From: a virus
Length of the DNA: 64,000 nucleotides
Virus record (IMG/VR): IMGVR_UViG_3300008261_001864
Span: 35,444 to 99,443 of that record
Direction: 5' to 3' (one strand)
The notes under the pieces were generated by a model, which worked only from the letters and a program-made list of their open reading frames with translations, had not been told where the DNA came from and searched no databases. Positions 1 to 64,000 of this stretch are shown here, one piece after another. Position 1 is the first letter of the stretch; the number at the start of each line of letters is the position of its first letter. Made by a program: the position numbers and the translations under genes.

Positions 1-187
1 TAGCGATCCAGCCCGAAGGCATCAGTTGGCGTAGGGCTGCCTGAGTCAGACCGCCCGCCAAGTCGCCGCCAAGGTTCAGTTCCTTGTCGAGGACCGGCTT
101 GCCCGCCTGATAGACGGGCGTTTCCCAATTTCGCCCCGAGGGGTCAAGGTAGCCACTGACGGCAGGGCCGTAGTTCTTGCTGCTCAT
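1..187 (-). CDS. Virion/tail structural protein, N-terminal fragment
   Basis: Only the first 62 codons are inside the window; the gene runs off the left edge. The ATG at 187-185 has an AGAGGAT ribosome site upstream, and the gene follows the 214-residue structural gene in the same direction. The visible residues contain NWETPVYQAGKPVLDKELNL. Openings of the form 'W..V.YQ.GKP.LD.ELN' are common at the start of large phage tail or fibre proteins, where they may help attach the protein to the particle. Position after the fibre genes supports a tail or fibre role. The function of the missing part cannot be judged. Confidence 0.6.
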   Translation of the reverse strand, partial: MSSKNYGPAVSGYLDPSGRNWETPVYQAGKPVLDKELNLGGDLAGGLTQAALRQLMPSGWIA

Positions 188-209
188 AGGGTGATCCTCT
201 CGGCCCGTA

Positions 210-854
210 CTAGAAGGTCAAGCGCCACACAATCGTCATCGTGGAGGTCGGAGGCTTGCTGATGACGGGAAACGTCAGGTAGTTGATGAGCGTTTCCTTG
301 GTGGTGAGGACCACGGTGGCGTCGTAGGTGCCGTTCGCGGGCGTCACAGGGTTCTTGATGGCGAGGTTCGACGACACGTTGCCGCCCACCAGACCCATCT
401 CACAGAGGGGGCCGACGGCCTCCGACTCCGTAAAGGTGGTGGTGAAGTCCACCACGTTCGTGGGGTACCCGACAGGGATGCCGCCCGAGTTGATGAACTG
501 TGTGTTTGCAAAAGTCTTGCGGGCGATCTCACTGTAGAGGGATCGCTGCGTGTTGGTGGGGGCCGGTGGCGACAAGACGCTCCAACCGGCGTCACCCGTA
601 CCTACCGCGAGACAGAAGGCACCGAAGGGTGCCTCCGAGTTGTCCTTGAGAAGTCGGGCCAAAAGGATGCTGGCATCCTTGACGACGAGATTTCGATGCT
701 CGCGGCGCTCCACGAGGTCACCCGAGGTCCCGTCCCGCAACTCCACGGTGACGTCACCCCTGATGTAGTACCCCTTGGGTTCTTCCACGCGGCTGACGAG
801 GTTGAGGGAGAGACGGGACTCTTGGGCGGTCGGCAGCGACTCAACACTCTTCAT
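210..854 (-). CDS. Tail-associated structural protein, unknown function
   Basis: A 214-residue protein with an ATG at 854 and an AGGAGA site eleven bases upstream of it. The N-terminal 50 residues are hydrophilic. The rest is a beta-rich domain containing NLVVKDASILLARLL followed by an AVGTG motif near residue 85. Phage tail-tip and fibre-associated proteins often show this 'N.iv..g...lArll....i..iavGTG' pattern. Later segments (EMGLVGGN, KNPVT, TKETLINYLTF) look like alternating strands. It lies between the YG-rich fibre gene and the next virion gene. A structural role is inferred from context and composition; no enzymatic motif is visible. Confidence 0.6.
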   Translation of the reverse strand: MKSVESLPTAQESRLSLNLVSRVEEPKGYYIRGDVTVELRDGTSGDLVERREHRNLVVKDASILLARLLKDNSEAPFGAFCLAVGTGDAGWSVLSPPAPTNTQRSLYSEIARKTFANTQFINSGGIPVGYPTNVVDFTTTFTESEAVGPLCEMGLVGGNVSSNLAIKNPVTPANGTYDATVVLTTKETLINYLTFPVISKPPTSTMTIVWRLTF

Positions 855-905
855 CTGGTTCTCCTGTTCATCTTGGGTGGGGCCATAAGTGGAAGTGCGA
901 CCCCC

Positions 906-2084
906 TTACGGCTCCAAGTTGATGTGCGACGGTGTAGGTACCACAGGAATAAGGTTGTTGGCGGTGATAAACGGAGCGTGCCCAGCCGCCGCAGGGACAC
1001 CGAGTTCCCAATAGGTGTTGTTGAGGAACGCCACCTGCGCGGGGTCCCAAGTCAAAAAGTAGGCGTCGGCTGGCCCGTCCTCGGGAACGGGCATCGTTTC
1101 CGTGCGGAGATCGTCCACCGTGATGGTGGCCTCCATGAGACGCGGAAAGGCTGCCCACAGCACTACCCCTGGGCCATTGAGGAGACGAGGCGATACCCCC
1201 GACTGCCAAGTGTAGAGGGGGAAGGGGTCGAGGACGGCCGGAAACTCATAGGTGTCATATGCGGCCGTGCAGACATCCACGCTCTGCACCTCGATGGCAG
1301 AGTTGGCGATAGGGGCTTCAAGGGCGGGGCTGAAAAACACCTGTCCGAGAGGAGTGCCGAACAACCCTCCCTGCACCTCGCCGGTAAACCGAGACAGCGG
1401 TACCGTCACGGTGAGGTCTGGGTTGACCCATTGGAAGGTCGCCGTTCGAGGGATCAGGGACAAAAACCCTGTCGTCACCACCTGGTTACTGACCTCGACG
1501 ATGTTCCACTCCGTCGTCGAAAGGTCGCTGGCAACCCGCAACACCAACGAGGTCGGGCTGCCTGGCTGCTCCTGTGTGACCTCTTGAACGACGTTGAAAA
1601 CCCCTGCGACGTCCTTCACGGCATAGCTGGCGACGTCAAGCAGAGCGGCGTTCACCTGCATGGGCCGAACGAAGATGAGGCGCAGCCGTCGCGGACCCAC
1701 GGCAACCGCCGTAAAACACGGCTCCGTACTGTACCCCGTGAAGATGGCCGACCTGTGCTGCCCATCCAAAGGGATGTTCGAGAGGGTGAGCAGCGAATCG
1801 ACCACCACCGTGTAAAGCTGGTAGGACTGAACAGAGGTGTAGAGATACAGGGAGGCTGGGCTAAGGGGATCGGGTACGACACGATTGATGGTCAGCCCGG
1901 CAATCGTGTAGTTGGACGGCTGGAAAGTTGCTGGGTAGGTCGGATCGAGGTTGTCATCGAAGGTCAGCCGCACCACATAGGGGTTGACGGCCTCCGCAGC
2001 GATGAGCCGGAAGGTAGTGGTGGCGATGCCGCCGTAGGTGCCGGTGCCGTATGGCCCCGTGCCGAAGTAGCCGACAACAGGCAT
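906..2084 (-). CDS. Fibre-like protein, YG-rich N-terminus and two SbsA-like Ig repeats
   Basis: 392 residues. The N-terminus has a GYFGTGPYGTGTYGG motif, which also heads the preceding 1387-residue protein (GYEPYGAGTYGG), suggesting both attach to the same virion site. Two Ig-like repeats follow, roughly residues 33-100 and 128-215. Each has an opening 'VRLTF'/'LRLIF' strand, a 'Y.I'/'Y.V' centre and a 'Y.VVV'/'W.IVEV' end, as in SbsA-type surface Ig domains. The last 170 residues are beta-rich and contain PFITANNLIPVVPTP. The ATG sits three bases after the previous stop (TAA ACG ATG), so translation is probably coupled. Likely an adhesin or fibre part; the receptor is unknown. Confidence 0.65.
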   Translation of the reverse strand: MPVVGYFGTGPYGTGTYGGIATTTFRLIAAEAVNPYVVRLTFDDNLDPTYPATFQPSNYTIAGLTINRVVPDPLSPASLYLYTSVQSYQLYTVVVDSLLTLSNIPLDGQHRSAIFTGYSTEPCFTAVAVGPRRLRLIFVRPMQVNAALLDVASYAVKDVAGVFNVVQEVTQEQPGSPTSLVLRVASDLSTTEWNIVEVSNQVVTTGFLSLIPRTATFQWVNPDLTVTVPLSRFTGEVQGGLFGTPLGQVFFSPALEAPIANSAIEVQSVDVCTAAYDTYEFPAVLDPFPLYTWQSGVSPRLLNGPGVVLWAAFPRLMEATITVDDLRTETMPVPEDGPADAYFLTWDPAQVAFLNNTYWELGVPAAAGHAPFITANNLIPVVPTPSHINLEP

Positions 2085-2087
2085 CGT

Positions 2088-5000
2088 TTAGCTCACAACC
2101 GTCACGGTGACGGTGTTGTGGGACGGGTTTCGGACGATCTGGTAAGTGTGGTACGCCCCGTCAAGGAAGTCGAAGGGGATGCCTGCCAGCACACGTTGGG
2201 CGTTGAGGTCCACCACCGCGACGTACCGCTCTCCCGAAGGCAGGGTCTTGAACGCTAGGGCGACCGTCATACCAATCGCTGAAAAACCAAGCCTGATCTG
2301 GGAGTCACCCAACCCGTAGGTACCGTCCTGCTCGACTCGGATGCGGAACGACACACGGGTAGAGAGGCTCGGAGAGTCGGTGAGAGGGGTGTTGTTCCGA
2401 TAGATCGTCCTCGTGCCCGTCGCATCCGTGCCGTAGTTCAAGTGCAGGTAGGTCGCCTGCCGTGTGACGTGTGCGGCGTCGTCCGATGCCATCGTCCAAG
2501 GGGTAGGCTGGTTGGCGGCGTCCTCGGGCAGCGTCGTCCCGTCGTAGGAGAGGCAGACTTCCTTCTGCCACTCGAACGAGTAGTGGTGGAAGCTGTCTTG
2601 GTCGGTGAAGGGCGCGATCTTGTTGGGCTGGCCGGTAGTCTGCTCGATGACCTCAAGGCTGTTGTAGAGGACATCATCGGGCACGAGCAGTCGCCACACC
2701 GACGTACCATCGTTGAACTTGAAGTCGCCGTCCACGTTCATGACGTCCTCGGCACGGTTGAAGGCCGAGAGGAAGCGGCGGTACGGCGTGGGGACTCGGA
2801 CCTCCGAAGTCTGTGTGCGCGGGTAGAGGGGCGTGTCCTCGTTTAGCTTCGTGTACGCCTCAAGGGCAGGGTTGCGGAAAACGTCGTCCGTGCCCTGCGG
2901 AGGGATACCCGTGCTGCTCGACCAGAAGTTCGTGTGGGGGTGCGGGATGTTGGTCCGAAGATGCTCGGGACTCGCCATCACGTTCCGCTGGTTCATGTTC
3001 TGGTGATGCGGGACGATGCGAAGTTCGTTGGGCGATCTCGTGATCCCATAGCGAACATAGTCCCACGCCGACGAGGATAGGCGCGTGGGGTCGAAGGCTC
3101 CCCAACAGATGCTCGGGAGGCCGCCAGCCAGTTGCCGAGGGATGCCAACCGCGCTGTCGGGAAGGTCAACGTTGTTGTAGCCGACCGAGATGAAGGGTTC
3201 TGGGTCGGCATCTTGGATGACCGTCACGGCCCCTGCGGGCGTTCGAGCGATCTTGTAGTTGTGGGCGGTACGCCAATCCGTCTGCAACGGAACTCGGAAA
3301 CTCACCGTGCTGGGCTGCAACGCCACCACACGGTCGAGCGACAGGGCGTTCGAGGCTACCGAGAGGATACCGTACACCCCCTTGTTGGGGCCGTCGTCGA
3401 TGATGAGGTCATCCCCTGCCACCAGTGAAGGGGGAGGCAGGGTCGGAAGCGTCACGGTACTGCCCTGCACGGTGACGTTGCGGTAAGACGCCTTGAGCGG
3501 GAGGTGGTAGCCGATGAGACTGTCGGAGTCCTGCCCGCGCCACAACCCCACATAGAACTTCTGGTCCGACCAGAGCCGCCACGCATTGACGTAATGCCAA
3601 TCTGTCGTGCTGACCGCTTGGTTGCTGGAAGGCACCGCAGAACCAAACGACAGAACGCCTGTCAGACCTCCCCCAGAGGGCGCGGCAAAGGCCGTGTAGG
3701 GAAGGATACCCAGCAGCCCTTGGTCGGCAAACAGCGTGACGTTGCCCCCAATCTTTGCCACTCGGTAGATGTGTGGCTCGCCGTCCCCCCACTCGAACGG
3801 GTACCCCGCCAACACCGTACCGTCTGAGTGGAAGGCCACCTCGCGGACGCCACCGTTGACTCGCAACAAGACCCCGAGGGTACGCTGGCCGTCGTAGGCG
3901 TCCGCAGACACCCCGCAGAAGCCCACCCCGTCTGCCGTGTAGGAGTGAACGTGGCAGCGGAACTCCACCATGTAATCGTTGGAGGCACCGATGACGCGCT
4001 CATCCGACGTGAAGGGGGCAACGTCGTCCACATAGTAGACGAGGCCGCTTGTCGCCTGCGTGTCGGTGATGCGGAGGACTCGGCCAACCATCTGTGAGGA
4101 GGCCGTACCCATCTGGGACCACGGCGTGGGTGCCCACTCGGTCGGGAAACTACGGCCACCGTACCCAAGAATGGGAGCAGCCTTGCTGGTGAGAAACGAG
4201 AGTTGTGTGAGACGGGTACCATCGTCAATCGCCACCATCACGGCATTGGGGGCCACCCCATGCGTGTAGGTGTACCCTTGGACGGAGACATCGAGGATGA
4301 CGTCCGATGAAACCTCCAAGAGAGGCTCGATCCGCATGAGGCCACGGAAGTCACCCCCAACAAGCCCTGCTTTCTCGACGGTCGCTGCGTCGGTGGCGCT
4401 CGTTGAGCCGATAAGGACGAACTGTGAGGAGAGAATCGTCTCTGTCCCGTGGTAGCCCACGGGCGTCCAAGGGAAGGCCGCTTCCTCGGGGTGATCGTTG
4501 CCCTCGTAGCTTACAAAGACGCTAGGTGCCGTCTGGAGGGGGTTGGTAGGAAGCACTTGGTAACGGACGAAGTTCCACGCCGAAGTGTTGGTGGCGGCCC
4601 GACCAAGCGAACCCCAGAACACCTGCTGGACCTCGTTGAAGGGCGCAGGGACGTCCTCAAGGAAAGGTAGATCGTCCTCGTGAACCTTGAGGATTTCCAC
4701 CACCTCGCCGTCGATGTAGAGCCGAACAATGCCGTCGCGGCCTCGGAAGATGCGGTAGCTGCGAGGGAGCGACCAATCGAGCGTAGCGGGCGCGTTCGTA
4801 GCGTCCCCGTTCGTGTCGATGCCGCCCGTCCATGCCGCAGCGTCATCCGGCGTGTCAGCGTAGTCCTTCCGCAGGAAACCCACCTTCTTGATACCGCCGA
4901 CTTCAACGAAGCCCACCAGCATGGCTCGAAGGTCCGTAGAGTACCCCGCCGCCAACCCAGACCACACCCCTTGGTAGAGGGTGGCGGTTGCCGACTCGAT

Positions 5001-6251
5001 GCTCCACGCCAACGCAAAAGCATGGGGGAACGTCTGGTCGAGCCGCCGCCGCCAAAAGAGCGGGTTGCCGTTCGGGAACACACCCGCAGACGTTTTCTGA
5101 ACGACGAGGTTGGAAGCCGTCAGAGTAGTCGAGCCAGACCCTATCCGCTCCCACGGGTAGTAGATGTCGTTCTCTGGTAGCCCCGTCGGGGAGTACGAGA
5201 TGAACTGCGAGGTGACGGTCCGCTCAAGGGGCGGGTAGGCGATCCTGTGGGTAGGGGTGTTGAACACCAAGAGGTTGGGATCGTTGAAGATCGCCGTGTA
5301 GGCCCGCTCGTAGGCTCGGTAATGCAACTCACGCTGGGTGGGTTGCTCCAATGCGGCGGGCACAACGTTGTCGAGGTCCAGCAGCGTCCAAGACGTGTAG
5401 GGTCCGACCAGACCGGCCAACGTCACCTGTAGGCTGGTGGTCGATAGGATTGCCCCCACTTGCCTGTAGGTCGTGCCCGTTGTCCCCTGCAACGCCAAAG
5501 TGAGGCCGACGAACCCACTCAGTAGTGAGGCGCTCGTGAGCGTCACGGTGTCGGGGGCCGTCACCGTCACACCCGTACCCTGTTGGATGGTGCGGCTGGC
5601 CCTGTAGGAGGATGGCTCCAGCAGGACGTTGTTGTATCGGTAGGTGTGGTTTGTACCCGCGTTGGGTCGCCCGATGTCATGGTTCCAGCCGTTGAACTTG
5701 AACTCACGGGAGTTCAACCGCGTCACATCGACGGTGGGGTTACGAACCCACGAGTAGTCCACCTCAACGTGATCGCCCGACGCCAAAGGGCTGGGCATGA
5801 CGATCTGCCCCAGCAGCCCATAGACGGCATCTGGGGCCACGGGGGTACCGTTCACCCGTACCGTCACATGGCTGGGCTGGTCAGCGATCTGCCCTGTGCG
5901 AGCATCATAGACCCGCCACGATGTCGCAGGCGTGTCGGGGAGCGAGAAGCTGGCTCGCAACTTGAGTCGGTTCGAGGAGGGAACGCCGAGGATCAGATAA
6001 TCGCCGTCGTGCTTGCCCGACCCCGTGAGGTTTAGGTACTGGCCGACAAGGCTGGCCGAGAACTGCCCGCCGCTAACCTGCACGGTGTCATAAGACACGA
6101 AGGTTGCCGTGCTGCCCTGCAAGAGGGTGAGGGGCGGCTTGGCGATGGGTCCCTTGTCGGTGAACACCGAACGGGCATAGGGGGGTTCACCCGGTGGCCC
6201 GCCACCGTATGTCCCTGCGCCGTATGGTTCGTACCCGTAGCCTGTTGGCAC
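2088..6251 (-). CDS. Giant tail-fibre protein with concanavalin/LamG-like repeats
   Basis: 1387 residues from a GTG start with a GAGG site six bases upstream. The N-terminus carries the YG-rich motif GYEPYGAGTYGG. Beyond about residue 340 the protein is built from repeated lectin-like beta modules of roughly 200-250 residues. Their recurrent signatures are 'H/R.Y.I.R....TV.L..DG', followed by 'FWGSLGR...TSAWNFVRY', 'LSFGSAVPSSN...WHYVNAWRLW' and 'CWGAFDPTRLSSSAWDYVRY'. Such jelly-roll modules usually bind carbohydrate. The final module stops inside the YHTYQIVRNP strand and lacks its 'FG....SAWDYVRY' end. Probably a long or side tail fibre; the cell-surface ligand is unknown. Confidence 0.7.
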   Translation of the reverse strand: MPTGYGYEPYGAGTYGGGPPGEPPYARSVFTDKGPIAKPPLTLLQGSTATFVSYDTVQVSGGQFSASLVGQYLNLTGSGKHDGDYLILGVPSSNRLKLRASFSLPDTPATSWRVYDARTGQIADQPSHVTVRVNGTPVAPDAVYGLLGQIVMPSPLASGDHVEVDYSWVRNPTVDVTRLNSREFKFNGWNHDIGRPNAGTNHTYRYNNVLLEPSSYRASRTIQQGTGVTVTAPDTVTLTSASLLSGFVGLTLALQGTTGTTYRQVGAILSTTSLQVTLAGLVGPYTSWTLLDLDNVVPAALEQPTQRELHYRAYERAYTAIFNDPNLLVFNTPTHRIAYPPLERTVTSQFISYSPTGLPENDIYYPWERIGSGSTTLTASNLVVQKTSAGVFPNGNPLFWRRRLDQTFPHAFALAWSIESATATLYQGVWSGLAAGYSTDLRAMLVGFVEVGGIKKVGFLRKDYADTPDDAAAWTGGIDTNGDATNAPATLDWSLPRSYRIFRGRDGIVRLYIDGEVVEILKVHEDDLPFLEDVPAPFNEVQQVFWGSLGRAATNTSAWNFVRYQVLPTNPLQTAPSVFVSYEGNDHPEEAAFPWTPVGYHGTETILSSQFVLIGSTSATDAATVEKAGLVGGDFRGLMRIEPLLEVSSDVILDVSVQGYTYTHGVAPNAVMVAIDDGTRLTQLSFLTSKAAPILGYGGRSFPTEWAPTPWSQMGTASSQMVGRVLRITDTQATSGLVYYVDDVAPFTSDERVIGASNDYMVEFRCHVHSYTADGVGFCGVSADAYDGQRTLGVLLRVNGGVREVAFHSDGTVLAGYPFEWGDGEPHIYRVAKIGGNVTLFADQGLLGILPYTAFAAPSGGGLTGVLSFGSAVPSSNQAVSTTDWHYVNAWRLWSDQKFYVGLWRGQDSDSLIGYHLPLKASYRNVTVQGSTVTLPTLPPPSLVAGDDLIIDDGPNKGVYGILSVASNALSLDRVVALQPSTVSFRVPLQTDWRTAHNYKIARTPAGAVTVIQDADPEPFISVGYNNVDLPDSAVGIPRQLAGGLPSICWGAFDPTRLSSSAWDYVRYGITRSPNELRIVPHHQNMNQRNVMASPEHLRTNIPHPHTNFWSSSTGIPPQGTDDVFRNPALEAYTKLNEDTPLYPRTQTSEVRVPTPYRRFLSAFNRAEDVMNVDGDFKFNDGTSVWRLLVPDDVLYNSLEVIEQTTGQPNKIAPFTDQDSFHHYSFEWQKEVCLSYDGTTLPEDAANQPTPWTMASDDAAHVTRQATYLHLNYGTDATGTRTIYRNNTPLTDSPSLSTRVSFRIRVEQDGTYGLGDSQIRLGFSAIGMTVALAFKTLPSGERYVAVVDLNAQRVLAGIPFDFLDGAYHTYQIVRNPSHNTVTVTVVS

Positions 6252-6263
6252 GATGAGCCTCGC

Positions 6264-8453
6264 CTACCAAGTGTAGATGACGACAAGACCACCGCCGCCT
6301 TTACCGCCAGCCCCCGAGGTGTACCCGTTGCGGGCCGCCCCACCGCCGCCGCCACCACCACCGCCGAGGCCACCAATCCCACCGGCACCGCCGTTTGCCG
6401 TGTAGCGACCTGCCCCACCACCAGCGCCACCTCCCGCAGGATAGAGAGGGTTACCCGTGAAGGTTGCAGCGGTTCCGGCCGACCCGTTGGGAGAGGCTTG
6501 GGAACCGCCCGCACCACTATTACCACCGCCCATGAACGGAGCGCCTTGGCTGCCTCCCGTACCGTACCCGAGGGTTGTGGCGGCGTCGATGCTACCACCG
6601 TTCCCACCTGCACCCGCACCAGCGTTTGACAATGAGGGGACGTAGGTAAAGCCAGAAGTCACCACAGAACCAGAAACAGCGATGTTGGATGCCCCCTTGT
6701 AAAGGGCATCGCCACCGCCCACCGTCGCCGTAGGTGTGGCAGAGGCCCCGGTCCCGCCGTAAGCAATCACTCGATTGGTAAGGGTGACCCCAAACGTCAC
6801 CGAAGAAGCAGCACCGTTGCTCCCAGCGGCGCTTATCGGTCCCGTAACCCCAGACCCACCATTTCCCCCACCCGAGACAGCAACGCTGCCGGTGCTGGGG
6901 AGGTTACTAGCCAGCAGGGTGGTGTCTGTGATACCGCCCCCACTTCCTCCCCCGCCGCCGTAACGAAAAGCCGTCGAGTCACCGCATTGGCCGGAAGCCC
7001 CGCCACCCCCGCTTCCCACCGCGATGATTCGCACGAACGTCGCATTAGCAGGTTTCGCCCAAGTGTAGGTACCAGCCGTCGAGTAAGCAAACATCTGCAC
7101 GGGCGTCGTCTGGGGAGACAAGTTCATCTGCACCCAATAGTTGCCGTCGTACATGAACTCGACAATCTCACGGGTGGCTATGGTGACATTGTTGAAAGGC
7201 AACGACAACTTCGACCCGACCAGCGGCCCACCGAGAGCGGCATCCTTCTGCAAAGTGACGGCTTCACCGATGTTCTGGAGGCGAATACAAGTGCCGACCA
7301 CGACGGGGACGGTGGTGAACGCGGTAGCCTTCATCGTCGTCTTGATGGTCGGTGTCGCACCAAGCGTCATCGAGAGCAGCGGATTGACTTGAAGGAACGG
7401 TTTGGGGGAGGCGTTGGGACCGCCCGCCGTGTTCGAGATTTCGATGGGTACAGACGTGGAAGCCAGAACTTGCGTCGTCTGCGGGGGGTACACCAACAAC
7501 CCGTCCAGGTTGATGTTGAACCCGTTTAGGTTCACAGGGCCAACAAGTCCCGCGCCCTCACCACCCCTGATAGTAACAGCCGTGCTAGTAGGGAAGGTGG
7601 AGAAGCTCGGCTGGATCAGTAGGTCGCCGTTATACGCTCGGCTGGTACCCTGCTGGACCAGCCACCCGTTCGCAATCAGCGGGGAGGACTCGTCGCCAAG
7701 GTAAGTGCAAGTAACCTCCGTGGTAGTCACTTGGCCGAACAAACCGGCCGTAGGACGCAGCCACAGGAGGCCACCATCAAACGAGATAGTCACGCTAGGG
7801 GCATCCGCTTCTGCCCGAAAAACAAACGTGAATGTCGCACCCTTCTGAATGTTCACAGGAAGGATGTTGTAATCGAACGGGTGTGAACTCGAAATGTCCA
7901 CCACCTGTATGGTGGCATCCACGCCGTACTCAAGGTCGAGGGTGACGATTCCGGCAGCCGTGTGATGAAAGTAGGCCACGTCACCCGCGTACCGACCCTC
8001 GCGCTCCCGCCGCTTTCGGAGGTAGGCGTCCAACAGGTAGTTCGAGTCACCCCGCTGACCACCCGCCCATCCAGAAGCCGTAGCCTCTGAGTCGCCAAGG
8101 TCACACATCTCGGGCGTCATGCCCGCTGACGGTAAGGACAAACCGTCGGCATCAGCCACGCCGAAGAACCTGACATCGCGGGTGGTACCTGTCTCGTCGA
8201 TGCGAGTCAGTTTGACGATGTAGATGCCATCGACAAACGGCCCCTGCGCGGTCGCCACCTGACTGTTGGAGTCAAGGATCGCTGGGGGGTTTGCCTGCGG
8301 GGAGGGCCATGACAGGAACTCCCAATAGGTGGTGACAGACGGTCCACCGAGGTCAGTCATGACCACGTTGGCGTCGGGGGCTAGTCCAAGAACGGACTTA
8401 CCCGCTGCCCCGACCGTGCTGTTCTGTGAAAACTGGATGCTCGCAGAGGCCAT
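6264..8453 (-). CDS. Tail fibre with glycine-rich C-terminal adhesin-like domain
   Basis: 729 residues if the ATG at 8453 is used; it has a strong GGAGGGCGGCTC site, so the longer reading from 8567, which overlaps the preceding gene, is rejected. The N-terminal ~450 residues are beta-rich, with a segment resembling fibre shaft sequences. From about residue 455 there is a tail-fibre-like strand (TYTWAKPANATFVRIIAVG), then about 250 residues dominated by GGGG/GGAGG blocks, ending GLVVIYTW. Glycine-rich blocks separated by short variable loops recall the polyglycine-II sandwich domains of T-even adhesins (gp38 type) and phage proteins with a terminal 'VvvyTW' strand. Likely receptor-binding; the specificity is not readable. 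Confidence 0.75.
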   Translation of the reverse strand: MASASIQFSQNSTVGAAGKSVLGLAPDANVVMTDLGGPSVTTYWEFLSWPSPQANPPAILDSNSQVATAQGPFVDGIYIVKLTRIDETGTTRDVRFFGVADADGLSLPSAGMTPEMCDLGDSEATASGWAGGQRGDSNYLLDAYLRKRREREGRYAGDVAYFHHTAAGIVTLDLEYGVDATIQVVDISSSHPFDYNILPVNIQKGATFTFVFRAEADAPSVTISFDGGLLWLRPTAGLFGQVTTTEVTCTYLGDESSPLIANGWLVQQGTSRAYNGDLLIQPSFSTFPTSTAVTIRGGEGAGLVGPVNLNGFNINLDGLLVYPPQTTQVLASTSVPIEISNTAGGPNASPKPFLQVNPLLSMTLGATPTIKTTMKATAFTTVPVVVGTCIRLQNIGEAVTLQKDAALGGPLVGSKLSLPFNNVTIATREIVEFMYDGNYWVQMNLSPQTTPVQMFAYSTAGTYTWAKPANATFVRIIAVGSGGGGASGQCGDSTAFRYGGGGGSGGGITDTTLLASNLPSTGSVAVSGGGNGGSGVTGPISAAGSNGAASSVTFGVTLTNRVIAYGGTGASATPTATVGGGDALYKGASNIAVSGSVVTSGFTYVPSLSNAGAGAGGNGGSIDAATTLGYGTGGSQGAPFMGGGNSGAGGSQASPNGSAGTAATFTGNPLYPAGGGAGGGAGRYTANGGAGGIGGLGGGGGGGGGAARNGYTSGAGGKGGGGLVVIYTW

Positions 8454-8488
8454 GAGCCGCCCTCCATGCAGGGGTCGGTATTGAAAGA

Positions 8489-9292
8489 CTAGAAGTGATG
8501 AATCTCTGCGGTGACGTGAGCGTTGGCCTTCGTACCAAGCCGATCCTTGTCGCGGAGGCCACCCCAATAGGAGCGGAAGTCATCGTAGTAGTAGTTGGAC
8601 ATCGCCCATCGCATCGCATCCCCGATCACACCGTCCGTGGGGATGATCTTGTCTTGGAAGATGTAGCGGATGCGGTACAGGGTGTGGGCAGGTCGCACGA
8701 TGTCGATGATCTGCCGGATGGTCTTGTCGGCCTCGAAGGTGTTGGATGGGAACCCACCGCCAAGCGGGATCACGACGTCCACATCGAACCCAAACTGGTC
8801 CGAGATGTCGAGGCCGCTACCCCCCTGTCGAACGATCAGGTAGTTCTCGGTCACCTTGATGGTGCCCTGCATGAACAGGCCGACCACCTCGGCCAAGGAC
8901 GTAGGGATGCTGCCTTGGAAGTAGATTCGGATGAGGTTGAGCAGGACGTTGCGGAAACCCTCGTCCGAGAACTCCAGTTCGGGCAGACGCCCGTTCAAGA
9001 ACACGAAGTACCCGACGGTGGTGTAGAGGAACTCGCTTCGTGTGGTGTCAAAGGCGAAGTCGCTGGAGATGTCCTCCAGAGCCAGTTCCATCCTCGCCAA
9101 CTCGACCGCAACAGCCTTGAGTTCGACCGTGTAGTTGGGTCCCTCGACGGTTGAGGTGTAGTTCGAGGGCAGCAGGGCCAACAACTGGCTAAAGATGCCC
9201 TGCGCCCGGCGCACCAAACGTAGGTTGTACTCCTGACCTGTCTGCGAGACGGTCAGGTTTTTTCGCCAGCTTTCGCTTACAAAACGAGGCAT
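8489..9292 (-). CDS. Baseplate/tail protein, gpI-like
   Basis: 267 residues, mostly helical in the first half. It contains FDTTRSEFLYTTVGYF, then a middle segment with RIYFQGSIPTSLAEVVGLF, and a C-terminal part with VRPAHTLYRIRYIF. This order, and a position directly after the baseplate J gene and before the fibres, match the P2 gpI family, which links the baseplate wedge to tail fibres. The 'RPAHTLY.IRYIF' segment resembles the usual end of a gpI or DUF2313-like domain. The ATG is four bases from the baseplate J stop, indicating coupling. Assignment rests on position and pattern, not on an alignment. Confidence 0.6.
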   Translation of the reverse strand: MPRFVSESWRKNLTVSQTGQEYNLRLVRRAQGIFSQLLALLPSNYTSTVEGPNYTVELKAVAVELARMELALEDISSDFAFDTTRSEFLYTTVGYFVFLNGRLPELEFSDEGFRNVLLNLIRIYFQGSIPTSLAEVVGLFMQGTIKVTENYLIVRQGGSGLDISDQFGFDVDVVIPLGGGFPSNTFEADKTIRQIIDIVRPAHTLYRIRYIFQDKIIPTDGVIGDAMRWAMSNYYYDDFRSYWGGLRDKDRLGTKANAHVTAEIHHF

Positions 9293-9295
9293 TGG

Positions 9296-12200
9296 CTATC
9301 CCGCCCGATAGGTGACGGTGAAGTTGCCGAGATCGAGGTACTCGACCTCGGACCCGTAAACGTCGTGCGGCCCCTTGTCGCCTCGCACACGGTAGGAAAC
9401 GCTGTAGGAGTGGTTGGCCGGAACATCGGGCACCACACCGGCCCCCGAGATCGACACCAAGACCTTGTTGGCGACCGTCGCCGCTGTCGTGACGTCGGTG
9501 AAGCCAGGCAGCACCGCGCCAGAGTTTCCAATGATGTAGGCTTGGTTCGGCTGACTCCCCACCAAGAGCAGGTTGTCCACCAGCGTGAGAGCGATGTCGT
9601 CTTGAAAGACCCCTCGGTGTTCCGTCGCTAGACCACCCCCATCCGTCGTGGGGTAGTTGAGGGCGTCGTTCAACAGATAGACCCGCTGACCACCGGCATC
9701 GAGGCCCGCTATGTAGGTGCTGCTCGACAACACCTGCTCGCGGAGGATGAGAGCGCCGTCCGCATACGCCATACGGGCCAGAGGTACCACCTCGTAGTCA
9801 ACGCCGCTTGTCCCGTCGATGGCCTTGATGACGTCCGACTGAGCGACACCCTGCCCGATCACACGGCTGTTGAGTTCCACGCTCAGGTTGGCACGAACCA
9901 AGGGGTCCACCTTGTCCTTGGCGGCACCCGACTTCAACTGAACAGTTGTCTCGATTTCTACCGAGTTGACGATGGCCTGCTTGGCAAGGACGTCGGCCGT
10001 CGCATGACGGCGGTTGTTCAACACCGTCTGGAACTGCTGGAGCAGGTCATTCACCACATAGGTGACGGTGAAGTTCTCGTCCTTGGTGTAGTCCACGACG
10101 ACAGGCTGGCCCGTCAGGATGGTGGAGGCCGAGGTACGGACAATGTTGATGGGAGTACGGTCGGTCCCGCCCACGATCTCGAAGTCCACCCCCACCGTGT
10201 ACTCGATGGAGCGATCCGAGTTGAACACGCGGACTGTGTTGGTGTTGATGCCGATGCTATCCAGAGGCTCCTGCACGAACCCGATGAGGACGTGCGCCTC
10301 GTCGTTCACGAGAATCTGAGAGCCTGCGGGCTTACCGTTCGCTTGAACGACCGAGAGGTAGTCCTTGGCCGCCGTACTCTCGCCTTGCAGGAGGGGGTCC
10401 TCCAGCCGGTACAGGTTGAAGTTGACGGACGCATCTAGGGCACCCGAGGACTCACCGACCACCGATGTCACTCGACGGACGGGCTGTAGGCTGGGAATGA
10501 ACTGGTTTTCCGAACGGAACCGATAATCCGCGTACACCACGTCATCGAGCGTCGTGACGGGCTGCGCGATGGAGGTGTTGAGCCGGAAGGTCTGGAAGTC
10601 GATGACCTGCACACCCGAGAGGTCATAGTCGGCACCAAGGGTGGCGTTCCGCACCCCGTATCCTTGGGTGGGGTCATTGAGCATCTCGATGATGGGCGTC
10701 GTGGCCGTCACACGAGAGTCCAGAACTCGGAACGTCAGGGTTGTCAGGTCCACGAGGCTGCATTGGATGTTCTGGGCGAGGTTGAACGAGAACGAGAACT
10801 TCTCCGTGACCTGCCGCTCTCGGAGGCCCTGGACCCAGACATCGACCTTGCCGCCGATGTGCTTCTTGCGAACTTCGTCCCAATCCCGCATCATCAGGCG
10901 GTCGCCCGACTTCACAACCTTTGACTTGATGATGCCGACCTGCTCGGCCGCCGTCTGGTAGTAGCCGTTTTCCGTGCCCGTATCGACGGAGACAAACGCC
11001 AACATACAGCGGGTGGCAAGGTCATAGTTCGATTCAACGTCGGTCCCGCCCACCAGTGACTCGACGTTCGTGACGGATAGTCCCGAGACGCCGCTGTTGC
11101 CAGTGATGGAGCCAGGCGGCACGTTCCCATCGGCTCCGGGGTTGAGGGCGGCGACGTCCGCAACCACCTCGTACCGCTTGGTTGTGTAGTTGTAGAAGGC
11201 TTCCGCGTTTGCAGCGGGTAGGATGTAGGAGCCGCCCACGCGGAACGAGGTGGCTACCCCGGCAGCTTTCAACTCGACGCCCGCTGGGATGATGATGTCG
11301 ATGGAGGGTTTAGAGGTGGTGTAGAACACCACCTGCCCCACCGCAGACCGACCGCCCAGACGTGCCTTGTTGACGTTCCGCGCCAGCTTGTCGAACTGGA
11401 GGTCGATCAGGTTTTGAACCGCCCTGTCCGAAGTGTACCCAAGTGCCGATCTCAGGGCGTACTTGTAGGGGCTGGTCAACACCGCGTCACTTGTCTCGCC
11501 CCCCAGCGCGTTGTCCATCTGCATGAGGGTCAAGAAACTCTGGCTGCGGTGAACGAAGTCCATCAGAAACCAGAGACGCTCGGCCTCCGAGGCGAACGGG
11601 TCAATGCTGACATCGCGGGTGGTCGAGCCAGGGATGAGGCTGATCTCGTTGTTGACCCTCCCAACGTAGTTGATGTAGTCGGTGACGATGGCCGTCTGGG
11701 TTCGGTTGGGTAGGTCGATGACGCCCGTATCAACCAGCAGGGGAGCGCCCAGCACCTCTTGGGAAAAGGGCGACTCGAACTCCGTGTTGGTGGACTTGTC
11801 GAAGTAGACGGTGGTGACGACGTAGTAGAGGGGGTCTGTGTCGGGCACGCCGTTCCACTGGTCGGCGTTGATGATCCCTAGACCGCCGCCCCGATAGTGC
11901 GTGAACTTCGTATAGGTGACGAGGTTGTACGCCTCGACGGTGCCCTTGAAGCGGACGTCGGCATAGCTGCGGGACAGGTCGATGGTCTGATTGAGCGGAA
12001 CCGCAAGTTCGTTCCCAAACTCATCCATTTCCGTGAGCCGGATGTTCAGCAGATAATGATTGCTGTCGGACCACGACGTTGCGACGGGAAAGGTATCGGT
12101 AACGAAGTCCTCATAGACGTCTCCCGTCATGGGGAGTGGGGCTTCATTGACCTTGTAGTACCCCGTCTTGCCAGCGGGGGTCTTGGACGCATAGACGTTG

Positions 12201-12652
12201 TAGCCGATAAACACCTTCTGGTAGAGAATCTCGATCCCTCGGGACACCAGCAGATCGACCCCGCCTCGACGCCGTGCGACCTTCAATCCTGTGGGGATCG
12301 TCGTGGCAGCGTTGAAGGCGTCCGAGGTATCTACCTGGGTGATGGTCGCCGTCGAGGTTCCCGACACCCCGCCGATGATGTCGATGGCCCGAAAGGCTAC
12401 CGTGTTGATGCCTGGGCTAAGGATAAACCCCGAGGAGTACGCGGCAGGGTTGGGGAACGAGAAGGTGTTGAGTTCGATCTTGAGCAGGTTGGGGTCGGTT
12501 ACGAACGCCCCACCGTTCACCGACACCTGTAGGGCGACGGTATCCGTCGTGACGGTACCCCTGATGACAACGGCCTCTTGGTTGGTGGTGAAGTTGAGGG
12601 CCGTCGTGTAGCCGGAACCGTCTCGTGCTTCTAGCTGGGGCGCGGTAGCCAT
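9296..12652 (-). CDS. Baseplate J-like wedge protein
   Basis: 1118 residues, several times longer than P2 gpJ (about 300). Residues 20-105 form an Ig-like domain (VVIRGTV, INTVAFRAIDIIGG). The J core lies around residues 410-650, with the diagnostic IPAGVELKAAG at 455-465, the VPPGSITG turn near 511 and GGTDVESNYDLATR at 535-548. The C-terminal half repeats 'VNDxx/DYxV' beta segments found in other large baseplate proteins here. J proteins form the wedges around the hub and trigger sheath contraction. The start is ATG with a TAA-ACG-ATG junction to the preceding gene. The extra N- and C-terminal domains suggest a large baseplate periphery. Confidence 0.88.
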   Translation of the reverse strand: MATAPQLEARDGSGYTTALNFTTNQEAVVIRGTVTTDTVALQVSVNGGAFVTDPNLLKIELNTFSFPNPAAYSSGFILSPGINTVAFRAIDIIGGVSGTSTATITQVDTSDAFNAATTIPTGLKVARRRGGVDLLVSRGIEILYQKVFIGYNVYASKTPAGKTGYYKVNEAPLPMTGDVYEDFVTDTFPVATSWSDSNHYLLNIRLTEMDEFGNELAVPLNQTIDLSRSYADVRFKGTVEAYNLVTYTKFTHYRGGGLGIINADQWNGVPDTDPLYYVVTTVYFDKSTNTEFESPFSQEVLGAPLLVDTGVIDLPNRTQTAIVTDYINYVGRVNNEISLIPGSTTRDVSIDPFASEAERLWFLMDFVHRSQSFLTLMQMDNALGGETSDAVLTSPYKYALRSALGYTSDRAVQNLIDLQFDKLARNVNKARLGGRSAVGQVVFYTTSKPSIDIIIPAGVELKAAGVATSFRVGGSYILPAANAEAFYNYTTKRYEVVADVAALNPGADGNVPPGSITGNSGVSGLSVTNVESLVGGTDVESNYDLATRCMLAFVSVDTGTENGYYQTAAEQVGIIKSKVVKSGDRLMMRDWDEVRKKHIGGKVDVWVQGLRERQVTEKFSFSFNLAQNIQCSLVDLTTLTFRVLDSRVTATTPIIEMLNDPTQGYGVRNATLGADYDLSGVQVIDFQTFRLNTSIAQPVTTLDDVVYADYRFRSENQFIPSLQPVRRVTSVVGESSGALDASVNFNLYRLEDPLLQGESTAAKDYLSVVQANGKPAGSQILVNDEAHVLIGFVQEPLDSIGINTNTVRVFNSDRSIEYTVGVDFEIVGGTDRTPINIVRTSASTILTGQPVVVDYTKDENFTVTYVVNDLLQQFQTVLNNRRHATADVLAKQAIVNSVEIETTVQLKSGAAKDKVDPLVRANLSVELNSRVIGQGVAQSDVIKAIDGTSGVDYEVVPLARMAYADGALILREQVLSSSTYIAGLDAGGQRVYLLNDALNYPTTDGGGLATEHRGVFQDDIALTLVDNLLLVGSQPNQAYIIGNSGAVLPGFTDVTTAATVANKVLVSISGAGVVPDVPANHSYSVSYRVRGDKGPHDVYGSEVEYLDLGNFTVTYRAG

Positions 12653-12655
12653 CGT

Positions 12656-13795
12656 TTATCCTGTGAGGACGTAGTTCCGAAGGGACTGTCGGAGTATCCC
12701 CTGCTGTTGTGTGGAGCCAAGTAAATCCTGCGGCTCTGGGATGCGGATGCCTCGGTCGATCACGATGTTCCTGCCCGAACGGTTCTGTACGGTGATGTTT
12801 ACGAAAAAAACCGTAGGGTCGGTGTTGCTCTGGGAGACGTCCACCCCAAGGAGGCGATACGGGTACTCCTCGTCGGAGACTTCCTGCCCCACCGCTACCT
12901 CCTGCTGGCGCTTGATGGACTGCCAACGTCCAAACGCTCGGTAGATGTCGGAGACGATGAGGTTCTGGATGATGCCGCTGGCACCGATCTTCTGACCGAT
13001 CTGGTCGATGAGTCTTGTACCGTACCAGGTGTGGAAGGGGTTGGACCCTTCCTCAGTGTAGATGAGTTTCAAACACTCTTGGATGAGGAGGGCTTCATCC
13101 CTCACCTCCACGGTCCCGCCCGTCCGTGTGTACCGCCAATCGTTCTCCACCCCCGTCCCCGCACATCGGCGGCATTGTTGCTGGAAGGTTGTGTAGGACA
13201 GTTGGAAGAAGTCTTTGCCCCCTCGAAGGGGGCGATCAAAGATGATGAAGCGATAGGGCAGCCCTTCAACGGTGCTTTCGTCGTTCACCAAGGCCCACGG
13301 CGGCAGCAGGTCCTTGCCCCTGTAGTCCACGTTGGCGGCGATCCCAAGGGTGGCAGCGACCGTGCTGGTGGTAGGCACGAACAGGCTGGCCGATGCCCCC
13401 TTGTGGATGCTCTCGCAAGAGAGCCGCCCATTCATGTTCGAGAACATGGCTCCGATACGGGCCTCGTTCAAGATGCGAACGAGGTTGTCCGTGGTCATGC
13501 TGGAGTTGGCTGGAAGGGTAACCTCTCGAAGGGCCGTCTGGTTGAGCCGCACCCTAAACAGGTCATTGACCCCCGTTTGGATGCGGAAGGGACCAGCACG
13601 AGTTCCCGTCATGGTGGGTGGGGTCTGCACGCCCGTTGAGGGCACCTCGATCTCACCGTTCAACACCACTTTGACTTGATTGCCCGCAGCGATGCTGGCG
13701 GCTGGCGCGAGGGTCTGGTAATCGTCCGAGAGGTAAATGGCCTCGTTGACGATCCCATGCTGGCAAACCTGGTCGATCTGGCGGTCATAACTCAT
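12656..13795 (-). CDS. Baseplate protein with gp25-like C-terminal domain
   Basis: 379 residues. The C-terminal region (about 229-350) begins EALLIQECLKLIYTEEGSNP, then has WYGTRLIDQIGQKI and a long strand ending FFVNITVQNRSG. This fits the gp25/GpW family of baseplate wedge proteins that sit beside baseplate J. A CRRCAGTG motif near residues 208-215 resembles a single zinc-binding knuckle, although a partner pair is not obvious. Residues 68-152 carry a module (GPFRIQTGVNDLFRVRLN) that is also present in the sheath protein. The ATG overlaps the preceding stop as ATGA. The wedge assignment is moderately supported; the module origin is inferred. Confidence 0.62.
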   Translation of the reverse strand: MSYDRQIDQVCQHGIVNEAIYLSDDYQTLAPAASIAAGNQVKVVLNGEIEVPSTGVQTPPTMTGTRAGPFRIQTGVNDLFRVRLNQTALREVTLPANSSMTTDNLVRILNEARIGAMFSNMNGRLSCESIHKGASASLFVPTTSTVAATLGIAANVDYRGKDLLPPWALVNDESTVEGLPYRFIIFDRPLRGGKDFFQLSYTTFQQQCRRCAGTGVENDWRYTRTGGTVEVRDEALLIQECLKLIYTEEGSNPFHTWYGTRLIDQIGQKIGASGIIQNLIVSDIYRAFGRWQSIKRQQEVAVGQEVSDEEYPYRLLGVDVSQSNTDPTVFFVNITVQNRSGRNIVIDRGIRIPEPQDLLGSTQQQGILRQSLRNYVLTG

Positions 13796-14559
13796 GCCAA
13801 CCCTTCCTCGTCGCCTGTCACACCGGCAGGGATGAATCCACCGTCGTCGCGGCCCGCCACACCCGGCTCGACCTGCGGGAGCGTCGTGCCCCTCTTGGAA
13901 TACGGTAGGAAAGGAGCATAAACGGACTTACCGTGGGGGTCCCTGCCCTTGTCGTCGTAGATGGCAAGGTAGTTGTCGTTGGTCAGCAACTCGCTTATCT
14001 TGGTGGCAACCCACTCAAGTGACCCTTCGGTGTCGGCTGGCTGCTGGATGGACGCCAGCAACTCCAGTTCGGCGTCCAGTTGGTCCACATAGTCGATGAC
14101 CCGTCGAATCTTCCGCTCCAGATACTCCCGCCGATAGTGAAGGGCTGGGTGCATCCACTCACGGGCCGTTCGGATGTACTCCGCAGAGGCGCTGTCTCGC
14201 AGACCCTTGCCGCCCACCACCTCCCCGTTCGACATATACTGAGCGGGCGAGGTGTCGGTACCAGCCACCAAAAAGACGGACTGCGCCCGTGTCCGCACCT
14301 GTAGGTCGAACTTGACGTCGCCCCCCAGAGCCTCGTAGGCCGCCACCAGACCCCCGATGTACGTCGAGGTCGAACTAGAGGCCGAGTAAGCGGTAGGGAC
14401 CCCGCCCCCGTCGTAAGTGAAGGTGAGGGACCCTGCCCGCAGCTTCTCGTAGTTGAGGTGTGCGACTCGACCCGAGATGTCGGCAAACTGCGATCTGGCG
14501 AACGTCATGAAGCGGTCGAACTGGCTCTTGTTGAACGTGCCGAGAAAGTCAAAAGCCAT
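13792..14559 (-). CDS. Baseplate-associated protein, unknown
   Basis: 255 residues with an excellent TAGGAGG site before the ATG. The N-terminal part is mixed, including SGRVAHLNYEKLRAGSLTFTY. The middle is helical, with HYRREYLERKIRRVIDYVDQ and a leucine/glutamate-rich stretch to about residue 165. The C-terminus is acidic and glycine-rich and probably flexible. It sits between the gp25-like gene and a 759-residue structural gene, inside the baseplate cluster. No catalytic motif is visible. I do not recognise the family; a baseplate or assembly role is inferred from position and from ATGA coupling to the next gene. Confidence 0.55.
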   Translation of the reverse strand: MAFDFLGTFNKSQFDRFMTFARSQFADISGRVAHLNYEKLRAGSLTFTYDGGGVPTAYSASSSTSTYIGGLVAAYEALGGDVKFDLQVRTRAQSVFLVAGTDTSPAQYMSNGEVVGGKGLRDSASAEYIRTAREWMHPALHYRREYLERKIRRVIDYVDQLDAELELLASIQQPADTEGSLEWVATKISELLTNDNYLAIYDDKGRDPHGKSVYAPFLPYSKRGTTLPQVEPGVAGRDDGGFIPAGVTGDEEGLA

Positions 14560-14568
14560 CGCAGCCTC

Positions 14569-16848
14569 CTAGCCACCAAAGATCATCTTGAAAGCCGTCG
14601 CAAAGCCCGCAACGTCGGGTGCCGCATAGGCAAAGCAGGCACCACACGTCATCCCGTCGGCCGCGTTGCTCTTGGGCTTCTGTCCCTGCGCGTTGTCAAC
14701 CGCGCTGTACCACTCGTCCACACCACCTGTGATGTTGGCCGCCGCCAACAGGTAGAATCCGAACGAGAGGGACTCGATCCAATCTATGATCTCAATGATG
14801 AACTGTATCCATTTCTCAAGAACGTCGATCTTTGCGTTCACCGTGTCGATGAAGTCCTTGACGTCTTGAATGATGCCTTTGTAGGCGTCCACCAACGCCT
14901 GAGCCTTGTCGGCCAAGTCATAGAGCATCTTGGAGGACCACGGGATCATGTCGTCCAAGATGGAGATACGCTGCCAATCTGGGGGCACCCCTTGGTAGGA
15001 TAGACCCCGAACGAAGTTCACAGCGGCGAGGACGTTCTTGCGAACGTTCTTGTCGTCATACGCCCACGCAAACGTGACCGCATCATCCCGCTTGGCCGTG
15101 GCATTGAAGCCCGTGCCATCGACCTCGGCGCGGGTAAGCCTTTGCACAAGGGCCAGCGGCGTCGAGAACGACGCCAGATTGTTGGGGGATGTCCTCAACT
15201 CAGCCTGTGCGGGGGGACCGAACGGCAAAGGACCCGTCATGAGTTGCTTGAAACTCTCTGCGAACCCACCACCACCGCCTTCGAGCGCCGCATAGGTGTA
15301 GCGGTTCATGAGCCGAGCGGCCTTCACCCGATAGTTGGTGGAGGTCCACGGGGCCATCATGCCCTGCACGCTTATGGCCGCAGGGTTGATGTTCTTGTCG
15401 GGCACGGGCGGGTAGCTTTTGAGGTTGTATGCCTGACCACCGAACTGCGACATCGTGCCCTTGCCGATGTCGGAAACCTGGTAGCCCGGCAGGGGGTCGC
15501 CCTTGTCGTCGAACGCCGGATCGTACAGGATGTTCCCTTGATCGTCGGTGGCGACCACACCGCCAACCTTCTTCGGCTTGAGTTCAAGGTCGAGGTGGAA
15601 CCCAAGCGAGAAGGCCGCCAAAAACAGCGACCGAAACGCCTCCATGACGTCAAACTCGGTTGGGAGGGTGGGGTAGATGGCCTGCTGGATGGGGGTCGGC
15701 AACCCCATCACGAGATTGGTGCCCGCGTACTTGTAGTTGTAAATCCCCGTCGCGGGGTTCCTTTCCACGGTCCCAGCCTTGAGCGTCCCCCAAGACTCGG
15801 AGTCTTTGCGGTCAATACCAAGTTCCCCACTGAAAGCCCGCACCCGATACCAATATGTCTTGTCTCGTTCTATGCCGTTGTCGGTGAACCGCCACTTCCC
15901 CAGCACGTCGAAAAACTTGACCCAAAACCCCGACGTATCCCTCGTCATCACGAAAGCGTCCTTGAAGAGGACGACGGGCTGCCCGTACTCGTCGAGAACT
16001 GGTGTCTTGGTCTTTATGGGCTGCTGGGTCCGAGGGTCACGCAGCCCTGTGTCCAGCATGGTGTAAACGATACCAGGCTTATCAAACGTGTCGATCAGGT
16101 CCTCGCTAGGGTACTCATCTGTCGATTCGATAAGCCAAGCGGGAGGGGTGAGAAAGGCTCCTCCCGTCTCAGCCATCAACCCCTCAAGAGCGTTATCGGC
16201 AGTCGGCACGGTTTGTCCGAGCGCCCACTCCAACGCAAAGGCTGGTTTCTCGATCTTGTTAGGGTCCTTAAAGAGTTCAGCCAGCCCGTCCACAATGTCG
16301 CCGTTGCGGTTGGATTGGCGCACCTTGAAGTTCACGGGAGCGGGGTAGGGAGGGATGACCTGACCCTCGTTACCCTTGAACAACTTTTGGAGTACCGTCC
16401 ACCCCTTCTGGATGCCAGGCCAACCGTTGGAGTCCACGACGACGAGGACGAACCCGCTGTTCGTCAAACCCGCCTGCGGCTTGGGTCGGTTGATGTCCTT
16501 GGCGTCCTGTAGCGAACCCTTCCACCGCTGGAGGAAGCCGGGCCAACCTCCACGCAGCCTCTTTAGCTGGGGATCGTTAGTGAAGTCGGGCAGCAGCAGC
16601 CACATATAGATGCCCGTCTGCCGCAGCGACTCCAAGATGGAGTTGATGGCTGCGACGAGGGCATCCACGAGGACTTTGATGGGGTTGCCGAGGTCCACCA
16701 AAAACGTCTTGATGGTGTTCAAGACGGCCTTGACGATCTCAAGGTAGTTCCCCAAGGTTTCGGCCACAGAGCGGGTCTGCTCCAGCAGGTCCTTGCCGGG
16801 GATGTAGTTCTCAACCGAGAAACTGAGCCAAGGGGTGGCGGCGGTCAT
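14569..16848 (-). CDS. Large baseplate structural protein, FN3-like segment
   Basis: 759 residues. The start region contains hydrophobic amphipathic helices (residues 25-80: LGNYLEIVKAVLNTIKTFL, ALVAAINSILESL), followed by a soluble beta region. Around residue 340, YWYRVRAFSGELG resembles the final strands of fibronectin type III domains. The C-terminal ~130 residues are helical (QALVDAYKGIIQDVKDFIDT) and strongly hydrophobic near IIEIIDWIESL, and end with a CGAC pair. It probably interacts with the membrane-facing or hub side of the baseplate. No homologue is recognised. The stop overlaps no gene, but the next ATG follows ten bases later with a good ribosome site. Confidence 0.55.
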   Translation of the reverse strand: MTAATPWLSFSVENYIPGKDLLEQTRSVAETLGNYLEIVKAVLNTIKTFLVDLGNPIKVLVDALVAAINSILESLRQTGIYMWLLLPDFTNDPQLKRLRGGWPGFLQRWKGSLQDAKDINRPKPQAGLTNSGFVLVVVDSNGWPGIQKGWTVLQKLFKGNEGQVIPPYPAPVNFKVRQSNRNGDIVDGLAELFKDPNKIEKPAFALEWALGQTVPTADNALEGLMAETGGAFLTPPAWLIESTDEYPSEDLIDTFDKPGIVYTMLDTGLRDPRTQQPIKTKTPVLDEYGQPVVLFKDAFVMTRDTSGFWVKFFDVLGKWRFTDNGIERDKTYWYRVRAFSGELGIDRKDSESWGTLKAGTVERNPATGIYNYKYAGTNLVMGLPTPIQQAIYPTLPTEFDVMEAFRSLFLAAFSLGFHLDLELKPKKVGGVVATDDQGNILYDPAFDDKGDPLPGYQVSDIGKGTMSQFGGQAYNLKSYPPVPDKNINPAAISVQGMMAPWTSTNYRVKAARLMNRYTYAALEGGGGGFAESFKQLMTGPLPFGPPAQAELRTSPNNLASFSTPLALVQRLTRAEVDGTGFNATAKRDDAVTFAWAYDDKNVRKNVLAAVNFVRGLSYQGVPPDWQRISILDDMIPWSSKMLYDLADKAQALVDAYKGIIQDVKDFIDTVNAKIDVLEKWIQFIIEIIDWIESLSFGFYLLAAANITGGVDEWYSAVDNAQGQKPKSNAADGMTCGACFAYAAPDVAGFATAFKMIFGG

Positions 16849-16851
16849 CGA

Positions 16852-17064
16852 CTAACTCCCGTACTTCAACTTTTCGAGTTTCCGCTGTAGCCGAGCAGCC
16901 TCAGATTCAGCGAGCGACTTTGAGACAAGGGCAATATCACGCAGCTTTGCGAAGATCGGCAACTCCTCACGGTACTGCCATTGTGGCTGCCCAGCGGGTT
17001 GTTCCTCCGCAGGGGGTTGTTCCTCCGCAGGGGTGGTCGCTTCATCCTTGGGGGTGTCCGTCAT
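16852..17064 (-). CDS. Small acidic proline-rich hypothetical protein
   Basis: 70 residues with a GGAGAC site before the ATG. The first 30 residues are low complexity with two copies of PAEEQP. The second half (LPIFAKLRDIALVSKSLAES) is a likely amphipathic helix ending in KLEKLKYGS. It lies between the 2055-residue and 759-residue baseplate genes with very short spacers (three and nine bases), so it is co-translated with them. Such small proteins in tail clusters can be assembly chaperones or linkers, but nothing here proves a role. Confidence 0.6.
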   Translation of the reverse strand: MTDTPKDEATTPAEEQPPAEEQPAGQPQWQYREELPIFAKLRDIALVSKSLAESEAARLQRKLEKLKYGS

Positions 17065-17073
17065 GCGCGTCTC

Positions 17074-20000
17074 CTACATGGAAGCCAGTTTGGTGAGGTT
17101 CTTCATCTGCTCGTCGAGGTCGGATAATCGCTTGGCCGCATAGCGATCCACCAGGTAAAGCAGACCTGTCTGGACGTTCACCCGTCCGTCGATCCAGATG
17201 AACCGCTTGTTGTATAGCTGGTCGCGGTCTTGGAGGATGAGGCTTATTTTGGTGGCCGGTCCCGTGGGACTCGCCAAGTAACCCTGCCGATCCGATAGGG
17301 CGTTGGAGCGGTTGGAGACGTCATCGCCCATCAACCTGTTGACGTAGGTGAAGGCGGCGTCGGGACCCGCCACGACAGAGGTTTGGTCAAGCAGGGCTGT
17401 CCATGTGTTGGCTGCGGCCCCCCAATCCTGTGAGGCGTGCAGGACGCCAAGAAGGTCCCGCAGGCTGCTCACCGAGAGGCCGAACACGTTGACGAGACGG
17501 TAGGTGACGTTACCCGCCGTAGGAAACGGAACGTCACACGTTAGGGTCTGGGGGGTAACTGCCGTGACAGCATAGACGCCACGGTTGTCGCCACTCTCGA
17601 CGTACACGAAACAGCCGACGGCGATGTTGGCGGCCTCAAAGTCGAACGAGGCATCGGTGAGGTCGGAGCCGTTGACCGCGCCCGTGCGCGTGGTTGTCGT
17701 GAGAAGGTCGGTGAGAATACCGTCCGTGCCCTTGGCGGGGTTGCCGTCAAGGAACCGCTGGATCGCCAACACCTCGGAATCCACACCGCCAGCGGGGCTG
17801 TTGTTGGTGAGGACAAACGGCTTGACCTTGTTGGCGGCGATCTTGGGGGCGACCCACAACTGCGAAGTCGAGAGGTGGTTGGAGACGCGGAACGTGCAAG
17901 TGCTGGGGGTGCCAATAAACGACACGGGGTAGTCAAGGGTTGCCGTCGTCGAGTTAGGCTTAGTGACGATCTGCCTCCGCTTCCCAGCGTTGACGTGAGT
18001 GGGGTCGGTAAAGATGACGGTGTGGCCTATGGCGGCCGATGCCAAGGCTGCCCCCGAGATCAAAGTAGAAGAAGAAATCGTGCAGGTCCCAGAGGCAACG
18101 TTCGGGGCGCTGGTGATGAGAACAGTCTCGGCACCGCTGGTGGTGGGAAAGGGAGGGTCCACCGTTAGCGTTGTCGCGGTGAGGGCGGTGATGAGTCGCC
18201 ACCCAGCCCCCGCATTGGGGCCGGTCATGAACCGAACGATGTCGTACTGCTGGGGGGCTGGCGTCCCAAACCCTCCCGTGCGAGTCAGGGAGTTCGTGAA
18301 GTTCAATGCAACACCTGGGATGGTGTTGGTGGTTGTGGTGGAGATGGCGAGGGTTTGAACGGCGGCGTACTCCTCGTCAACGTAGGTCTGCTCACACTCG
18401 AAGGTGCGGGTCTGGATAGGCAGGCCCATGTCGTTGATGTCCGACTCGGCCAGACCGTCGAGGGCGGGAAGCCTGTAGGGTTCCGTCCGCTTGTTGACGA
18501 GATACACCGACTTGCACTCGACGAACTCGTTGGTGAGCGGAGGATCGTTGAAGTAAAAAAAGTTGTTGGAGTACAGCAGGGTCCCTGTGGCCTTTACGAG
18601 GGACGCCTCGAACTGCTTTTGGAACACGGTGTCGGTGGGGTCCAGCGAGATGGTGGCCCCTCGGGGGATGGCCGTCGTCACCGCTGGGGTGACGGTCAGC
18701 GCCGTGCCCGTCGGATCGACCGTCACCGTCCCTGTGTAGGTGGGGAGCGCGGTCCCGAGGACGGTCACGAGAACCTTCATGTCCTTCTTAAAGCCGGGCC
18801 GGAAAAACACGCTGGTCCCTGTGGCGTTATCGACGGGGATCGTTGTCGCACCCGCAGGGACGTAAGCGGTGATGAGGGCGCGTGGAAACCGCCTGTAGTA
18901 GGACTCAACCAACGAGTCGATGTCGGACGTCCCGAAACTCAGGATAGGGTCGCCGTCCTTGATGTCTGCGGTGTCGGAACCTGCAAACGTGGCGTTGAAG
19001 ATGTGGTCCTTGTAGGTCGGGTACAGGCGCGAGACGGTGCTGGGCAGGTACATCTTGGTGTATCGCGGCGTTTCCACCCACCAGATGAACCCGCCGATGA
19101 CCCACTCTTTTTTGTAGAATAACTGATCGTCGATGTCGTTCGTGACGTCGGCGTAAAGGTCACGCGGGGGGTTGTCCACCTTGCCGTCAAAGCGAAACCG
19201 TCCGCTGTCCGCACCGACGAGCCGACCGTCGAAACTCTGTATGGCATCCTCAAGGTGGTTGATGCTGTCGTTGGAATACTTGAGGAACCGGCGAGCCACG
19301 AGGTCCATGTTGGAGGTGTGGGCCTCTTTGTAGAAGATGGACTCGCGCCCTTGCCCTGGCAGCCCTGGGCTGCTGGGCGCGTTTTCGGTGCGGGGGCCAT
19401 AGCTGGGGGCTGATCCCTGCGCCTGTGCGGCGAAGTACGCGGTGACCTCACCACGGAAGTTCGTGAGGGTTTCAACACGGAAGTAGAAGGTGTCGGCGCT
19501 CCAGATGGTGTACTCCATCTTGAGTACCTGTCCCAGCATCCCGTTGGGTTCTTCGTCCGACGTCGTGTTCGGAACGATGCCGTGCGTGTAGGTGTACTTG
19601 AGACGGCTGGCGGGCTTCACCGACACGTTGCCCAGGTAGCAGATGCCCACCTCGTCGGCCCCTGACAGGGGCGGGTCAAAGTTGACGATGCCCGCGCTGT
19701 CGATCCCGTAACTGACAAACTGACCAATCTTCCCGCTCGCCTTTCGGAAGATACCGTAGGGCTGAGACAACACGGGAGGCAGCAGCGTAGCGGCCCGTGT
19801 GTCACCGTCCTCACGGATGGTTCGGATGGATCGCTTCAAGATGGCTGTGGCAGGAGCGTACTGACGTTGAGCGTTGCTGGTAAGCTGTACCTCGGTCCAC
19901 CCATTGAGGAACTTGGTCCCCACCACAAGGTAGTAGTCAGAGAATGTGTGGGTCCCGTCGGTGAACAGCAGGACGATGCCTGGGACGTAAACGGACGTCT

Positions 20001-23000
20001 GATCCCCGTACACCTTGATGCGGTTCATGCCCCGAGGGATGACCTGATAGGGATTGTCCTCGGTGGTGAAGAAGTAGTCCGTGAACGGGGTTCCGTCGGG
20101 CGGCGTGGACGATAGGAACAGGGGTGGGTCGGATGCCTCGTTGACGATTACCTGCCCTGCCGCCAAGGACACAAGGGTTCGGTTGGTGGTGCCAGGTGCC
20201 GGGTACGTCGCGCCCGCGATCTGATAGACATTCTGGGTGCCCACACGCAACAAAGAGCCGGTGGGCAGCTTGCTAGTCTGGTTGCCTGCCAACGTGAACG
20301 TCGAGGTGTCCTCGGTAAGGATGACCTTCTCGACGTAGAGGGGATACAGGAGGGTGACGGACTGCTCACCTCCAATCGCCTCGTACACGTTGTAGTCGAT
20401 CTGGAGTAGTTCCGAAGGGCCAACAATGGCCCCGTGGGGCACGGCGTCCGTGGTGGGCTTCAAGTCGGGCTGGAAAGTCATCGAGGACGACGACGTAGTG
20501 ACCACCACCTTCGCGGGCGTCTGCGGGCGACCCCCACGATAGACTTTGGGGGGAGGGTAGGCGGCGACCGTGCGACCATTGGGATTGAACGAGAAGGTGG
20601 TACCGGGCTCCGAACGGGGTGGGAGCCTCTCTCGACTGATTCCGAACGTCACCCGCTCTGTCGTGACGGGGAGTTGGTTGCCACTCTGGTCAAGGGGGAT
20701 GTAGGTGACGATAGCCTCCTCACCCGCCGCAAACCTCTCGGTGAACTCAATGAACCCAAGGGGCGGCTGGAGGCTGTAGTCGGTACCGGGCGTCTGCGTC
20801 ACGCAGGCATACACCTTCGGAGGGGTGCCCGAAGGGATGTCGGCCGCGCTAAAGTTCAAGTTCCCCGTCGCAGCACTCACCTGCACGGTGCCCGTGGTGA
20901 GTGTGGTGGAGAAATCGTTGTCGGTCGGAACAGCCGTCGTCGAGCCTATCTGGGTGTAGTTGTTCTGCCCGACTCGGAAGCGAGTATTGGGAGCATCCAC
21001 GACGTCGAGACGCAGGCGGCGATAGATGAGGTAAGCCCTCGGGGTGCTGGAGTTGTCCACCGGGCTACCGAGAAACGACAAGAAATCGGTACCTACGGAC
21101 GACACCACATAGCTTCCGATGTCGGGTCCCGTGCTGATGTAAAGGGTGTCCCCTGCCGTGACGCCTATAGCGATGAAGTCTCGGGTGGTGTCTTGGAGGG
21201 ACCCGTCGGGGGAGACGATCCCGTAGGCGTTGGCCGACTGAGGGATGATGTCGGTCTGGTTCTGGATGAATCCCAACTCGCGGATGCGTTCGACCCTCGT
21301 GATGGGATCGGGAAAGCTGATGGGCTGCCAGTAGCGGTCAGCCATGACCTCGGGGGAGCGGCGAATCTCGTACTCGACGTTGGTAGCGTTGATGAAGTCA
21401 CCGAGGTCGATGTCTGTGAGGAGCGGGGTGACGATAGACCCCGCACTCAACCGATAGATGCCCTTCGCTGGCCCTCCCTTGACCACCAAGACGTCATTAG
21501 ACTCGACTTGAAAGGTGGCCGAGTCGGGGTCCCAGAAGTTGCCGTTGTCGAGGATGCCGGTGGTGCCCTGCGCGACCACCTTGCCGACCGTGTTGACGAG
21601 AGTGACGACGCCTGGTACACGGTCCAGCAGATAGTCCACACCCTCTGTAAGGTCATTGAACAGGTTGGAGGACGGCGCAGACTCTAGGGCGAACTTGTTG
21701 TTGGCCCCGAGAATCAAAGGGTTGGGGAGCGGGAACGTGCCGTTCGGCTTGGTGAAGGTGAGGAACTGGTCCTTCTTACGGTTGGCAAACTTGAGTTGCC
21801 CATCCTCGTAGGAGAGGACGTACCCGAGGCCCGACGGAGGATCGCCGCTGTCGGCGGTAAGGTTGGTGAGGTTGCCCGTAAAAGTGCCCGTGCCTTGTTC
21901 CACAAAGACCTTGATGGGGAATCTGATCCCCTCGACAGGTAGCGCGGGCAGGGAGACAAACGGGGTCTGTCCGATGGGGTCTGCCAGCACGGCTGCGTAG
22001 TCGCCGTACTGCTTCCAGTATGAGGTCAGATCGAACTGGTCGGGGTTTGACCCTGATAGGTTGAGGAAGTTGCGAAAGAAACGGAGGCCCACACCGTTCT
22101 CAAGCAACAAGTCGCCAAACACCACTTGGACGGAGTGGCTGATAGTCCACGCCGAGAACTGCACCTGCCCGACGTCGTTGACCTGCACGGTCCCAGAGGC
22201 TTGGAGGGCCGCAGCACCAAAGGACTCCACCCGCTCCACGGTAGGGAACTGGTAGCCGTCATCCTGTACGAAGATGAGGTCGCCACCCCGATCAGGCGCT
22301 CCCACAATCGCATTGGGGGCCGAGGTGGTGCCGAGGTCCTGACGGGGCAGTTGTTTGCCGTACTCGATGAAAACGCCGTCGTAGTATATCTTGGAAGCCG
22401 CCAAGGCATCCGTGTACGAGAGCCTGATGAGGCCCGTTGCCCTCGACCATTGGAAGGCCCCTGGCAGAGGCATCGTGAAAGCGGTTTCATCCGCGACCTC
22501 CGTGGGGGTCAACCAGACCCCGTGATCGAGGCGAACGACAGGGCTTTGTCCCGTGGCGGGTAACGGGCTGAGAATGATGCCCTTCGCAAAATACTCCTCT
22601 GTCGTCCCGATCTGTCCGTCGCTCTGGTCGGGGGTGAAGAACGCCTGACGTTGCCACCGCAGAGTTTGACCTTCCCATGCGGTGAGGTCCGACGGGTTCC
22701 AGTTCAACTCACCCGTTGACCGCAGCATCTCGACGGTGCCCGAGGCAGGCGACCCGAACGCGCTTACGATGACGACGCCGATGGTGGTGCCACCCCCAAT
22801 GGCCCCGTAGGACAAACGGTAGGGAGCCGCAGGCAGCCCCTCAATCGGCACGGGAAGATGCAGACGCGGAGAGTCATTGAGGGTGGCTTGAACAACGCCG
22901 ATGACCTCTACGGGACCCCCCGGCAGCAGCTTGAAGGCTTGGGTGGTGTTGTCGTAGGTGAAGCGGTCGAAGGGTTGCGTGGTGGTTCCTTCGTTCTTGG

Positions 23001-23241
23001 ACCACGCAAACTTGGCCTCGACGAGCGACTGCCCTCTGGGGACGCCGCCCAATAGGGGCGGGGGGTGAGGCACCACCGTCACGAAGTAGTCCACTCGGGG
23101 GACGTTTTCGGACCCATCCGTAAAGTGCGCGTTGTAGGCCGTGGCGTTCAAGATCGCCGTCTTGGGCGTGAACGTAAACGGGGAGTTAGCCGCCCCGATG
23201 CGGGCTGGCTCGACGACGTAGCCCTTGACCGACATTCCCAT
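17074..23241 (-). CDS. Giant baseplate/tail structural protein (2055 residues)
   Basis: The longest protein in the window, started at ATG 23241 with a GAGG site seven bases upstream; a second in-frame ATG six bases later is a less likely start. The sequence is a chain of beta modules in which short segments such as 'VNG/VNDVGQVQF', 'GTDYSLQPPLGFIEF' and 'VDYLLDRVPGVVTL' recur. The latter two have the 'DY.l....G.v.f' hairpin also seen in the sheath and the tail-terminator-like protein. The C-terminal 45 residues form a helix (RYAAKRLSDLDEQMKNLTKL). No enzymatic motif is visible. Location in the baseplate block suggests a peripheral baseplate scaffold or short-fibre connector. Exact role unknown. 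Confidence 0.6.
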   Translation of the reverse strand: MGMSVKGYVVEPARIGAANSPFTFTPKTAILNATAYNAHFTDGSENVPRVDYFVTVVPHPPPLLGGVPRGQSLVEAKFAWSKNEGTTTQPFDRFTYDNTTQAFKLLPGGPVEVIGVVQATLNDSPRLHLPVPIEGLPAAPYRLSYGAIGGGTTIGVVIVSAFGSPASGTVEMLRSTGELNWNPSDLTAWEGQTLRWQRQAFFTPDQSDGQIGTTEEYFAKGIILSPLPATGQSPVVRLDHGVWLTPTEVADETAFTMPLPGAFQWSRATGLIRLSYTDALAASKIYYDGVFIEYGKQLPRQDLGTTSAPNAIVGAPDRGGDLIFVQDDGYQFPTVERVESFGAAALQASGTVQVNDVGQVQFSAWTISHSVQVVFGDLLLENGVGLRFFRNFLNLSGSNPDQFDLTSYWKQYGDYAAVLADPIGQTPFVSLPALPVEGIRFPIKVFVEQGTGTFTGNLTNLTADSGDPPSGLGYVLSYEDGQLKFANRKKDQFLTFTKPNGTFPLPNPLILGANNKFALESAPSSNLFNDLTEGVDYLLDRVPGVVTLVNTVGKVVAQGTTGILDNGNFWDPDSATFQVESNDVLVVKGGPAKGIYRLSAGSIVTPLLTDIDLGDFINATNVEYEIRRSPEVMADRYWQPISFPDPITRVERIRELGFIQNQTDIIPQSANAYGIVSPDGSLQDTTRDFIAIGVTAGDTLYISTGPDIGSYVVSSVGTDFLSFLGSPVDNSSTPRAYLIYRRLRLDVVDAPNTRFRVGQNNYTQIGSTTAVPTDNDFSTTLTTGTVQVSAATGNLNFSAADIPSGTPPKVYACVTQTPGTDYSLQPPLGFIEFTERFAAGEEAIVTYIPLDQSGNQLPVTTERVTFGISRERLPPRSEPGTTFSFNPNGRTVAAYPPPKVYRGGRPQTPAKVVVTTSSSSMTFQPDLKPTTDAVPHGAIVGPSELLQIDYNVYEAIGGEQSVTLLYPLYVEKVILTEDTSTFTLAGNQTSKLPTGSLLRVGTQNVYQIAGATYPAPGTTNRTLVSLAAGQVIVNEASDPPLFLSSTPPDGTPFTDYFFTTEDNPYQVIPRGMNRIKVYGDQTSVYVPGIVLLFTDGTHTFSDYYLVVGTKFLNGWTEVQLTSNAQRQYAPATAILKRSIRTIREDGDTRAATLLPPVLSQPYGIFRKASGKIGQFVSYGIDSAGIVNFDPPLSGADEVGICYLGNVSVKPASRLKYTYTHGIVPNTTSDEEPNGMLGQVLKMEYTIWSADTFYFRVETLTNFRGEVTAYFAAQAQGSAPSYGPRTENAPSSPGLPGQGRESIFYKEAHTSNMDLVARRFLKYSNDSINHLEDAIQSFDGRLVGADSGRFRFDGKVDNPPRDLYADVTNDIDDQLFYKKEWVIGGFIWWVETPRYTKMYLPSTVSRLYPTYKDHIFNATFAGSDTADIKDGDPILSFGTSDIDSLVESYYRRFPRALITAYVPAGATTIPVDNATGTSVFFRPGFKKDMKVLVTVLGTALPTYTGTVTVDPTGTALTVTPAVTTAIPRGATISLDPTDTVFQKQFEASLVKATGTLLYSNNFFYFNDPPLTNEFVECKSVYLVNKRTEPYRLPALDGLAESDINDMGLPIQTRTFECEQTYVDEEYAAVQTLAISTTTTNTIPGVALNFTNSLTRTGGFGTPAPQQYDIVRFMTGPNAGAGWRLITALTATTLTVDPPFPTTSGAETVLITSAPNVASGTCTISSSTLISGAALASAAIGHTVIFTDPTHVNAGKRRQIVTKPNSTTATLDYPVSFIGTPSTCTFRVSNHLSTSQLWVAPKIAANKVKPFVLTNNSPAGGVDSEVLAIQRFLDGNPAKGTDGILTDLLTTTTRTGAVNGSDLTDASFDFEAANIAVGCFVYVESGDNRGVYAVTAVTPQTLTCDVPFPTAGNVTYRLVNVFGLSVSSLRDLLGVLHASQDWGAAANTWTALLDQTSVVAGPDAAFTYVNRLMGDDVSNRSNALSDRQGYLASPTGPATKISLILQDRDQLYNKRFIWIDGRVNVQTGLLYLVDRYAAKRLSDLDEQMKNLTKLASM

Positions 23242-23250
23242 CCGACAACC

Positions 23251-23823
23251 TCATATGATCTTGCCCACACCCACCCCGGAGGACGGGGAAGGTGCAGGCG
23301 CTCCCACAATAGGGACCGGGATAGTGAATCCTGCAAAGGCTATGTCGAGGCCCATCCCAATCGCCGTGGCGAGTTGAGCCACCGAAGTCCCTGTCATGCC
23401 CGCTGCCGCAAAACCCGCCAGCATCGACGGTACCGAAGAAGGCCCTGGGAAAGAAGCCACCCCTGTGCCGACCCCAACCGTGGGATGCACGGTTGTTATC
23501 ATGCCCTGCAAGAAAGCGAGCGAGAGGCCGTTTGCAAGAGCGGCTATTAGCTGGGGGGCCGATGTGCCCGCCATGTTCATGCCCGCAAACCCCGTGGTAA
23601 GGCCCGCCAGCAATAGGGGCTGGGGGATCGCACAAGGGAATAGCCCCGCACCAACCCCAAGGGTGCCGACATCTACGGTTGTGACGACAAGGGTACTGGA
23701 TGTCCACAGGTTGACGCCTGTGCCCACCCCGAGGGAGAGTTGTGGCAACCCAACGCCCGTAAAGGCGACCCCCGCAAAAGACGCAGCCAGCGTACCTGCT
23801 ATGGTGGGGGGTGTAAGTGGCAT
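23251..23823 (-). CDS. Hydrophobic three-repeat protein next to the spike
   Basis: 190 residues built from three repeats of about 60 residues. Each has an alanine/glycine-rich helix ('LAGF.AAGMTGTS.AQL', 'LTTGFAGMNMAGTSAPQL') and then a valine/glycine strand ending in a 'VGVGTGV' or 'LGVGAG' turn. Its start codon overlaps the spike gene's stop (TGATG), so the two are tightly coupled. Position directly after the spike gene, where PAAR-type tips often lie, suggests a spike-tip or hub accessory. The sequence is not PAAR-like, lacks the conserved metal ligands and resembles no family I know. It could also be a hub plug or a membrane-interacting protein. Confidence 0.55.
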   Translation of the reverse strand: MPLTPPTIAGTLAASFAGVAFTGVGLPQLSLGVGTGVNLWTSSTLVVTTVDVGTLGVGAGLFPCAIPQPLLLAGLTTGFAGMNMAGTSAPQLIAALANGLSLAFLQGMITTVHPTVGVGTGVASFPGPSSVPSMLAGFAAAGMTGTSVAQLATAIGMGLDIAFAGFTIPVPIVGAPAPSPSSGVGVGKII

Positions 23824-26003
23824 CAGATCGACCTTACACCAGCACTCCCAAGAAGCGGTAGCCCTGTGATGTAGTCGAGGGTCGGAGTCCCAGGGGGCAG
23901 CGAGGGCGTTGCCCGCACCACACCAAGAACTGCTGTGGCCGCGCCTCCCAGCATGATGTTTGGGGAGGAGAGGTCAATACCCGCAGGACTCACGATGGTC
24001 ACCAAGGCACCCGCTGTGACGCTGACCGCCGCCGCCGCCGTCAACGAGTATGCTGCACCAGACGAGACGGTGAAGGCCGCGCCAGAAGTTTGAGTGATGG
24101 ATGCACCCGAAGATTCCGTGATGGCCGCCGTTGCCGTTGTGGAGATCGTGCCGTTGACGGTGACTGTCTTGGACCCTGCCGCGAGCGACTCGACGACAGG
24201 CCCAGCGATGACGTTCTTGAACTCCCCTCCCGAGATGATGGTTTCGTTCTTGTCTTGGGCATACGTCAGATAGGTCATACCATTGATGTTGACGTTACAC
24301 CCGCCCGCGTTCATCGAGTAGCCGCTGATCGCCGTTTGGCTGATCTTGTCGGCCCGAGTGGTCGCCGCACCGTTGGAGGCGACGATGAAAGAACCACCCG
24401 TCTGGAGGTAGGTGTCGCCCGCCGACATCATGGTGTGCTTGCCCGAGACATCCGTGGACAGGCTGTTACCCTGCGCGTCGGCGGCTCCGACATACCTGTT
24501 CTTCACAGGGCCGCGATACACGATGTCGAGAGAGTTCCCTGTGTCGGTGTTGCGACCAATCTCAGCCTTGATGCCGCCCTCCAGCTTGGCGAAAAGGCTC
24601 GTGTTGGAAGGAGAGGCCGCGCCGACAAAGAGTTTCAAGGCTCCCAGCAGGTTGAGGTCCGCAGACACTCCCTTCACACTGTCGCCGTAGGCGTCGTTGG
24701 AAGGCTTCGGCACCTGCATGAGCAGCTTGCCCTGCTTTTGAACAGCGACCGCGAACGGTACGTCGTCGGCTGTCGTAAAGACGGGGTTGATGCGGAACAG
24801 GAAGGCGGCTGCCGAGGTCTTGGCATCGAGGTCCGAACTGTTGCGATTGATAGTCTCAAGGGTGAACTTGCCTGGCGTCAACGCCTTACCCATCCCCCAT
24901 AGCTGGGGGCGTAGGATTTGCCCGTACTGCTTGATGCCTAGCGTCGAGTAGGGATCGTTGCCGATCACCGTCCCCATGACGTGTTCGATGTAGGTCATTC
25001 TCGGGTTGGGGCAGAACCCGTCGATCTCCGTGTGGACCTCTTGGACGAGTTCGGTGTCGTGGGCGATCTCGGTACGGACCTCCGTGAAAGCGGCACCGGC
25101 ACCCTCATCCGGCTTCGCCTCGATGCCAGCCTCCGAGGAGGTGGACGGGTAAAAGACGGTCTTGCCGTTCGAGTAGGTGACGGGAGGGAAGTCCGTGGCG
25201 TTGTTGAACTGCTCCAACAGCACACCGCTCGGTGACGCAAACTTGTAATCGCCTCCGACGGGACCTGGGCCGAGGTTCTGGTAGTCATCACGGCCATAGT
25301 ACCCAGCGGCCTCGTCCTTCAAGGTCTTGGTCGAACCATCGGCTGTGACCACCTCGCGGGGTATCCAGAACACCTGTCGGCGTACCGGCCCCGAGTAACG
25401 CTTGACGCCTGCCTCGTTGTCGAACCGATGGATGGCTTGCGTGACGAGAGTGCGTTCCTCGTCCCTGAGTTCAATGAGGTCGCCTGCCCTGTTGACAAGG
25501 TTGACGCTGCGGTTCAACCACATCTCTGCGCCGCTCGACGACATACCGCCGACGTCACCAGGCTGCATCTTGAACCGCTTGTACCGTACAGGACCACCGA
25601 CATAGTTCCGATAGTCGGCCTTGTCCTCCTCGTCGATGTCGTTGGGGTCGCTGGCTGCAAAGGGATCGTACCGTAGCCCCTGCCGGTTTCCTGTCGGCAG
25701 GTACCCAAGGATGGTGGCCTCCGCGATGTTGTGCTTGGGCGACACCATTCGGTAGCCCACCATCACGAACGAGCCTACCTCGGGGATACCTCCCCAGAAG
25801 CTACGAGGCCCGCACATGGCCTGCGACAACTCCACCTCCATCCGATAGCCGCTGCCCGTGATGATCTTGACGTCCACCTTCATGTTGACTTCATCGACCC
25901 TCTGGACCACCCCAACACGGAAGCCGTGTGAGGTGCCGTGGTTGTCGATGAAGTCCTCGTTGACGGCGAAGTTGTCGGGGTACTTGGAGACGTAGTGGAT
26001 CAT
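23823..26003 (-). CDS. Central tail spike (gpV/gp5-like), OB fold plus beta-helix
   Basis: 726 residues. The N-terminal ~120 residues fit an OB-fold spike domain: VGVVQRVDEVNMKVDVKI followed by the 'CGPRSFWGGIPEVGSFVMVGY' type segment (residues 66-86), typical of base V/gp5 proteins. A long middle region follows. The C-terminus has short repeats ('SSGASITQTSGAAFTVSSG') before a final glycine-rich part, consistent with the triangular beta-helix that pierces the outer membrane. No lysozyme domain is present; the M23 domain of a neighbouring gene may supply peptidoglycan hydrolysis. The ATG abuts the hub gene's stop region (TAG ATG), which fits the usual hub-spike order. Confidence 0.82.
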   Translation of the reverse strand: MIHYVSKYPDNFAVNEDFIDNHGTSHGFRVGVVQRVDEVNMKVDVKIITGSGYRMEVELSQAMCGPRSFWGGIPEVGSFVMVGYRMVSPKHNIAEATILGYLPTGNRQGLRYDPFAASDPNDIDEEDKADYRNYVGGPVRYKRFKMQPGDVGGMSSSGAEMWLNRSVNLVNRAGDLIELRDEERTLVTQAIHRFDNEAGVKRYSGPVRRQVFWIPREVVTADGSTKTLKDEAAGYYGRDDYQNLGPGPVGGDYKFASPSGVLLEQFNNATDFPPVTYSNGKTVFYPSTSSEAGIEAKPDEGAGAAFTEVRTEIAHDTELVQEVHTEIDGFCPNPRMTYIEHVMGTVIGNDPYSTLGIKQYGQILRPQLWGMGKALTPGKFTLETINRNSSDLDAKTSAAAFLFRINPVFTTADDVPFAVAVQKQGKLLMQVPKPSNDAYGDSVKGVSADLNLLGALKLFVGAASPSNTSLFAKLEGGIKAEIGRNTDTGNSLDIVYRGPVKNRYVGAADAQGNSLSTDVSGKHTMMSAGDTYLQTGGSFIVASNGAATTRADKISQTAISGYSMNAGGCNVNINGMTYLTYAQDKNETIISGGEFKNVIAGPVVESLAAGSKTVTVNGTISTTATAAITESSGASITQTSGAAFTVSSGAAYSLTAAAAVSVTAGALVTIVSPAGIDLSSPNIMLGGAATAVLGVVRATPSLPPGTPTLDYITGLPLLGSAGVRSI

Positions 26004-29000
26004 CTATTTGCCGTACTTCTTGGAGGCACCCGTGGCACCGGCACCATAGGTGGGTTCGGGGGGCGGTGCGGACGGAGTGTTGACAGCGGCATCCGAAAGC
26101 GGGCCTCCGTTGACGGCCTGTGCAAGTTTCAGCTTCTCCTCGTCGAGTTGCTGCTGGTACTTGTTGACGCGGGCTTGGGCCTCATCCAACACATATTGCG
26201 GGACAGGGGGGACCGCCTGCTGTGCCTTGGCAAGGTCGGCCTGTGCTTGTGCGAGAGCCTCGGCGTTGCGGGCGACCGAGAACTCAAGGTTCTTGATGAC
26301 GGTCCCTCGGACAAAGCTATCCGCAGCGGTGGTGACCGCCTCTTGGAAGCCCAGCTTGGCGGTATCGACCATCCCTGCAATATCCGTGAAGCCCATAGCC
26401 GCCCAACGGGCTGGGTCATTGAAGGGCGGCTTGAAGCGGCTGTCGGGCGTGCCTGTATCGTTGTCTGGGAAGCGGCCAGGTGTTGTCGGTGCGTCACCGC
26501 CTCGAAGCGCCTTCTCTAGTTCTTGGTGTGGCTCGTCCAAGGCTTTGTAGAGGTCGAACAGGTACTTGTTGACCTTGGTGATGACTTGATCGGACGTAAT
26601 CGCAGGCAAGGTGTCGGTGTTGACAGGTCGGTTGTCGGTCCTGCCGCCCGTGGTTGTGATGGTGGTGCCTTCGAGCGTGACAGGAGCGCCGGTTAGACCG
26701 TTGACGGGTTCAATCTTGGTGGCTTGGCTCATAAACGCCAAGTCGGACCGCGACAACAGACACGAACAAGGTGACGCACCCCCCGTGACGTCACCCTTGA
26801 CCGACATCTCGGCAAGGGTGAGGGCGCGGGTTAGCTGCGTGGCCTCAATGCTGTCAGGTATCCGCAGCGTCTCAGTGGACCCCAGAGGAGCGGAGTTGAT
26901 GAGGTTGGTGGCCGTCGATGAGTAGTCGGGAGTGGTCACTGTGGGGGTGCCAGAACTAAACTTGGAGCCGAACTGAGTGGCCCCCGTCTCTAGGTCCTCG
27001 GGCTGCAAGGTCGCAAGGTTCCGCGCAGGGTTGGGGAACGCTGTCGTGACCCCTCGGAGGCCCACGGACTGCGCGATCAGCGTGTCCGACAAGTTGCCCG
27101 AGAGCGTGGTCTGGAGGGAGATACTGGCGGCCTGATTGGCTTGGTTGGCGTTCCAGACAAGGGACCCGTCTCGTAGCGACAGGCCACGGCCGTACCGAAA
27201 CTGACCGACAACCTCAAAACCACGCTCATCCGAGACGGGACGGATGAGCGCCATACCACCTCGGGAAGTAGTCTTGAACCCCGCAGAGTCATCGCTGATT
27301 CTCGCGGCACTAAGAAGGATTGTCTCAGCGACGACGGGCTTATTGTTGGAAACCGCACCGCCCGCGTCGTACAGGTAGGTGAACACACCTGCCGAGTTCA
27401 GCCCGTATTGATAACGGTTCTGCATATACTTGACGCGGAGGGCACTTGATTTTCCTTCCTGTAGGGACTTGTCATACGCCGCTGCAAGGGAGGTCATGTT
27501 CGTGGTGCGTCTTTCTTCTGCGGTCTTACGAGCCTTGTCCTCTGCGGCCTTGGGCAACCGTTCTACCTTTTTGATCTCGGAGCCACCCACCCCTGACTCG
27601 GAGGGTAGCTTCGTGGGCTTGAAAGGCCGTGTGTAGGCCATGACCACGTTAGGGAACCCGCAGGGGCGTCCCGTCTTTGGGTGGCGCAAGATGAGAGGCG
27701 CGTAGGGGTTCTGGGCAGCGGGCTTATCGAACATCGACAAATCTTCGGGGGGCAGCACGGCGGCGTCCCCCAACTCGATCTTGAACTTCGCCGCCTCGGC
27801 CAACTGCCTCGCCGTGTACTTGAAGATGCCCGGATTCTGCTCGATGGTTTCCGGCGCTGCCACGGTACCCGTTGGGGCTGCCTTTCCTGTTGTCGCGGCT
27901 TTTGAGACGGCGGGAGGGGTATAGCCCGTGAGTTTCAACTTGCCGATGCCTCTCGGCGCGAAGAACTTGGTTCTACGAGCCGTCAACGTCAACGTCGTCT
28001 GGGCCGACCCACCAAACTGAATGTTGTGCGATACGCCCGTGACGTACCACATCTGGTCTTTGGGAGCGACGTAGATGGGGAACCCCATCCGTAACTCGGG
28101 CCGCAGCGGGATGCTGACCGTCCCGCGATGACGACGGGCGTTCAAGCGATCCATCACGTCCATGCCGTAGTAGAACATGAGTTGGGGGTCGCCCATGAAC
28201 TCGCTGTTCAACTGGTGGGTGCGCCAGCCGTACTTACGAAGGAGGTGCCAATCCGTCACGCTGGTGAACGGCTCAATGTCCTGCGGCATACCGTAGTCGA
28301 TGGCACCACCGAAACTACCCGCCATCTGGACCTGGGTGACTACTTCCGACTCGGACTCCGAGAAGTCCCAATCTATGATGTCGATGTCCTGTATCCAACT
28401 GACCGGCTTGTTGGGCAGGGTGTCGAGGTTGTAGAAGGGCGGCTTGAACACGATGTCGCCCGTCACGTCCATGTAGAACTCGTACCCAATGGCGTCCTTG
28501 GCGGCGTTGGCGATCTCTAGCTTCGTCTGGTACTCGGACTGCCACAGGTTGACCTGCCCTGCGTTGGCGAACTGCGTCTTGAAGGCCACGACGTTCTGGC
28601 TGGTGGGGTCGAAGATCATACCCCCGCCGTACTTGCCGCCGTTGGACCGTCGGACCTCCTGAGAGGCAAAGGGCTGACCCTTTAGTTCGTCTTTGTGCAG
28701 GCTGTATTTTTGAGCCAAGGTCGCACCACGAATCGCCACACCCTGCGCCCCGTAGAGCAGCAGATTGTTCTGCATCCGCGTGAACCGCTTGGACCAATAC
28801 AGGGTGAGGTCTGCGAGGGCCGCCGCGAACGTACTTTGCTGCCCCGCCTCGGGGTTGTAGCTGGTGAGGCTGCCCGTACCCACCACGACGTCGCCTGTCG
28901 CCTGCTGGGCAAGCGTCCAGATGACATCGTAGGGGTTCATGCCGTGGAACACGTTGCCGAACAGGTCCCACCCCATAGCCGTCTTGGGGGCCGTCCACGC

Positions 29001-29456
29001 GGGGTTGATGTTGATTTTGCAGAGTTCCCACCACTTGAGGATGTCCGCACAGTTGATGGCGATGGTGTGCTGGCCCGACGAGTATTGGTCGGTGACCTCG
29101 GTGACGAACCCCCAGAAGATGGGGTAGTATTGAGGGACTCCTTCGACCAGGTAGTACCCCTTGGCGTAAATCTCAATCTCCATCATCGGGGAGATGACGG
29201 GAACGCCCTCGAAGTACACGTCGTCGATGGAGTGCCGAGGAACAGACAGGTTGATGGACGCCGACCCAGGGCAACTGTCCACGTTGAGATCGACCTGGAT
29301 GCTCGTGATGTACTTGTGGATGTCGAACTTCCGCATACACCCACCACAGGCTATGACGTCGGACTCTCCGTTGATGTAGACGATGGCATCCGGCGCTACC
29401 GTGATGGTCGGGCGAACGTTGGGCTGGAAGGTACCTTGGAAGGGGCCGCGTGCCAT
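26004..29456 (-). CDS. Tail hub protein (gpD/gp27-like) with long C-terminal extension
   Basis: 1150 residues from ATG 29456, preceded by GGAG; the longer reading from 29519 overlaps the upstream gene and lacks support. The N-terminal third resembles hub proteins: residues 15-150 contain 'SIQVDLNVD..PGSASINLSVP', then YYPIFWGFVTEVTD and a 'CADILKWW' turn. A CGGC pair near residue 40 could coordinate metal or form a disulphide. The C-terminal half (from about 560) is not hub-like: it contains charged helices, a ~250-residue low-complexity part and a terminal coiled coil (EALAQAQADLAKAQQAV). The hub forms the threefold adaptor for the spike. The extension may be a linker to the baseplate periphery. 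Confidence 0.78.
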   Translation of the reverse strand: MARGPFQGTFQPNVRPTITVAPDAIVYINGESDVIACGGCMRKFDIHKYITSIQVDLNVDSCPGSASINLSVPRHSIDDVYFEGVPVISPMMEIEIYAKGYYLVEGVPQYYPIFWGFVTEVTDQYSSGQHTIAINCADILKWWELCKININPAWTAPKTAMGWDLFGNVFHGMNPYDVIWTLAQQATGDVVVGTGSLTSYNPEAGQQSTFAAALADLTLYWSKRFTRMQNNLLLYGAQGVAIRGATLAQKYSLHKDELKGQPFASQEVRRSNGGKYGGGMIFDPTSQNVVAFKTQFANAGQVNLWQSEYQTKLEIANAAKDAIGYEFYMDVTGDIVFKPPFYNLDTLPNKPVSWIQDIDIIDWDFSESESEVVTQVQMAGSFGGAIDYGMPQDIEPFTSVTDWHLLRKYGWRTHQLNSEFMGDPQLMFYYGMDVMDRLNARRHRGTVSIPLRPELRMGFPIYVAPKDQMWYVTGVSHNIQFGGSAQTTLTLTARRTKFFAPRGIGKLKLTGYTPPAVSKAATTGKAAPTGTVAAPETIEQNPGIFKYTARQLAEAAKFKIELGDAAVLPPEDLSMFDKPAAQNPYAPLILRHPKTGRPCGFPNVVMAYTRPFKPTKLPSESGVGGSEIKKVERLPKAAEDKARKTAEERRTTNMTSLAAAYDKSLQEGKSSALRVKYMQNRYQYGLNSAGVFTYLYDAGGAVSNNKPVVAETILLSAARISDDSAGFKTTSRGGMALIRPVSDERGFEVVGQFRYGRGLSLRDGSLVWNANQANQAASISLQTTLSGNLSDTLIAQSVGLRGVTTAFPNPARNLATLQPEDLETGATQFGSKFSSGTPTVTTPDYSSTATNLINSAPLGSTETLRIPDSIEATQLTRALTLAEMSVKGDVTGGASPCSCLLSRSDLAFMSQATKIEPVNGLTGAPVTLEGTTITTTGGRTDNRPVNTDTLPAITSDQVITKVNKYLFDLYKALDEPHQELEKALRGGDAPTTPGRFPDNDTGTPDSRFKPPFNDPARWAAMGFTDIAGMVDTAKLGFQEAVTTAADSFVRGTVIKNLEFSVARNAEALAQAQADLAKAQQAVPPVPQYVLDEAQARVNKYQQQLDEEKLKLAQAVNGGPLSDAAVNTPSAPPPEPTYGAGATGASKKYGK

Positions 29457-29476
29457 GATGTACTCCGAGGTTGACC

Positions 29477-31234
29477 TTAGCCGTCCGAGATCACCGTGTC
29501 GGGCGGCATGGCAGCCCACTCACTATACCGGGGGTCGGCAACCGGCGTCTGAACAAGGCCCGTCGGTTGGCCGTTGACGATGAAACCCTGCGCCGACATC
29601 GGCTGGGTGCGGTCGAGCAGGTAAGTGTACCGCACGGTGAACTCGAAGGAGTAAGAAAGCGTGAAGGGTGACTCGGCCTCCTCGGTGACCTGGAAGGAGT
29701 CGAAAGACCCGATATACATGGTGTTGTCGTAGTAGAGATAGACCGACCCCACGAGGGCAAGGTTGTTAGGACGGCCAACCCCACGAAGGTCCATGTCCTC
29801 CAACCACAGGTACCCGTTGTTCCTGTAAATGAGGTACAGGCTCATGAGGTTCTGGTAGGAAGCCGAAAACGATCTCGCCATGCGGGTCAGGCCAGGGCCC
29901 GACCCCATCACGGACGAGTTGTAGTCCGTCGCATAGAAACCAGCCACTCGGCCTTGGGCCGAGATGGTGTCCTGTGCGTCACCCCAATGCTCGATGACGT
30001 TGTTGGGACCGTTACGCGCCCACACACCGTCGGAGGCGACCTTGGTACTCGACACCGAAAAACTCATCGGGTTGATGAGCATTTGCAGGGGCGGCGTATG
30101 CGCCATCTGCCTCTGGGACTCCTGTATGGCTTTCACGGTTCGTTCATATTGCGCCTGATAGGCTGCGCCTGGCCCATCAGTGTTAGGGTCTTTACCTGGG
30201 ATGTGTACCTCACCGGCCCGTGACTTTCGTTCCTTTGCAGCCTTCAAGCGGGCTTCGCGGGCTTTTTTTTGTTCGGCTATCGCCTTGAGTTCCGCTGGGG
30301 ATGGACCCGTCGCAACAGCCTCGCCGCCCCCGCTGTGGCTGAAACTGTCGTATGCACTTTTGCCCACGGGCGAGCCAGCACCGCCGCCACCCAACACCGC
30401 CATAGGGTCCAGATACTCTTTCTTATCGTTCTGGATGGTGAAGTGCAGATGCGGCCAAGTGCCCTTGGCGTTGCCGGTGTCCCCCACGGTACCGATCTGC
30501 ACCGAAGGGTTCACAGCCTGACCCACACTTACATTGACCGAATCAAGGTGGGCATAGTACGCATAGTAGGTTTTGCCCCCATAGGTAAACTTGACCGTTA
30601 CCGCGTTGCCTCCAAAAGCGTTGGTCGAGGGGTTGCTGACTTTGACGACGGTGCCGGTGCCCACCGCATACGTTGGCGTTCCTTTGTCGGATGCGAAGTC
30701 ATAGCCTTCGTGTTCGGATGCGTGCTTGGAGTGGGGTTGCGAGTACACCCCGCTGCAAAACCAGCCGTTCACCCTATCGGTAGCGGGGTTCTTTCCAGCG
30801 GGGTTGAACTCCACCTGCCTTACTTGAAGGGGCAGCGGACCGATCCTTGTAGGGGGCAGCTTGCCGTTCTTCAAACGCTTGATGGGCTTACTTCGAGCGC
30901 CAGACCGCCCACCGCTTCCTACCGCAGGACCCTCACCATCGTCGTACTCGAAGTATTCGTAGTCCATCTCCCGCCACGCCTCGGGACCACCAATGCTGTT
31001 GGACCTGTCGAGTCGCCTGCCCGAAACCAATGCAGAAGGGGGTAGGATGCCGATGACGAACGGGATGATCCGCGTTCTGGATCGGAGTGTCGTGGCCGTC
31101 AGAGGGTAATACTCGCCCGATAGGGAGTCCTCCTCTCCTCGGAACATCGCATTGTGGAAGGTCAGCAGTTCATAGACATCGGGCTTGTGGTAGCCAGCCT
31201 TATCCTCGATCTGCTTGTAAATCTTGTCGGCCAT
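29477..31234 (-). CDS. Baseplate protein with inserted M23 endopeptidase domain
   Basis: 585 residues with an AGGAGGGGTGC-ATG start. Residues 150-275 form an M23/LytM metallopeptidase: HEGYD at 175-179 supplies zinc ligands H175 and D179, YYAHL at 226-230 supplies H229, and PHLHF at 261-265 supplies H262 and zinc ligand H264, so all catalytic residues are present. M23 enzymes cut peptidoglycan cross-bridges. The C-terminal part (about 385-560) has NPMSFS, EHWGDAQDTISAQG and YIGSFDSFQVTEEAESPF, matching the 236-residue neighbour. It is therefore a baseplate protein carrying a cell-wall hydrolase, located next to hub and spike as tail lysins are. Residues 100-130 and 270-340 look like flexible linkers. 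Confidence 0.85.
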   Translation of the reverse strand: MADKIYKQIEDKAGYHKPDVYELLTFHNAMFRGEEDSLSGEYYPLTATTLRSRTRIIPFVIGILPPSALVSGRRLDRSNSIGGPEAWREMDYEYFEYDDGEGPAVGSGGRSGARSKPIKRLKNGKLPPTRIGPLPLQVRQVEFNPAGKNPATDRVNGWFCSGVYSQPHSKHASEHEGYDFASDKGTPTYAVGTGTVVKVSNPSTNAFGGNAVTVKFTYGGKTYYAYYAHLDSVNVSVGQAVNPSVQIGTVGDTGNAKGTWPHLHFTIQNDKKEYLDPMAVLGGGGAGSPVGKSAYDSFSHSGGGEAVATGPSPAELKAIAEQKKAREARLKAAKERKSRAGEVHIPGKDPNTDGPGAAYQAQYERTVKAIQESQRQMAHTPPLQMLINPMSFSVSSTKVASDGVWARNGPNNVIEHWGDAQDTISAQGRVAGFYATDYNSSVMGSGPGLTRMARSFSASYQNLMSLYLIYRNNGYLWLEDMDLRGVGRPNNLALVGSVYLYYDNTMYIGSFDSFQVTEEAESPFTLSYSFEFTVRYTYLLDRTQPMSAQGFIVNGQPTGLVQTPVADPRYSEWAAMPPDTVISDG

Positions 31235-31243
31235 GCACCCCTC

Positions 31244-31954
31244 CTAAACATCCGGCTCACGGGTGTTCATTTCTTGGAACCCGGGCCTCAGAGTACCCAC
31301 TCGGGTGTCCATGCTGACCGCGCCACTACGCCTCATCCCAGGCAAGGGATTGTCGGTGTTGTAGAGGTCGGCAGGGATACGAGTGAGGACTTGCTCGACC
31401 TTGAACTCCCACGAGATGTTGAACACAAACGGAGCGTCGGCCGTCTCCTCGACCTCGAAGGAGCGGAACGTCCCAATGTACGAGTTGCGGTCGTACATCA
31501 GCATCAGACGCCCCTGTAGGACGACGTTGCCGAAGGGGTCATAGACAGACCCGTTGTGTCGGTAGAGGTCATAAAGGTCGCGGTAGCGGTCCCATGCGAT
31601 GGTCCGTTGCCGCACCACGCTCGACAACCCCGTGTAGAGGTTCATGAACGCGCCCGTCGAACCGCTCGCGGAGATGCTGGTCAGGTCATCCCCCCAATGC
31701 TGCTCCACCCAACCGCCGCGTGTCTGGGTACGCTCAATCTTTTTGAGGTGCTGCTCCGAAAAGCTGCCAGGGTTGGCGTGCATCACCAGAGCGTGGGGAA
31801 GCAACAACTTGCTGGGATCGACAGGGCTGGTGACTTGAAAGGCCATCGGGATGCGGCCCTTGCGAGTCTCAGCGGGGTGTTTGTACTTGGTGTCGTTGGA
31901 TGGGGCATCCAACCCCTCAAAGTTCGCCAGCGTGTGCGACGGGATGTAGGCCAT
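31244..31954 (-). CDS. Baseplate/tail protein, paralogue of the M23-bearing neighbour
   Basis: 236 residues, ATG with an AGGAGAG site. It contains NPGSFSEQHLKKIERTQTRG, WVEQHWGDDLTSISASGSTG and YIGTFRSFEVEETADAPF, near-identical in layout to the C-terminal part of the next gene. The 'NP.s......K......GG.v...WGd....I...G.tG.F' signature occurs in small baseplate or tail-tube-initiation proteins of many contractile phages. It sits just after the tape measure gene, the usual place for hub-proximal baseplate genes. It is likely a structural baseplate subunit without enzymatic activity. The pair probably arose by duplication followed by gain of the peptidase in one copy. Confidence 0.7.
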   Translation of the reverse strand: MAYIPSHTLANFEGLDAPSNDTKYKHPAETRKGRIPMAFQVTSPVDPSKLLLPHALVMHANPGSFSEQHLKKIERTQTRGGWVEQHWGDDLTSISASGSTGAFMNLYTGLSSVVRQRTIAWDRYRDLYDLYRHNGSVYDPFGNVVLQGRLMLMYDRNSYIGTFRSFEVEETADAPFVFNISWEFKVEQVLTRIPADLYNTDNPLPGMRRSGAVSMDTRVGTLRPGFQEMNTREPDV

Positions 31955-31962
31955 GATCTCTC

Positions 31963-34900
31963 CTAATCTTCACCGGCTTTTCTTACCTTGACCCTCGTTC
32001 CATCCATCGCCGCCTTGACCCGCAAAGCGAACATCTCACTAAAGCTGGGGGAGAGATCGACGTAGAGGACGCCCCCGCCGCCCATGCCTGCGGAGGCCGC
32101 TGGGGGTTCTGGGTCGGGTTCGGCTGCGCGGAGGGCTGCCTCCGCAGCCGCCTCATCACGGTCGGCCTTGCGGCTGGCGTAACCGCCGCCAGCCCCACGT
32201 TGGATGTCCGAAGATGACGCCTCAAAAAGACCCCGCATAAGGCCGCTGCCCGTAACGTTGCCTCCCCTTGTCAGAGACGTCGCCAAAGCATCCTCCGCAA
32301 CGTCTCTGTTGGTCAGCAAGGCAAACTCGAAGAGAGCCGCCTCCATCGCCTCCTGCGATCCCTCGGTGATGACCTTCTTGATGTTGTTTTCGAGGAACGA
32401 CTGATTGATCTTGATGCCCTTGATCTTGAGGACGTTGTAGATGTCGGCCAGCGTGGCCTTCGTCGCCAACTGCTCCTCGACCTGCTCCTCGGCCAGGCTG
32501 TTGCCAAGTTCGGCTTCACCCAACTCGGGGCTATCCATCGAGTCCGACGACGCACCCAGCGCCTTGGCGATGTCCGCGAGGAGCGGCTCCGTGTGGATGT
32601 CGTGGACGTAAATGGAACCTGGTGTGGTCTGATGGGCTGTCTGAACCTTGGCCGCCTCGTTTGCACCCCTTTGATCCACGGCCTCTTGGGCGGCTCGGAT
32701 GGCCTCGGTCTGCTTGCGGGCGTCCATCTGCTCCTCGATAGCAGGGACGATGCCAGCAAGCGTCTTGGGGTCAAGGGACCACAGCTTGGAGTTCATGAGG
32801 GCAGCGTCAAACGCTGCGGCGTCCGTGGAAGATACACCCTGCTTGGCCTCTGCCTGCGCCTCGGCAATCGTTTTGGTCTTGCCCCCCTTGTTACCCTCCT
32901 CGAAAATCTGCTGTGCTTTTCGAGCAATATTCCCGACAGCCCCACCCCAAGTCTGCAACCCTTTCTGGGAGGCCACCGTAGCGTTGACGCCACCGGCTTG
33001 ATCGACCGCAGCGGCTTGCTTCTTCTTGGCCTCCTCCAGGATGCTGCGTTCAGCCTCCATCTTTTTCTTGGCTGTCTCGTCGCTGGTGGCTGCGATGGCC
33101 TTGGTGAGTTTCTCGATCCGGGCGTCACGCTCCTGTGAGGTCTTGTAGAGTTTCTCACCGAAAGAGTCCTTGCCCTCCATGAGTTTGTGCTTCATGGCGT
33201 CGAGGTCTTTGCCACCAGCCGCACCCAGCGCCTTGTTGACGGTTTCGCTGTTGATTTTCCGCATCTCCTCGGCCACGCGGAAAGAGTCCCTGCTGACCCC
33301 CCAGATGCTTGTAATAGAGTCCCAGATGCCCATGATGGCGTTGTAGAAAGTGTTGAACAGCCAATCCATGAGAGCCTGCATCTTGTCCATCATGCTGGAC
33401 TGATACCCGGACGTCTCCTTGGCGTAGTCGGTCTGCTTCTCAGTCTCCGTGAGCGCCTTCTGCGCCGAGAAGCCCATCTTCTTGAAAACCGACACGCCGT
33501 CCTTCGACCGCAGGGCTTCGGCTGCCGCCTTCTCGTTGCCTTCTTTGAGTTCGATGCCCAGATTCTTTAGGAGAGCCTTGTCCTCATCGGTAGCCATCCC
33601 CTCTTGGACACGCTTGGCGATCTCGGCCTTGGCAAGGTCTAGGCCGACGCGGAACTTGGCGAACTGGTCGATCTGCTCGTCGTTGAGGTTGAGGGCTTGC
33701 TCGGCAGCGAGTAACTGTGCGCCCGACAACTGCTCGATACGCTTCCCGTTGAACATCTTGCGGGACATCGCCTGCAACTGCTCATAGGCCGCGACAGGGC
33801 TGGCGTCCTTGAGGGCGCTCGCCAACGACACCGCATCGCCTCGGCTGACCTTTTCCTGCTGCCGTGCGGCGTCGATGATGGCCTCTCGCTCGGCTCCCGA
33901 TAGCTTCTCCCCGTTCTGGGCCAGGTACTCCCCCAACCCCTTAACGCCGCCCCTGACCGCCTCCCGCAACTTGTCGCCGTCCAGCCCCTTGGCAGCCAAG
34001 TCGGTCGCCAGACCCGACAACTTCACATTGATGTCCTCTTGTAACCTGCTCTTGGTACCCCCCGTGCCAGCGATCAGGACGGACTTCAAGCGGTCCTGTA
34101 GGCTCTGACCCTTGAAGAACTGCGAGATGGATTGGAGGAACTGCTGCGCCCGTCGAGGGTCCATGACCTTCGTGAGTTTCGCCAACACCTTCCCCGCCGT
34201 CTCCATGCGGTTGTTGAAGAGGCTCATGTCGGCCGACATACCTCGGATGATGTTGAAGAACGTGTTGGCGGCGATCCCCGAGTCACGAGCCTCCAGCGCG
34301 ATTTTGCCGAAGGCCGTTTCGATGGCCTCCAGCGGCATCCCCATCTGACCCTTCATCTCGCCCATGAGAGCAGAGACTTCCTGCATAGAGACGCCCATGT
34401 TCCGCGAGTAGGCGGCAGCCAAGTGGACGGTGCGGGTAGTCAGGTCCTCGACAGCCTCGGCTCCCGTCTTGGCGTCTGCCCGCGCTCCTTGACCGAGGGT
34501 ACCCACAGACTTGTAGGCTCCCTCGGCCTCGTCCTTGAACTGGTCGAGCCGCATACCCGCCGAGGTCAACTCGTTCATGGTGGCAGCGTAATCGTCCTTA
34601 TTCAGACCCCACTCGACGTTCGACAGAGAGAAGGCGGCATCTCGAACGCCCTTGAGGGTTTGACCTAGTTCTTTGGATGCCCTTCCTGAGTCATCCATGT
34701 TGCGGGGCAGGTAGTGCATGGTGCTGGCCGTTGACAGAAGCCCCTTCTGGAACTCCTTGGCCCCCGCCTCGGCGTCGAGGAACAGCTTGACGACAGCCAT
34801 GACGCCGCCGCTGAACGTGTTGATGAGCGGCACAAGGCGGCCGATCACACCAATCAGCGGTCCCAGACCCTTCAAGAGGCCGCCAACCGACTTGGCAATC

Positions 34901-35574
34901 ATCCCGAAAGCGCCACCCCCTGCGCCCTTGCTGGCGATCTTGTCGCCCACCGATCCAAGTTTGACACCCGCCCCACGGAACATCTTGGACAAAGGCTTTG
35001 CCAGCATATTGCCCGCGTGGGCAGCGGCACCCGCCATGTCCTTGCTCATGGCCGACGAGAACATCTCGGCCATGTCGGCACCAGCATCCGAGATGTCACC
35101 CTTGTTGAACCCAATGGCGAAGTTGGCCTCAAAATCTTTTTTGGCCCCCGTCTGCCACTCCTCCAACTTTTTCTGGGCTGTCTCGGCCAAGTCGCCGTAC
35201 TTGTCCATCAACTCCTTGAGGTCCTCAACCTCTTGTCGAAGTGCCTCGGCCTTGGCGTCGTCAGCCCCCGCTTTGGCGGCTGACAATGCCTCGTTTTTCT
35301 TGGCGAGTTCGTCCAAGACCTTGTTGTACTGCCCCTGCCGGTCGCGGAGTTCCTGTTGGAGTTTGTTGTCCTGCTCCAGCGCCTTGCTACGCTGCTCATA
35401 GTAGGACTTGCTGGACTGCCAGAGTTTGCGGTGGGACTTCTTGTTGATCTCATTCATGGCCTTCTGGTCGCGCTCGAAGGCCCGCTTGTAGTCCTTGAAC
35501 TTCGCTATCGCCTCGTCGGTGGTCAGCCCGAGGTTGAGTTCAATGCGTTCTTGGCTGGTAAGTTCTTTCGCCAC
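31963..35574 (-). CDS. Tape measure protein
   Basis: 1203 residues when started at the GTG at 35574, which follows a GGAGG site and overlaps the preceding TAG stop (TAGTG). The N-terminal ~170 residues are coiled coil (YEQRSKALEQDNKLQQELRD). A glycine/hydrophobic stretch follows at about 225-285 (SVGGLLKGLGPLIGVIG, typical of tape measures), then long helical segments to the end. Length would predict a tail of roughly 180 nm if 1.5 A per residue applies. It follows two chaperone-like genes and precedes hub and spike genes, the classic order. The protein sets tail length and is probably ejected into the host first. Confidence 0.9.
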   Translation of the reverse strand: MAKELTSQERIELNLGLTTDEAIAKFKDYKRAFERDQKAMNEINKKSHRKLWQSSKSYYEQRSKALEQDNKLQQELRDRQGQYNKVLDELAKKNEALSAAKAGADDAKAEALRQEVEDLKELMDKYGDLAETAQKKLEEWQTGAKKDFEANFAIGFNKGDISDAGADMAEMFSSAMSKDMAGAAAHAGNMLAKPLSKMFRGAGVKLGSVGDKIASKGAGGGAFGMIAKSVGGLLKGLGPLIGVIGRLVPLINTFSGGVMAVVKLFLDAEAGAKEFQKGLLSTASTMHYLPRNMDDSGRASKELGQTLKGVRDAAFSLSNVEWGLNKDDYAATMNELTSAGMRLDQFKDEAEGAYKSVGTLGQGARADAKTGAEAVEDLTTRTVHLAAAYSRNMGVSMQEVSALMGEMKGQMGMPLEAIETAFGKIALEARDSGIAANTFFNIIRGMSADMSLFNNRMETAGKVLAKLTKVMDPRRAQQFLQSISQFFKGQSLQDRLKSVLIAGTGGTKSRLQEDINVKLSGLATDLAAKGLDGDKLREAVRGGVKGLGEYLAQNGEKLSGAEREAIIDAARQQEKVSRGDAVSLASALKDASPVAAYEQLQAMSRKMFNGKRIEQLSGAQLLAAEQALNLNDEQIDQFAKFRVGLDLAKAEIAKRVQEGMATDEDKALLKNLGIELKEGNEKAAAEALRSKDGVSVFKKMGFSAQKALTETEKQTDYAKETSGYQSSMMDKMQALMDWLFNTFYNAIMGIWDSITSIWGVSRDSFRVAEEMRKINSETVNKALGAAGGKDLDAMKHKLMEGKDSFGEKLYKTSQERDARIEKLTKAIAATSDETAKKKMEAERSILEEAKKKQAAAVDQAGGVNATVASQKGLQTWGGAVGNIARKAQQIFEEGNKGGKTKTIAEAQAEAKQGVSSTDAAAFDAALMNSKLWSLDPKTLAGIVPAIEEQMDARKQTEAIRAAQEAVDQRGANEAAKVQTAHQTTPGSIYVHDIHTEPLLADIAKALGASSDSMDSPELGEAELGNSLAEEQVEEQLATKATLADIYNVLKIKGIKINQSFLENNIKKVITEGSQEAMEAALFEFALLTNRDVAEDALATSLTRGGNVTGSGLMRGLFEASSSDIQRGAGGGYASRKADRDEAAAEAALRAAEPDPEPPAASAGMGGGGVLYVDLSPSFSEMFALRVKAAMDGTRVKVRKAGED

Positions 35575-36806
35575 TACGGCCTCCAAGGCTTCCCTGCATT
35601 ACGCTGGGACCTTAGAGAAAAAGCGCCGTCGGTTGGCTGGTCCGACGTAGGGAGAGGGTCATCCATCAGCCCCCACTTGGTCATCACAGGATCGAGGTTC
35701 TCGTCAAGGAAGCCCGACTTTTCGAGCGCCTCGGCCGCCCGACGCTGTTGCTCGACAACGAGCTTACGCACTTGGTCAGGGGAAAGGCCGGTGAGGTTCG
35801 TGGCCCCCACAACGTCCTTATCCCCCATCTGCTGCTGCCGTTCCTTGACGAGCGACTGCAACTGCTCGGCCCGATGCCGAGTGTTGTTGCGGATGCCCTG
35901 CTCGTACTCTTGGACGACGTTATCGTGCCAATCCTTCTCACCCTTGAGGGACCGCTCGACCTGCGAGGCCAACTCCTCAACGGTGTTGGCGACGATGACC
36001 ACCTGTGCGCCGTCGTACCGCTTGTTGGTGTCCAATGACTCCCCAAAGAGAACGTGCCTTAGCAGCAGGTCCTTCCGAGTCCAGCGTTCCTCCCGCTCTT
36101 TCTTGCGACGGTTGGCGTCACGGTTGTAGACCTTCTGGATACCCTTGCCTGCAAAGCACCCCCCGATAAACTTGGCGTTCTCCCAATCGGAGTCCTGGTG
36201 GTGCCGGATGTCCTCGTAGTGGTTGATGGCTCGCCACGAGAGTTGGGCATAGGACAACCCCAGACGCTCTGTGCCTTCGATGCCTGTCAGGGCAGGGGTT
36301 GATAGGTCCAGCCCCTGGGTCTGCGCCCATCTCCACCGAGAGTAGGGTTCGGTTGCGTAAGCCTCGACCAATATGGTCGCCTGCGTGGCCTTCCTGTTGA
36401 GTTCCGAAAGTTGTCGGATGAGTTTTACACGGGCCGCGTTCGGCAACTCTCGGAACGTATCAGCCAACACAGAGATGGTTCGGCCCCGCTCGGACAAGAC
36501 GTTCTGGCCGTCCACAAACAAGACCATGTGGGCGAGGAACACGTCCCAGAACCGAGGGGGTATGGAAGCCTTGTCCCAAGCACCCGTCATGAGCCGGATG
36601 ACGTCGAGTTCGTGGTGGTTCAAGGACTTGAACACGAACAGGATGCCATTGATGTCGGCGTGGGCCGTCAGAAACCCCCGCGTCACCATCTCGATGGTCG
36701 CCTCATAGACCTCGGGATTGACCTCGGGTTCCTGTGGTGCCTTTATGAGACTTTCGGAGTCCTCATCGGACGGCTCAAGGCCGTCGTCATCCAACTCATC
36801 GGCCAT
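35574..36806 (-). CDS. Putative tail assembly chaperone (second)
   Basis: 410 residues, ATG at 36806, seven bases after the previous stop. The N-terminus is acidic, followed by a helical domain (FVFKSLNHHELDVIRLM) with a conserved-looking FWDVFLAHMVLFVDGQN segment. It continues with ARVKLIRQLSELNRKA and YAQLSWRAINHYEDIRHH, and a coiled C-terminal half. It stands between the first chaperone-like gene and the tape measure, where the second tail assembly chaperone lies in many myoviruses. Unlike the classical G/GT pair there is no overlap or slippery site here. The assignment is by position and helical character; a baseplate-hub assembly factor is the alternative. Confidence 0.5.
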   Translation of the reverse strand: MADELDDDGLEPSDEDSESLIKAPQEPEVNPEVYEATIEMVTRGFLTAHADINGILFVFKSLNHHELDVIRLMTGAWDKASIPPRFWDVFLAHMVLFVDGQNVLSERGRTISVLADTFRELPNAARVKLIRQLSELNRKATQATILVEAYATEPYSRWRWAQTQGLDLSTPALTGIEGTERLGLSYAQLSWRAINHYEDIRHHQDSDWENAKFIGGCFAGKGIQKVYNRDANRRKKEREERWTRKDLLLRHVLFGESLDTNKRYDGAQVVIVANTVEELASQVERSLKGEKDWHDNVVQEYEQGIRNNTRHRAEQLQSLVKERQQQMGDKDVVGATNLTGLSPDQVRKLVVEQQRRAAEALEKSGFLDENLDPVMTKWGLMDDPLPTSDQPTDGAFSLRSQRNAGKPWRP

Positions 36807-36813
36807 CGGTTAC

Positions 36814-37812
36814 TCACAGGGTAGGAGGCCGGAATCGAGGGTTGATGCCTCCCACGGGAGGTGTGTCGATGATGGCCTTGGCAGCATCGGGGTCCAACCG
36901 AGTCCCCGACCCCAGACGGACTTCCGGCATCTGGGTCTGAGGCTGTAGGTTGGTGGCTTGAAAGGGCACACCTTCGAGGGTGCCCATCTCCCCCTCAATC
37001 GCCGCCAGTTCTGCCGACCGCCCCAAAGGGGCTGCATGGGGGGCCGAGACAGGCTGCACGGGGGGCGCTGCGACGGGCTGGGGAGCGGCCACCACGGGGT
37101 TCGGGGCTTGATTGAGCGGGGTACGCTCACGGAGCAACTGAGCGATCCTCTCCGCAGACGGAGGAGACGACGGCGATGTTGCCTTGGGGGGTGCCTCTTG
37201 GACAGGGGGCAGCTTGCTCTGGGCAGCCTCGAACTCATCGACGGTCGAACGCCGCACAAGCCCGTGATCTCGGAGGACGCCCTCCAAAATCTTTTCGGGC
37301 ACCTCGGCCTCGATCTCTTTGAGTTCCGCGATGAGTCGGCGGTACTGGTCCTCGGGCGTCTCATCGACGCTCTTGAACGTCACCCCCTCCTGCGCCCGCT
37401 TCTCACCCGCCTCAATGGCGTCGGCAACCTTGCGGTAACAGATGTAGAGGGTTTCCCGCGACCACGAGGCGAGCAGGTTCTTTTGGAGCCAACTGTGCAG
37501 TTCGACCTTGATGGTGCGGGTCTGGTTGGGTCGCTTGGGGTCCTGCTCCTCATCCTCGATGTACTTGGTGTCTCGGAAATCGACGCCGTTGATCTCGCAG
37601 ATGGCTCGGCTCACATGACCCATCTGCCATGCGTTCAGATACTCGACGTCGGACAGCCCTTGGCAGTCCTTGTAGATGCCATCGTACTGATCGGACCGCA
37701 GGTTGCGGACGATCACCGATACACCATCAACGACGAAAGGCTCCTCCACAAGGCCGATGTCTCGGGCCTGCGAAAGAGCCTGCGTCAAATTACGCGCACT
37801 TAGGGTTCCCAT
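36814..37812 (-). CDS. Putative tail assembly chaperone (first)
   Basis: 332 residues from ATG 37812 with GGAG seven bases upstream; an alternative TTG two codons earlier is weaker. The N-terminal ~130 residues form a globular alpha/beta domain (FVVDGVSVIVRNLRSDQYDG, HVSRAICEINGVDF) resembling phage tail assembly chaperones that bind the tape measure. The second half is proline/alanine-rich and disordered, ending with PPVGGINPRFRPPTL. It is preceded by a 105-base structured leader after the tail tube gene. Position fits the chaperone slot between tube and tape measure. The family call is a judgement from context. Confidence 0.5.
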   Translation of the reverse strand: MGTLSARNLTQALSQARDIGLVEEPFVVDGVSVIVRNLRSDQYDGIYKDCQGLSDVEYLNAWQMGHVSRAICEINGVDFRDTKYIEDEEQDPKRPNQTRTIKVELHSWLQKNLLASWSRETLYICYRKVADAIEAGEKRAQEGVTFKSVDETPEDQYRRLIAELKEIEAEVPEKILEGVLRDHGLVRRSTVDEFEAAQSKLPPVQEAPPKATSPSSPPSAERIAQLLRERTPLNQAPNPVVAAPQPVAAPPVQPVSAPHAAPLGRSAELAAIEGEMGTLEGVPFQATNLQPQTQMPEVRLGSGTRLDPDAAKAIIDTPPVGGINPRFRPPTL

Positions 37813-37838
37813 TCTCAATCTCCCGTGCAGGATTGAAA

Positions 37839-37943
37839 ACGGCTTGGTGCAGCGTATCTAGGTGTTCATCTGGGTGTGGGCCGCGCAGTCATTACAACTG
37901 ATACCCATTTGTTTTCATCTGATACGGTCCGCATCCAAGCCGT
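37839..37943 (-). promoter_or_regulatory. Structured RNA leader between tail tube and chaperone genes
   Basis: On the minus strand the 138-base spacer folds into a long stem: 37935-37943 pairs with 37839-37847 (9 bp), extended by 37931-37933 with 37848-37850, then 37921-37926 with 37853-37858 (6 bp). That gives about 18 pairs with one bulge and a small internal loop. Inside are a 4-bp hairpin with a seven-base loop (37886-37900), ACACCCAGA at 37877-37869 and a duplicated CAGATGAAAAC / CAGATGAACAC. The element ends 26 bases before the chaperone ATG. A similar layout precedes the sheath gene. It may control expression, processing or partial termination; the pairing is visible, the function is inferred. 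Confidence 0.5.
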
Positions 37944-37950
37944 CAAAAAA

Positions 37951-38658
37951 CTAGGCCACAGCGCCAATCGTCGTATTAGCAGAGGCACTACCAGAGAACC
38001 GTAGCGAGGACCCAGCACCAGCCGCCCCACCCGAACCAGGGCTCGGAGCCAAGCCGGTGTCGATGTACTCACCGTACTGCGAAACACCGTCGATGATGTC
38101 GGACACCGTGACGCTGGAGTTCTCGGCCACCATCGCGGAGTCTGCGGCGAACGAGGCGTTGTAGGAGTTCATCCAGCAACCCTCGTAGAAGGTCAACAGG
38201 CACTTCACGGGACCGATGGACCCCGACGTACCCGGCACCACCTTGGTGCCAGTACCAGAGTTCGGCTCCTTGGAGGCGATCTCGCTGAACACGAGTTCCT
38301 GCTTGATGTCGAAGGGCCAGCGGTGGTGCTTGAGTGAACGAACCAGACCGTCGATGCCGCCCTTGTATCCGAACAACTGGAACAGGTTGGCGGTATAGAG
38401 CAGGGTCTTGTTGATGGTGAGCGTCATCGGCTCGGTGACGCTTGGCACCAACTCAGCGACCTGGTCGCCGTAACCCACACCACGGTAGGCGTCGATGGTC
38501 CGCGACTCGTCGAAGCCGAACTCGCTGACCGCCCCAAGCTGCTGGAACGACTTTGCCCCGACAGAGTAGCCATAGACCTTGTTCTTCTGGCTGACAGCGG
38601 CCCGAGTGTTGGGCGCGGTTCCCTTGCGATAAACGTAGGTGTCTTTACTGACAGGCAT
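37951..38658 (-). CDS. Tail tube protein
   Basis: 235 residues with a perfect GAGGAGGT site before the ATG. Its layout matches myovirus tail tubes: a beta-rich core with FDESRTIDAYRGVGYGDQV near residue 50, then PMTLTINKTLLYTANLFQLF (about 77-96) and a late KCLLTFYEGCWMNSYNASF segment (about 153-171), which resembles the inserted helix and strands of gp19-type tubes. The C-terminus is a glycine/serine tail, probably flexible. It lies directly upstream of the chaperone and tape measure genes. It forms the inner tube through which DNA passes. Confidence 0.8.
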   Translation of the reverse strand: MPVSKDTYVYRKGTAPNTRAAVSQKNKVYGYSVGAKSFQQLGAVSEFGFDESRTIDAYRGVGYGDQVAELVPSVTEPMTLTINKTLLYTANLFQLFGYKGGIDGLVRSLKHHRWPFDIKQELVFSEIASKEPNSGTGTKVVPGTSGSIGPVKCLLTFYEGCWMNSYNASFAADSAMVAENSSVTVSDIIDGVSQYGEYIDTGLAPSPGSGGAAGAGSSLRFSGSASANTTIGAVA

Positions 38659-38686
38659 CGTAGGACCTCCTCGGGGGTCAGATTAC

Positions 38687-39538
38687 TTAGCGAGCCGCCG
38701 CGAACAGACCGTGGATACGGTCTGCACGGCGGGCCAGCTTGGTGAGGTCATTACCAACCCAAGCCTCGGCCATGTCGGCGTTCGATAGAATCTCGTGGAC
38801 GTCCGAAGCCACGCGGTGCAGGTCAGCCTGCGCCTGCGAGGCGTTGAAACGGCGACCGGCCTGCAAGAGAGCGTCGATCTTGTCGCTGGCCTCCGCAACC
38901 TTGGTAAGGATCGTCTCTGCAACCTTGGTGTTGTGGTTCAGAGCGGCAGCCGACTTGCCCATCGGGTGGGTCACGTCGGCGGGCGGCGTCCACGCGCCCG
39001 GGTCCTCCATCGTGTCAACCGTCGGCTCACCCAGACCGTAGAACGCCTTGTTTTTCGACTGATCGCCAAAGTCAGGGAGGCTGACGGCAGCCTGCCGCAG
39101 ATTACGGACGAGGGCGGTAGTCACCTCGGAGCCACTCGCAACCCGCGAGTTCATCTCACGGATGGTGTTCTCAAGGTGCGCGATGCGGGTATCAAGAAAC
39201 TGCTGGGGGGTCATGTGAGTGCCTTTCTCGCTCGTCAAAGGAGCCTGCCTCTGCGAGGGGATAAGAGGACTAACGCGGGCCGACTTGCGGAGGGGTTTGG
39301 GGGCCAAGAACTGAAACAACTCGTCAACGTCGAGGGCCACCATAGCTTGGCCGGTACGGTTGAACTCCTCAATCGCCCGACGCTTCATGATACGGTCGGG
39401 GACCAAAGACGCCACCAGCTTGAGAACCGAGACAGTACCAAGGATGTACTTGACCCCATCGGGCAAGCACACGAAGTCCCTTGCTCCATCCGTCTCTAGG
39501 GTGACCGACGTAAGTTTGCCCACGTTATTGGAGGTCAA
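38687..39538 (-). CDS. Unknown protein with helical C-terminal half
   Basis: 283 residues if the TTG at 39538 is used (GAGGA nine bases upstream); a GTG at 39523 is a close alternative because the previous gene stops at 39525. An in-frame ATG at 39214 (MTPQQFLDTRIAHLENTIRE) follows a GAGAAAGG stretch and could start a second, 175-residue product. The N-terminal 100 residues form a mixed domain (FVCLPDGVKYILGTVSVLK, FQFLAPKPLRKSARVSP). The C-terminal half is helical. It follows the 290-residue unknown gene and precedes the tail tube gene, inside the cargo block. Function unknown. Confidence 0.55.
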   Translation of the reverse strand: MTSNNVGKLTSVTLETDGARDFVCLPDGVKYILGTVSVLKLVASLVPDRIMKRRAIEEFNRTGQAMVALDVDELFQFLAPKPLRKSARVSPLIPSQRQAPLTSEKGTHMTPQQFLDTRIAHLENTIREMNSRVASGSEVTTALVRNLRQAAVSLPDFGDQSKNKAFYGLGEPTVDTMEDPGAWTPPADVTHPMGKSAAALNHNTKVAETILTKVAEASDKIDALLQAGRRFNASQAQADLHRVASDVHEILSNADMAEAWVGNDLTKLARRADRIHGLFAAAR

Positions 39539-40397
39539 ACAAAGGAATCCTCACTCGCATGAGAGTGCGGACCACCTCGGTGGCAAGGATGAGTGTTCCG
39601 TCGGGAGGACTCCACAACCAATCCCCCTCCACCGCCCACGCGGGGATGCCCCCCAACAGTACCTCGGCCTCGTTCAACAGCAAGGCGGCCCGCTCGATGT
39701 CGAAAGGGATGAAGGCGCTCTTGCGTGCCACAAGGGCTGGCAACAGGGAGCCTCGACGCCCTCCGAACAGGACCCCCTGATAGTACCCCTGCCGATACAA
39801 CTCGAACCACGCCTCGGGCAGGCTGCCCGTCGTCTCCGCAACCACAAAACCCCCACTGGCTTGATCGAGGATGGTGGGGGCAGGGAAAGGCGCTCCCAAG
39901 GAAGGCAGGGTCCCATCCCAAAGGTACGCTCGGACCCACGAGATCGCGGTCGGCAGGCGAGCGTTCACCTTCTCGGGCGTCAGGTCATCAGGGAAGTACC
40001 CTCGGATGAGCCTTATGAACTGCCCCACCTCGGGGGCCAGATGGCCGATGAAGGGGTACCCTCGACGGTGCATGAGGTCCACGCCCGACACAAAAGCCGC
40101 CGTACTCGGCAGTACCAAGAGGTCCCTGTGCAGGAACAGCGTGGCTGCCACCAGCACGTCCACGTCACGGGTACGGTTGAACACGAAGGCGCTTGGGGAT
40201 GGACGCCCCATCGACAGGTCCTCAAAGAGAGCCGTCAGGGCACCTGGGAACGCTGGGCCAAACCCTTGCCCGTGATGCTCGTAGCACCACAGGACGGGGC
40301 TGGCGACCTGTTCGATGCTGGCCCCCGTCTCGAACGTCAAAGCCTTCTCGACAATCGGAGGAGCCTTCTCGTCGTAATAGACCTTGAGTTCCAGCAT
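39525..40397 (-). CDS. Conserved-looking unknown protein, 290 residues
   Basis: ATG at 40397, preceded by GTAAGACTCTGCC. The protein is alpha/beta, with distinctive segments FNRTRDVDVLVAATLFLHRD (73-92), a DLMHRRGYPFIGHLAPE stretch (about 107-123), AISWVRAYLWDG (151-162) and GDWLWSPPDGTLILATEV near the C-terminus. The motifs 'TRDVDVLVAA.FLHRD' and 'LW.PPDG' look like those of a widespread phage-only protein, but I cannot name its activity. No classic enzymatic signature is visible. It lies between the HTH gene and the 283-residue gene, overlapping the latter by 14 bases. Confidence 0.55.
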   Translation of the reverse strand: MLELKVYYDEKAPPIVEKALTFETGASIEQVASPVLWCYEHHGQGFGPAFPGALTALFEDLSMGRPSPSAFVFNRTRDVDVLVAATLFLHRDLLVLPSTAAFVSGVDLMHRRGYPFIGHLAPEVGQFIRLIRGYFPDDLTPEKVNARLPTAISWVRAYLWDGTLPSLGAPFPAPTILDQASGGFVVAETTGSLPEAWFELYRQGYYQGVLFGGRRGSLLPALVARKSAFIPFDIERAALLLNEAEVLLGGIPAWAVEGDWLWSPPDGTLILATEVVRTLMRVRIPLFDLQ

Positions 40398-40420
40398 GGC
40401 AGAGTCTTACCCCACCCTGC

Positions 40421-40912
40421 CTAGCAGGGGCAATCGGGAAGGTACTGCTGCATACTCTGCCGTGGGATGTCGGGATAGACCCTGACCCGTCGGGCGCGGA
40501 AGTCGAGATCGGGCAGCGTGGGGTACGGGCAGAACTCACGCCCGTCCTTCGCGCAAACGTAGTCCGCAAACAGATACCAGATGTTGGTGGGGACCGGCTC
40601 ACTACCGGCCTCCCACGCCACCACGGTTGCCTCTGGGACCCCCACGAAGGTTCCCGCCTGCGCGGTAGAGAACTCAATGGCGTGCCGCATGAACTCGAAG
40701 GTCGGCCCCGACACCAAGCCCATGTGGGCAAGGGTCGAGGCCGCACGACGGTAAGCCGCCAAGGTGGCAACGGTCGAGAAAATGGGACCAGCCGAAGTCA
40801 GCCGCGCCTCAAGGGCTGCGACAAAGATGATGCCCGTCCTGCCGACGGGCATCTCGAAGTCCACCAGAACGTACTCGACTTCTTCGGCGGTTGGCCCGCA
40901 TGGAGTGGTCAT
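40421..40912 (-). CDS. Putative XRE-type helix-turn-helix protein
   Basis: 163 residues. Residues 72-105 (TFEFMRHAIEFSTAQAGTF, then VPEATVVAWEAGSEP) match the XRE pattern 'lR...g.sq..lA...Gvs..tvs.wE.G', so DNA binding is likely. The remaining N-terminal part (VLVDFEMPVGRTGIIFVAAL) is beta-rich and could be a dimerisation domain. The C-terminus holds CAKDGREFCPYP and ends DCPC, four cysteines that might bind metal. The ATG overlaps the preceding gene's TGA. A regulator inside a tail cassette is unusual. It may control the block, or antagonise a partner as antitoxins do. Confidence 0.6.
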   Translation of the reverse strand: MTTPCGPTAEEVEYVLVDFEMPVGRTGIIFVAALEARLTSAGPIFSTVATLAAYRRAASTLAHMGLVSGPTFEFMRHAIEFSTAQAGTFVGVPEATVVAWEAGSEPVPTNIWYLFADYVCAKDGREFCPYPTLPDLDFRARRVRVYPDIPRQSMQQYLPDCPC

Positions 40913-41526
40913 CGAGCGAAGATGGCGTACTCTTTCTCAGCCCACGCCAGTTGCTTGGGGGAGAGAAGGGCGTTCGGCCCCCGCATCCGTTGCAGCATAT
41001 CGGCAAAGATGCCCGAGTTACGGCTGCGCGACACGGCGAGGGCTTGCAGCATCGCCACCTGCCGGTCATGCTCCGACTTGGCCTCCTGCGGACGCTCCTG
41101 ACGGAACCGCTCCTGCTCCTCACGGACGGTGCCCTTGGCCCGCGCCTCCTCACGCTCCTTGGTGAGGTCCTCGAACTTCTCGATGGCGTCCTCGATACGC
41201 TTGCGGAGGTTATCCCGCCAGTTCTCGACGCGGTGGACGCGCTGCTCACGGCCAGCGAAAGGCCGCTTGGACTTGGTGTTCATGAGGGTGACTCGCATGG
41301 AGTCCTCCCCCTCACCTCGGGCGGCTTGCCCTGTGAACACCGAGGTCTGGACCTGGATGACGTTCGTGGGGTCCTCCGCGTCAGGGGTGAGGATGTAGAT
41401 GACCTCACCCCAACTCGACTTCTCGACACGGGGCTTCGTCGCACGGAAGGCTCGCCGGATCAGTTGGTCGATTTCCGGCAGCGTCACCGTGACGGCATGA
41501 GCGGCTTGGCGGTCCAGATACTTCAT
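40909..41526 (-). CDS. Unknown charged helical protein
   Basis: 205 residues, ATG overlapping the helicase stop (ATGA) with a strong AGGAGG site inside the helicase's last codons, so translation is coupled. The N-terminal 100 residues are alpha/beta (WGEVIYILTPDAEDPTNVIQ). Residues 110-175 form a highly charged helix (EKFEDLTKEREEARAKGTV, RQERPQEAKSEHDRQV). The end (KQLAWAEKEYAIFAR) is helical too. No known domain is recognised. Because it is translated with the helicase, it may be a helicase partner or a nucleic-acid-binding accessory. That is inference only. Confidence 0.6.
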   Translation of the reverse strand: MKYLDRQAAHAVTVTLPEIDQLIRRAFRATKPRVEKSSWGEVIYILTPDAEDPTNVIQVQTSVFTGQAARGEGEDSMRVTLMNTKSKRPFAGREQRVHRVENWRDNLRKRIEDAIEKFEDLTKEREEARAKGTVREEQERFRQERPQEAKSEHDRQVAMLQALAVSRSRNSGIFADMLQRMRGPNALLSPKQLAWAEKEYAIFAR

Positions 41527-44500
41527 AGCGGCCTCCTATCGTAGCCATACGCGCCGGAACCGACGAGGGGGAGCGAGGCGGCGGTCTTTTGGGTGAAGTC
41601 GGTCAGGCCCGCGACCGCCTCATCGACATCCACGGGTTCCTCTGCGCCCAGATCAATCGGGTCCTGTGCCGACATGGGGGCCACAGCGCCAGGGGTAAGC
41701 GTCTCGGGCTTCGGCACGTTCTGGCCCATGCGTAGGCCAGCCTCACCAATGAACGGGCTGACCCCTCTGGGGCACATGACCGTCATGGTCTGCTTGGCGC
41801 GAGTGAGGCCCACATAGCCCAGCCGACGCTCCGACTCCATCTCCTGCTCGGGCGTCATCAGAGATTCCTCGGGGACCTCGTTGACAGCCAGCTTCTTCGA
41901 CTTGGCAACACGAGGGAACACTCCCTTGGGCATCAGCAGCGTAACGTCCTCCCACTCCGCACCCTTCGTGGAGTGGACGGTGCCCAGATAGACACCCGGA
42001 GGCGGCTTACGGTTGGAAAGCGGGACCCCCTCGCTGATCTGCTTCTTCTCCCACTCGTCGGGGTCGATGCGGAGTTCCTCGGCACGCTCGGCCAAGTTGT
42101 TGAACCGCCCGTAGAACTGCTTGGGGTCGCTGGGGTTGTACTCGGGGTCGAGATCGTTCGGCTCCATCATGAGTTTCACGAACTCAAGCGCCCCTAGCTT
42201 GGGCTTCTCGGAATCGTCGAGTTCGGCGTCCGTCTCGGATGCTTCCTGCTCGACCTTTGCGGAGATGCGGGCTTCCGTGGACTCACGGAAGGTGACAACC
42301 TTCTCCTGCCACTCTCTGGAGCCAGGGGGCGGGGGCGTCTTTTCCAGAATAGGCAGCGCCAACACCGCCTCGAACAGGTCCTTGGTCTTGAAGCTGGGGT
42401 CTTGGAGGAAGTCGCGGATTTGCGAGATGCCTTCCAAGAGGCCGTCGGCCGCCTGAGTGTTCTTTCTGGCAGCAAACGGGTGGACACCCAAGTGGGTAAA
42501 GAACCCCTCTAGGAACTTCGGGTTGCGATACGCCTCGTCAACGGGGTCAAACTCGGAGAGTTTTCGCCCTTCCTGCTTGCAGTAGGCAGCAAACGCCTGC
42601 TTGGTGTTACGCTGCGTGAGTTTCTTGTTCTCGTCCTTGTCGTCGGAGAACTTCGGCTTGAAAAGACCAGCCGAGACGAGCGTTTGAGCAAATGCGTCTT
42701 GGGCCTGCATGGGGCTTTCGGCCACCGCCGCCGTAGCGAACGCCTTGAAGGACTCGGTTTCGGGAACCGAGAACACAGCCGTGCCCTTCTTCTGGACGAA
42801 CGGGATGCCGAGGGTCGCACAGACCTGCTGATAGACGGCCAACTCGCCGTTGGTACGAGCGAGAACGGCGTGGTCCGACAGGGGCTTACCCTCGTTGCGG
42901 ACCGACAGGATTTTCTTGCCGAACTCTGCCGCCGCAACGGCCTCGTTGGCAGGGTCCTTCACGATGAGGTCAGCCTCACCACGCGCACGGTCGGGGCGGG
43001 CCTTGGCCTCCATCGGGATTTGGTTCTGGTTGTTGGCGATCAGCTTGTTGGCCGCATCGACAAACTCGGGGGCGCAGCGGTAGTTGGTGGTGATCTGACG
43101 ATCCTTGAACCCCTGCTTGTCGAGGGCGATGAACGCCTCGGGGTCCGCACCACGGAACTGGTAGATGCTCTGCTTGTCGTCACCCACCATCCAGAACGAC
43201 TTTTTGGGATCGTCCGTCGAAATATGCTCAGTCATGAGTTGCAGCACCTCAGACTGTAGGGGGTTCAAGTCCTGGCACTCATCCACCATGATGTGGTCGA
43301 TGTTGGCCTGCACGGACTTGCGAGCCGTAGGGTTGTCACGGATGACGTCGCGGAAAACCGACAGCATATCGTTGAAGTCACCGATGCGCGGCTTGCCTGC
43401 CCTGTAGAAGTCCACAAACTTTGAGGCAGCCGTCGAGGGACCCATCGGCTTGTCGGGGCACAGGTTGGGCTGCCAGCCAGGCCCAAGTGAACCCTTTAGA
43501 CCTTCGTATAGTTCGTAGAACTTGATCGCTTGCTTGGCCTCGATGGAGCCTTGCTCGGAAGCCCACGCCTGGGCCTCATCAAAACTCATCCCCTGCCCTT
43601 GGAAGATGTTGAGGTACGCCATCATGCGGCCCGACTTGGGCGGCATCTTCCAGAGTTCATCGGGGGGAAGTTCCCGCTCCTCCCCGTCCTTGTCGCCAGG
43701 GGGATCGCGGTCGATGTGGTCAAAGCACTCTTTCCAGATGTCCTTGGCGGCCTTGAAAAGGGCCGACGCACTTACCGCACCGCCCTTATCCCCCACCTTG
43801 GCAAACACGTCCCGCTGCGCGGGGGTGCCATACAGAGAGATGTACTTCAAGAAGGTCGAGTGCATGGTGCCGACCTGCACACCGTTCGACTTCGGACTCT
43901 TTGTGGTCGATACCCTATCAGGGCCGATCTTCGCGGCCATCTTGACGGCCAACTCGTCGGCGGCCTTCTTGTTGAAGGACATCGCCATCATACGGCTCGG
44001 CTGTGCCCCATTCTCGATGAGGTACTGGACACGGGCCAACAGTGTCGTGCTTTTACCCGAACCTGCACCGGCCGACACACGGACCTTGCCTCCCGTCATG
44101 GCCGCCGCACGCTGCTCAGGATCGAGGGTGCGGAGGGCAGGCGGGACGTTCTTGGGGTCATCGGGGTTGGCGGCGATTGCCGTGGCCGCCGCCGTCGCCA
44201 CACCAATGACCTCGGACTTCGTGAGGGTACGATCCTCCTCACCAGACTTCTCAAGCGCCTTACGGGCCGCCTCGGTGGCGTCCGTCTCAACCTTGGCGAG
44301 AGTGGCAACCTGCTGGTCACGCTGACCCACACTCTGGTCAGAGCCAGGCACGCCACCCTGCTGGACCTTACTGTTGAGAACGCTGTCGGTGGCGTCCGCA
44401 ACACCACGGGTGGCCTCTTGGACGGCACTCACGGTCGCCGTCCCAGGCGTCACAACAACTTCCGAGGCAAAGTCGATCCACCGCTCCAGCATCTTGTTCT

Positions 44501-45032
44501 TGAGCGTGAGTGCCGAGAAGCCGTTGAGGGCTTGGTCAGGGTCATCAATGCCCGCCGCATCAATGGCACCACGGGCTTCCGCAAGAGCCTTACGGTTCGT
44601 ACCAAAAATCTCCTTGAGGATGACCGGCTGCTTCATCACTAGCCGCAGCTTGAGAGCGCGGACAGGGATGCCTTCCTCGGTAGGCTTCGGACGCATCGCC
44701 GCCGCCAACAGCGACAACTTCGAGGTGTCGTCCTTGAGACGCTCCTTGAAGAAGGCTTCGACGGCCTCCAGATTTTGCATCTCCACTCGCCGTAGCAGGC
44801 TGATGCCCTTCTCAAGGATGTCGTCGGCCCGTGCGTAATCTACGTCGGGGCGCTGTGCATCGTGTGCGCCCTGTAGCCAACCGATGTAGCAGTCGAGGGC
44901 GAACACGAACACGATGTAGTCCGCGACCTGTAGTTCGCCCACGGCCTCCTCATCGTTCGCCTTCTTGGTGTGACGACGAGCGGGAGGTGTAGGCGGCAAG
45001 CTGTCGGAGATGTGTCGTCGGCTGTAGGTCAT
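41523..45032 (-). CDS. UvrD/Rep-type superfamily I DNA helicase
   Basis: 1169 residues. All SF1A motifs are visible: Q motif LDPEQRAAA (303-311), Walker A SAGAGSGKST (about 320-329), DECQD (584-588), GDDKQSIYQFRGA (617-629), TTNYR (648-652), VHSTKGAEW (1019-1027) and YVGLTRAKQ (about 1074-1082). This is a 3'-5' UvrD-like unwinding engine. The N-terminal ~300 residues are an additional helical domain unlike UvrD. It lies within a cargo block between sheath and tail tube, away from any replication module, and starts behind a GTGTAAGAGAGG leader. It may act in recombination, repair or genome protection. Confidence 0.92.
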   Translation of the reverse strand: MTYSRRHISDSLPPTPPARRHTKKANDEEAVGELQVADYIVFVFALDCYIGWLQGAHDAQRPDVDYARADDILEKGISLLRRVEMQNLEAVEAFFKERLKDDTSKLSLLAAAMRPKPTEEGIPVRALKLRLVMKQPVILKEIFGTNRKALAEARGAIDAAGIDDPDQALNGFSALTLKNKMLERWIDFASEVVVTPGTATVSAVQEATRGVADATDSVLNSKVQQGGVPGSDQSVGQRDQQVATLAKVETDATEAARKALEKSGEEDRTLTKSEVIGVATAAATAIAANPDDPKNVPPALRTLDPEQRAAAMTGGKVRVSAGAGSGKSTTLLARVQYLIENGAQPSRMMAMSFNKKAADELAVKMAAKIGPDRVSTTKSPKSNGVQVGTMHSTFLKYISLYGTPAQRDVFAKVGDKGGAVSASALFKAAKDIWKECFDHIDRDPPGDKDGEERELPPDELWKMPPKSGRMMAYLNIFQGQGMSFDEAQAWASEQGSIEAKQAIKFYELYEGLKGSLGPGWQPNLCPDKPMGPSTAASKFVDFYRAGKPRIGDFNDMLSVFRDVIRDNPTARKSVQANIDHIMVDECQDLNPLQSEVLQLMTEHISTDDPKKSFWMVGDDKQSIYQFRGADPEAFIALDKQGFKDRQITTNYRCAPEFVDAANKLIANNQNQIPMEAKARPDRARGEADLIVKDPANEAVAAAEFGKKILSVRNEGKPLSDHAVLARTNGELAVYQQVCATLGIPFVQKKGTAVFSVPETESFKAFATAAVAESPMQAQDAFAQTLVSAGLFKPKFSDDKDENKKLTQRNTKQAFAAYCKQEGRKLSEFDPVDEAYRNPKFLEGFFTHLGVHPFAARKNTQAADGLLEGISQIRDFLQDPSFKTKDLFEAVLALPILEKTPPPPGSREWQEKVVTFRESTEARISAKVEQEASETDAELDDSEKPKLGALEFVKLMMEPNDLDPEYNPSDPKQFYGRFNNLAERAEELRIDPDEWEKKQISEGVPLSNRKPPPGVYLGTVHSTKGAEWEDVTLLMPKGVFPRVAKSKKLAVNEVPEESLMTPEQEMESERRLGYVGLTRAKQTMTVMCPRGVSPFIGEAGLRMGQNVPKPETLTPGAVAPMSAQDPIDLGAEEPVDVDEAVAGLTDFTQKTAASLPLVGSGAYGYDRRPL

Positions 45033-45086
45033 GGTGGCCCTCTCTTACACCGTGCGGCTCATAAAAAGAACGGCAACGTGCTGGTC

Positions 45087-45115
45087 GGTTGATTTCTGGG
45101 AAGGTGCCTTCCTAT
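45087..45115 (+). promoter_or_regulatory. Two-block promoter-like motif before the plus-strand zinc-knuckle gene
   Basis: GGTTGATTTC (45087-45096), twelve bases, then TTCCTAT (45109-45115). The identical blocks with identical spacing recur at 57262-57290, before the only other plus-strand gene. TTGATT resembles a -35 box and TCCTAT a -10 box, though the 15-base spacing is short; using GGTTGA gives 17. The block ends 19 bases before the start codon. The promoter role is inferred from the repetition. Confidence 0.6.
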
Positions 45116-45134
45116 GGAGAGCAGGAGGCACGCC

Positions 45135-45515
45135 ATGAAGGTTCTGATGCACAAGGTCGGGTCGGTCGGATACGAACTGGTCGAAACCCGCCCCCTCAAC
45201 ACGGTCACTTGGGCGCGGCTGCGCGACGGCTCGTGGGGGCTGCGGTCGGAGGCCGTGCTGGTCCCAGGCGACATCGTGTGGGTCGCAACCAAGGCTGGCC
45301 GCAAGTCCAAGGTGACGGTCGGCCAGCAGGTGTGGGGCAACCACGAGTGCATCCTGTACCGCAAGGGTGAGGATGTCCGCAAGGCCGCGACGATGGCTCC
45401 CGTTGTGGATGCCGAGATCGCGGGCGAGCAGGCTGCCAATGACGGGGCCGACACCAAGGGCGTGCCCCGTTGCCCCTACTGCTGGGACGAGGCGTGCGCC
45501 GGTTGGTGCGCGTAG
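45135..45515 (+). CDS. Unknown small protein with C-terminal zinc-knuckle-like motif
   Basis: 126 residues on the opposite strand to its neighbours, with a perfect AGGAGG site six bases before the ATG. The N-terminal ~75 residues look like a compact beta domain (VTWARLRDGSWGLRSEAVLV, PGDIVWVATKAGRKSKVTVG). The linker is acidic and alanine-rich. The last 14 residues hold CPYCWDEACAGWCA, four cysteines consistent with a zinc knuckle. It is flanked by a promoter-like motif and a GNRA-capped terminator-like hairpin, so it forms a self-contained transcription unit. A regulator or host-interacting early protein is possible; the function is unknown. Confidence 0.65.
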   Translation: MKVLMHKVGSVGYELVETRPLNTVTWARLRDGSWGLRSEAVLVPGDIVWVATKAGRKSKVTVGQQVWGNHECILYRKGEDVRKAATMAPVVDAEIAGEQAANDGADTKGVPRCPYCWDEACAGWCA

Positions 45516-45529
45516 GCGGCAAAAGGAAA

Positions 45530-45590
45530 CGGCCCCACCCCCGCGAGGGAGTGGGGCCGAACCGTTTGTGGATGGTCCCCCACCACAAAC
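45530..45590 (+). terminator. Tandem hairpins after the plus-strand gene, terminator-like
   Basis: Hairpin 1: 45530-45538 pairs with 45551-45559 (9 bp, CGGCCCCAC), extended inside by CCC/GGG and closed by a GCGA (GNRA) tetraloop. Hairpin 2: GTTTGTGG at 45564-45571 pairs with 45583-45590. The second hairpin has no uridine run, so termination may be Rho-dependent or the structure may protect the RNA. A 15-base repeat (ccccgcgagggagtg) occurs at 45539-45553 and again at 45593-45607. The region lies between converging gene ends. Confidence 0.55.
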
Positions 45591-45607
45591 AACCCCGCGA
45601 GGGAGTG
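45539..45607 (+). repeat. Fifteen-base direct repeat in the convergent spacer
   Basis: The sequence ccccgcgagggagtg occurs at 45539-45553 and at 45593-45607, 54 bases apart. Each copy can fold CCC-GCGA-GGG, a GNRA-capped mini-hairpin. The rest of the 214-base spacer (45516-45729) shows CACCTATTTTATAGG on the minus strand right after the sheath stop, a weak hairpin, and no open reading frame. Confidence 0.6.
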
Positions 45608-45729
45608 CCGGGACCGAAACCTCACGGATTCCCAGCACTCTATCACGGATTGAGAACACCCTACGGGTCCAGCACGCCTTTTCTAAGGGGGCCGACAACT
45701 TCACAAAACCCCTATAAAATAGGTGGAAA

Positions 45730-48700
45730 CTAGAGCTGCGCTCTCAAATTGAACGTCAGGACGATGTATAAAAGTGGGAACACCGGCTGGTAGTACGCCT
45801 CGAACTGGAGGACCGTCGGATCGTTGGGGTCCACCGTAGAGGCGATGCCCGTGAAGGCCGCGACGATCTCGGCCTCGACCAACTGCTTGAACAGCGAGGT
45901 CATCGTCACTTCGACTTCTTGGGTACGGGACGCCAAGAACTTGGTACCGACGAAGTTATCAAGGACGATGCGGCTCTGCTGCTGAACGAAGTCCGCGATC
46001 TGGGTGACGGTCGGCAACCGAGTGAGGGCCGACGCCATGTTGGTGGTCAACCCCTGACGGATACGGATGAGGCCACCCGAGTCCTCCAGCAGGGTGACGC
46101 CCTTCACCGCCGTTTGGTTAGCCTCCACGGGGTCCATCACACGGGGGATGCCGGTGAACCCGAGGATACGACGACGGGTGTAGGGGGTCGCCACGTCCAC
46201 GGAGGGGCTGACCACCGCACCCGCGACAGCCGCCGCGATGAACGTACCATCCACGAGGTTGTCGTAGGACTGCCCCAACTCGTCCGTCAACGTCACGATG
46301 GCCGAGTCGGGGTAGTAGGCGACGACGCGGTTCGAGTTCAAGCCGGTCGCCACCGTGGCTGCCGTCTGGGGCGGGGTGTTGGCAGCAAACCCGATGAAGC
46401 CCATCCGTTCCGCTTGGTTCTGGATGAGGCTCTGCGTCTCACAATGCTGGGCCAACTGCGAGAACACGGCCGCCGAGGAGGTGAGAGGCACGATGATGTC
46501 GGGCTTCACACCACCCGTCAGCGGGAGGGTTAGCTCCTGTAGGGCGTTGATGTAGGACAAGTCGCTGGCCTGGTTGGTGTTGGGCACCTTGAGGACCTGC
46601 TTGATGCCCACCAGCAAGGCTCCGTTCAAGATGGCGAGGTAAGCCGCCAACGTGACACGGTTCTCAGCCGAGGTACGGCCGAAGTTCGCCTCGATGGTCT
46701 TTAGTTGCCGGAAGATGCGGGTCGAGTAGTCCTGCTTGAGGAACTTGTAGGACAGGTAGTACGGATCACCGATCTTCGGCTCGACGCCCGTGGGAGCAAA
46801 CGTCTGTAGCTTGCCGGTGTCGTTCGGGATGACGCCGACCGTGTTCGCCACCGTCAGTTCCATGCCAGGCACAGCGTAGAACGGAACCGCAGGGTTGACG
46901 TGGAAGGTCGGGCTGACCTCCATCGTGAACGAGCCACCCGTCGTGTAGGAACCCGTCGTGCTGGGCAGCACCGTGAACCGCAAGCCCGTCTGCGGGGCCG
47001 TGAAGGTTTGGCCCGGCACACCGTCACCCGACGAACCCGCCGCGCTGTTGGACGTCACCGTGAAGATGTCGGTGGCGTTCTGGCCCACGTCGCCGTCCGT
47101 CCCAGCCACCACCTTGGTGCCCGTCGTGGGGTTGAAGGCCGACGTAGTAGCGCCCGAGTCCACGAAGGCGACCGACGACGTTGCCGTGCCGACCGTCAGC
47201 GACTCGATGGTGATGTAGTTCAACCCCTCGATGCTGGACGGGTAAGCGATGCCCGCCGTCATGAAGGACGCCGTGTCGTTCAAGAGGTTGACCACCTCCT
47301 GCGCGGTCACGCGGGTCTGGTTCGCCATCTGGTTCTGGGTAAAGCCCAGCACCGAGTTGGCGTTGCCAGTGAGGATCACGAGCGACGACACATCGGAGTT
47401 CGTCGTGCTGGTGAGCCGCACCTTGTTGAGGTTCGGACCCGTCGCCACCGAGGCAACGCCCGGACAAGCGGCGTTGATGAACGATGCCACGGTGGCGGCC
47501 GTGACAGCCGCGCCGTTCGGGAACGTCACCGTGTAGTCCACACCGTTGACGCGCACCGAGAAGGTATCGTTCACACCCGTCGTGATGGCAAACGGACCCA
47601 CGACGCTACCCAGCAGCGTGGCGGGCTTGTTGGTGGCATCAATGGTCCCGAGAGCCTTCTGGAACGCCTTGAAGCCCAGCGTCGTCTGAGCGGTGCCCTG
47701 CTTGATATAGACGCTCGACACGTCATCGAAGTTTGCGGGCGTCGTCATCGACTTGATGTAGAAGATGATGTCGCCCGTGCCAGGGGTACCGGCAATCTGC
47801 ACGAACCCGCAGAGGTTGTTGGGGGCCGTACCCGCAAAAGCCGGATCAGCGTCGATGGCTGCGTTGATTTCGTTCTTGATCTGCGTGGGGGTACGGGTAC
47901 CCGTCGTCAGCGTCACCGAGATGTCAACCTCATCGACATCGAAGGACAACACCTCGTTGCCCGCCGAGATGATGACGTTACCGCCCGTGTCGGGGGTAAC
48001 GTGCTTACCAACCAGCATGGCAGGCGCAGCGTCAGCCAAGTTGGTGGCGTAGTTGACGTTGTTGAGTTTCGTGGTCCACGTCGCGGAGTACGGCGTGTAG
48101 AAGGAGTACGGCTCCGCGCCCTTGATGGTGTAGGCGGCGTTCGTCGGGTCCTTCTGGTCGAACGTCACCGTCACCGTCTCGCTGGCAGGCGTGCCGACGC
48201 CCGTGTGGAAGGCGTCAGGAACCCGCTCCGCTCCACGGGGCCACTGGACCGTCTCAGCCAAACCAGACTTGGTACCAAACCGCACCTGATAGAGGTTCGG
48301 GTTGTTGAGGCTCGACACCTCGTACTGTCCAACGCCCACGGCACCCGGCACCTTGCAGGTGAAGGTGTAGGAGTCATCCGCGACACGGCTGTAGTAGAAG
48401 GTCGCAAACGCCAAGTAGTCGGGCGGCACAGGGTCCTTGAGGGACACGAGGCGGTTCGCACCATCCACAGTCAGGACGGTCACCGCAGGACGGCTCATCG
48501 CATCCTGTAGATCGCGGCCGACGTACACCTCCACGAGGTCGGGGCGGTTGGTGGTGAGGTCCTGCCGACCGTTCGTGACTGCCTCAAAGACCGACATGGT
48601 GAGCGGGGTGTTACGCCCGTTACCCATCGTGGGAACTTCGGGGAGCAAGAAGTCCGTGGTCGAAACCGTCGCGGGCACGGTGGCGGTGTCGATGACCCGC

Positions 48701-49983
48701 TCGCACTCGGCCAAGTACATCTCGTCGTCGTTCAATGCACCCACGATCTGGGTGCTATCGAACGGGGTACCGCCCGCCGTCGTCGTCGTCGAGGCGGTCG
48801 AGTAGCTGGTGCCCCAATGAATGACCGACACATCCGTGGACGGGTTCGAGATCACGAAGTCCGTGTCTTGGATGTAGGAGGCGCGATCCGGCGAGTAGCC
48901 GCACAGCGAGACGGTGGTGACGAGGCTGTTCGGCAGGAAGTCGAAGGTGTCCTGCCAAGTGTTGGCGAAGTACGTCACCGTGACATTCGAGCCAGGGGCA
49001 GGGGGCAGCGTCAGGTAAACCTTGCCGTTCTGACCGTCCACCGCCGCAGGGATCGTCTGTAGGCCGTTGACCTTCACCACCACCTTGGAGGGGTCCGTCG
49101 TGGTGAGGCCACCACCCGAACCATCCACGATGGGACGGTTGAACACCGTAAAGACCGCGTTGCGGTTGGTCGCCGTGTAGTTCGACCACCCCATCGGGCC
49201 GTTCGCGGTGCCGTCAAGCACCTGGAGTTCCAAGGAGGTGACGAGACGGACGTGTTCGCCACCCTCGTTGTCGGTGAACACCGTCACCGTCAGGTTCGGG
49301 ATGCTGAGAGCGTCGATCTGCGCCTTGACGGACGTAGCCGTTAGAGTGCCGCTCGACAGCACCGCCGCGTACTGCGTGCCGTTCACCTTCAACTTCAAGG
49401 TGTCGTTGGTGTTGGCGATGATCTCGAAGGGACCCGCCGCAGGACTCAACAGCACGGCGTTCGAGCTAGAGACTTGAGCCGACACGTCGTCCGTGAAGGC
49501 CGTGTCGCCACGGTGGAAGAAGTAGGTGACTCGAACATCGTCGCTGGGCTGGGTCGGCACCTGTAGGGTGACGATGCCGCGCTGTCCGTTCACCTGTCCC
49601 ACCGCCGTCGGCAGGCCGTTCACCGTCACCGTCACGGTGCGGATGTCGTTCGTGACTCGACCGAGGCCAGAACCATCTACAAGCGGGAAGTTACGGACAC
49701 GGAACCGCGCCAGCGTGCCGTTCTGCTCACCCAACACAGGGTTGGCAGGGTTGGCATCACTCAGCACCCATTGGAGCGACACGTCCTCGCTGTTGATCTG
49801 CTGGTCGGCCGTCGAACTGGAACCACGCACGAGAGCGACGTTGCTCTGGGAGAGTTCCTCCTGCCCGACGCCGATGATGACGGGGATGCGAAGGCCAGCA
49901 ACAATGTTGGCGACGTTGGATTCGGTGAGCGTCCGCGTATAGACGCCAGGCGGGACATAAGTGACGAAAGGGCCGAGAGCCAT
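45730..49983 (-). CDS. Tail sheath protein, greatly enlarged
   Basis: 1417 residues against 400-700 for most sheaths. The N-terminus has PPGVYTRTLTE (11-21), typical of sheath proteins. The C-terminal ~300 residues fit the sheath core (RRILGFTGIPRVMDPVEANQ, LLEDSGGLIRIRQGLTTNMA, TQEVEVTMTSLFKQLVEAEI). In between are beta modules. Type A, residues ~95-165 and ~278-350, each carry 'VDGSG', 'VNGL.T' and 'VTYF', with a probable third copy in the middle. Type B, for example residues 183-262 and a copy containing GPFAITTGVNDTFSVRVNG, also occurs in the gp25-like baseplate gene. They probably decorate the tail surface. The ATG has GAGGAG eight bases upstream and a 141-base leader. Confidence 0.93.
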   Translation of the reverse strand: MALGPFVTYVPPGVYTRTLTESNVANIVAGLRIPVIIGVGQEELSQSNVALVRGSSSTADQQINSEDVSLQWVLSDANPANPVLGEQNGTLARFRVRNFPLVDGSGLGRVTNDIRTVTVTVNGLPTAVGQVNGQRGIVTLQVPTQPSDDVRVTYFFHRGDTAFTDDVSAQVSSSNAVLLSPAAGPFEIIANTNDTLKLKVNGTQYAAVLSSGTLTATSVKAQIDALSIPNLTVTVFTDNEGGEHVRLVTSLELQVLDGTANGPMGWSNYTATNRNAVFTVFNRPIVDGSGGGLTTTDPSKVVVKVNGLQTIPAAVDGQNGKVYLTLPPAPGSNVTVTYFANTWQDTFDFLPNSLVTTVSLCGYSPDRASYIQDTDFVISNPSTDVSVIHWGTSYSTASTTTTAGGTPFDSTQIVGALNDDEMYLAECERVIDTATVPATVSTTDFLLPEVPTMGNGRNTPLTMSVFEAVTNGRQDLTTNRPDLVEVYVGRDLQDAMSRPAVTVLTVDGANRLVSLKDPVPPDYLAFATFYYSRVADDSYTFTCKVPGAVGVGQYEVSSLNNPNLYQVRFGTKSGLAETVQWPRGAERVPDAFHTGVGTPASETVTVTFDQKDPTNAAYTIKGAEPYSFYTPYSATWTTKLNNVNYATNLADAAPAMLVGKHVTPDTGGNVIISAGNEVLSFDVDEVDISVTLTTGTRTPTQIKNEINAAIDADPAFAGTAPNNLCGFVQIAGTPGTGDIIFYIKSMTTPANFDDVSSVYIKQGTAQTTLGFKAFQKALGTIDATNKPATLLGSVVGPFAITTGVNDTFSVRVNGVDYTVTFPNGAAVTAATVASFINAACPGVASVATGPNLNKVRLTSTTNSDVSSLVILTGNANSVLGFTQNQMANQTRVTAQEVVNLLNDTASFMTAGIAYPSSIEGLNYITIESLTVGTATSSVAFVDSGATTSAFNPTTGTKVVAGTDGDVGQNATDIFTVTSNSAAGSSGDGVPGQTFTAPQTGLRFTVLPSTTGSYTTGGSFTMEVSPTFHVNPAVPFYAVPGMELTVANTVGVIPNDTGKLQTFAPTGVEPKIGDPYYLSYKFLKQDYSTRIFRQLKTIEANFGRTSAENRVTLAAYLAILNGALLVGIKQVLKVPNTNQASDLSYINALQELTLPLTGGVKPDIIVPLTSSAAVFSQLAQHCETQSLIQNQAERMGFIGFAANTPPQTAATVATGLNSNRVVAYYPDSAIVTLTDELGQSYDNLVDGTFIAAAVAGAVVSPSVDVATPYTRRRILGFTGIPRVMDPVEANQTAVKGVTLLEDSGGLIRIRQGLTTNMASALTRLPTVTQIADFVQQQSRIVLDNFVGTKFLASRTQEVEVTMTSLFKQLVEAEIVAAFTGIASTVDPNDPTVLQFEAYYQPVFPLLYIVLTFNLRAQL

Positions 49984-50045
49984 TTTGGAACTCCTCTGCG
50001 GGGTTGAAAGAAAGGATCATCCCATCTGGATTTTGCGCCTTGGGG

Positions 50046-50120
50046 CCGTTCCTGCTTCCGATCCGCGTCTGGGTGTATGGCCCGCAAGAGGCCGAAACTC
50101 TACGGATGCCCTTGGAACGG
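50046..50120 (-). promoter_or_regulatory. Structured leader before the tail sheath gene
   Basis: In the 141-base spacer, 50114-50120 pairs with 50046-50052 (7 bp) and 50103-50107 with 50061-50065 (5 bp). The apex holds a GGCC hairpin with a seven-base loop (50079-50093), then ACACCCAGA read on the minus strand (50076-50068). The element resembles the one at 37839-37943, which has the same nine bases after a four-base-pair hairpin with a seven-base loop. It ends 62 bases before the sheath ATG. Whether it regulates, stabilises or terminates transcripts is unknown. Confidence 0.4.
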
Positions 50121-50124
50121 TAGA

Positions 50125-50574
50125 TTATCGACTGCGGCTACGGTCCCGCGCCTCTGCCATAGTCTTGATGGCGTGCTTGGTTAGCTTGCGACGGGCCTCA
50201 CGGCCAACGTCGGTCATCGGCTCGTAGTCGATGAAGTCCTTGCCCTGATGCCGGATGAGGGCCGGTGAACCACCCATCTTGCGGGCGGCTTCCTTGACCT
50301 TCTTCTGCCCCTCGTAGGACTCCCATCGCTGGTCAGCGTCCCGACCTACAATCTGGTCTGCGGTCGGGTAGTCATTCTTGTGGACCCCCGTGTTGCCGAT
50401 GGGTGCGGACTCGTTCTTGGCGAACGCAAAGCCAAATCCCTCCCCGTCCATGACACGGGGGGCAGGGTCCTTGCACTCAGGACAGGGGTGGTCCGTGTGG
50501 TCCCCCATCTTGAGGTTACGCTCGAAACGGAGGTTGCAGCCTTCGGCATGACACTCAAAGACGTACTTGGGCAT
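50125..50574 (-). CDS. FmdB-like zinc-ribbon protein
   Basis: 149 residues. The N-terminal 35 residues read YVFECHAEGC and later CPEC, giving cysteines 8, 13, 31 and 34 as a zinc ribbon of the FmdB regulatory family. The rest is charged and probably helical (ESYEGQKKVKEAARKMG, KHAIKTMAEARDRSRSR), with basic residues at the end suited to nucleic-acid binding. The ATG has AGGATGAG upstream. It precedes the sheath gene. Zinc-ribbon proteins of this type appear in many phage tail clusters, but their task is not established. Confidence 0.75.
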   Translation of the reverse strand: MPKYVFECHAEGCNLRFERNLKMGDHTDHPCPECKDPAPRVMDGEGFGFAFAKNESAPIGNTGVHKNDYPTADQIVGRDADQRWESYEGQKKVKEAARKMGGSPALIRHQGKDFIDYEPMTDVGREARRKLTKHAIKTMAEARDRSRSR

Positions 50575-50592
50575 GGCTCATCCTATGTGGGT

Positions 50593-51753
50593 TTAGCGAA
50601 TCCTCTCGAAGTCATTGTTGAGGTTCGGGAGGACAGGTTGGGTCTGGAAGTAAAGGCCCGAGGTCAACGGGGTGATCCCGTGGGAGGTCTGGGTAGGCTC
50701 CTGTGTGACACGAGAGATCACAAACGGCACAGGAACGTGCATCTCCCAATCGGCGCGGAGTTGGAGCGAGATCGAGGCGTTGTAGTAGTAGGTGTCGCCC
50801 GTCTCATCGTAAGTTTCCTCGGCCTCCCCTCCCATCGAGATGTCCACCACCTCGATACCCTCGGTGGCGAGGTCCTCCTTCTTCTCGGCCCACAGCGACA
50901 TCACCAGAAGGTCCGCGATCTCCTCCATCTGGTTGGGGTCCTGTGCGATCACATCGACGTCGAAGTTGACCTCAAACTTGCCGCCGTATGCCTTGGCGGC
51001 CTCAACCCTGTCCTCGTAAACGACAATCGCCACCTTGTCGCCCACCTTGCCGCGCTTCCCGAACGCCATGACGACACCTGGCAGCGTCGTGTGATCCGAC
51101 CTGTTCCAGTAGTAGTCCACGGGGCCAATGCTGGGTGCGGGGTACCGATAGTCAGCAGTCAACGTCGTCTGAGGCGGGGTGCGGATCGCCAACGTGACAG
51201 CACCCGTCCGATAGTCCACGGTGTAATCGGTGCCCTCACGCAACAGGGTGTTCTTGCCTAGCCACAGGCGCAACGTCCCTTGGGCGGGGATGTTCTGGAG
51301 TTGGGCTTCTCGCTCAACCCCCGTGTCAAACTGGAGGAGAGCCTCGTCCGTGACGGTCAGCAGGGGGTCGATGATGAACTTGCCAAAGTCCTGCGGCGTC
51401 TCGGGGGCTTGCAGGATTTCGAGGTAGTAGATGCCCGCAGCGAGCGGGAACCCCCCGCCGTGTGCCTGCACGGCTGCGAGGTCCTCCCTGACCCACTCGA
51501 TGGGATAGACCGGCCCACCGACGTTCGTGAGCATCACATGGCTCTCGATGGTACCCATGAAGTTGTCAGCGGACAGGGCGACCTTGTTGGCCGACGCCCC
51601 CTTCACGACAATGCCGAACTGCGGGCGCTCGTCGAAGGCGTACTTGTTCTGTATGAACGGTGTCAGCTTCGAGTAGATGGGATGCCGTGAGTAGGTGTCC
51701 CGCAACTCGTTGATGAGCCGCCGCTTGAGAGCGCCGACCAAGTAGTAGAACAT
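50593..51753 (-). CDS. Tail-completion or tail-terminator-like structural protein
   Basis: 386 residues. The first ~55 residues are helical (FYYLVGALKRRLINELRDTY) and followed by RPQFGIVVKGASANKVALS. A beta module near residues 190-225 reads DYTVDYRTGAVTL, resembling the type A module of the sheath. The remainder contains AFGKRGKVGDKVAIVVY, a metal-like cluster of acids (EEIADLLVMSLWAEKKEDL) and a C-terminal strand (MHVPVPFVISRVTQ). Position between the actin-like gene and the zinc-ribbon/sheath genes, and the mixed helix plus strand layout, suggest a tail terminator or neck component. The call is positional. Confidence 0.5.
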   Translation of the reverse strand: MFYYLVGALKRRLINELRDTYSRHPIYSKLTPFIQNKYAFDERPQFGIVVKGASANKVALSADNFMGTIESHVMLTNVGGPVYPIEWVREDLAAVQAHGGGFPLAAGIYYLEILQAPETPQDFGKFIIDPLLTVTDEALLQFDTGVEREAQLQNIPAQGTLRLWLGKNTLLREGTDYTVDYRTGAVTLAIRTPPQTTLTADYRYPAPSIGPVDYYWNRSDHTTLPGVVMAFGKRGKVGDKVAIVVYEDRVEAAKAYGGKFEVNFDVDVIAQDPNQMEEIADLLVMSLWAEKKEDLATEGIEVVDISMGGEAEETYDETGDTYYYNASISLQLRADWEMHVPVPFVISRVTQEPTQTSHGITPLTSGLYFQTQPVLPNLNNDFERIR

Positions 51754-51756
51754 GGC

Positions 51757-52872
51757 CTACTCCTCGGAGGCCAGCACCAGCAGACCCTCCGCAACAGCCG
51801 TCATGGGGTCCGTCGCCAACCGAATCTCGGAGATCGGGATGGGGAACCCCTTTTTGTTCATGGAGTTGAACTCGTCCTTGAACACGTCGAGGAACCCACC
51901 GGCCCGCGTCGTCCCGCCGCTCACCACGAAGGGGATGGCCTCGGGGAGGTCGATGGAGGTGCGGGCGTTCTTGAACTGGACGACGATGTTCTCAAGGGTG
52001 TAGCGGATGAGCGCACGGATGTAGAGGGCGATGGCCTCCTCGTCACGGCCCTTGGGGTCCGCGAGGTTCACGCCCTTCTCTTTGAGACTGCACATACGGG
52101 CCGAAGTGCTGCCCATCGCCTTGGCGGCGTTGCGGTCGATCCAATCGCCGCCTCGGGCTAGGCTGAAATCCAAACCCTTGACCGTCTGGTACGCCAGAGC
52201 CGCGTTGCACATACCAGAGCCGTAGGACACGGCCAACCCGCTGAACTGCTCTGCGGCGCATTGGCTGTAGATGATCGCCATAGCCTCGTTCATGGGATGC
52301 GGCGCGTACCCATGCTCGGAGACGATCTTCCGAAACACCTCGGTGTGGTAGATGACATCCTGATCCGGGTCGTCGATGGGCGCGGCAGGCACCGAGTAGT
52401 AACAATGCTCCCCGTCCACCAGCGGCTCACCCAGCACGTTGTGGATGAGCAGGGAGAGGATTTCCTGTGCCTCGATCTCGCCCGACGCGATCACGCCTCG
52501 GCTCAGAGGACGACGGGCCTCGCGCTTGAACAGGTTTGCCATCGTGAGGGCCGAGTCGCCCAGCACCACGAGGTTGTCGTCCTTCTCGACGTAGTTGACC
52601 TTCGAGAGCCGCAGGGTCTTTTTGGCCTCAAGGTCGAGGTCGATGAAGGCGTCCCTGATACGCTTGGTTTCGACGCCACCACCGCTCATGCGGGCCGCCA
52701 CGATGTTCATGGTGCCAATGTCGAGGCCGACACCGGGCTTCGCAGTCTGACTCATCTGGGTTTCCTTTTTGGGTTTTCGGGCCTTGCCGCTCGGCTTGGT
52801 CCCGTCGGTCCACACGGCGGCACAGAGAGCCTCAAACTCCGGGTCGAACTTGTCGGTCGGGTTTGAGGCCAT
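51757..52872 (-). CDS. Actin-like ATPase (MreB/ParM/Hsp70 fold)
   Basis: 371 residues if the ATG at 52872 is used. Three nucleotide-binding motifs are visible in the right order: phosphate-1 GLDIGTMN (49-56), phosphate-2 AVSYGSGMCNAALAY (214-228) and adenosine motif VVSGGTTRAGGF (316-327). Between them are MreB-like segments 'RPLSRGVIASGEIEAQEIL' and 'GDWIDRNAAKAMG'. A later in-frame ATG at 52755 with an AAGGAAA site would trim the charged first 39 residues. Phage actins such as Alp6A and AlpC move or segregate DNA. Here the gene sits in a neck operon beside a Dps-like gene, so filament assembly during maturation is possible but unproven. Confidence 0.82.
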   Translation of the reverse strand: MASNPTDKFDPEFEALCAAVWTDGTKPSGKARKPKKETQMSQTAKPGVGLDIGTMNIVAARMSGGGVETKRIRDAFIDLDLEAKKTLRLSKVNYVEKDDNLVVLGDSALTMANLFKREARRPLSRGVIASGEIEAQEILSLLIHNVLGEPLVDGEHCYYSVPAAPIDDPDQDVIYHTEVFRKIVSEHGYAPHPMNEAMAIIYSQCAAEQFSGLAVSYGSGMCNAALAYQTVKGLDFSLARGGDWIDRNAAKAMGSTSARMCSLKEKGVNLADPKGRDEEAIALYIRALIRYTLENIVVQFKNARTSIDLPEAIPFVVSGGTTRAGGFLDVFKDEFNSMNKKGFPIPISEIRLATDPMTAVAEGLLVLASEE

Positions 52873-52885
52873 CTGTCTCGGGGTG

Positions 52886-54049
52886 TTAGTAGAGTTTGGG
52901 TTTGTAGTTCGATCCCACTTCTTCAAGGAACAAAACCCATTCCTCCCTCAGTTGCTCGGCGTACTTGGCGTCCTTGGACTTGTACTTTTCGATCTCTTTT
53001 TTGAAGGTACTAATGACGTACTCTCGACCCCGCTTGACAGTCTCGGCAATCAGAGCCTTGACGTACTCGGGGTCTTTGCCCTCGTTCATTTTCTTGACGG
53101 CGCGGCAAGCGTTGTCAATGCCCTTTCGGGCCTCCACGTTCATGTCGAAGTCAGCCTTGATAAAGTCAACCAAGCCTTTTTTGCGGTCACGGATGACCTC
53201 GATGATGTCGAGAACGTCGTCTTGGTCTAGCTTGGGACCACTTGCCTGCTTGGAAAGGTCGGACTCAAAGCGGGCGGTGACCTGTCGGGTCAGCAGTTCG
53301 TGCTTGAAGGCGTCCAATGGGTGCATAGTGGCTTCCTTTTGTCGAGTGGCATGAGTGGGGTGACCCATCATGGAGGCTTCCTTCATGGAGGACCGCTGCT
53401 TGAGCAGGTAGGCGAGGGACTCCTGCTTGTCTGCGATGCCCTGCAAGAGGTTGTCGATACCGTGGGAGAGCAGCCCCTTGTCCTCAAGGGCTGCGTAGGC
53501 GAGTTGCATGAGGACCGCTGACTTCATGAGCGCCCGCCACGACAGCAGCGGCATCTCCTGCGGGGTCGGCTGCACGGGGGCATCGCTGTAAAACAGCTTC
53601 GTGAACGTCATCATGTGGCTCATCTGGAGGAGGGGCTGCACCAAGATGGTGTCGCCCTTCCCGACGGCACGCTCGGCCAAGCCGTCGATGAGGCCGTTCA
53701 CTTCGCCGTAGATACGCTCAAACAGCAGATGGTCGCCGTAGTAGGTCTGGCCCCGAGTCTGCCAATGGTGGGCCTGGTGGATCATGGCCTCGGCCCGAAG
53801 GCTCGCCAGCAGTACGGCCAACTCGGCCATAGGGGTGCCGCCGAAGTCAGCCACACAATGCTGGAAGGCGACCTCCACATCGGTACCGACCTGTAGGGCC
53901 GCCTGTCGGACCCATCCACCAACCTCGCCCCCGTGAGCAGCGACCTTCCCGCCCACGATACCCGGTAGGTAGGGGGGTCCGTCCTTCAAGTAGTTGTAGG
54001 AGAGGGGATCGTGCAAAAGGGCGTAGGTCGAGTGGAGGTCATTCAGCAT
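52886..54049 (-). CDS. Dps-like ferroxidase domain fused to unknown helical domain
   Basis: 387 residues. Residues ~60-222 show the Dps pattern: HHWQTRG then YYGDHLLFERIYGEVNGLID and AERAVG. The candidate iron ligands H95, H107, E111, D122 and E126 have spacing 12-4-11-4, identical to Dps H51, H63, D67, D78 and E82, with glutamate replacing one aspartate. A helix-4-like segment (GIDNLLQGIADKQESLAYLL) follows. The C-terminal 146 residues start MHPLDAFKHELLTRQ at an ATG (53326) preceded by AAAAGGAA and could be a separately initiated product. Between them lies GHPTHATRQKE, encoded by a 36-base repeat. Dps proteins detoxify iron and peroxide and bind DNA. Confidence 0.8.
   Translation of the reverse strand: MLNDLHSTYALLHDPLSYNYLKDGPPYLPGIVGGKVAAHGGEVGGWVRQAALQVGTDVEVAFQHCVADFGGTPMAELAVLLASLRAEAMIHQAHHWQTRGQTYYGDHLLFERIYGEVNGLIDGLAERAVGKGDTILVQPLLQMSHMMTFTKLFYSDAPVQPTPQEMPLLSWRALMKSAVLMQLAYAALEDKGLLSHGIDNLLQGIADKQESLAYLLKQRSSMKEASMMGHPTHATRQKEATMHPLDAFKHELLTRQVTARFESDLSKQASGPKLDQDDVLDIIEVIRDRKKGLVDFIKADFDMNVEARKGIDNACRAVKKMNEGKDPEYVKALIAETVKRGREYVISTFKKEIEKYKSKDAKYAEQLREEWVLFLEEVGSNYKPKLY
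53333..53368 (-). repeat. 36-base repeat, copy inside the Dps-like gene
   Basis: Read on the minus strand it begins ATGGGTCACCCCACTC and ends CGACAAAAGGAA. It is the inverse of a 36-base stretch at 56905-56940, with one mismatch. It lies at the border between the Dps-like domain and the C-terminal domain and ends with a ribosome-site-like AAAGGAA seven bases ahead of ATG 53326. The copy is read through in frame as MGHPTHATRQKE. Confidence 0.75.
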
Positions 54050-54360
54050 TAGTCATCCATCCCAGCGAGGATGTCCATGAGGGCGGCCTTCTTGCCCTTG
54101 TTCTTCAACTCCTTGCCCAGATCAGCCAGCGTCTCCTTCTCGGGACGGCCACCGGCCTTGGCAGCACAAAGCGGACACTTGACGCCGCTGGTCTGCTTGA
54201 CGGTCAGGTAGAACTGGTGGGACTCGTCCTTCGAGCAGGTGTACTCAAACAGGTTCGCACCACCCTGCTTGGCCTCACTCTGCTTCTTGCCACCACGCTT
54301 GGCGACTCGGGACATCACGGACTCGGAAAAGTTCAACAGGCTGGCTTGACGCGGGTGCAT
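54049..54360 (-). CDS. Small zinc-ribbon-like protein
   Basis: 103 residues, chosen start ATG 54360 with a perfect AGGAGG site seven bases upstream; a longer reading to 54558 overlaps the upstream gene and lacks support. The N-terminus MHPRQASLLNFSESVM resembles the MHPLDAFKHELL start of the neighbouring C-terminal domain. Cysteines 42, 62 and 65 with H48 could bind zinc (YTCSKDESH, VKCPLC). The C-terminal third is lysine-rich and helical. The stop overlaps the next gene as TAATG. Unknown function, likely nucleic-acid or virion-DNA associated. Confidence 0.6.
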   Translation of the reverse strand: MHPRQASLLNFSESVMSRVAKRGGKKQSEAKQGGANLFEYTCSKDESHQFYLTVKQTSGVKCPLCAAKAGGRPEKETLADLGKELKNKGKKAALMDILAGMDD

Positions 54361-54397
54361 GGGAAATCCTCCTACAGGGGGTGAGAGAAAAGAAAGA

Positions 54398-55009
54398 CTA
54401 TTGCCGACCCTGGCGCAGTTTGCGGAGGGCATCCGCAGCCGTACCAAGGGACGAGTTCTCCGACGTCTCGGACTGCACCTCTGCGAGGCGGCCTTCGATG
54501 CCTTTGGGTTTGATCTCGGTAGGGATGAACGCCGGTACATCCACCTCCACGACACCAAACCCCACGGAGGTTGTGCGCCCAGACGAAGTGGACGCTGCGG
54601 GATTGGCGGCCATGACGGGCACCCCAGACCTCAAGAGGGTGAGGATTTGGTCGATGCGATCATCCTGTGGGGGCGGCGGGGGCGCAGGAGGCGTCTGTAG
54701 GGCTTGCTCCAAGGTTGCGACCATCTCCCGCAGCTTGGCGTTCTCGGCCTCCAGTTGCCGACACTTATCCTGCCAGACCTCGACGTTAGGGGCTGGGGCG
54801 ACTGTGGGCCGAACAGGACCTTGACTGACCGATCCCCCGTGCAGTTGAAAGACCCGCCGCTGCGAGATAGCCCTCCACAGGTCCTTTGAGACGGTAGCCC
54901 TGTTGGCAGGGATCGTCACAACCTGCCGGTGCGGAACGTCCATGCCGATGTCATAAAGGATGGTGGTGGTGACATCCAGCCCCACCACCGTAACGTCACC
55001 TTGCATCAT
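54398..55009 (-). CDS. Unknown coiled-coil protein
   Basis: 203 residues; the start is ATG 55009, overlapping the previous gene's TGA (ATGATG). The N-terminal ~70 residues form a small beta domain (VVGLDVTTTILYDIGMDVPH, VVTIPANRATVSKDLW). Residues 85-115 are a coiled coil (QDKCRQLEAENAKLREMV). A proline-rich linker and a beta segment (VGFGVVEVDVPAFIPTEIK) follow, and the end is acidic and serine-rich. Position between the gp10-like gene and the zinc-ribbon gene suggests a neck accessory. No family recognised. Confidence 0.55.
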   Translation of the reverse strand: MMQGDVTVVGLDVTTTILYDIGMDVPHRQVVTIPANRATVSKDLWRAISQRRVFQLHGGSVSQGPVRPTVAPAPNVEVWQDKCRQLEAENAKLREMVATLEQALQTPPAPPPPPQDDRIDQILTLLRSGVPVMAANPAASTSSGRTTSVGFGVVEVDVPAFIPTEIKPKGIEGRLAEVQSETSENSSLGTAADALRKLRQGRQ

Positions 55010-55545
55010 CCACCACTCACTTGCCGCCGCAGTTGGGAAGCAATCTCGCGGGTTATCCGCTTCTTGATGACCGTGCGGGCTTCTCTGATGGCGCTGTCTA
55101 CAAGGTCGAGAGGCTTGCGGCCTGGGTGTACCCACCGACCATCCGACAAGGACTTCGCCGTAGCCGACCGAAAGATGACCTTACCAGACTCCGTGACGAT
55201 GGGAATGGGTGCCGTGGCCTTCCGCAACCAAGCCATCTGCTGCCTACGCTGGCCGTTCACTAGGTAGCCCCACAGGGGGTCCTTGACGACAACTTGCAGG
55301 CTTGCCGCCTTGATGCGCGTGGAGAGCGCCTTGGAGAGGCGCTTCTTGGCCCCATCCGAGTAGGCCGTCTGCTTGATCCTCGAACGAATCCGTTTGAGGA
55401 TTTCGCCGCTCAGTTTGTCGAGGGCGGCCTCGACGTCGTAACTCGGGTCGGCGGTAAGCCCACGGCTGTACGATCTCTTTACGGTAAGTTCGGGGGCTGC
55501 GAACGCCTTGCGAGGCTTGGCGGCTTTTACGAGAAACTTGCCCAC
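55006..55545 (-). CDS. HK97 gp10-like neck or tail-completion protein
   Basis: 179 residues with a GTG start at 55545. The C-terminal region contains HPGRKPLDLVDSAIREARTV, a signature seen in HK97 gp10-family neck proteins ('HPG..p..fl..A'). A central helical part (KRLSKALSTRIKAASLQVVV) and the LWGYLVNGQRRQ stretch (around residues 90-101) fit this fold too. It lies in the neck-type block between a 452-residue structural protein and a coiled-coil protein. Such proteins connect connector and tail. The start has no clear Shine-Dalgarno and may be coupled to the preceding TAG two bases upstream. Confidence 0.6.
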   Translation of the reverse strand: MGKFLVKAAKPRKAFAAPELTVKRSYSRGLTADPSYDVEAALDKLSGEILKRIRSRIKQTAYSDGAKKRLSKALSTRIKAASLQVVVKDPLWGYLVNGQRRQQMAWLRKATAPIPIVTESGKVIFRSATAKSLSDGRWVHPGRKPLDLVDSAIREARTVIKKRITREIASQLRRQVSGG

Positions 55546-55547
55546 GG

Positions 55548-56906
55548 CTAATACTCGATGTTCTCCCAGACCTTAGTGCGACCACGGAGTTCGCGCTCGT
55601 CTGGGATGTTGGGCTTGTCGGTGATGGGCGTCGGACCACCCTCCTCGGGCGGCGTGGGGCCGAACTGAACAGCCGTGTAACGCACAGGGTTGTCCATCGG
55701 GACCTTGTAGCGGATGTCCTTCTCGTCGAGGTGGCCGATGTTGAAGTGCTGCTGGAGGACCATGCCTCGGTTGGTCGGCATCCTGACCGCGCCGATGCTG
55801 TACCGCTCCCCATTGATCTTCACGAGGAAGTCTCGCATCGACAGGAGCGGTACAGGACCGGCCCACGCCTCGTAGGTGTGTTCGACGGTGCGGCCAATGT
55901 CCTTCTGCGAGATACGCTTCTCGGCATCGTCGGGGGCGATGATGGACTCGTATGGACCCTCGTAGCCGCCAAGGAACCCCGTCCCGTAACACCGCAGACA
56001 ATCGGACTGCGGTTGCTTGTGGTGGGTGTCGGGGATGCAGGGACAGGGTAGGCCGACGTTCTTGCGTAGGAACAGTCGGACCCGCTCGCCACCCTGCTCC
56101 AAAATCCAGCGGTTCCGGCGCACGGCCTCCCGCCAGATGAAGTCGAGTTTCTCGATCTCTTGGTTGGAGGTCGCCGCAGCGTTCTCCAGCGGTGTCTCGA
56201 TGAAGTCGCTTTCGGACAGGTCGCTCAGACGACAGCCAGGCGGGATGCCCACCGCGCAGACACGGTAAAAGACCCGCTGGGCCAAGTCAGTACGGAGCAG
56301 CGACTTGGTTCGCCGGTAACTGACCGTAACCTTCTCGGCCTTGTTGGCAGGTAGGACGGCCGGATCGTAGTTCTGCAAGGCTACGTTCGAGAACTCACGG
56401 GGGTCGATCTGCACCTCTCCCGAGAACCCATCGACGGCTAGAACACGGGCGCGTCGATCTCCGACGAACACCATAACGTCGTCGGGGTCCTGCGTGGGGG
56501 TGTTCTGGGACCCCGCCTTCACGATGGGCGCATAGAGGGTCTTGAACGAGTACCGTGTGGGACCCTCCTCGGAGGTAGGTTTCCCAAAGTACATCCAACT
56601 AGACGGGACTACGAACTCCTCTACCAACTCCACGTCGGTCTGGTCCCGCCAGAAGGTTGTCCCGACGGGTACCTGCGTGAGCCGGTGGTAGGGGCCAAAC
56701 TCGGAGTCGAAACTCCGATAGACGTTGACGCCCACGAGGTTCCAATCGCTGTTGAGCGACAGGGCAGATGGGTCATCCCATCGAAGATCGTACACGCCTG
56801 GCCGCCACCCACTCGTCAAGAACAGGTTGAGAGGGGGCAGCGGCCACGGCGCACGGGTGATCTCTAGGGACGATGGATTACGGTCACGGTTTGTTGAGTA
56901 CGGCAT
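55548..56906 (-). CDS. Large neck/tail structural protein with zinc-binding loop
   Basis: 452 residues, ATG 56906 with GGGGTGA upstream. The N-terminal half contains a fibronectin-like domain (YDLRWDDPS, WNLVGVNVYRSFDSEFGPY), and the middle is beta-rich. A C-x-C...C-x2-C arrangement (GLPCPCIP..., SDCLRCYGTGFLGGYEG, residues ~308-335) forms a probable zinc loop; the CYGTGF-GGY element recurs in phage head-closure and neck proteins. The C-terminal quarter (PLLSMRDFLVKINGERYSI) looks like a beta-barrel. A neck or head-closure role is inferred. The first codons lie next to the 36-base inverse repeat. Confidence 0.55.
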   Translation of the reverse strand: MPYSTNRDRNPSSLEITRAPWPLPPLNLFLTSGWRPGVYDLRWDDPSALSLNSDWNLVGVNVYRSFDSEFGPYHRLTQVPVGTTFWRDQTDVELVEEFVVPSSWMYFGKPTSEEGPTRYSFKTLYAPIVKAGSQNTPTQDPDDVMVFVGDRRARVLAVDGFSGEVQIDPREFSNVALQNYDPAVLPANKAEKVTVSYRRTKSLLRTDLAQRVFYRVCAVGIPPGCRLSDLSESDFIETPLENAAATSNQEIEKLDFIWREAVRRNRWILEQGGERVRLFLRKNVGLPCPCIPDTHHKQPQSDCLRCYGTGFLGGYEGPYESIIAPDDAEKRISQKDIGRTVEHTYEAWAGPVPLLSMRDFLVKINGERYSIGAVRMPTNRGMVLQQHFNIGHLDEKDIRYKVPMDNPVRYTAVQFGPTPPEEGGPTPITDKPNIPDERELRGRTKVWENIEY

Positions 56907-56940
56907 GGGTCACCCCACTCATGCCACTCGACAAGAGGAA
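56905..56940 (+). repeat. 36-base repeat, inverse copy in the intergenic spacer
   Basis: Reads atgggtcaccccactc...cgacaagaggaa on the plus strand, 35 of 36 bases identical to the minus-strand copy at 53333-53368. It fills nearly all of the 37-base spacer between the 452-residue gene and the 100-residue gene and touches the former's start codon. Such a copy at an intergenic point is consistent with an intergenic element that has been read through in the Dps-like gene. Confidence 0.75.
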
Positions 56941-56943
56941 CCG

Positions 56944-57246
56944 TCACGCCGTAGGGGCGGCTTCCGCAGCGGGGGGCGGGGCACGCAACACCTTGAGGGC
57001 ACCTGTCTGGGCCTCGATCTCAATGGGGGTGTTGGGCGGCAACCCGCGCTCCATGAGAACCTTCTCAAAGAGACGGCTTCGCTCCTCATCGACCCTGTTG
57101 GCGGCCACCAGCAGGCGCACCTTCTCCTGCTCGATCTCTAGGAGCCTCTCCCCCAACTCGTAACGGGCAGCGGACAACTCCTCCAACCGCTTCCTCGTCT
57201 CGGTGTCCACGGGGTCGCTCGGGGTCAACTTCTTCTCATCACTCAT
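56944..57246 (-). CDS. Small coiled-coil protein
   Basis: 100 residues. Residues 15-65 form a clear heptad coiled coil (RKRLEELSAARYELGERLLE, KVRLLVAANRVDEERSRLFE). The tail (PPNTPIEIEAQTGALKVLRA) is a short beta segment and then an alanine/proline-rich end. ATG 57246 has a short GGGGAGGCCC-type site. It is divergent from the plus-strand gene and shares its promoter-bearing spacer. Probably an assembly or structural accessory; nothing more can be said. Confidence 0.55.
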   Translation of the reverse strand: MSDEKKLTPSDPVDTETRKRLEELSAARYELGERLLEIEQEKVRLLVAANRVDEERSRLFEKVLMERGLPPNTPIEIEAQTGALKVLRAPPPAAEAAPTA

Positions 57247-57261
57247 TTGGGCCTCCCCGCT

Positions 57262-57290
57262 GGTTGATTTCCAGCGTGTTCGCTTCCTAT
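57262..57290 (+). promoter_or_regulatory. Two-block promoter-like motif before the second plus-strand gene
   Basis: GGTTGATTTC (57262-57271), twelve bases, TTCCTAT (57284-57290), the same blocks and spacing as at 45087-45115. The twelve-base interior differs, which argues for conserved blocks rather than a recently duplicated fragment. The block ends 41 bases before the ATG at 57332. Confidence 0.6.
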
Positions 57291-57331
57291 CACAGGCAGG
57301 GACCGTGGTGGTCCCACAGGAGAGTACCGAG

Positions 57332-57676
57332 ATGGATTTGTCAAAGATGCGTGAACAGATCGACGAACTGACGGGCGGCGGCCTCTACGAACTCAACCGT
57401 ATCTGCGTCGAGAACGAGTTGGACCCCAACCTGTGTGTCAGCCCCGAGGGGGATGAGACGAGCCGCTACACGTTCTTCGCTACGAACGTCGAAGGCGACG
57501 TCGTGTACCACAGGTCTGTGTACGCCCCCAAAGACCGACGGCTGGAGATTCAACTCGACGTCTGGTTGAAGCTGCGTGACATCAAAAAGCAAACCGCACG
57601 AATCCGCGAGGGACTCGTGCGGCTTGAGGCTGGACTCGACCCCGAGGAGCCGAAGCCCACCGTCACTCTACACTAG
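57332..57676 (+). CDS. Unknown protein, plus-strand island
   Basis: 114 residues, the second gene on the plus strand. It has an AGGAG site and ATG 57332, and the promoter-like blocks 41 bases upstream. The N-terminal helix (MREQIDELTGGGLYELNRIC) is followed by a beta-rich core (TSRYTFFATNVEGDVVYHR) and a C-terminal helix (LEIQLDVWLKLRDIKKQTA). It converges on the minus-strand gene to the right, and the two stops overlap in CTAG (57673-57676). The fold is not recognised; it may regulate or inhibit a host function. The motif-shared transcription suggests a different time class from the structural genes. Confidence 0.65.
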   Translation: MDLSKMREQIDELTGGGLYELNRICVENELDPNLCVSPEGDETSRYTFFATNVEGDVVYHRSVYAPKDRRLEIQLDVWLKLRDIKKQTARIREGLVRLEAGLDPEEPKPTVTLH

Positions 57677-58560
57677 GCGTTGGCCTTGTCCATCAGCGAC
57701 TTGAACTGCTTGTTCAAGCCCAACAGGTCGGACACCCAGCCCTTGAACTGCGACCACAGACCAGTGACCTTCTGCCACAACTTCGCGGCGAAGTCGCCAA
57801 GGACACCGGCCGTCTTGGTGTCCTGCGACAGACCCTTCTCAAAGGCAGCGAGGGCGTTCTGGACGGACTTGATGACATCATCCTTGCTGAGAGCCGTGAG
57901 GGCGGCCTTCATCATGGATTGGAAGGCGTCCTCGAAGGCAACGGTCGGAGCATGGTGAGTCTTGTGGCGGTTCGCCTGCTCCTCACACTCGTGCAACGCC
58001 TTACGGCACTTGTCGAGTTCGGCCTGAGCCTCCTCCAAGTCCTTCTTGGCGATCTCAAGCCACTCCTGACGCTGCTTGACGCGGTTGCCCTCCGCGATGC
58101 CCGTCATGTGCTTCTCGATGAGGGCCTGGGCGTCCGCGACCAACCGCTCGAAGTGGTTGATCTGGTTGAGCCAATCCTGCGCGACGGGGCCGAAGTCCGA
58201 CAACAGACCCTCAGACTTCATCTTCTCCTTCACCCACTCCTCGACCTGCTCGCCGGTCTTGGCAGAGAAGTCACCCTGCGAACCCTCACCACCCAGACCC
58301 TTGATGAACTCCTCGGGCAGGGCGTAGTTCATCTTCGCGCACTTGTTACGCCAATGCTTGACGGCCACCGCGTAGTTGAAGTGATCGCCGTGAGCCTCGA
58401 CGACGTGCTTCCAGAAGCTAAGAACCTTGGCATCCAGCTTGCCCGTATCCACGGCCTTGGCGATGGAAGCGGGAGGACGGAAGCGGTCGTCTGACAGGAC
58501 GCCGAAGCTCGCCCTCTTGGCGAGAAAACGGCGAACAACGGTGGCCGGAACAAGCGACAT
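57673..58560 (-). CDS. Helical protein with amphipathic N-terminus
   Basis: 295 residues, ATG 58560 with CAGAGG upstream. The N-terminal 20 residues (SLVPATVVRRFLAKRASFG) form a short basic amphipathic helix of the type that targets some virion proteins. The remainder is helical: a globular stretch (KHWRNKCAKMNYALPEEFIK), a long coiled coil (about 170-210, EWLEIAKKDLEEAQAELDK) and a C-terminal hydrophobic end (VTGLWSQFKGWVSDLLG). Stop codons of this and the opposite gene overlap in CTAG. Function unknown; could be an internal virion protein. Confidence 0.5.
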   Translation of the reverse strand: MSLVPATVVRRFLAKRASFGVLSDDRFRPPASIAKAVDTGKLDAKVLSFWKHVVEAHGDHFNYAVAVKHWRNKCAKMNYALPEEFIKGLGGEGSQGDFSAKTGEQVEEWVKEKMKSEGLLSDFGPVAQDWLNQINHFERLVADAQALIEKHMTGIAEGNRVKQRQEWLEIAKKDLEEAQAELDKCRKALHECEEQANRHKTHHAPTVAFEDAFQSMMKAALTALSKDDVIKSVQNALAAFEKGLSQDTKTAGVLGDFAAKLWQKVTGLWSQFKGWVSDLLGLNKQFKSLMDKANA

Positions 58561-58619
58561 GGGAACCTCTGTTGAAGGGAAAACTCCGCAGACCTAATCT
58601 TGCAGACCTCATAAAAGGT

Positions 58620-58928
58620 CTATCGAGAAAACCGACGCTTCTCAAGTGCCTGTAGGACGGCAGCGAACACCTTGGCGGGCATCCCGTTGCGTTCGAGAAC
58701 CTGACGGAACCTCTCGTCGCCCTCAAGTTCCTCGACGGTCGGTACCCCAACGGGCTTGGGTGCCTCGGTGGACTTATGCCACCTCCAGATCGCCATGCCC
58801 CTCGGGTTTGGTCTATCACGCCACTCGGGACAGCGGGCCAGATGCTTCCTGTACTGGCTGTAGTTGGGTGCCGCGTGTCCGCAGAGGCAGCGATGGAGTA
58901 CGCGGTTGGCTTTGAGAGGCGGCTTCAT
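58620..58928 (-). CDS. CCHC zinc-finger protein
   Basis: 102 residues; start ATG 58928, preceded by CGGTGTAAGAGAGG, which is also found before the helicase gene. Cysteines 14, 16 and 33 with H29 form a C-x-C-x12-H-x3-C zinc finger (RCLCGHAAPNYSQYRKHLAR). The C-terminal part (FRQVLERNGMPAKVFAAVLQ) is a helix pair. The finger could bind nucleic acid or a protein partner. A longer reading upstream overlaps the neighbour and is unsupported. Role unknown. Confidence 0.6.
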   Translation of the reverse strand: MKPPLKANRVLHRCLCGHAAPNYSQYRKHLARCPEWRDRPNPRGMAIWRWHKSTEAPKPVGVPTVEELEGDERFRQVLERNGMPAKVFAAVLQALEKRRFSR

Positions 58929-58947
58929 ACCACCTCTCTTACACCGA

Positions 58948-59844
58948 CTACAGGCCGACGAACTTGCGGGGCGACAAAACTCCTCGACCGGCGTAGGGGC
59001 CGAACGCGCTGCGGATACCCACACCGTACCGAGGCTGCTGGACGCCTCTGATGATGTTGATGGTCATTTTGGCCTTCTCAAGCTGCTTGTCGAACTGGTC
59101 GGAGGCCGTCGAGAGCGCCCCCTCGTACTTGCTCGACTTGTCGAGCGTCAGGCTGACACCGCCGATGCTGTAGTCGAACTCGTCCGCGATCCAGTTGAGC
59201 CGCAGGGCTTGAAGGGCGTGGATCATGGCCCCCGTCAACAACAGGGTGCGCCAAGCGGGGTACTGGTTGACCAGCGTATCGAGGCTGCTGAACGGGGTGA
59301 ACGGAGGGGCCAGCGAGATGGTGTCGAGGGAGCGTTCGAGGTACTCCTTCAACTCCTCATCCTCCCAGATGTAGCCGAACACACGGTTGAACTGGCCGAC
59401 CGTCTCCTCGTGGGCGGGCGGTCGCCAATGGTAGTTGCGGTCGGGGTTGTTGTCACGGGTCAGAATACGGAGCCGTCTGATGAGATCGGACTCCGCAGCC
59501 GTGTAGATGGTGGCGACAGGGGAGGGAGAGTTCCTATCGAGGATGGCGAACTCCTGCACAACCTGCTGGAGCGGACCACCCAGAATCTCTCGGAAGGTCC
59601 AACGGATGCGGTAGGTCCCGATGTTGGCGTCGAGAGGTACGAGGAGGCTGGCGAAGTATTCCCCGACCGAAGGGTTCTGGGGCTGCCGCTGGTTGGACCC
59701 CAAGACCGCTTCCTGACCCGTCGTGAAGTCATAGAGGGCGTAACTGATCTCGGCGGCGTTCGCGGGCGTACCGTTGGCGTTCGTGAAGAAGATCGTCAGG
59801 TCCTCACGCCCAAGCTGCTGTCCGCGATAAAACGTCACGCTCAT
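58948..59844 (-). CDS. Neck/connector-type structural protein with Ig-like domain
   Basis: 298 residues, ATG with AGGAGGCG. The first ~110 residues form an Ig-like beta sandwich (EISYALYDFTTGQEAVLGSN, GTYRIRWTFREILGG) that also appears in the genes at 59855 and 60982. A helical C-terminal half follows, with WEDEELKEYLERSLDTISL, WRTLLLTGAMIHALQALRLN and DEFDYSIGGVSLTLDKSS. The latter part resembles head-tail connector-associated proteins of large phages. Placement at the start of the neck-like block suits this. A specific function cannot be read. Confidence 0.55.
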   Translation of the reverse strand: MSVTFYRGQQLGREDLTIFFTNANGTPANAAEISYALYDFTTGQEAVLGSNQRQPQNPSVGEYFASLLVPLDANIGTYRIRWTFREILGGPLQQVVQEFAILDRNSPSPVATIYTAAESDLIRRLRILTRDNNPDRNYHWRPPAHEETVGQFNRVFGYIWEDEELKEYLERSLDTISLAPPFTPFSSLDTLVNQYPAWRTLLLTGAMIHALQALRLNWIADEFDYSIGGVSLTLDKSSKYEGALSTASDQFDKQLEKAKMTINIIRGVQQPRYGVGIRSAFGPYAGRGVLSPRKFVGL

Positions 59845-59854
59845 CGAACGCCTC

Positions 59855-60580
59855 CTAGTCCCAACCGTACTTGGCGCACCCGCAGGGGTTTGTCATGGGT
59901 GGACCTGCCTCCAAGACAAACTCCTCCTCGCGGGTCGCGCAGCCCCTACCCTCCGACCAACTCCAGACAACCAGCCAAGTCCCTGGCTGGCCGCACTCCC
60001 CTGCGTAGCCCGTCACATGGTAGCGACCGATCCCATCCTTGGCCGGTACCCTGCGAGGTGGGCCTCGCAGTTGGCGATACCCCCCTGCCAAGACTTCGTA
60101 GATCGCATAGGTGACGCTGACAGGCGAGTATGGGTTGCCCTGTGCGTCCCGAAGGCAGAGTTCCAGAGCGCCCTTCTGAAAGACCCCCATGAAGGGGAAC
60201 CTCTGCCGTGTATCGGGCGCACAGATAGGCTTGGGAGCCTGTGTGATCTCGACGTAGGCTTGCAGAGAGCCGTACCCCAAGATCGGCATGGGCACCGAGT
60301 CTCGGAAGTTACCCAGCCCTCGGACGATGCCCCGCAGGATGAAGGTCTGGACGAGGGTGCCATCGGTATTGCCGATACCCTCGACGCTCCCCGCGTAGGT
60401 CTGCTCGCCCCAGATCGTCCCAGAGCCTCGGGCTTGACCGCCGACGAGGAACGTCTGGACGGGAGTTACCGTCACCTCACCGACGCCGCCAATCGGGGCC
60501 GCAACGTACACGGACCACGCCAGAGCGCCAGCGACATCGCCAATGCCGCCCAAAGACTCGGTGAGGTCGATGGTCGGCAT
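59855..60580 (-). CDS. Virion protein with glycine repeats and Ig-like C-terminus
   Basis: 241 residues. The first ~100 residues contain repeated 'G.G.V.G.L' strands (GGIGDVAGAL, GGVGEVTVTP, GQARGSGTI, GIGNTDGTLV), a repeating beta arrangement. The C-terminal ~120 residues match the Ig-like domain of the neighbour (YAIYEVLAGGYRQLRG, GTWLVVWSWSEGR). Cysteines near the C-terminus (NPCGCAKYGWD) may bind metal. It lies between a connector-type gene and a small virion protein gene. Likely structural; no enzymatic motif. Confidence 0.5.
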   Translation of the reverse strand: MPTIDLTESLGGIGDVAGALAWSVYVAAPIGGVGEVTVTPVQTFLVGGQARGSGTIWGEQTYAGSVEGIGNTDGTLVQTFILRGIVRGLGNFRDSVPMPILGYGSLQAYVEITQAPKPICAPDTRQRFPFMGVFQKGALELCLRDAQGNPYSPVSVTYAIYEVLAGGYRQLRGPPRRVPAKDGIGRYHVTGYAGECGQPGTWLVVWSWSEGRGCATREEEFVLEAGPPMTNPCGCAKYGWD

Positions 60581-60586
60581 CGCTGA

Positions 60587-60970
60587 TTACGCCTCGGATG
60601 CGATGAGTTGCCCCGTGGGGAACCGCACCTGGTCATTGATGCCGACGGCTCGGGGTACCGACAGGAGGTTGAAGTACAGGAGGTTGCCTCCCGTGGGCGC
60701 GTCGGTGAGGCCGAACGCCGTCACCGTACCCCACGCCGCCGCCGCAATCGGGAACACCACATCTGCCAAGTTGGCAGCCTGTCCGTTCGCAGGGGTGCTG
60801 AACGTCACCGTCTGGCGAGCGTACCCACCACCCGTCACCTCGGTACCGCCACCGCTGACCGAGGGGGCCACCGTGTAGAGGGAGACGTAGATGGTGGGCG
60901 GGGGAGAGAACGGCACACTCCGCAGGGCAGCGTTCAAGAAGTTGTTGTCGAGGTAGTAGGTCTTGGGCAT
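60587..60970 (-). CDS. Small virion structural protein
   Basis: 127 residues; start ATG 60970 chosen because the longer reading to 61144 overlaps the previous gene and its extra residues are arginine-rich. The sequence begins PKTYYLDNNFLNAALRSVPF, then PPTIYVSLYTVAPSVSGGGT and GGGYARQTVTFS. This pattern ('N..L...lr...p.....yvaLyT..P...G.g.EvsGg.YaRq') is common in small phage structural proteins of tail or decoration type. The rest is beta-rich. It follows a virion protein gene and precedes a 241-residue one. Exact location in the particle unknown. Confidence 0.65.
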   Translation of the reverse strand: MPKTYYLDNNFLNAALRSVPFSPPPTIYVSLYTVAPSVSGGGTEVTGGGYARQTVTFSTPANGQAANLADVVFPIAAAAWGTVTAFGLTDAPTGGNLLYFNLLSVPRAVGINDQVRFPTGQLIASEA

Positions 60971-60981
60971 GGGGGTGCGCC

Positions 60982-61398
60982 TTAGCAGTTGGTGGGCTTC
61001 ATGAAGGACGGCTTGAGTCCTCCGCTGCCGCCGCTCGTGGTTTCGCTCACGGACTTCACGACGTCGTACTCCTGCCCGACGATCTGGAGGCCCGTGGGGT
61101 ACGAGAGGATGATGCGCCAGAAGCCGACCGCGTTGGGTCGCCATCGGACATTGTAGAAGCCAGGCATCCCAGCGACCTCAGACCAATAGACTCGGCCCGA
61201 CGACACTTGAGCATCCGGCACACCAAGGCCTGGCACGAGAGGCCACGGCTGCGCCTCGTTCTGGTAAAAGACTTGGCTGGTCAGACCCGCGATGGATAAG
61301 CCGACAACTCGTGTGTAGCCGTCGTTCTCATAGAAGTCGGCCATATCCAGCACAATCTGGTTGTTCGTGACAAGTCTTGTGCGGGTCTGGGCGCTCAC
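60982..61398 (-). CDS. Virion protein with Ig-like domain
   Basis: 138 residues from a GTG at 61398 with AGGAG five bases from the spacer. Residues 10-110 form a beta domain (IVLDMADFYENDGYTRVVGL, GFYNVRWRPNAVGFWRIILS) that resembles those of the 298- and 241-residue neighbours. The C-terminus is glycine/serine-rich (SETTSGGSGGLKPSFMKP), ending with a lone cysteine. It may be a linker-carrying decoration subunit. No other function suggested. Confidence 0.5.
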   Translation of the reverse strand: MSAQTRTRLVTNNQIVLDMADFYENDGYTRVVGLSIAGLTSQVFYQNEAQPWPLVPGLGVPDAQVSSGRVYWSEVAGMPGFYNVRWRPNAVGFWRIILSYPTGLQIVGQEYDVVKSVSETTSGGSGGLKPSFMKPTNC

Positions 61399-61444
61399 AG
61401 GTGACTCCTGACGTATCTATGGAGGGCGGCTGATAAGGAAAACC

Positions 61445-61792
61445 CTACCCGTTCACCCACGATGTGCCGTCGAACCGAGTCCCGACCAAGCCTGCTACCG
61501 GGGGGTTGGTGGCATCAAGATCGGCCTGAGCCTTCACATACATGGCTTCCAAAGCCTGTCGAGCATCCGACAGGTCGAAGTCGGCAGGGAATAGCGGGCT
61601 GACCTGCTCCTGCTCGACGAGCGTTCCCGCTTCAAGGGCCGCCTGCACGTCGGCCGGGACGTTCAATACCCTGCTCTTGAACGCGGGCCTCGGGACGATG
61701 TTGTTGGGCGGCGCACCTAACCAGAAAATACAAGTGACCGTCCAAGTGCCGTCTGCGACCGCCGCCGAGTTCTGGACCACGATTCTCTGCAT
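61445..61792 (-). CDS. Small structural protein, unknown
   Basis: 115 residues, ATG 61792 with AGGCGGTC before it. The first half is beta-rich (VADGTWTVTCIFWLGAPPNN) with a predicted strand pair. The second half is helical (ADVQAALEAGTLVEQEQVSP, SDARQALEAMYVKAQADLDA). It sits seven bases after the previous gene's stop, inside the fibre/decoration block. I do not recognise a family; a small structural or assembly protein is plausible. Confidence 0.5.
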   Translation of the reverse strand: MQRIVVQNSAAVADGTWTVTCIFWLGAPPNNIVPRPAFKSRVLNVPADVQAALEAGTLVEQEQVSPLFPADFDLSDARQALEAMYVKAQADLDATNPPVAGLVGTRFDGTSWVNG

Positions 61793-61798
61793 GACCGC

Positions 61799-62440
61799 CT
61801 ACTTGAGGAAAGAAGGGTAACGGTAGTTGGGCCTGCGGTTGTAACCCTCGCCCACGACCACCGACGTTCCTTGGGTAGCCACGCGCCTGCCCGTGGCATC
61901 CAAACGGAATCCGTCGAGAGGCATCCACAACATCAGCCCCGCAGGGTGGGGCCGACTAGAGTGCATCTCTTGGACAACCTCGTGGTCCATCATGGCGCGA
62001 GTAAAAATCCGAACGTCCGAGATGTGACCAAAAAGAGACTGTGCGCCTGCCGACGCGGAGTTCCCAATCGTGATGCTCGTCCAGTTGAAGAAGGTACGGC
62101 CTGTCTCGTTGACCGTCACCACCTTGCGACCGTCGATGTACCCTTGAATGACGACGCTCTGATTGCTGATAAACCGCATCGAGTAGGCCAAGTGATACCA
62201 CTTGCCGATGGTTAGTTGAGGGCCGTTCACGTCGATGAGGTCTGTCCCGAAGTTGCTGGTCACGCCGTCCGTGTCGGTCGCCAGATAGAGGCCGCCGGGG
62301 CGCGTGCAGCAGAACACGCGGTAGCGGGCCGTCGAGGCTTGAAGGCGGCCCCAAAGGCAAACCGTGAGGTCTTGCGTGGCCGTGTAAGAGGCCGGGACAG
62401 AAATCCACGATGCGCTTGAACTGGGGAAGTAGAGGGACAC
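61799..62440 (-). CDS. LamG/concanavalin-like virion protein
   Basis: 213 residues from the GTG at 62440, which overlaps the previous TAG stop (TAGTG) and has AAGG eight bases upstream. Residues ~15-185 show the LamG pattern: TVCLWGRLQA, then GKWYHLAYSM, a GYIDGRKVVTVNETGR strand and SITIGNSASAG followed by FGHISDVRIFTRAM. This jelly roll commonly binds carbohydrates or proteins on cell surfaces. It lies in the virion-decoration region. A receptor or capsule-binding role is plausible; the ligand is unknown. Confidence 0.75.
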   Translation of the reverse strand: MSLYFPSSSASWISVPASYTATQDLTVCLWGRLQASTARYRVFCCTRPGGLYLATDTDGVTSNFGTDLIDVNGPQLTIGKWYHLAYSMRFISNQSVVIQGYIDGRKVVTVNETGRTFFNWTSITIGNSASAGAQSLFGHISDVRIFTRAMMDHEVVQEMHSSRPHPAGLMLWMPLDGFRLDATGRRVATQGTSVVVGEGYNRRPNYRYPSFLK

Positions 62441-63561
62441 TAGACGAACCTTCCCCGAACGCCCTGCCAGAAGATTTTGTTGTTGCCTGCCGTCGCGCTC
62501 AAAGCCTGTCCCGATACGTTGGTGACAACAAACCCCCACCGCTCGGGGAGCCGGTCAATGCCGTACAGGCGGCAGAACGAGAACGGGCCAGCGTTGTACT
62601 GCGCGGACGAGGTGCTGGCCGGGAGGCTGACCAGCAGGACGAGTTCCGTGGGGTTACGGATTGTGAGTGCGGCGTCGGAACCCGTGGCACCCGCCGAGTA
62701 CGTCGTCCCGCTATCGACCGTCGCGTACCCATAGACGTTCAAGTACCCGGTCGCAGAGGCCGAGGCCACCGTCTGGTACTTGATGAAGAACAGGGCGTCC
62801 TCAAACAGGTCCGTGGTGTTGTCCACATACGTCGAGGCACGGGCTGCCGTCGCGCTGCTGGCAAGGCTGGCGAGCGTTATGGTGATGGATTGGTTGTTCG
62901 TCCCGTAGGTCGGCTTGATATGGGCGTTGATGGGCGAGTTAGGGCTTAGGCTGACAACGAGGGCAGGGTCAGTAGTGGCGGCTGCCGTGCTGGCCGCCTT
63001 GACGACCGCCGTGTTCGTACCGTCCCAAATCTTTGCCGGGGAGTTCGGGCTTAGGCTGACGACCAACCCGGTGTCCGAGGCGACCGCCGCCGTGCTGGCC
63101 GCCGTCACCGTCGCGTTCGTCGTACCGTCCGTGATGCGATGGAACCCGGCCCGGCTCGCCGTGTCCATCATCGGCATCGTGTTGGTGCCATCCGTGATGC
63201 GGACCGGCCAGTACCCTGCCAGCGCCGCCGCCGTACCCTGCCCAACCGTCAGGGCGGGCTGGTCACTCGCCAGCGTGACAGGGATGGACGACGCCATAGC
63301 CTTCTGGCCGACCGTCGGAGCCGTGCTACCAAGCCAAGAACCCGTGTTCGTGTCCAGACGGCTGCTCACCAGCGAGGGCGGCAGTTGGTCTGTGACGGTC
63401 TTGAGTTGGCCGGTCGAATCCACGAGCAGGAACCGGGAGGTCGTGCTGTCCTTGCCCGCCAGCATGACCCCGCGAGCGTTAGCCGGTATGGCGGTCGAGT
63501 CCTTGAGCGGGATTTCTACGCCGTCCGTCGTGAACAGGACCGCAACTGGTGAACCGGCCAT
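62440..63561 (-). CDS. Repeat-containing virion structural protein
   Basis: 373 residues, ATG overlapping the upstream TAA (TAATG). The N-terminal half contains repeated units: FHRITDGTTNATVTAASTAA, LVVSLSPNSPAKIWDGTNTA and LVVSLSPNSPINAH, with 35-residue periodicity that is also visible in the DNA around 62936-63145. Such 'DGTN' repeats appear in elongated phage fibre or decoration proteins. The C-terminal ~150 residues form a globular beta domain (STYVDNTTDLFEDALFFIKY, ERWGFVVTNVSGQALSATAG). The stop overlaps the next gene's start. Likely a fibre or surface protein. Confidence 0.6.
   Translation of the reverse strand: MAGSPVAVLFTTDGVEIPLKDSTAIPANARGVMLAGKDSTTSRFLLVDSTGQLKTVTDQLPPSLVSSRLDTNTGSWLGSTAPTVGQKAMASSIPVTLASDQPALTVGQGTAAALAGYWPVRITDGTNTMPMMDTASRAGFHRITDGTTNATVTAASTAAVASDTGLVVSLSPNSPAKIWDGTNTAVVKAASTAAATTDPALVVSLSPNSPINAHIKPTYGTNNQSITITLASLASSATAARASTYVDNTTDLFEDALFFIKYQTVASASATGYLNVYGYATVDSGTTYSAGATGSDAALTIRNPTELVLLVSLPASTSSAQYNAGPFSFCRLYGIDRLPERWGFVVTNVSGQALSATAGNNKIFWQGVRGRFV
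62936..63145 (-). repeat. 105-base tandem repeat coding for DGTN modules
   Basis: Two consecutive copies begin with gagttMgggcttaggctga (62936 and 63041), each about 105 bases, and encode the 35-residue 'DGTN...SLSPNSP' unit. Both contain gctggccgcc near the same point and 'gtaccgtcc' near the end. The second copy is offset by three bases toward its end. They are in-frame coding repeats. Confidence 0.7.
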
Positions 63562-64000
63562 TACGTCACCGCCCTTGTACGGCTAGTCTCAAAGACGCCC
63601 GAGTAGGTGATGGTGTCCGTCACCGTCACCAGCACGGTCGAGCCGTCCGTGTCATACGCCTTCCAGACGTTCGTGGCGATGGTCTTGTTGGCGTTGTAGG
63701 TGACAGTCTCCTCGACGATCTTTTTCAGCTTGGCGCTGCTCTCGTACCAGATGAACGAGGTCGGGAACGGGTCAGCCGAGGGGGTCGTTTCCAGATACGC
63801 GCCACTCGTGAAGCCCTCAAAGGGGCCGTTGTGCGCGAGGTGGATGAGTTGCCGCAGGGTCTTGTGGTCAGCGGCGGTCAGTCCCGTCCCGCCCGTGCGC
63901 GGGTTGAACGTCCCAGCGGCATCCCGAAAGACGTAACTGGAACCGTCGTAGTTGAAGGCACCAGCGACGGTCGGCCCGGTAGCGTTCGTGATGAGCCTGA
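63561..64000 (-). CDS. Virion structural protein, C-terminal fragment
   Basis: No stop appears in this frame from 64000 to the TAA at 63563-63561, giving 146 codons whose start lies outside the window. Segments include DAAGTFNPRTGGTGLTAADH, LRQLIHLAHNGPFEGFTSGA, YESSAKLKKIVEETVTYNAN and DTDGSTVLVTVTDTITYSG. The mixture of helix and beta strands, and the overlapping TAATG junction with the repeat gene, suggest a structural protein of the same block. Family not recognised. Confidence 0.6.
   Translation of the reverse strand, partial: RLITNATGPTVAGAFNYDGSSYVFRDAAGTFNPRTGGTGLTAADHKTLRQLIHLAHNGPFEGFTSGAYLETTPSADPFPTSFIWYESSAKLKKIVEETVTYNANKTIATNVWKAYDTDGSTVLVTVTDTITYSGVFETSRTRAVT

Follow-up and report, generated by a model that had tools for sequence, protein, structure and literature searches.

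What does a Dps-like protein do between the neck and tail genes of a virus, and could it be carried by the particle? Members of the Dps family form dodecameric cages, in which ferroxidase ligands shared at the two-fold interfaces oxidise Fe(II), preferably with peroxide. We analysed a window of 64,000 nucleotides, corresponding to bases 35444-99443 of a 99.4-kb IMG/VR viral contig, in which a sequence-only reading had recognised a Dps-like ferroxidase domain within a 387-residue protein and had placed its gene in a neck-gene operon.

A Dps-like protein among neck and tail genes

The sequence-only reading was based on the Dps ligand spacing 12-4-11-4 (H95, H107, E111, D122, E126) within residues 60-222. 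We found this spacing exactly as described, with a single occurrence in the 387-aa protein. Shuffling the protein 20,000 times reproduced the pattern 6 times, and none of the 2,420 other ORFs of 100 aa or more in related loci has it. These counts, together with the Dps fold, rule out a chance motif. All five residues of the Dps ligand set H, H, [DE], D, E are present in the window protein, and the third position is variable in its relatives.

We compared the protein with family and structure databases. In the PHROG search, the match to phrog_3636, named 'DNA binding protein', covered residues 75-137 only and was followed by phrog_858 (6.2e-6). The Pfam Ferritin family (PF00210) scored 17.2 bits, below its curated cut-off of 24.5, which was passed by the relatives L074 (32.7) and L052 (24.6). 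DUF5856 (PF19174) scored 18.3 bits, below its curated cut-off of 34.6. A PDB search with the single sequence returned Dps proteins, the best at 1.5e-4. With a profile of 49 family sequences, native Dps entries were matched at about 2e-11 in an alignment spanning all four helices, and engineered chimeras on a Dps scaffold scored somewhat better than native Dps.

The AlphaFold2 (AF2) model, a monomer built on the 49-sequence family alignment, contains helices at residues 75-97, 103-131, 139-153, 166-190, and 196-228. The block-mean pLDDT was 92-99 over residues 51-220 and poor in the first 40 residues and past about residue 230; an extra N-terminal helix (37-67), ahead of the Dps domain, was also predicted with confidence. 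The model and the Foldseek matches agree on the hallmark of Dps, a four-helix bundle with a short helix between helices B and C. What had been described from the letters as a helix-4-like end is a real helix D in the model. As in Dps, H95 ends helix A, and H107, E111, D122, and E126 lie on helix B. The four-helix ferritin fold implied by the reading was thus recovered, and the best 50 PDB matches listed by Foldseek were all Dps chains (target-normalised TM up to 0.76). A classical ferritin or another helical bundle was rejected because all of these listed matches are Dps.

Cellular Dps proteins (Nostoc Dps4 5hjh, T. elongatus Dps 2c41, DpsA 2vxx, and S. coelicolor DpsC 4cyb) have the same four-helix fold with the extra B-C helix and, like the window protein, carry the H/H/[DE]/D/E ligands on helices A and B. 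The window protein differs from them in its sequence (about 20-25% identity), in a virus-specific YGDHLLF around H107, in having no basic tail, and in being encoded in a phage structural operon. Among predicted viral proteins, the Foldseek matches included Dps proteins of phages, among them gp346 of Bacillus phage G. Three larger proteins in BFVD annotated as prohead protease (A0A6J7WPK9, A0A6J7XDU5, and A0A6J7WIS1) also matched the Dps model with a probability of 1.00, and these are possible Dps fusions to head-maturation proteins.

Table 1 Features of the Dps-like gene and its neighbours in the window (positions are those of the window).
Feature	Position	Strand	Basis
Head protein	60587..61144	-	phrog_240 (2.2e-34)
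Possible head-tail connector, 298 aa	58948..59844	-	phrog_17327 (0.001, weak)
Virion structural protein, 452 aa	55548..56906	-	phrog_1004 (7.4e-6); syntenic in group A
Small conserved 'MHPRQ' protein	54049..54360	-	Synteny; directly upstream of Dps-like gene
Dps-like gene, 387 aa	52886..54049	-	ORF; phrog_3636 (1.7e-8); AF2 and Foldseek match to Dps
Dps domain, residues 60-222	53384..53872	-	AF2 helices, pLDDT 92-99
Putative ferroxidase ligand stretch, H95-E126 (H95, H107, E111, D122, E126)	53672..53767	-	Spacing pattern and conservation
C-terminal extension, residues 223-387	52889..53383	-	Low-confidence helices; absent from relatives; weakly constrained relative to L002
Actin-like (Volactin family) gene	51757..52872	-	PF25216 (2.7e-73); directly downstream of Dps-like gene; likely ATG start at 52872
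Probable tail terminator, 386 aa	50593..51753	-	Foldseek matches to phage neck chains
Zinc-ribbon protein, 149 aa	50125..50574	-	Zn_ribbon_8 (7.7e-7, below cut-off); syntenic
Tail sheath, 1417 aa	45730..49983	-	phrog_2839 tail sheath (1.6e-25) in homologue; PF17482 (Phage_sheath_1C) weak (0.015) in window protein

The genes follow one another on the minus strand in the order of Table 1, with several other genes between the virion structural protein and the MHPRQ gene. Baseplate J and M23 peptidase genes lie further downstream of the sheath. The description of the surroundings as a neck-gene operon was right, with the phrog_240 head protein upstream and the tail sheath and the probable terminator, identified by fold, downstream. 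With its head, possible connector, probable terminator, sheath, and baseplate neighbours, the Dps gene is flanked by neck genes on one side and tail genes on the other, in a phage with a contractile tail. The 386-aa protein is the probable tail terminator based on Foldseek matches of its model, which is of low confidence (mean pLDDT 60), to a neck chain of phage 812 (3.1e-7), then to E217, Pa193, and XM1, with lambda gpU lower down. A PDB profile search by sequence gave no match for the sheath, the 452-aa protein, or the terminator.

The actin-like neighbour matched Volactin (PF25216) over positions 3-321 of the 321-position model with 247.7 bits (cut-off 35), and its profile also touches the actin-like ATPases 5jyg/5ljv. 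Volactin has been described as an archaeal cell-shape actin homologue from Haloferax (PMC10869688); the neighbour matches nearly the full model but lies in a phage structural operon. Two further genes were observed in the window. A UvrD-like helicase (2.6e-43) is encoded at 41523-45032, right within the set of tail genes and downstream of the sheath, and a 373-aa protein at 62440-63561, with a sub-threshold match to SBP_bac_10 (DUF1559), overlaps two 93-nt direct repeats at 62933-63130.

Conservation of the ligands and of the gene position

A scan of 2.9 million viral contigs uncovered 114 encoding Dps-like relatives, of which 80 were kept. No relatives were found in two scans of bacteria and archaea (85,000 species, one genome for each), which searched for short peptide patterns and would overlook sequences that have diverged. 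At that sensitivity the Dps signature therefore appears to be virus-specific, and, within the same limit, recent acquisition from a host was not supported.

In 73 distinct Dps proteins from the viral scan, H95, H107, D122, and E126 were invariant and E111 was E or D in 41 of 73, counts that are biased by the second viral scan having picked sequences by motifs around H95 and H107. For this reason, the ligand count was redone on loci fetched via the neighbouring terminator gene. In the 56 distinct full Dps proteins from these loci, a count that leaves out one further, truncated sequence, the same four ligands were again invariant (56/56), as were W96, D106, Y114, E210, and Y214. The four-ligand invariance holds across identities down to about 25-30%. 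E111 is the sole ligand without conservation among the relatives: its position was occupied by E or D in 45 of the 56 (about 80%) and by M, Q, or A in 11.

Comparison of the window sequence with its nearest distinct relative, L002, gave a dN of 0.19 and a dS of 1.3 (near saturation) for the Dps core, which at the level of codon comparison was shown to be under purifying selection; the C-terminal tail is far less constrained. Fold, profiles, and ligand conservation across dozens of related contigs support the prediction of a Dps-like ferroxidase.

We then analysed the position of the gene in the 80 loci fetched via the terminator gene, many of which are fragments and some near-copies. Loci with at least 5 kb upstream of the terminator were taken as informative (n=62). 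The Dps gene was located just upstream of the actin-like gene in 61 of the 62, and the two genes were on the same strand in all 68 loci carrying both, separated by a median gap of about 26 nt (up to about 900 nt in a few). The one informative locus without Dps (L114, 5629-7083) is a real absence, the actin-like gene coming right after the MHPRQ gene, which indicates that Dps is not strictly essential. Contigs of the relatives reach 529 kb, indicating large phages.

A tree of 108 Dps cores showed the operon group to be strongly clustered, with 3 label changes compared to 35 in shuffles. In a second Dps group, the neighbours look like nucleotide or replication genes, and a Volactin-family protein is encoded a few kb away. 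Volactin-family actin-like genes (51757-52872 in the window; L030, L053, and L060) were thus observed in two large-phage groups, in both no more than a few kb from a Dps gene.

Known phage Dps proteins and the tails of the operon group

Phage Dps proteins of phrog_3636, the best family match of the window protein, and phrog_858 are known from Salmonella phage 7-11, phage G (gp346), Lactobacillus phages, and gut phages, and have the same domain and ligand pattern. Where examined (7-11 and phage G), their genes are located in metabolism or replication regions and not beside neck genes as here: the gene of phage 7-11 adjoins a thymidylate synthase gene, and that of phage G lies in a nucleotide and replication region. 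Lactobacillus phages carry Dps genes near DNA-metabolism genes (PMC6669764), and the Dps genes of gut phages have been read as conferring oxidative-stress tolerance (PMC8008677).

Dps proteins had been described as not usually belonging to tail or neck clusters, a statement to which one precedent has to be added. In Salmonella phage Sajous1, gp217 ('ferritin') was detected in CsCl-purified virions, and the study proposes that its gene shares an operon with that of a tail completion protein (PMC10892097). We found that gp217 (L084:5948-6301) belongs to DUF5856 (PF19174, 1.3e-28) and has the spacing H-12-H-15-D-4-E in common with the window Dps, but is only 117 aa long and has G at the third ligand position. 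No paper on DUF5856 was found in the literature searched. Phage Dps is already known, as is the occurrence in Salmonella phage virions of a DUF5856 protein that shares the H/H/D/E spacing. The fixed place in the neck operon, the actin-like partner, and the Dps-specific C-terminal tail motif of many members were not found in the papers searched, where neither a Dps/actin-like pair nor Dps in a jumbo-phage neck operon is described. The main text of a 2026 jumbo phage review mentions neither Dps nor actin, and PMC12796354 was a false lead, DP/DPs being the acronym of a capsid protein there.

The tail motif is SY[DSGA]xR-like and was found in the short C-terminal tail of 28 of 61 operon members and 0 of 47 members of other groups, compared to a mean of 2 and a maximum of 8 in shuffled tails; it was picked after inspection, and the counts are not corrected for relatedness. 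Among the C-termini encoded in the operon loci it is almost confined to Dps, and it is absent from the window protein and from L002. One guess is that it serves as a docking peptide. The group A tails (L085-L164) are short and SY[DSGA]xR-like or WK-containing, and are nearly exclusive to Dps among the genes of the loci.

Searches with the window protein's C-terminal extension yielded no match to Pfam, NCBIfam, or PHROG that could be interpreted. Separating this extension from the Dps domain, in frame inside the gene, is one arm (53333-53368) of a 36-nt inverted repeat, the other arm of which is found 3.5 kb away at 56905-56940 (97% complementary). L002 does not have the insertion at the arm in the Dps gene, and the second arm overlaps an intergenic gap.

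Proposed role and competing explanations

We consider that the protein is probably a Dps-type mini-ferritin of a virus-specific clade, a putative ferroxidase whose expression most likely falls late, together with that of the neck and tail genes, in a group of large contractile-tailed phages. The most likely role is that of a working ferroxidase made along with the neck and tail proteins, which would limit iron and peroxide damage during assembly. By analogy with the Dps family, the subunits would form a cage, at whose two-fold interfaces Fe(II) would be bound by H95, H107, and, in members that have it, E111 from one subunit, and by D122/E126 from its partner. The bound Fe(II) would be oxidised with peroxide or oxygen, again as in the family, which would clear free iron and peroxide from around the phage DNA while it is packaged and the particle is put together. 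Late expression alongside the neck and tail genes and protection of the phage DNA during assembly are proposed with less confidence. This explanation has in its favour the fold and profile matches, the four invariant ligands, the core dN of 0.19 against a dS of 1.3, the operon place kept in 61 of 62 loci, and the DUF5856 protein of Sajous1 virions; against it are the M, Q, or A at the E111 position in 11 of 56 proteins, the locus L114, which has no Dps gene, and the location of Dps relatives of other phages in metabolism or replication regions.

The strongest competitor is a protective enzyme that acts against oxidative stress in the cell and never enters the particle, the neck operon simply providing late and strong expression. 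It has a substantial chance of being correct, if somewhat below even, and it agrees with the published reading of the gut and Lactobacillus phage Dps (PMC8008677, PMC6669764). The Dps relatives in the metabolism and replication regions of other phages are also in line with it and indicate that a role in iron handling does not require the particle. However, it leaves unexplained why the place beside the actin-like and neck genes is kept so consistently while the Dps sequence diverges strongly, and why the tail motif is found only in the operon group.

It is improbable, in our estimate, that the Dps fold was recruited mainly as a scaffold or as a neck or assembly part, with iron chemistry secondary or lost. 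The operon place, the loss of E111 in some members, and the C-terminal tail motif would fit such a recruit, but a pure scaffold would not need four ligands that are invariant over very divergent sequences. Since these four ligands persist even in members that have lost E111, we consider it more likely that iron chemistry has been retained than that the role is purely structural.

The sequence-only reading had also proposed, as possible roles, protection or condensation of DNA or storage of iron in or near the particle. The four invariant ligands are in keeping with iron chemistry, but condensation by a basic tail is unsupported. Binding and compaction of the phage DNA, in the manner of E. coli Dps, has family precedent and the name of phrog_3636 in its favour, yet we regard it as quite unlikely given the median net charge (-2 in the N-terminal part, -6 in the core, and +1 in the C-terminal tail). 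A basic DNA-binding tail, which only some Dps have and which is not strictly defining, was not found, and the N-terminal part and core are acidic. Very unlikely is a Ferrojan-horse role, in which particle-held iron helps the phage to use host iron-uptake receptors, as proposed for Vi01-like phages with a ferritin-like protein encoded near a tail completion gene, since those authors saw no TonB/FeoB dependence in the host tested (PMC10892097) and nothing at the Dps locus points to receptor use.

For the favoured putative ferroxidase, a place in the virion is no more than hinted at by the operon position and by the distant DUF5856 relative in Salmonella phage virions (PMC10892097). Attachment of Dps to the assembling particle, in which case it may stay in the virion, is conceivable, although we lean slightly against it. 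We think it rather unlikely that the cage is a genuine virion component, either docked at the neck or accompanying the DNA (in many members perhaps via the short C-terminal tail), and that it works together with the adjacent actin-like ATPase in head-tail joining.

Phage Dps has so far been read as an accessory for stress tolerance; here it is kept with an actin-like gene in the neck operon of a whole large-phage group. The finding also suggests a Dps clade specific to viruses and connects DUF5856 with the ligand pattern of Dps. The fixed operon place makes the question of a virion ferroxidase, whether it is carried and whether it is needed, directly testable. The results suggest that phages with Dps in the neck operon manage iron while, or in, building their particles. 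If Dps were borne by the virion together with an actin-like ATPase, the particle would carry a ferroxidase module.
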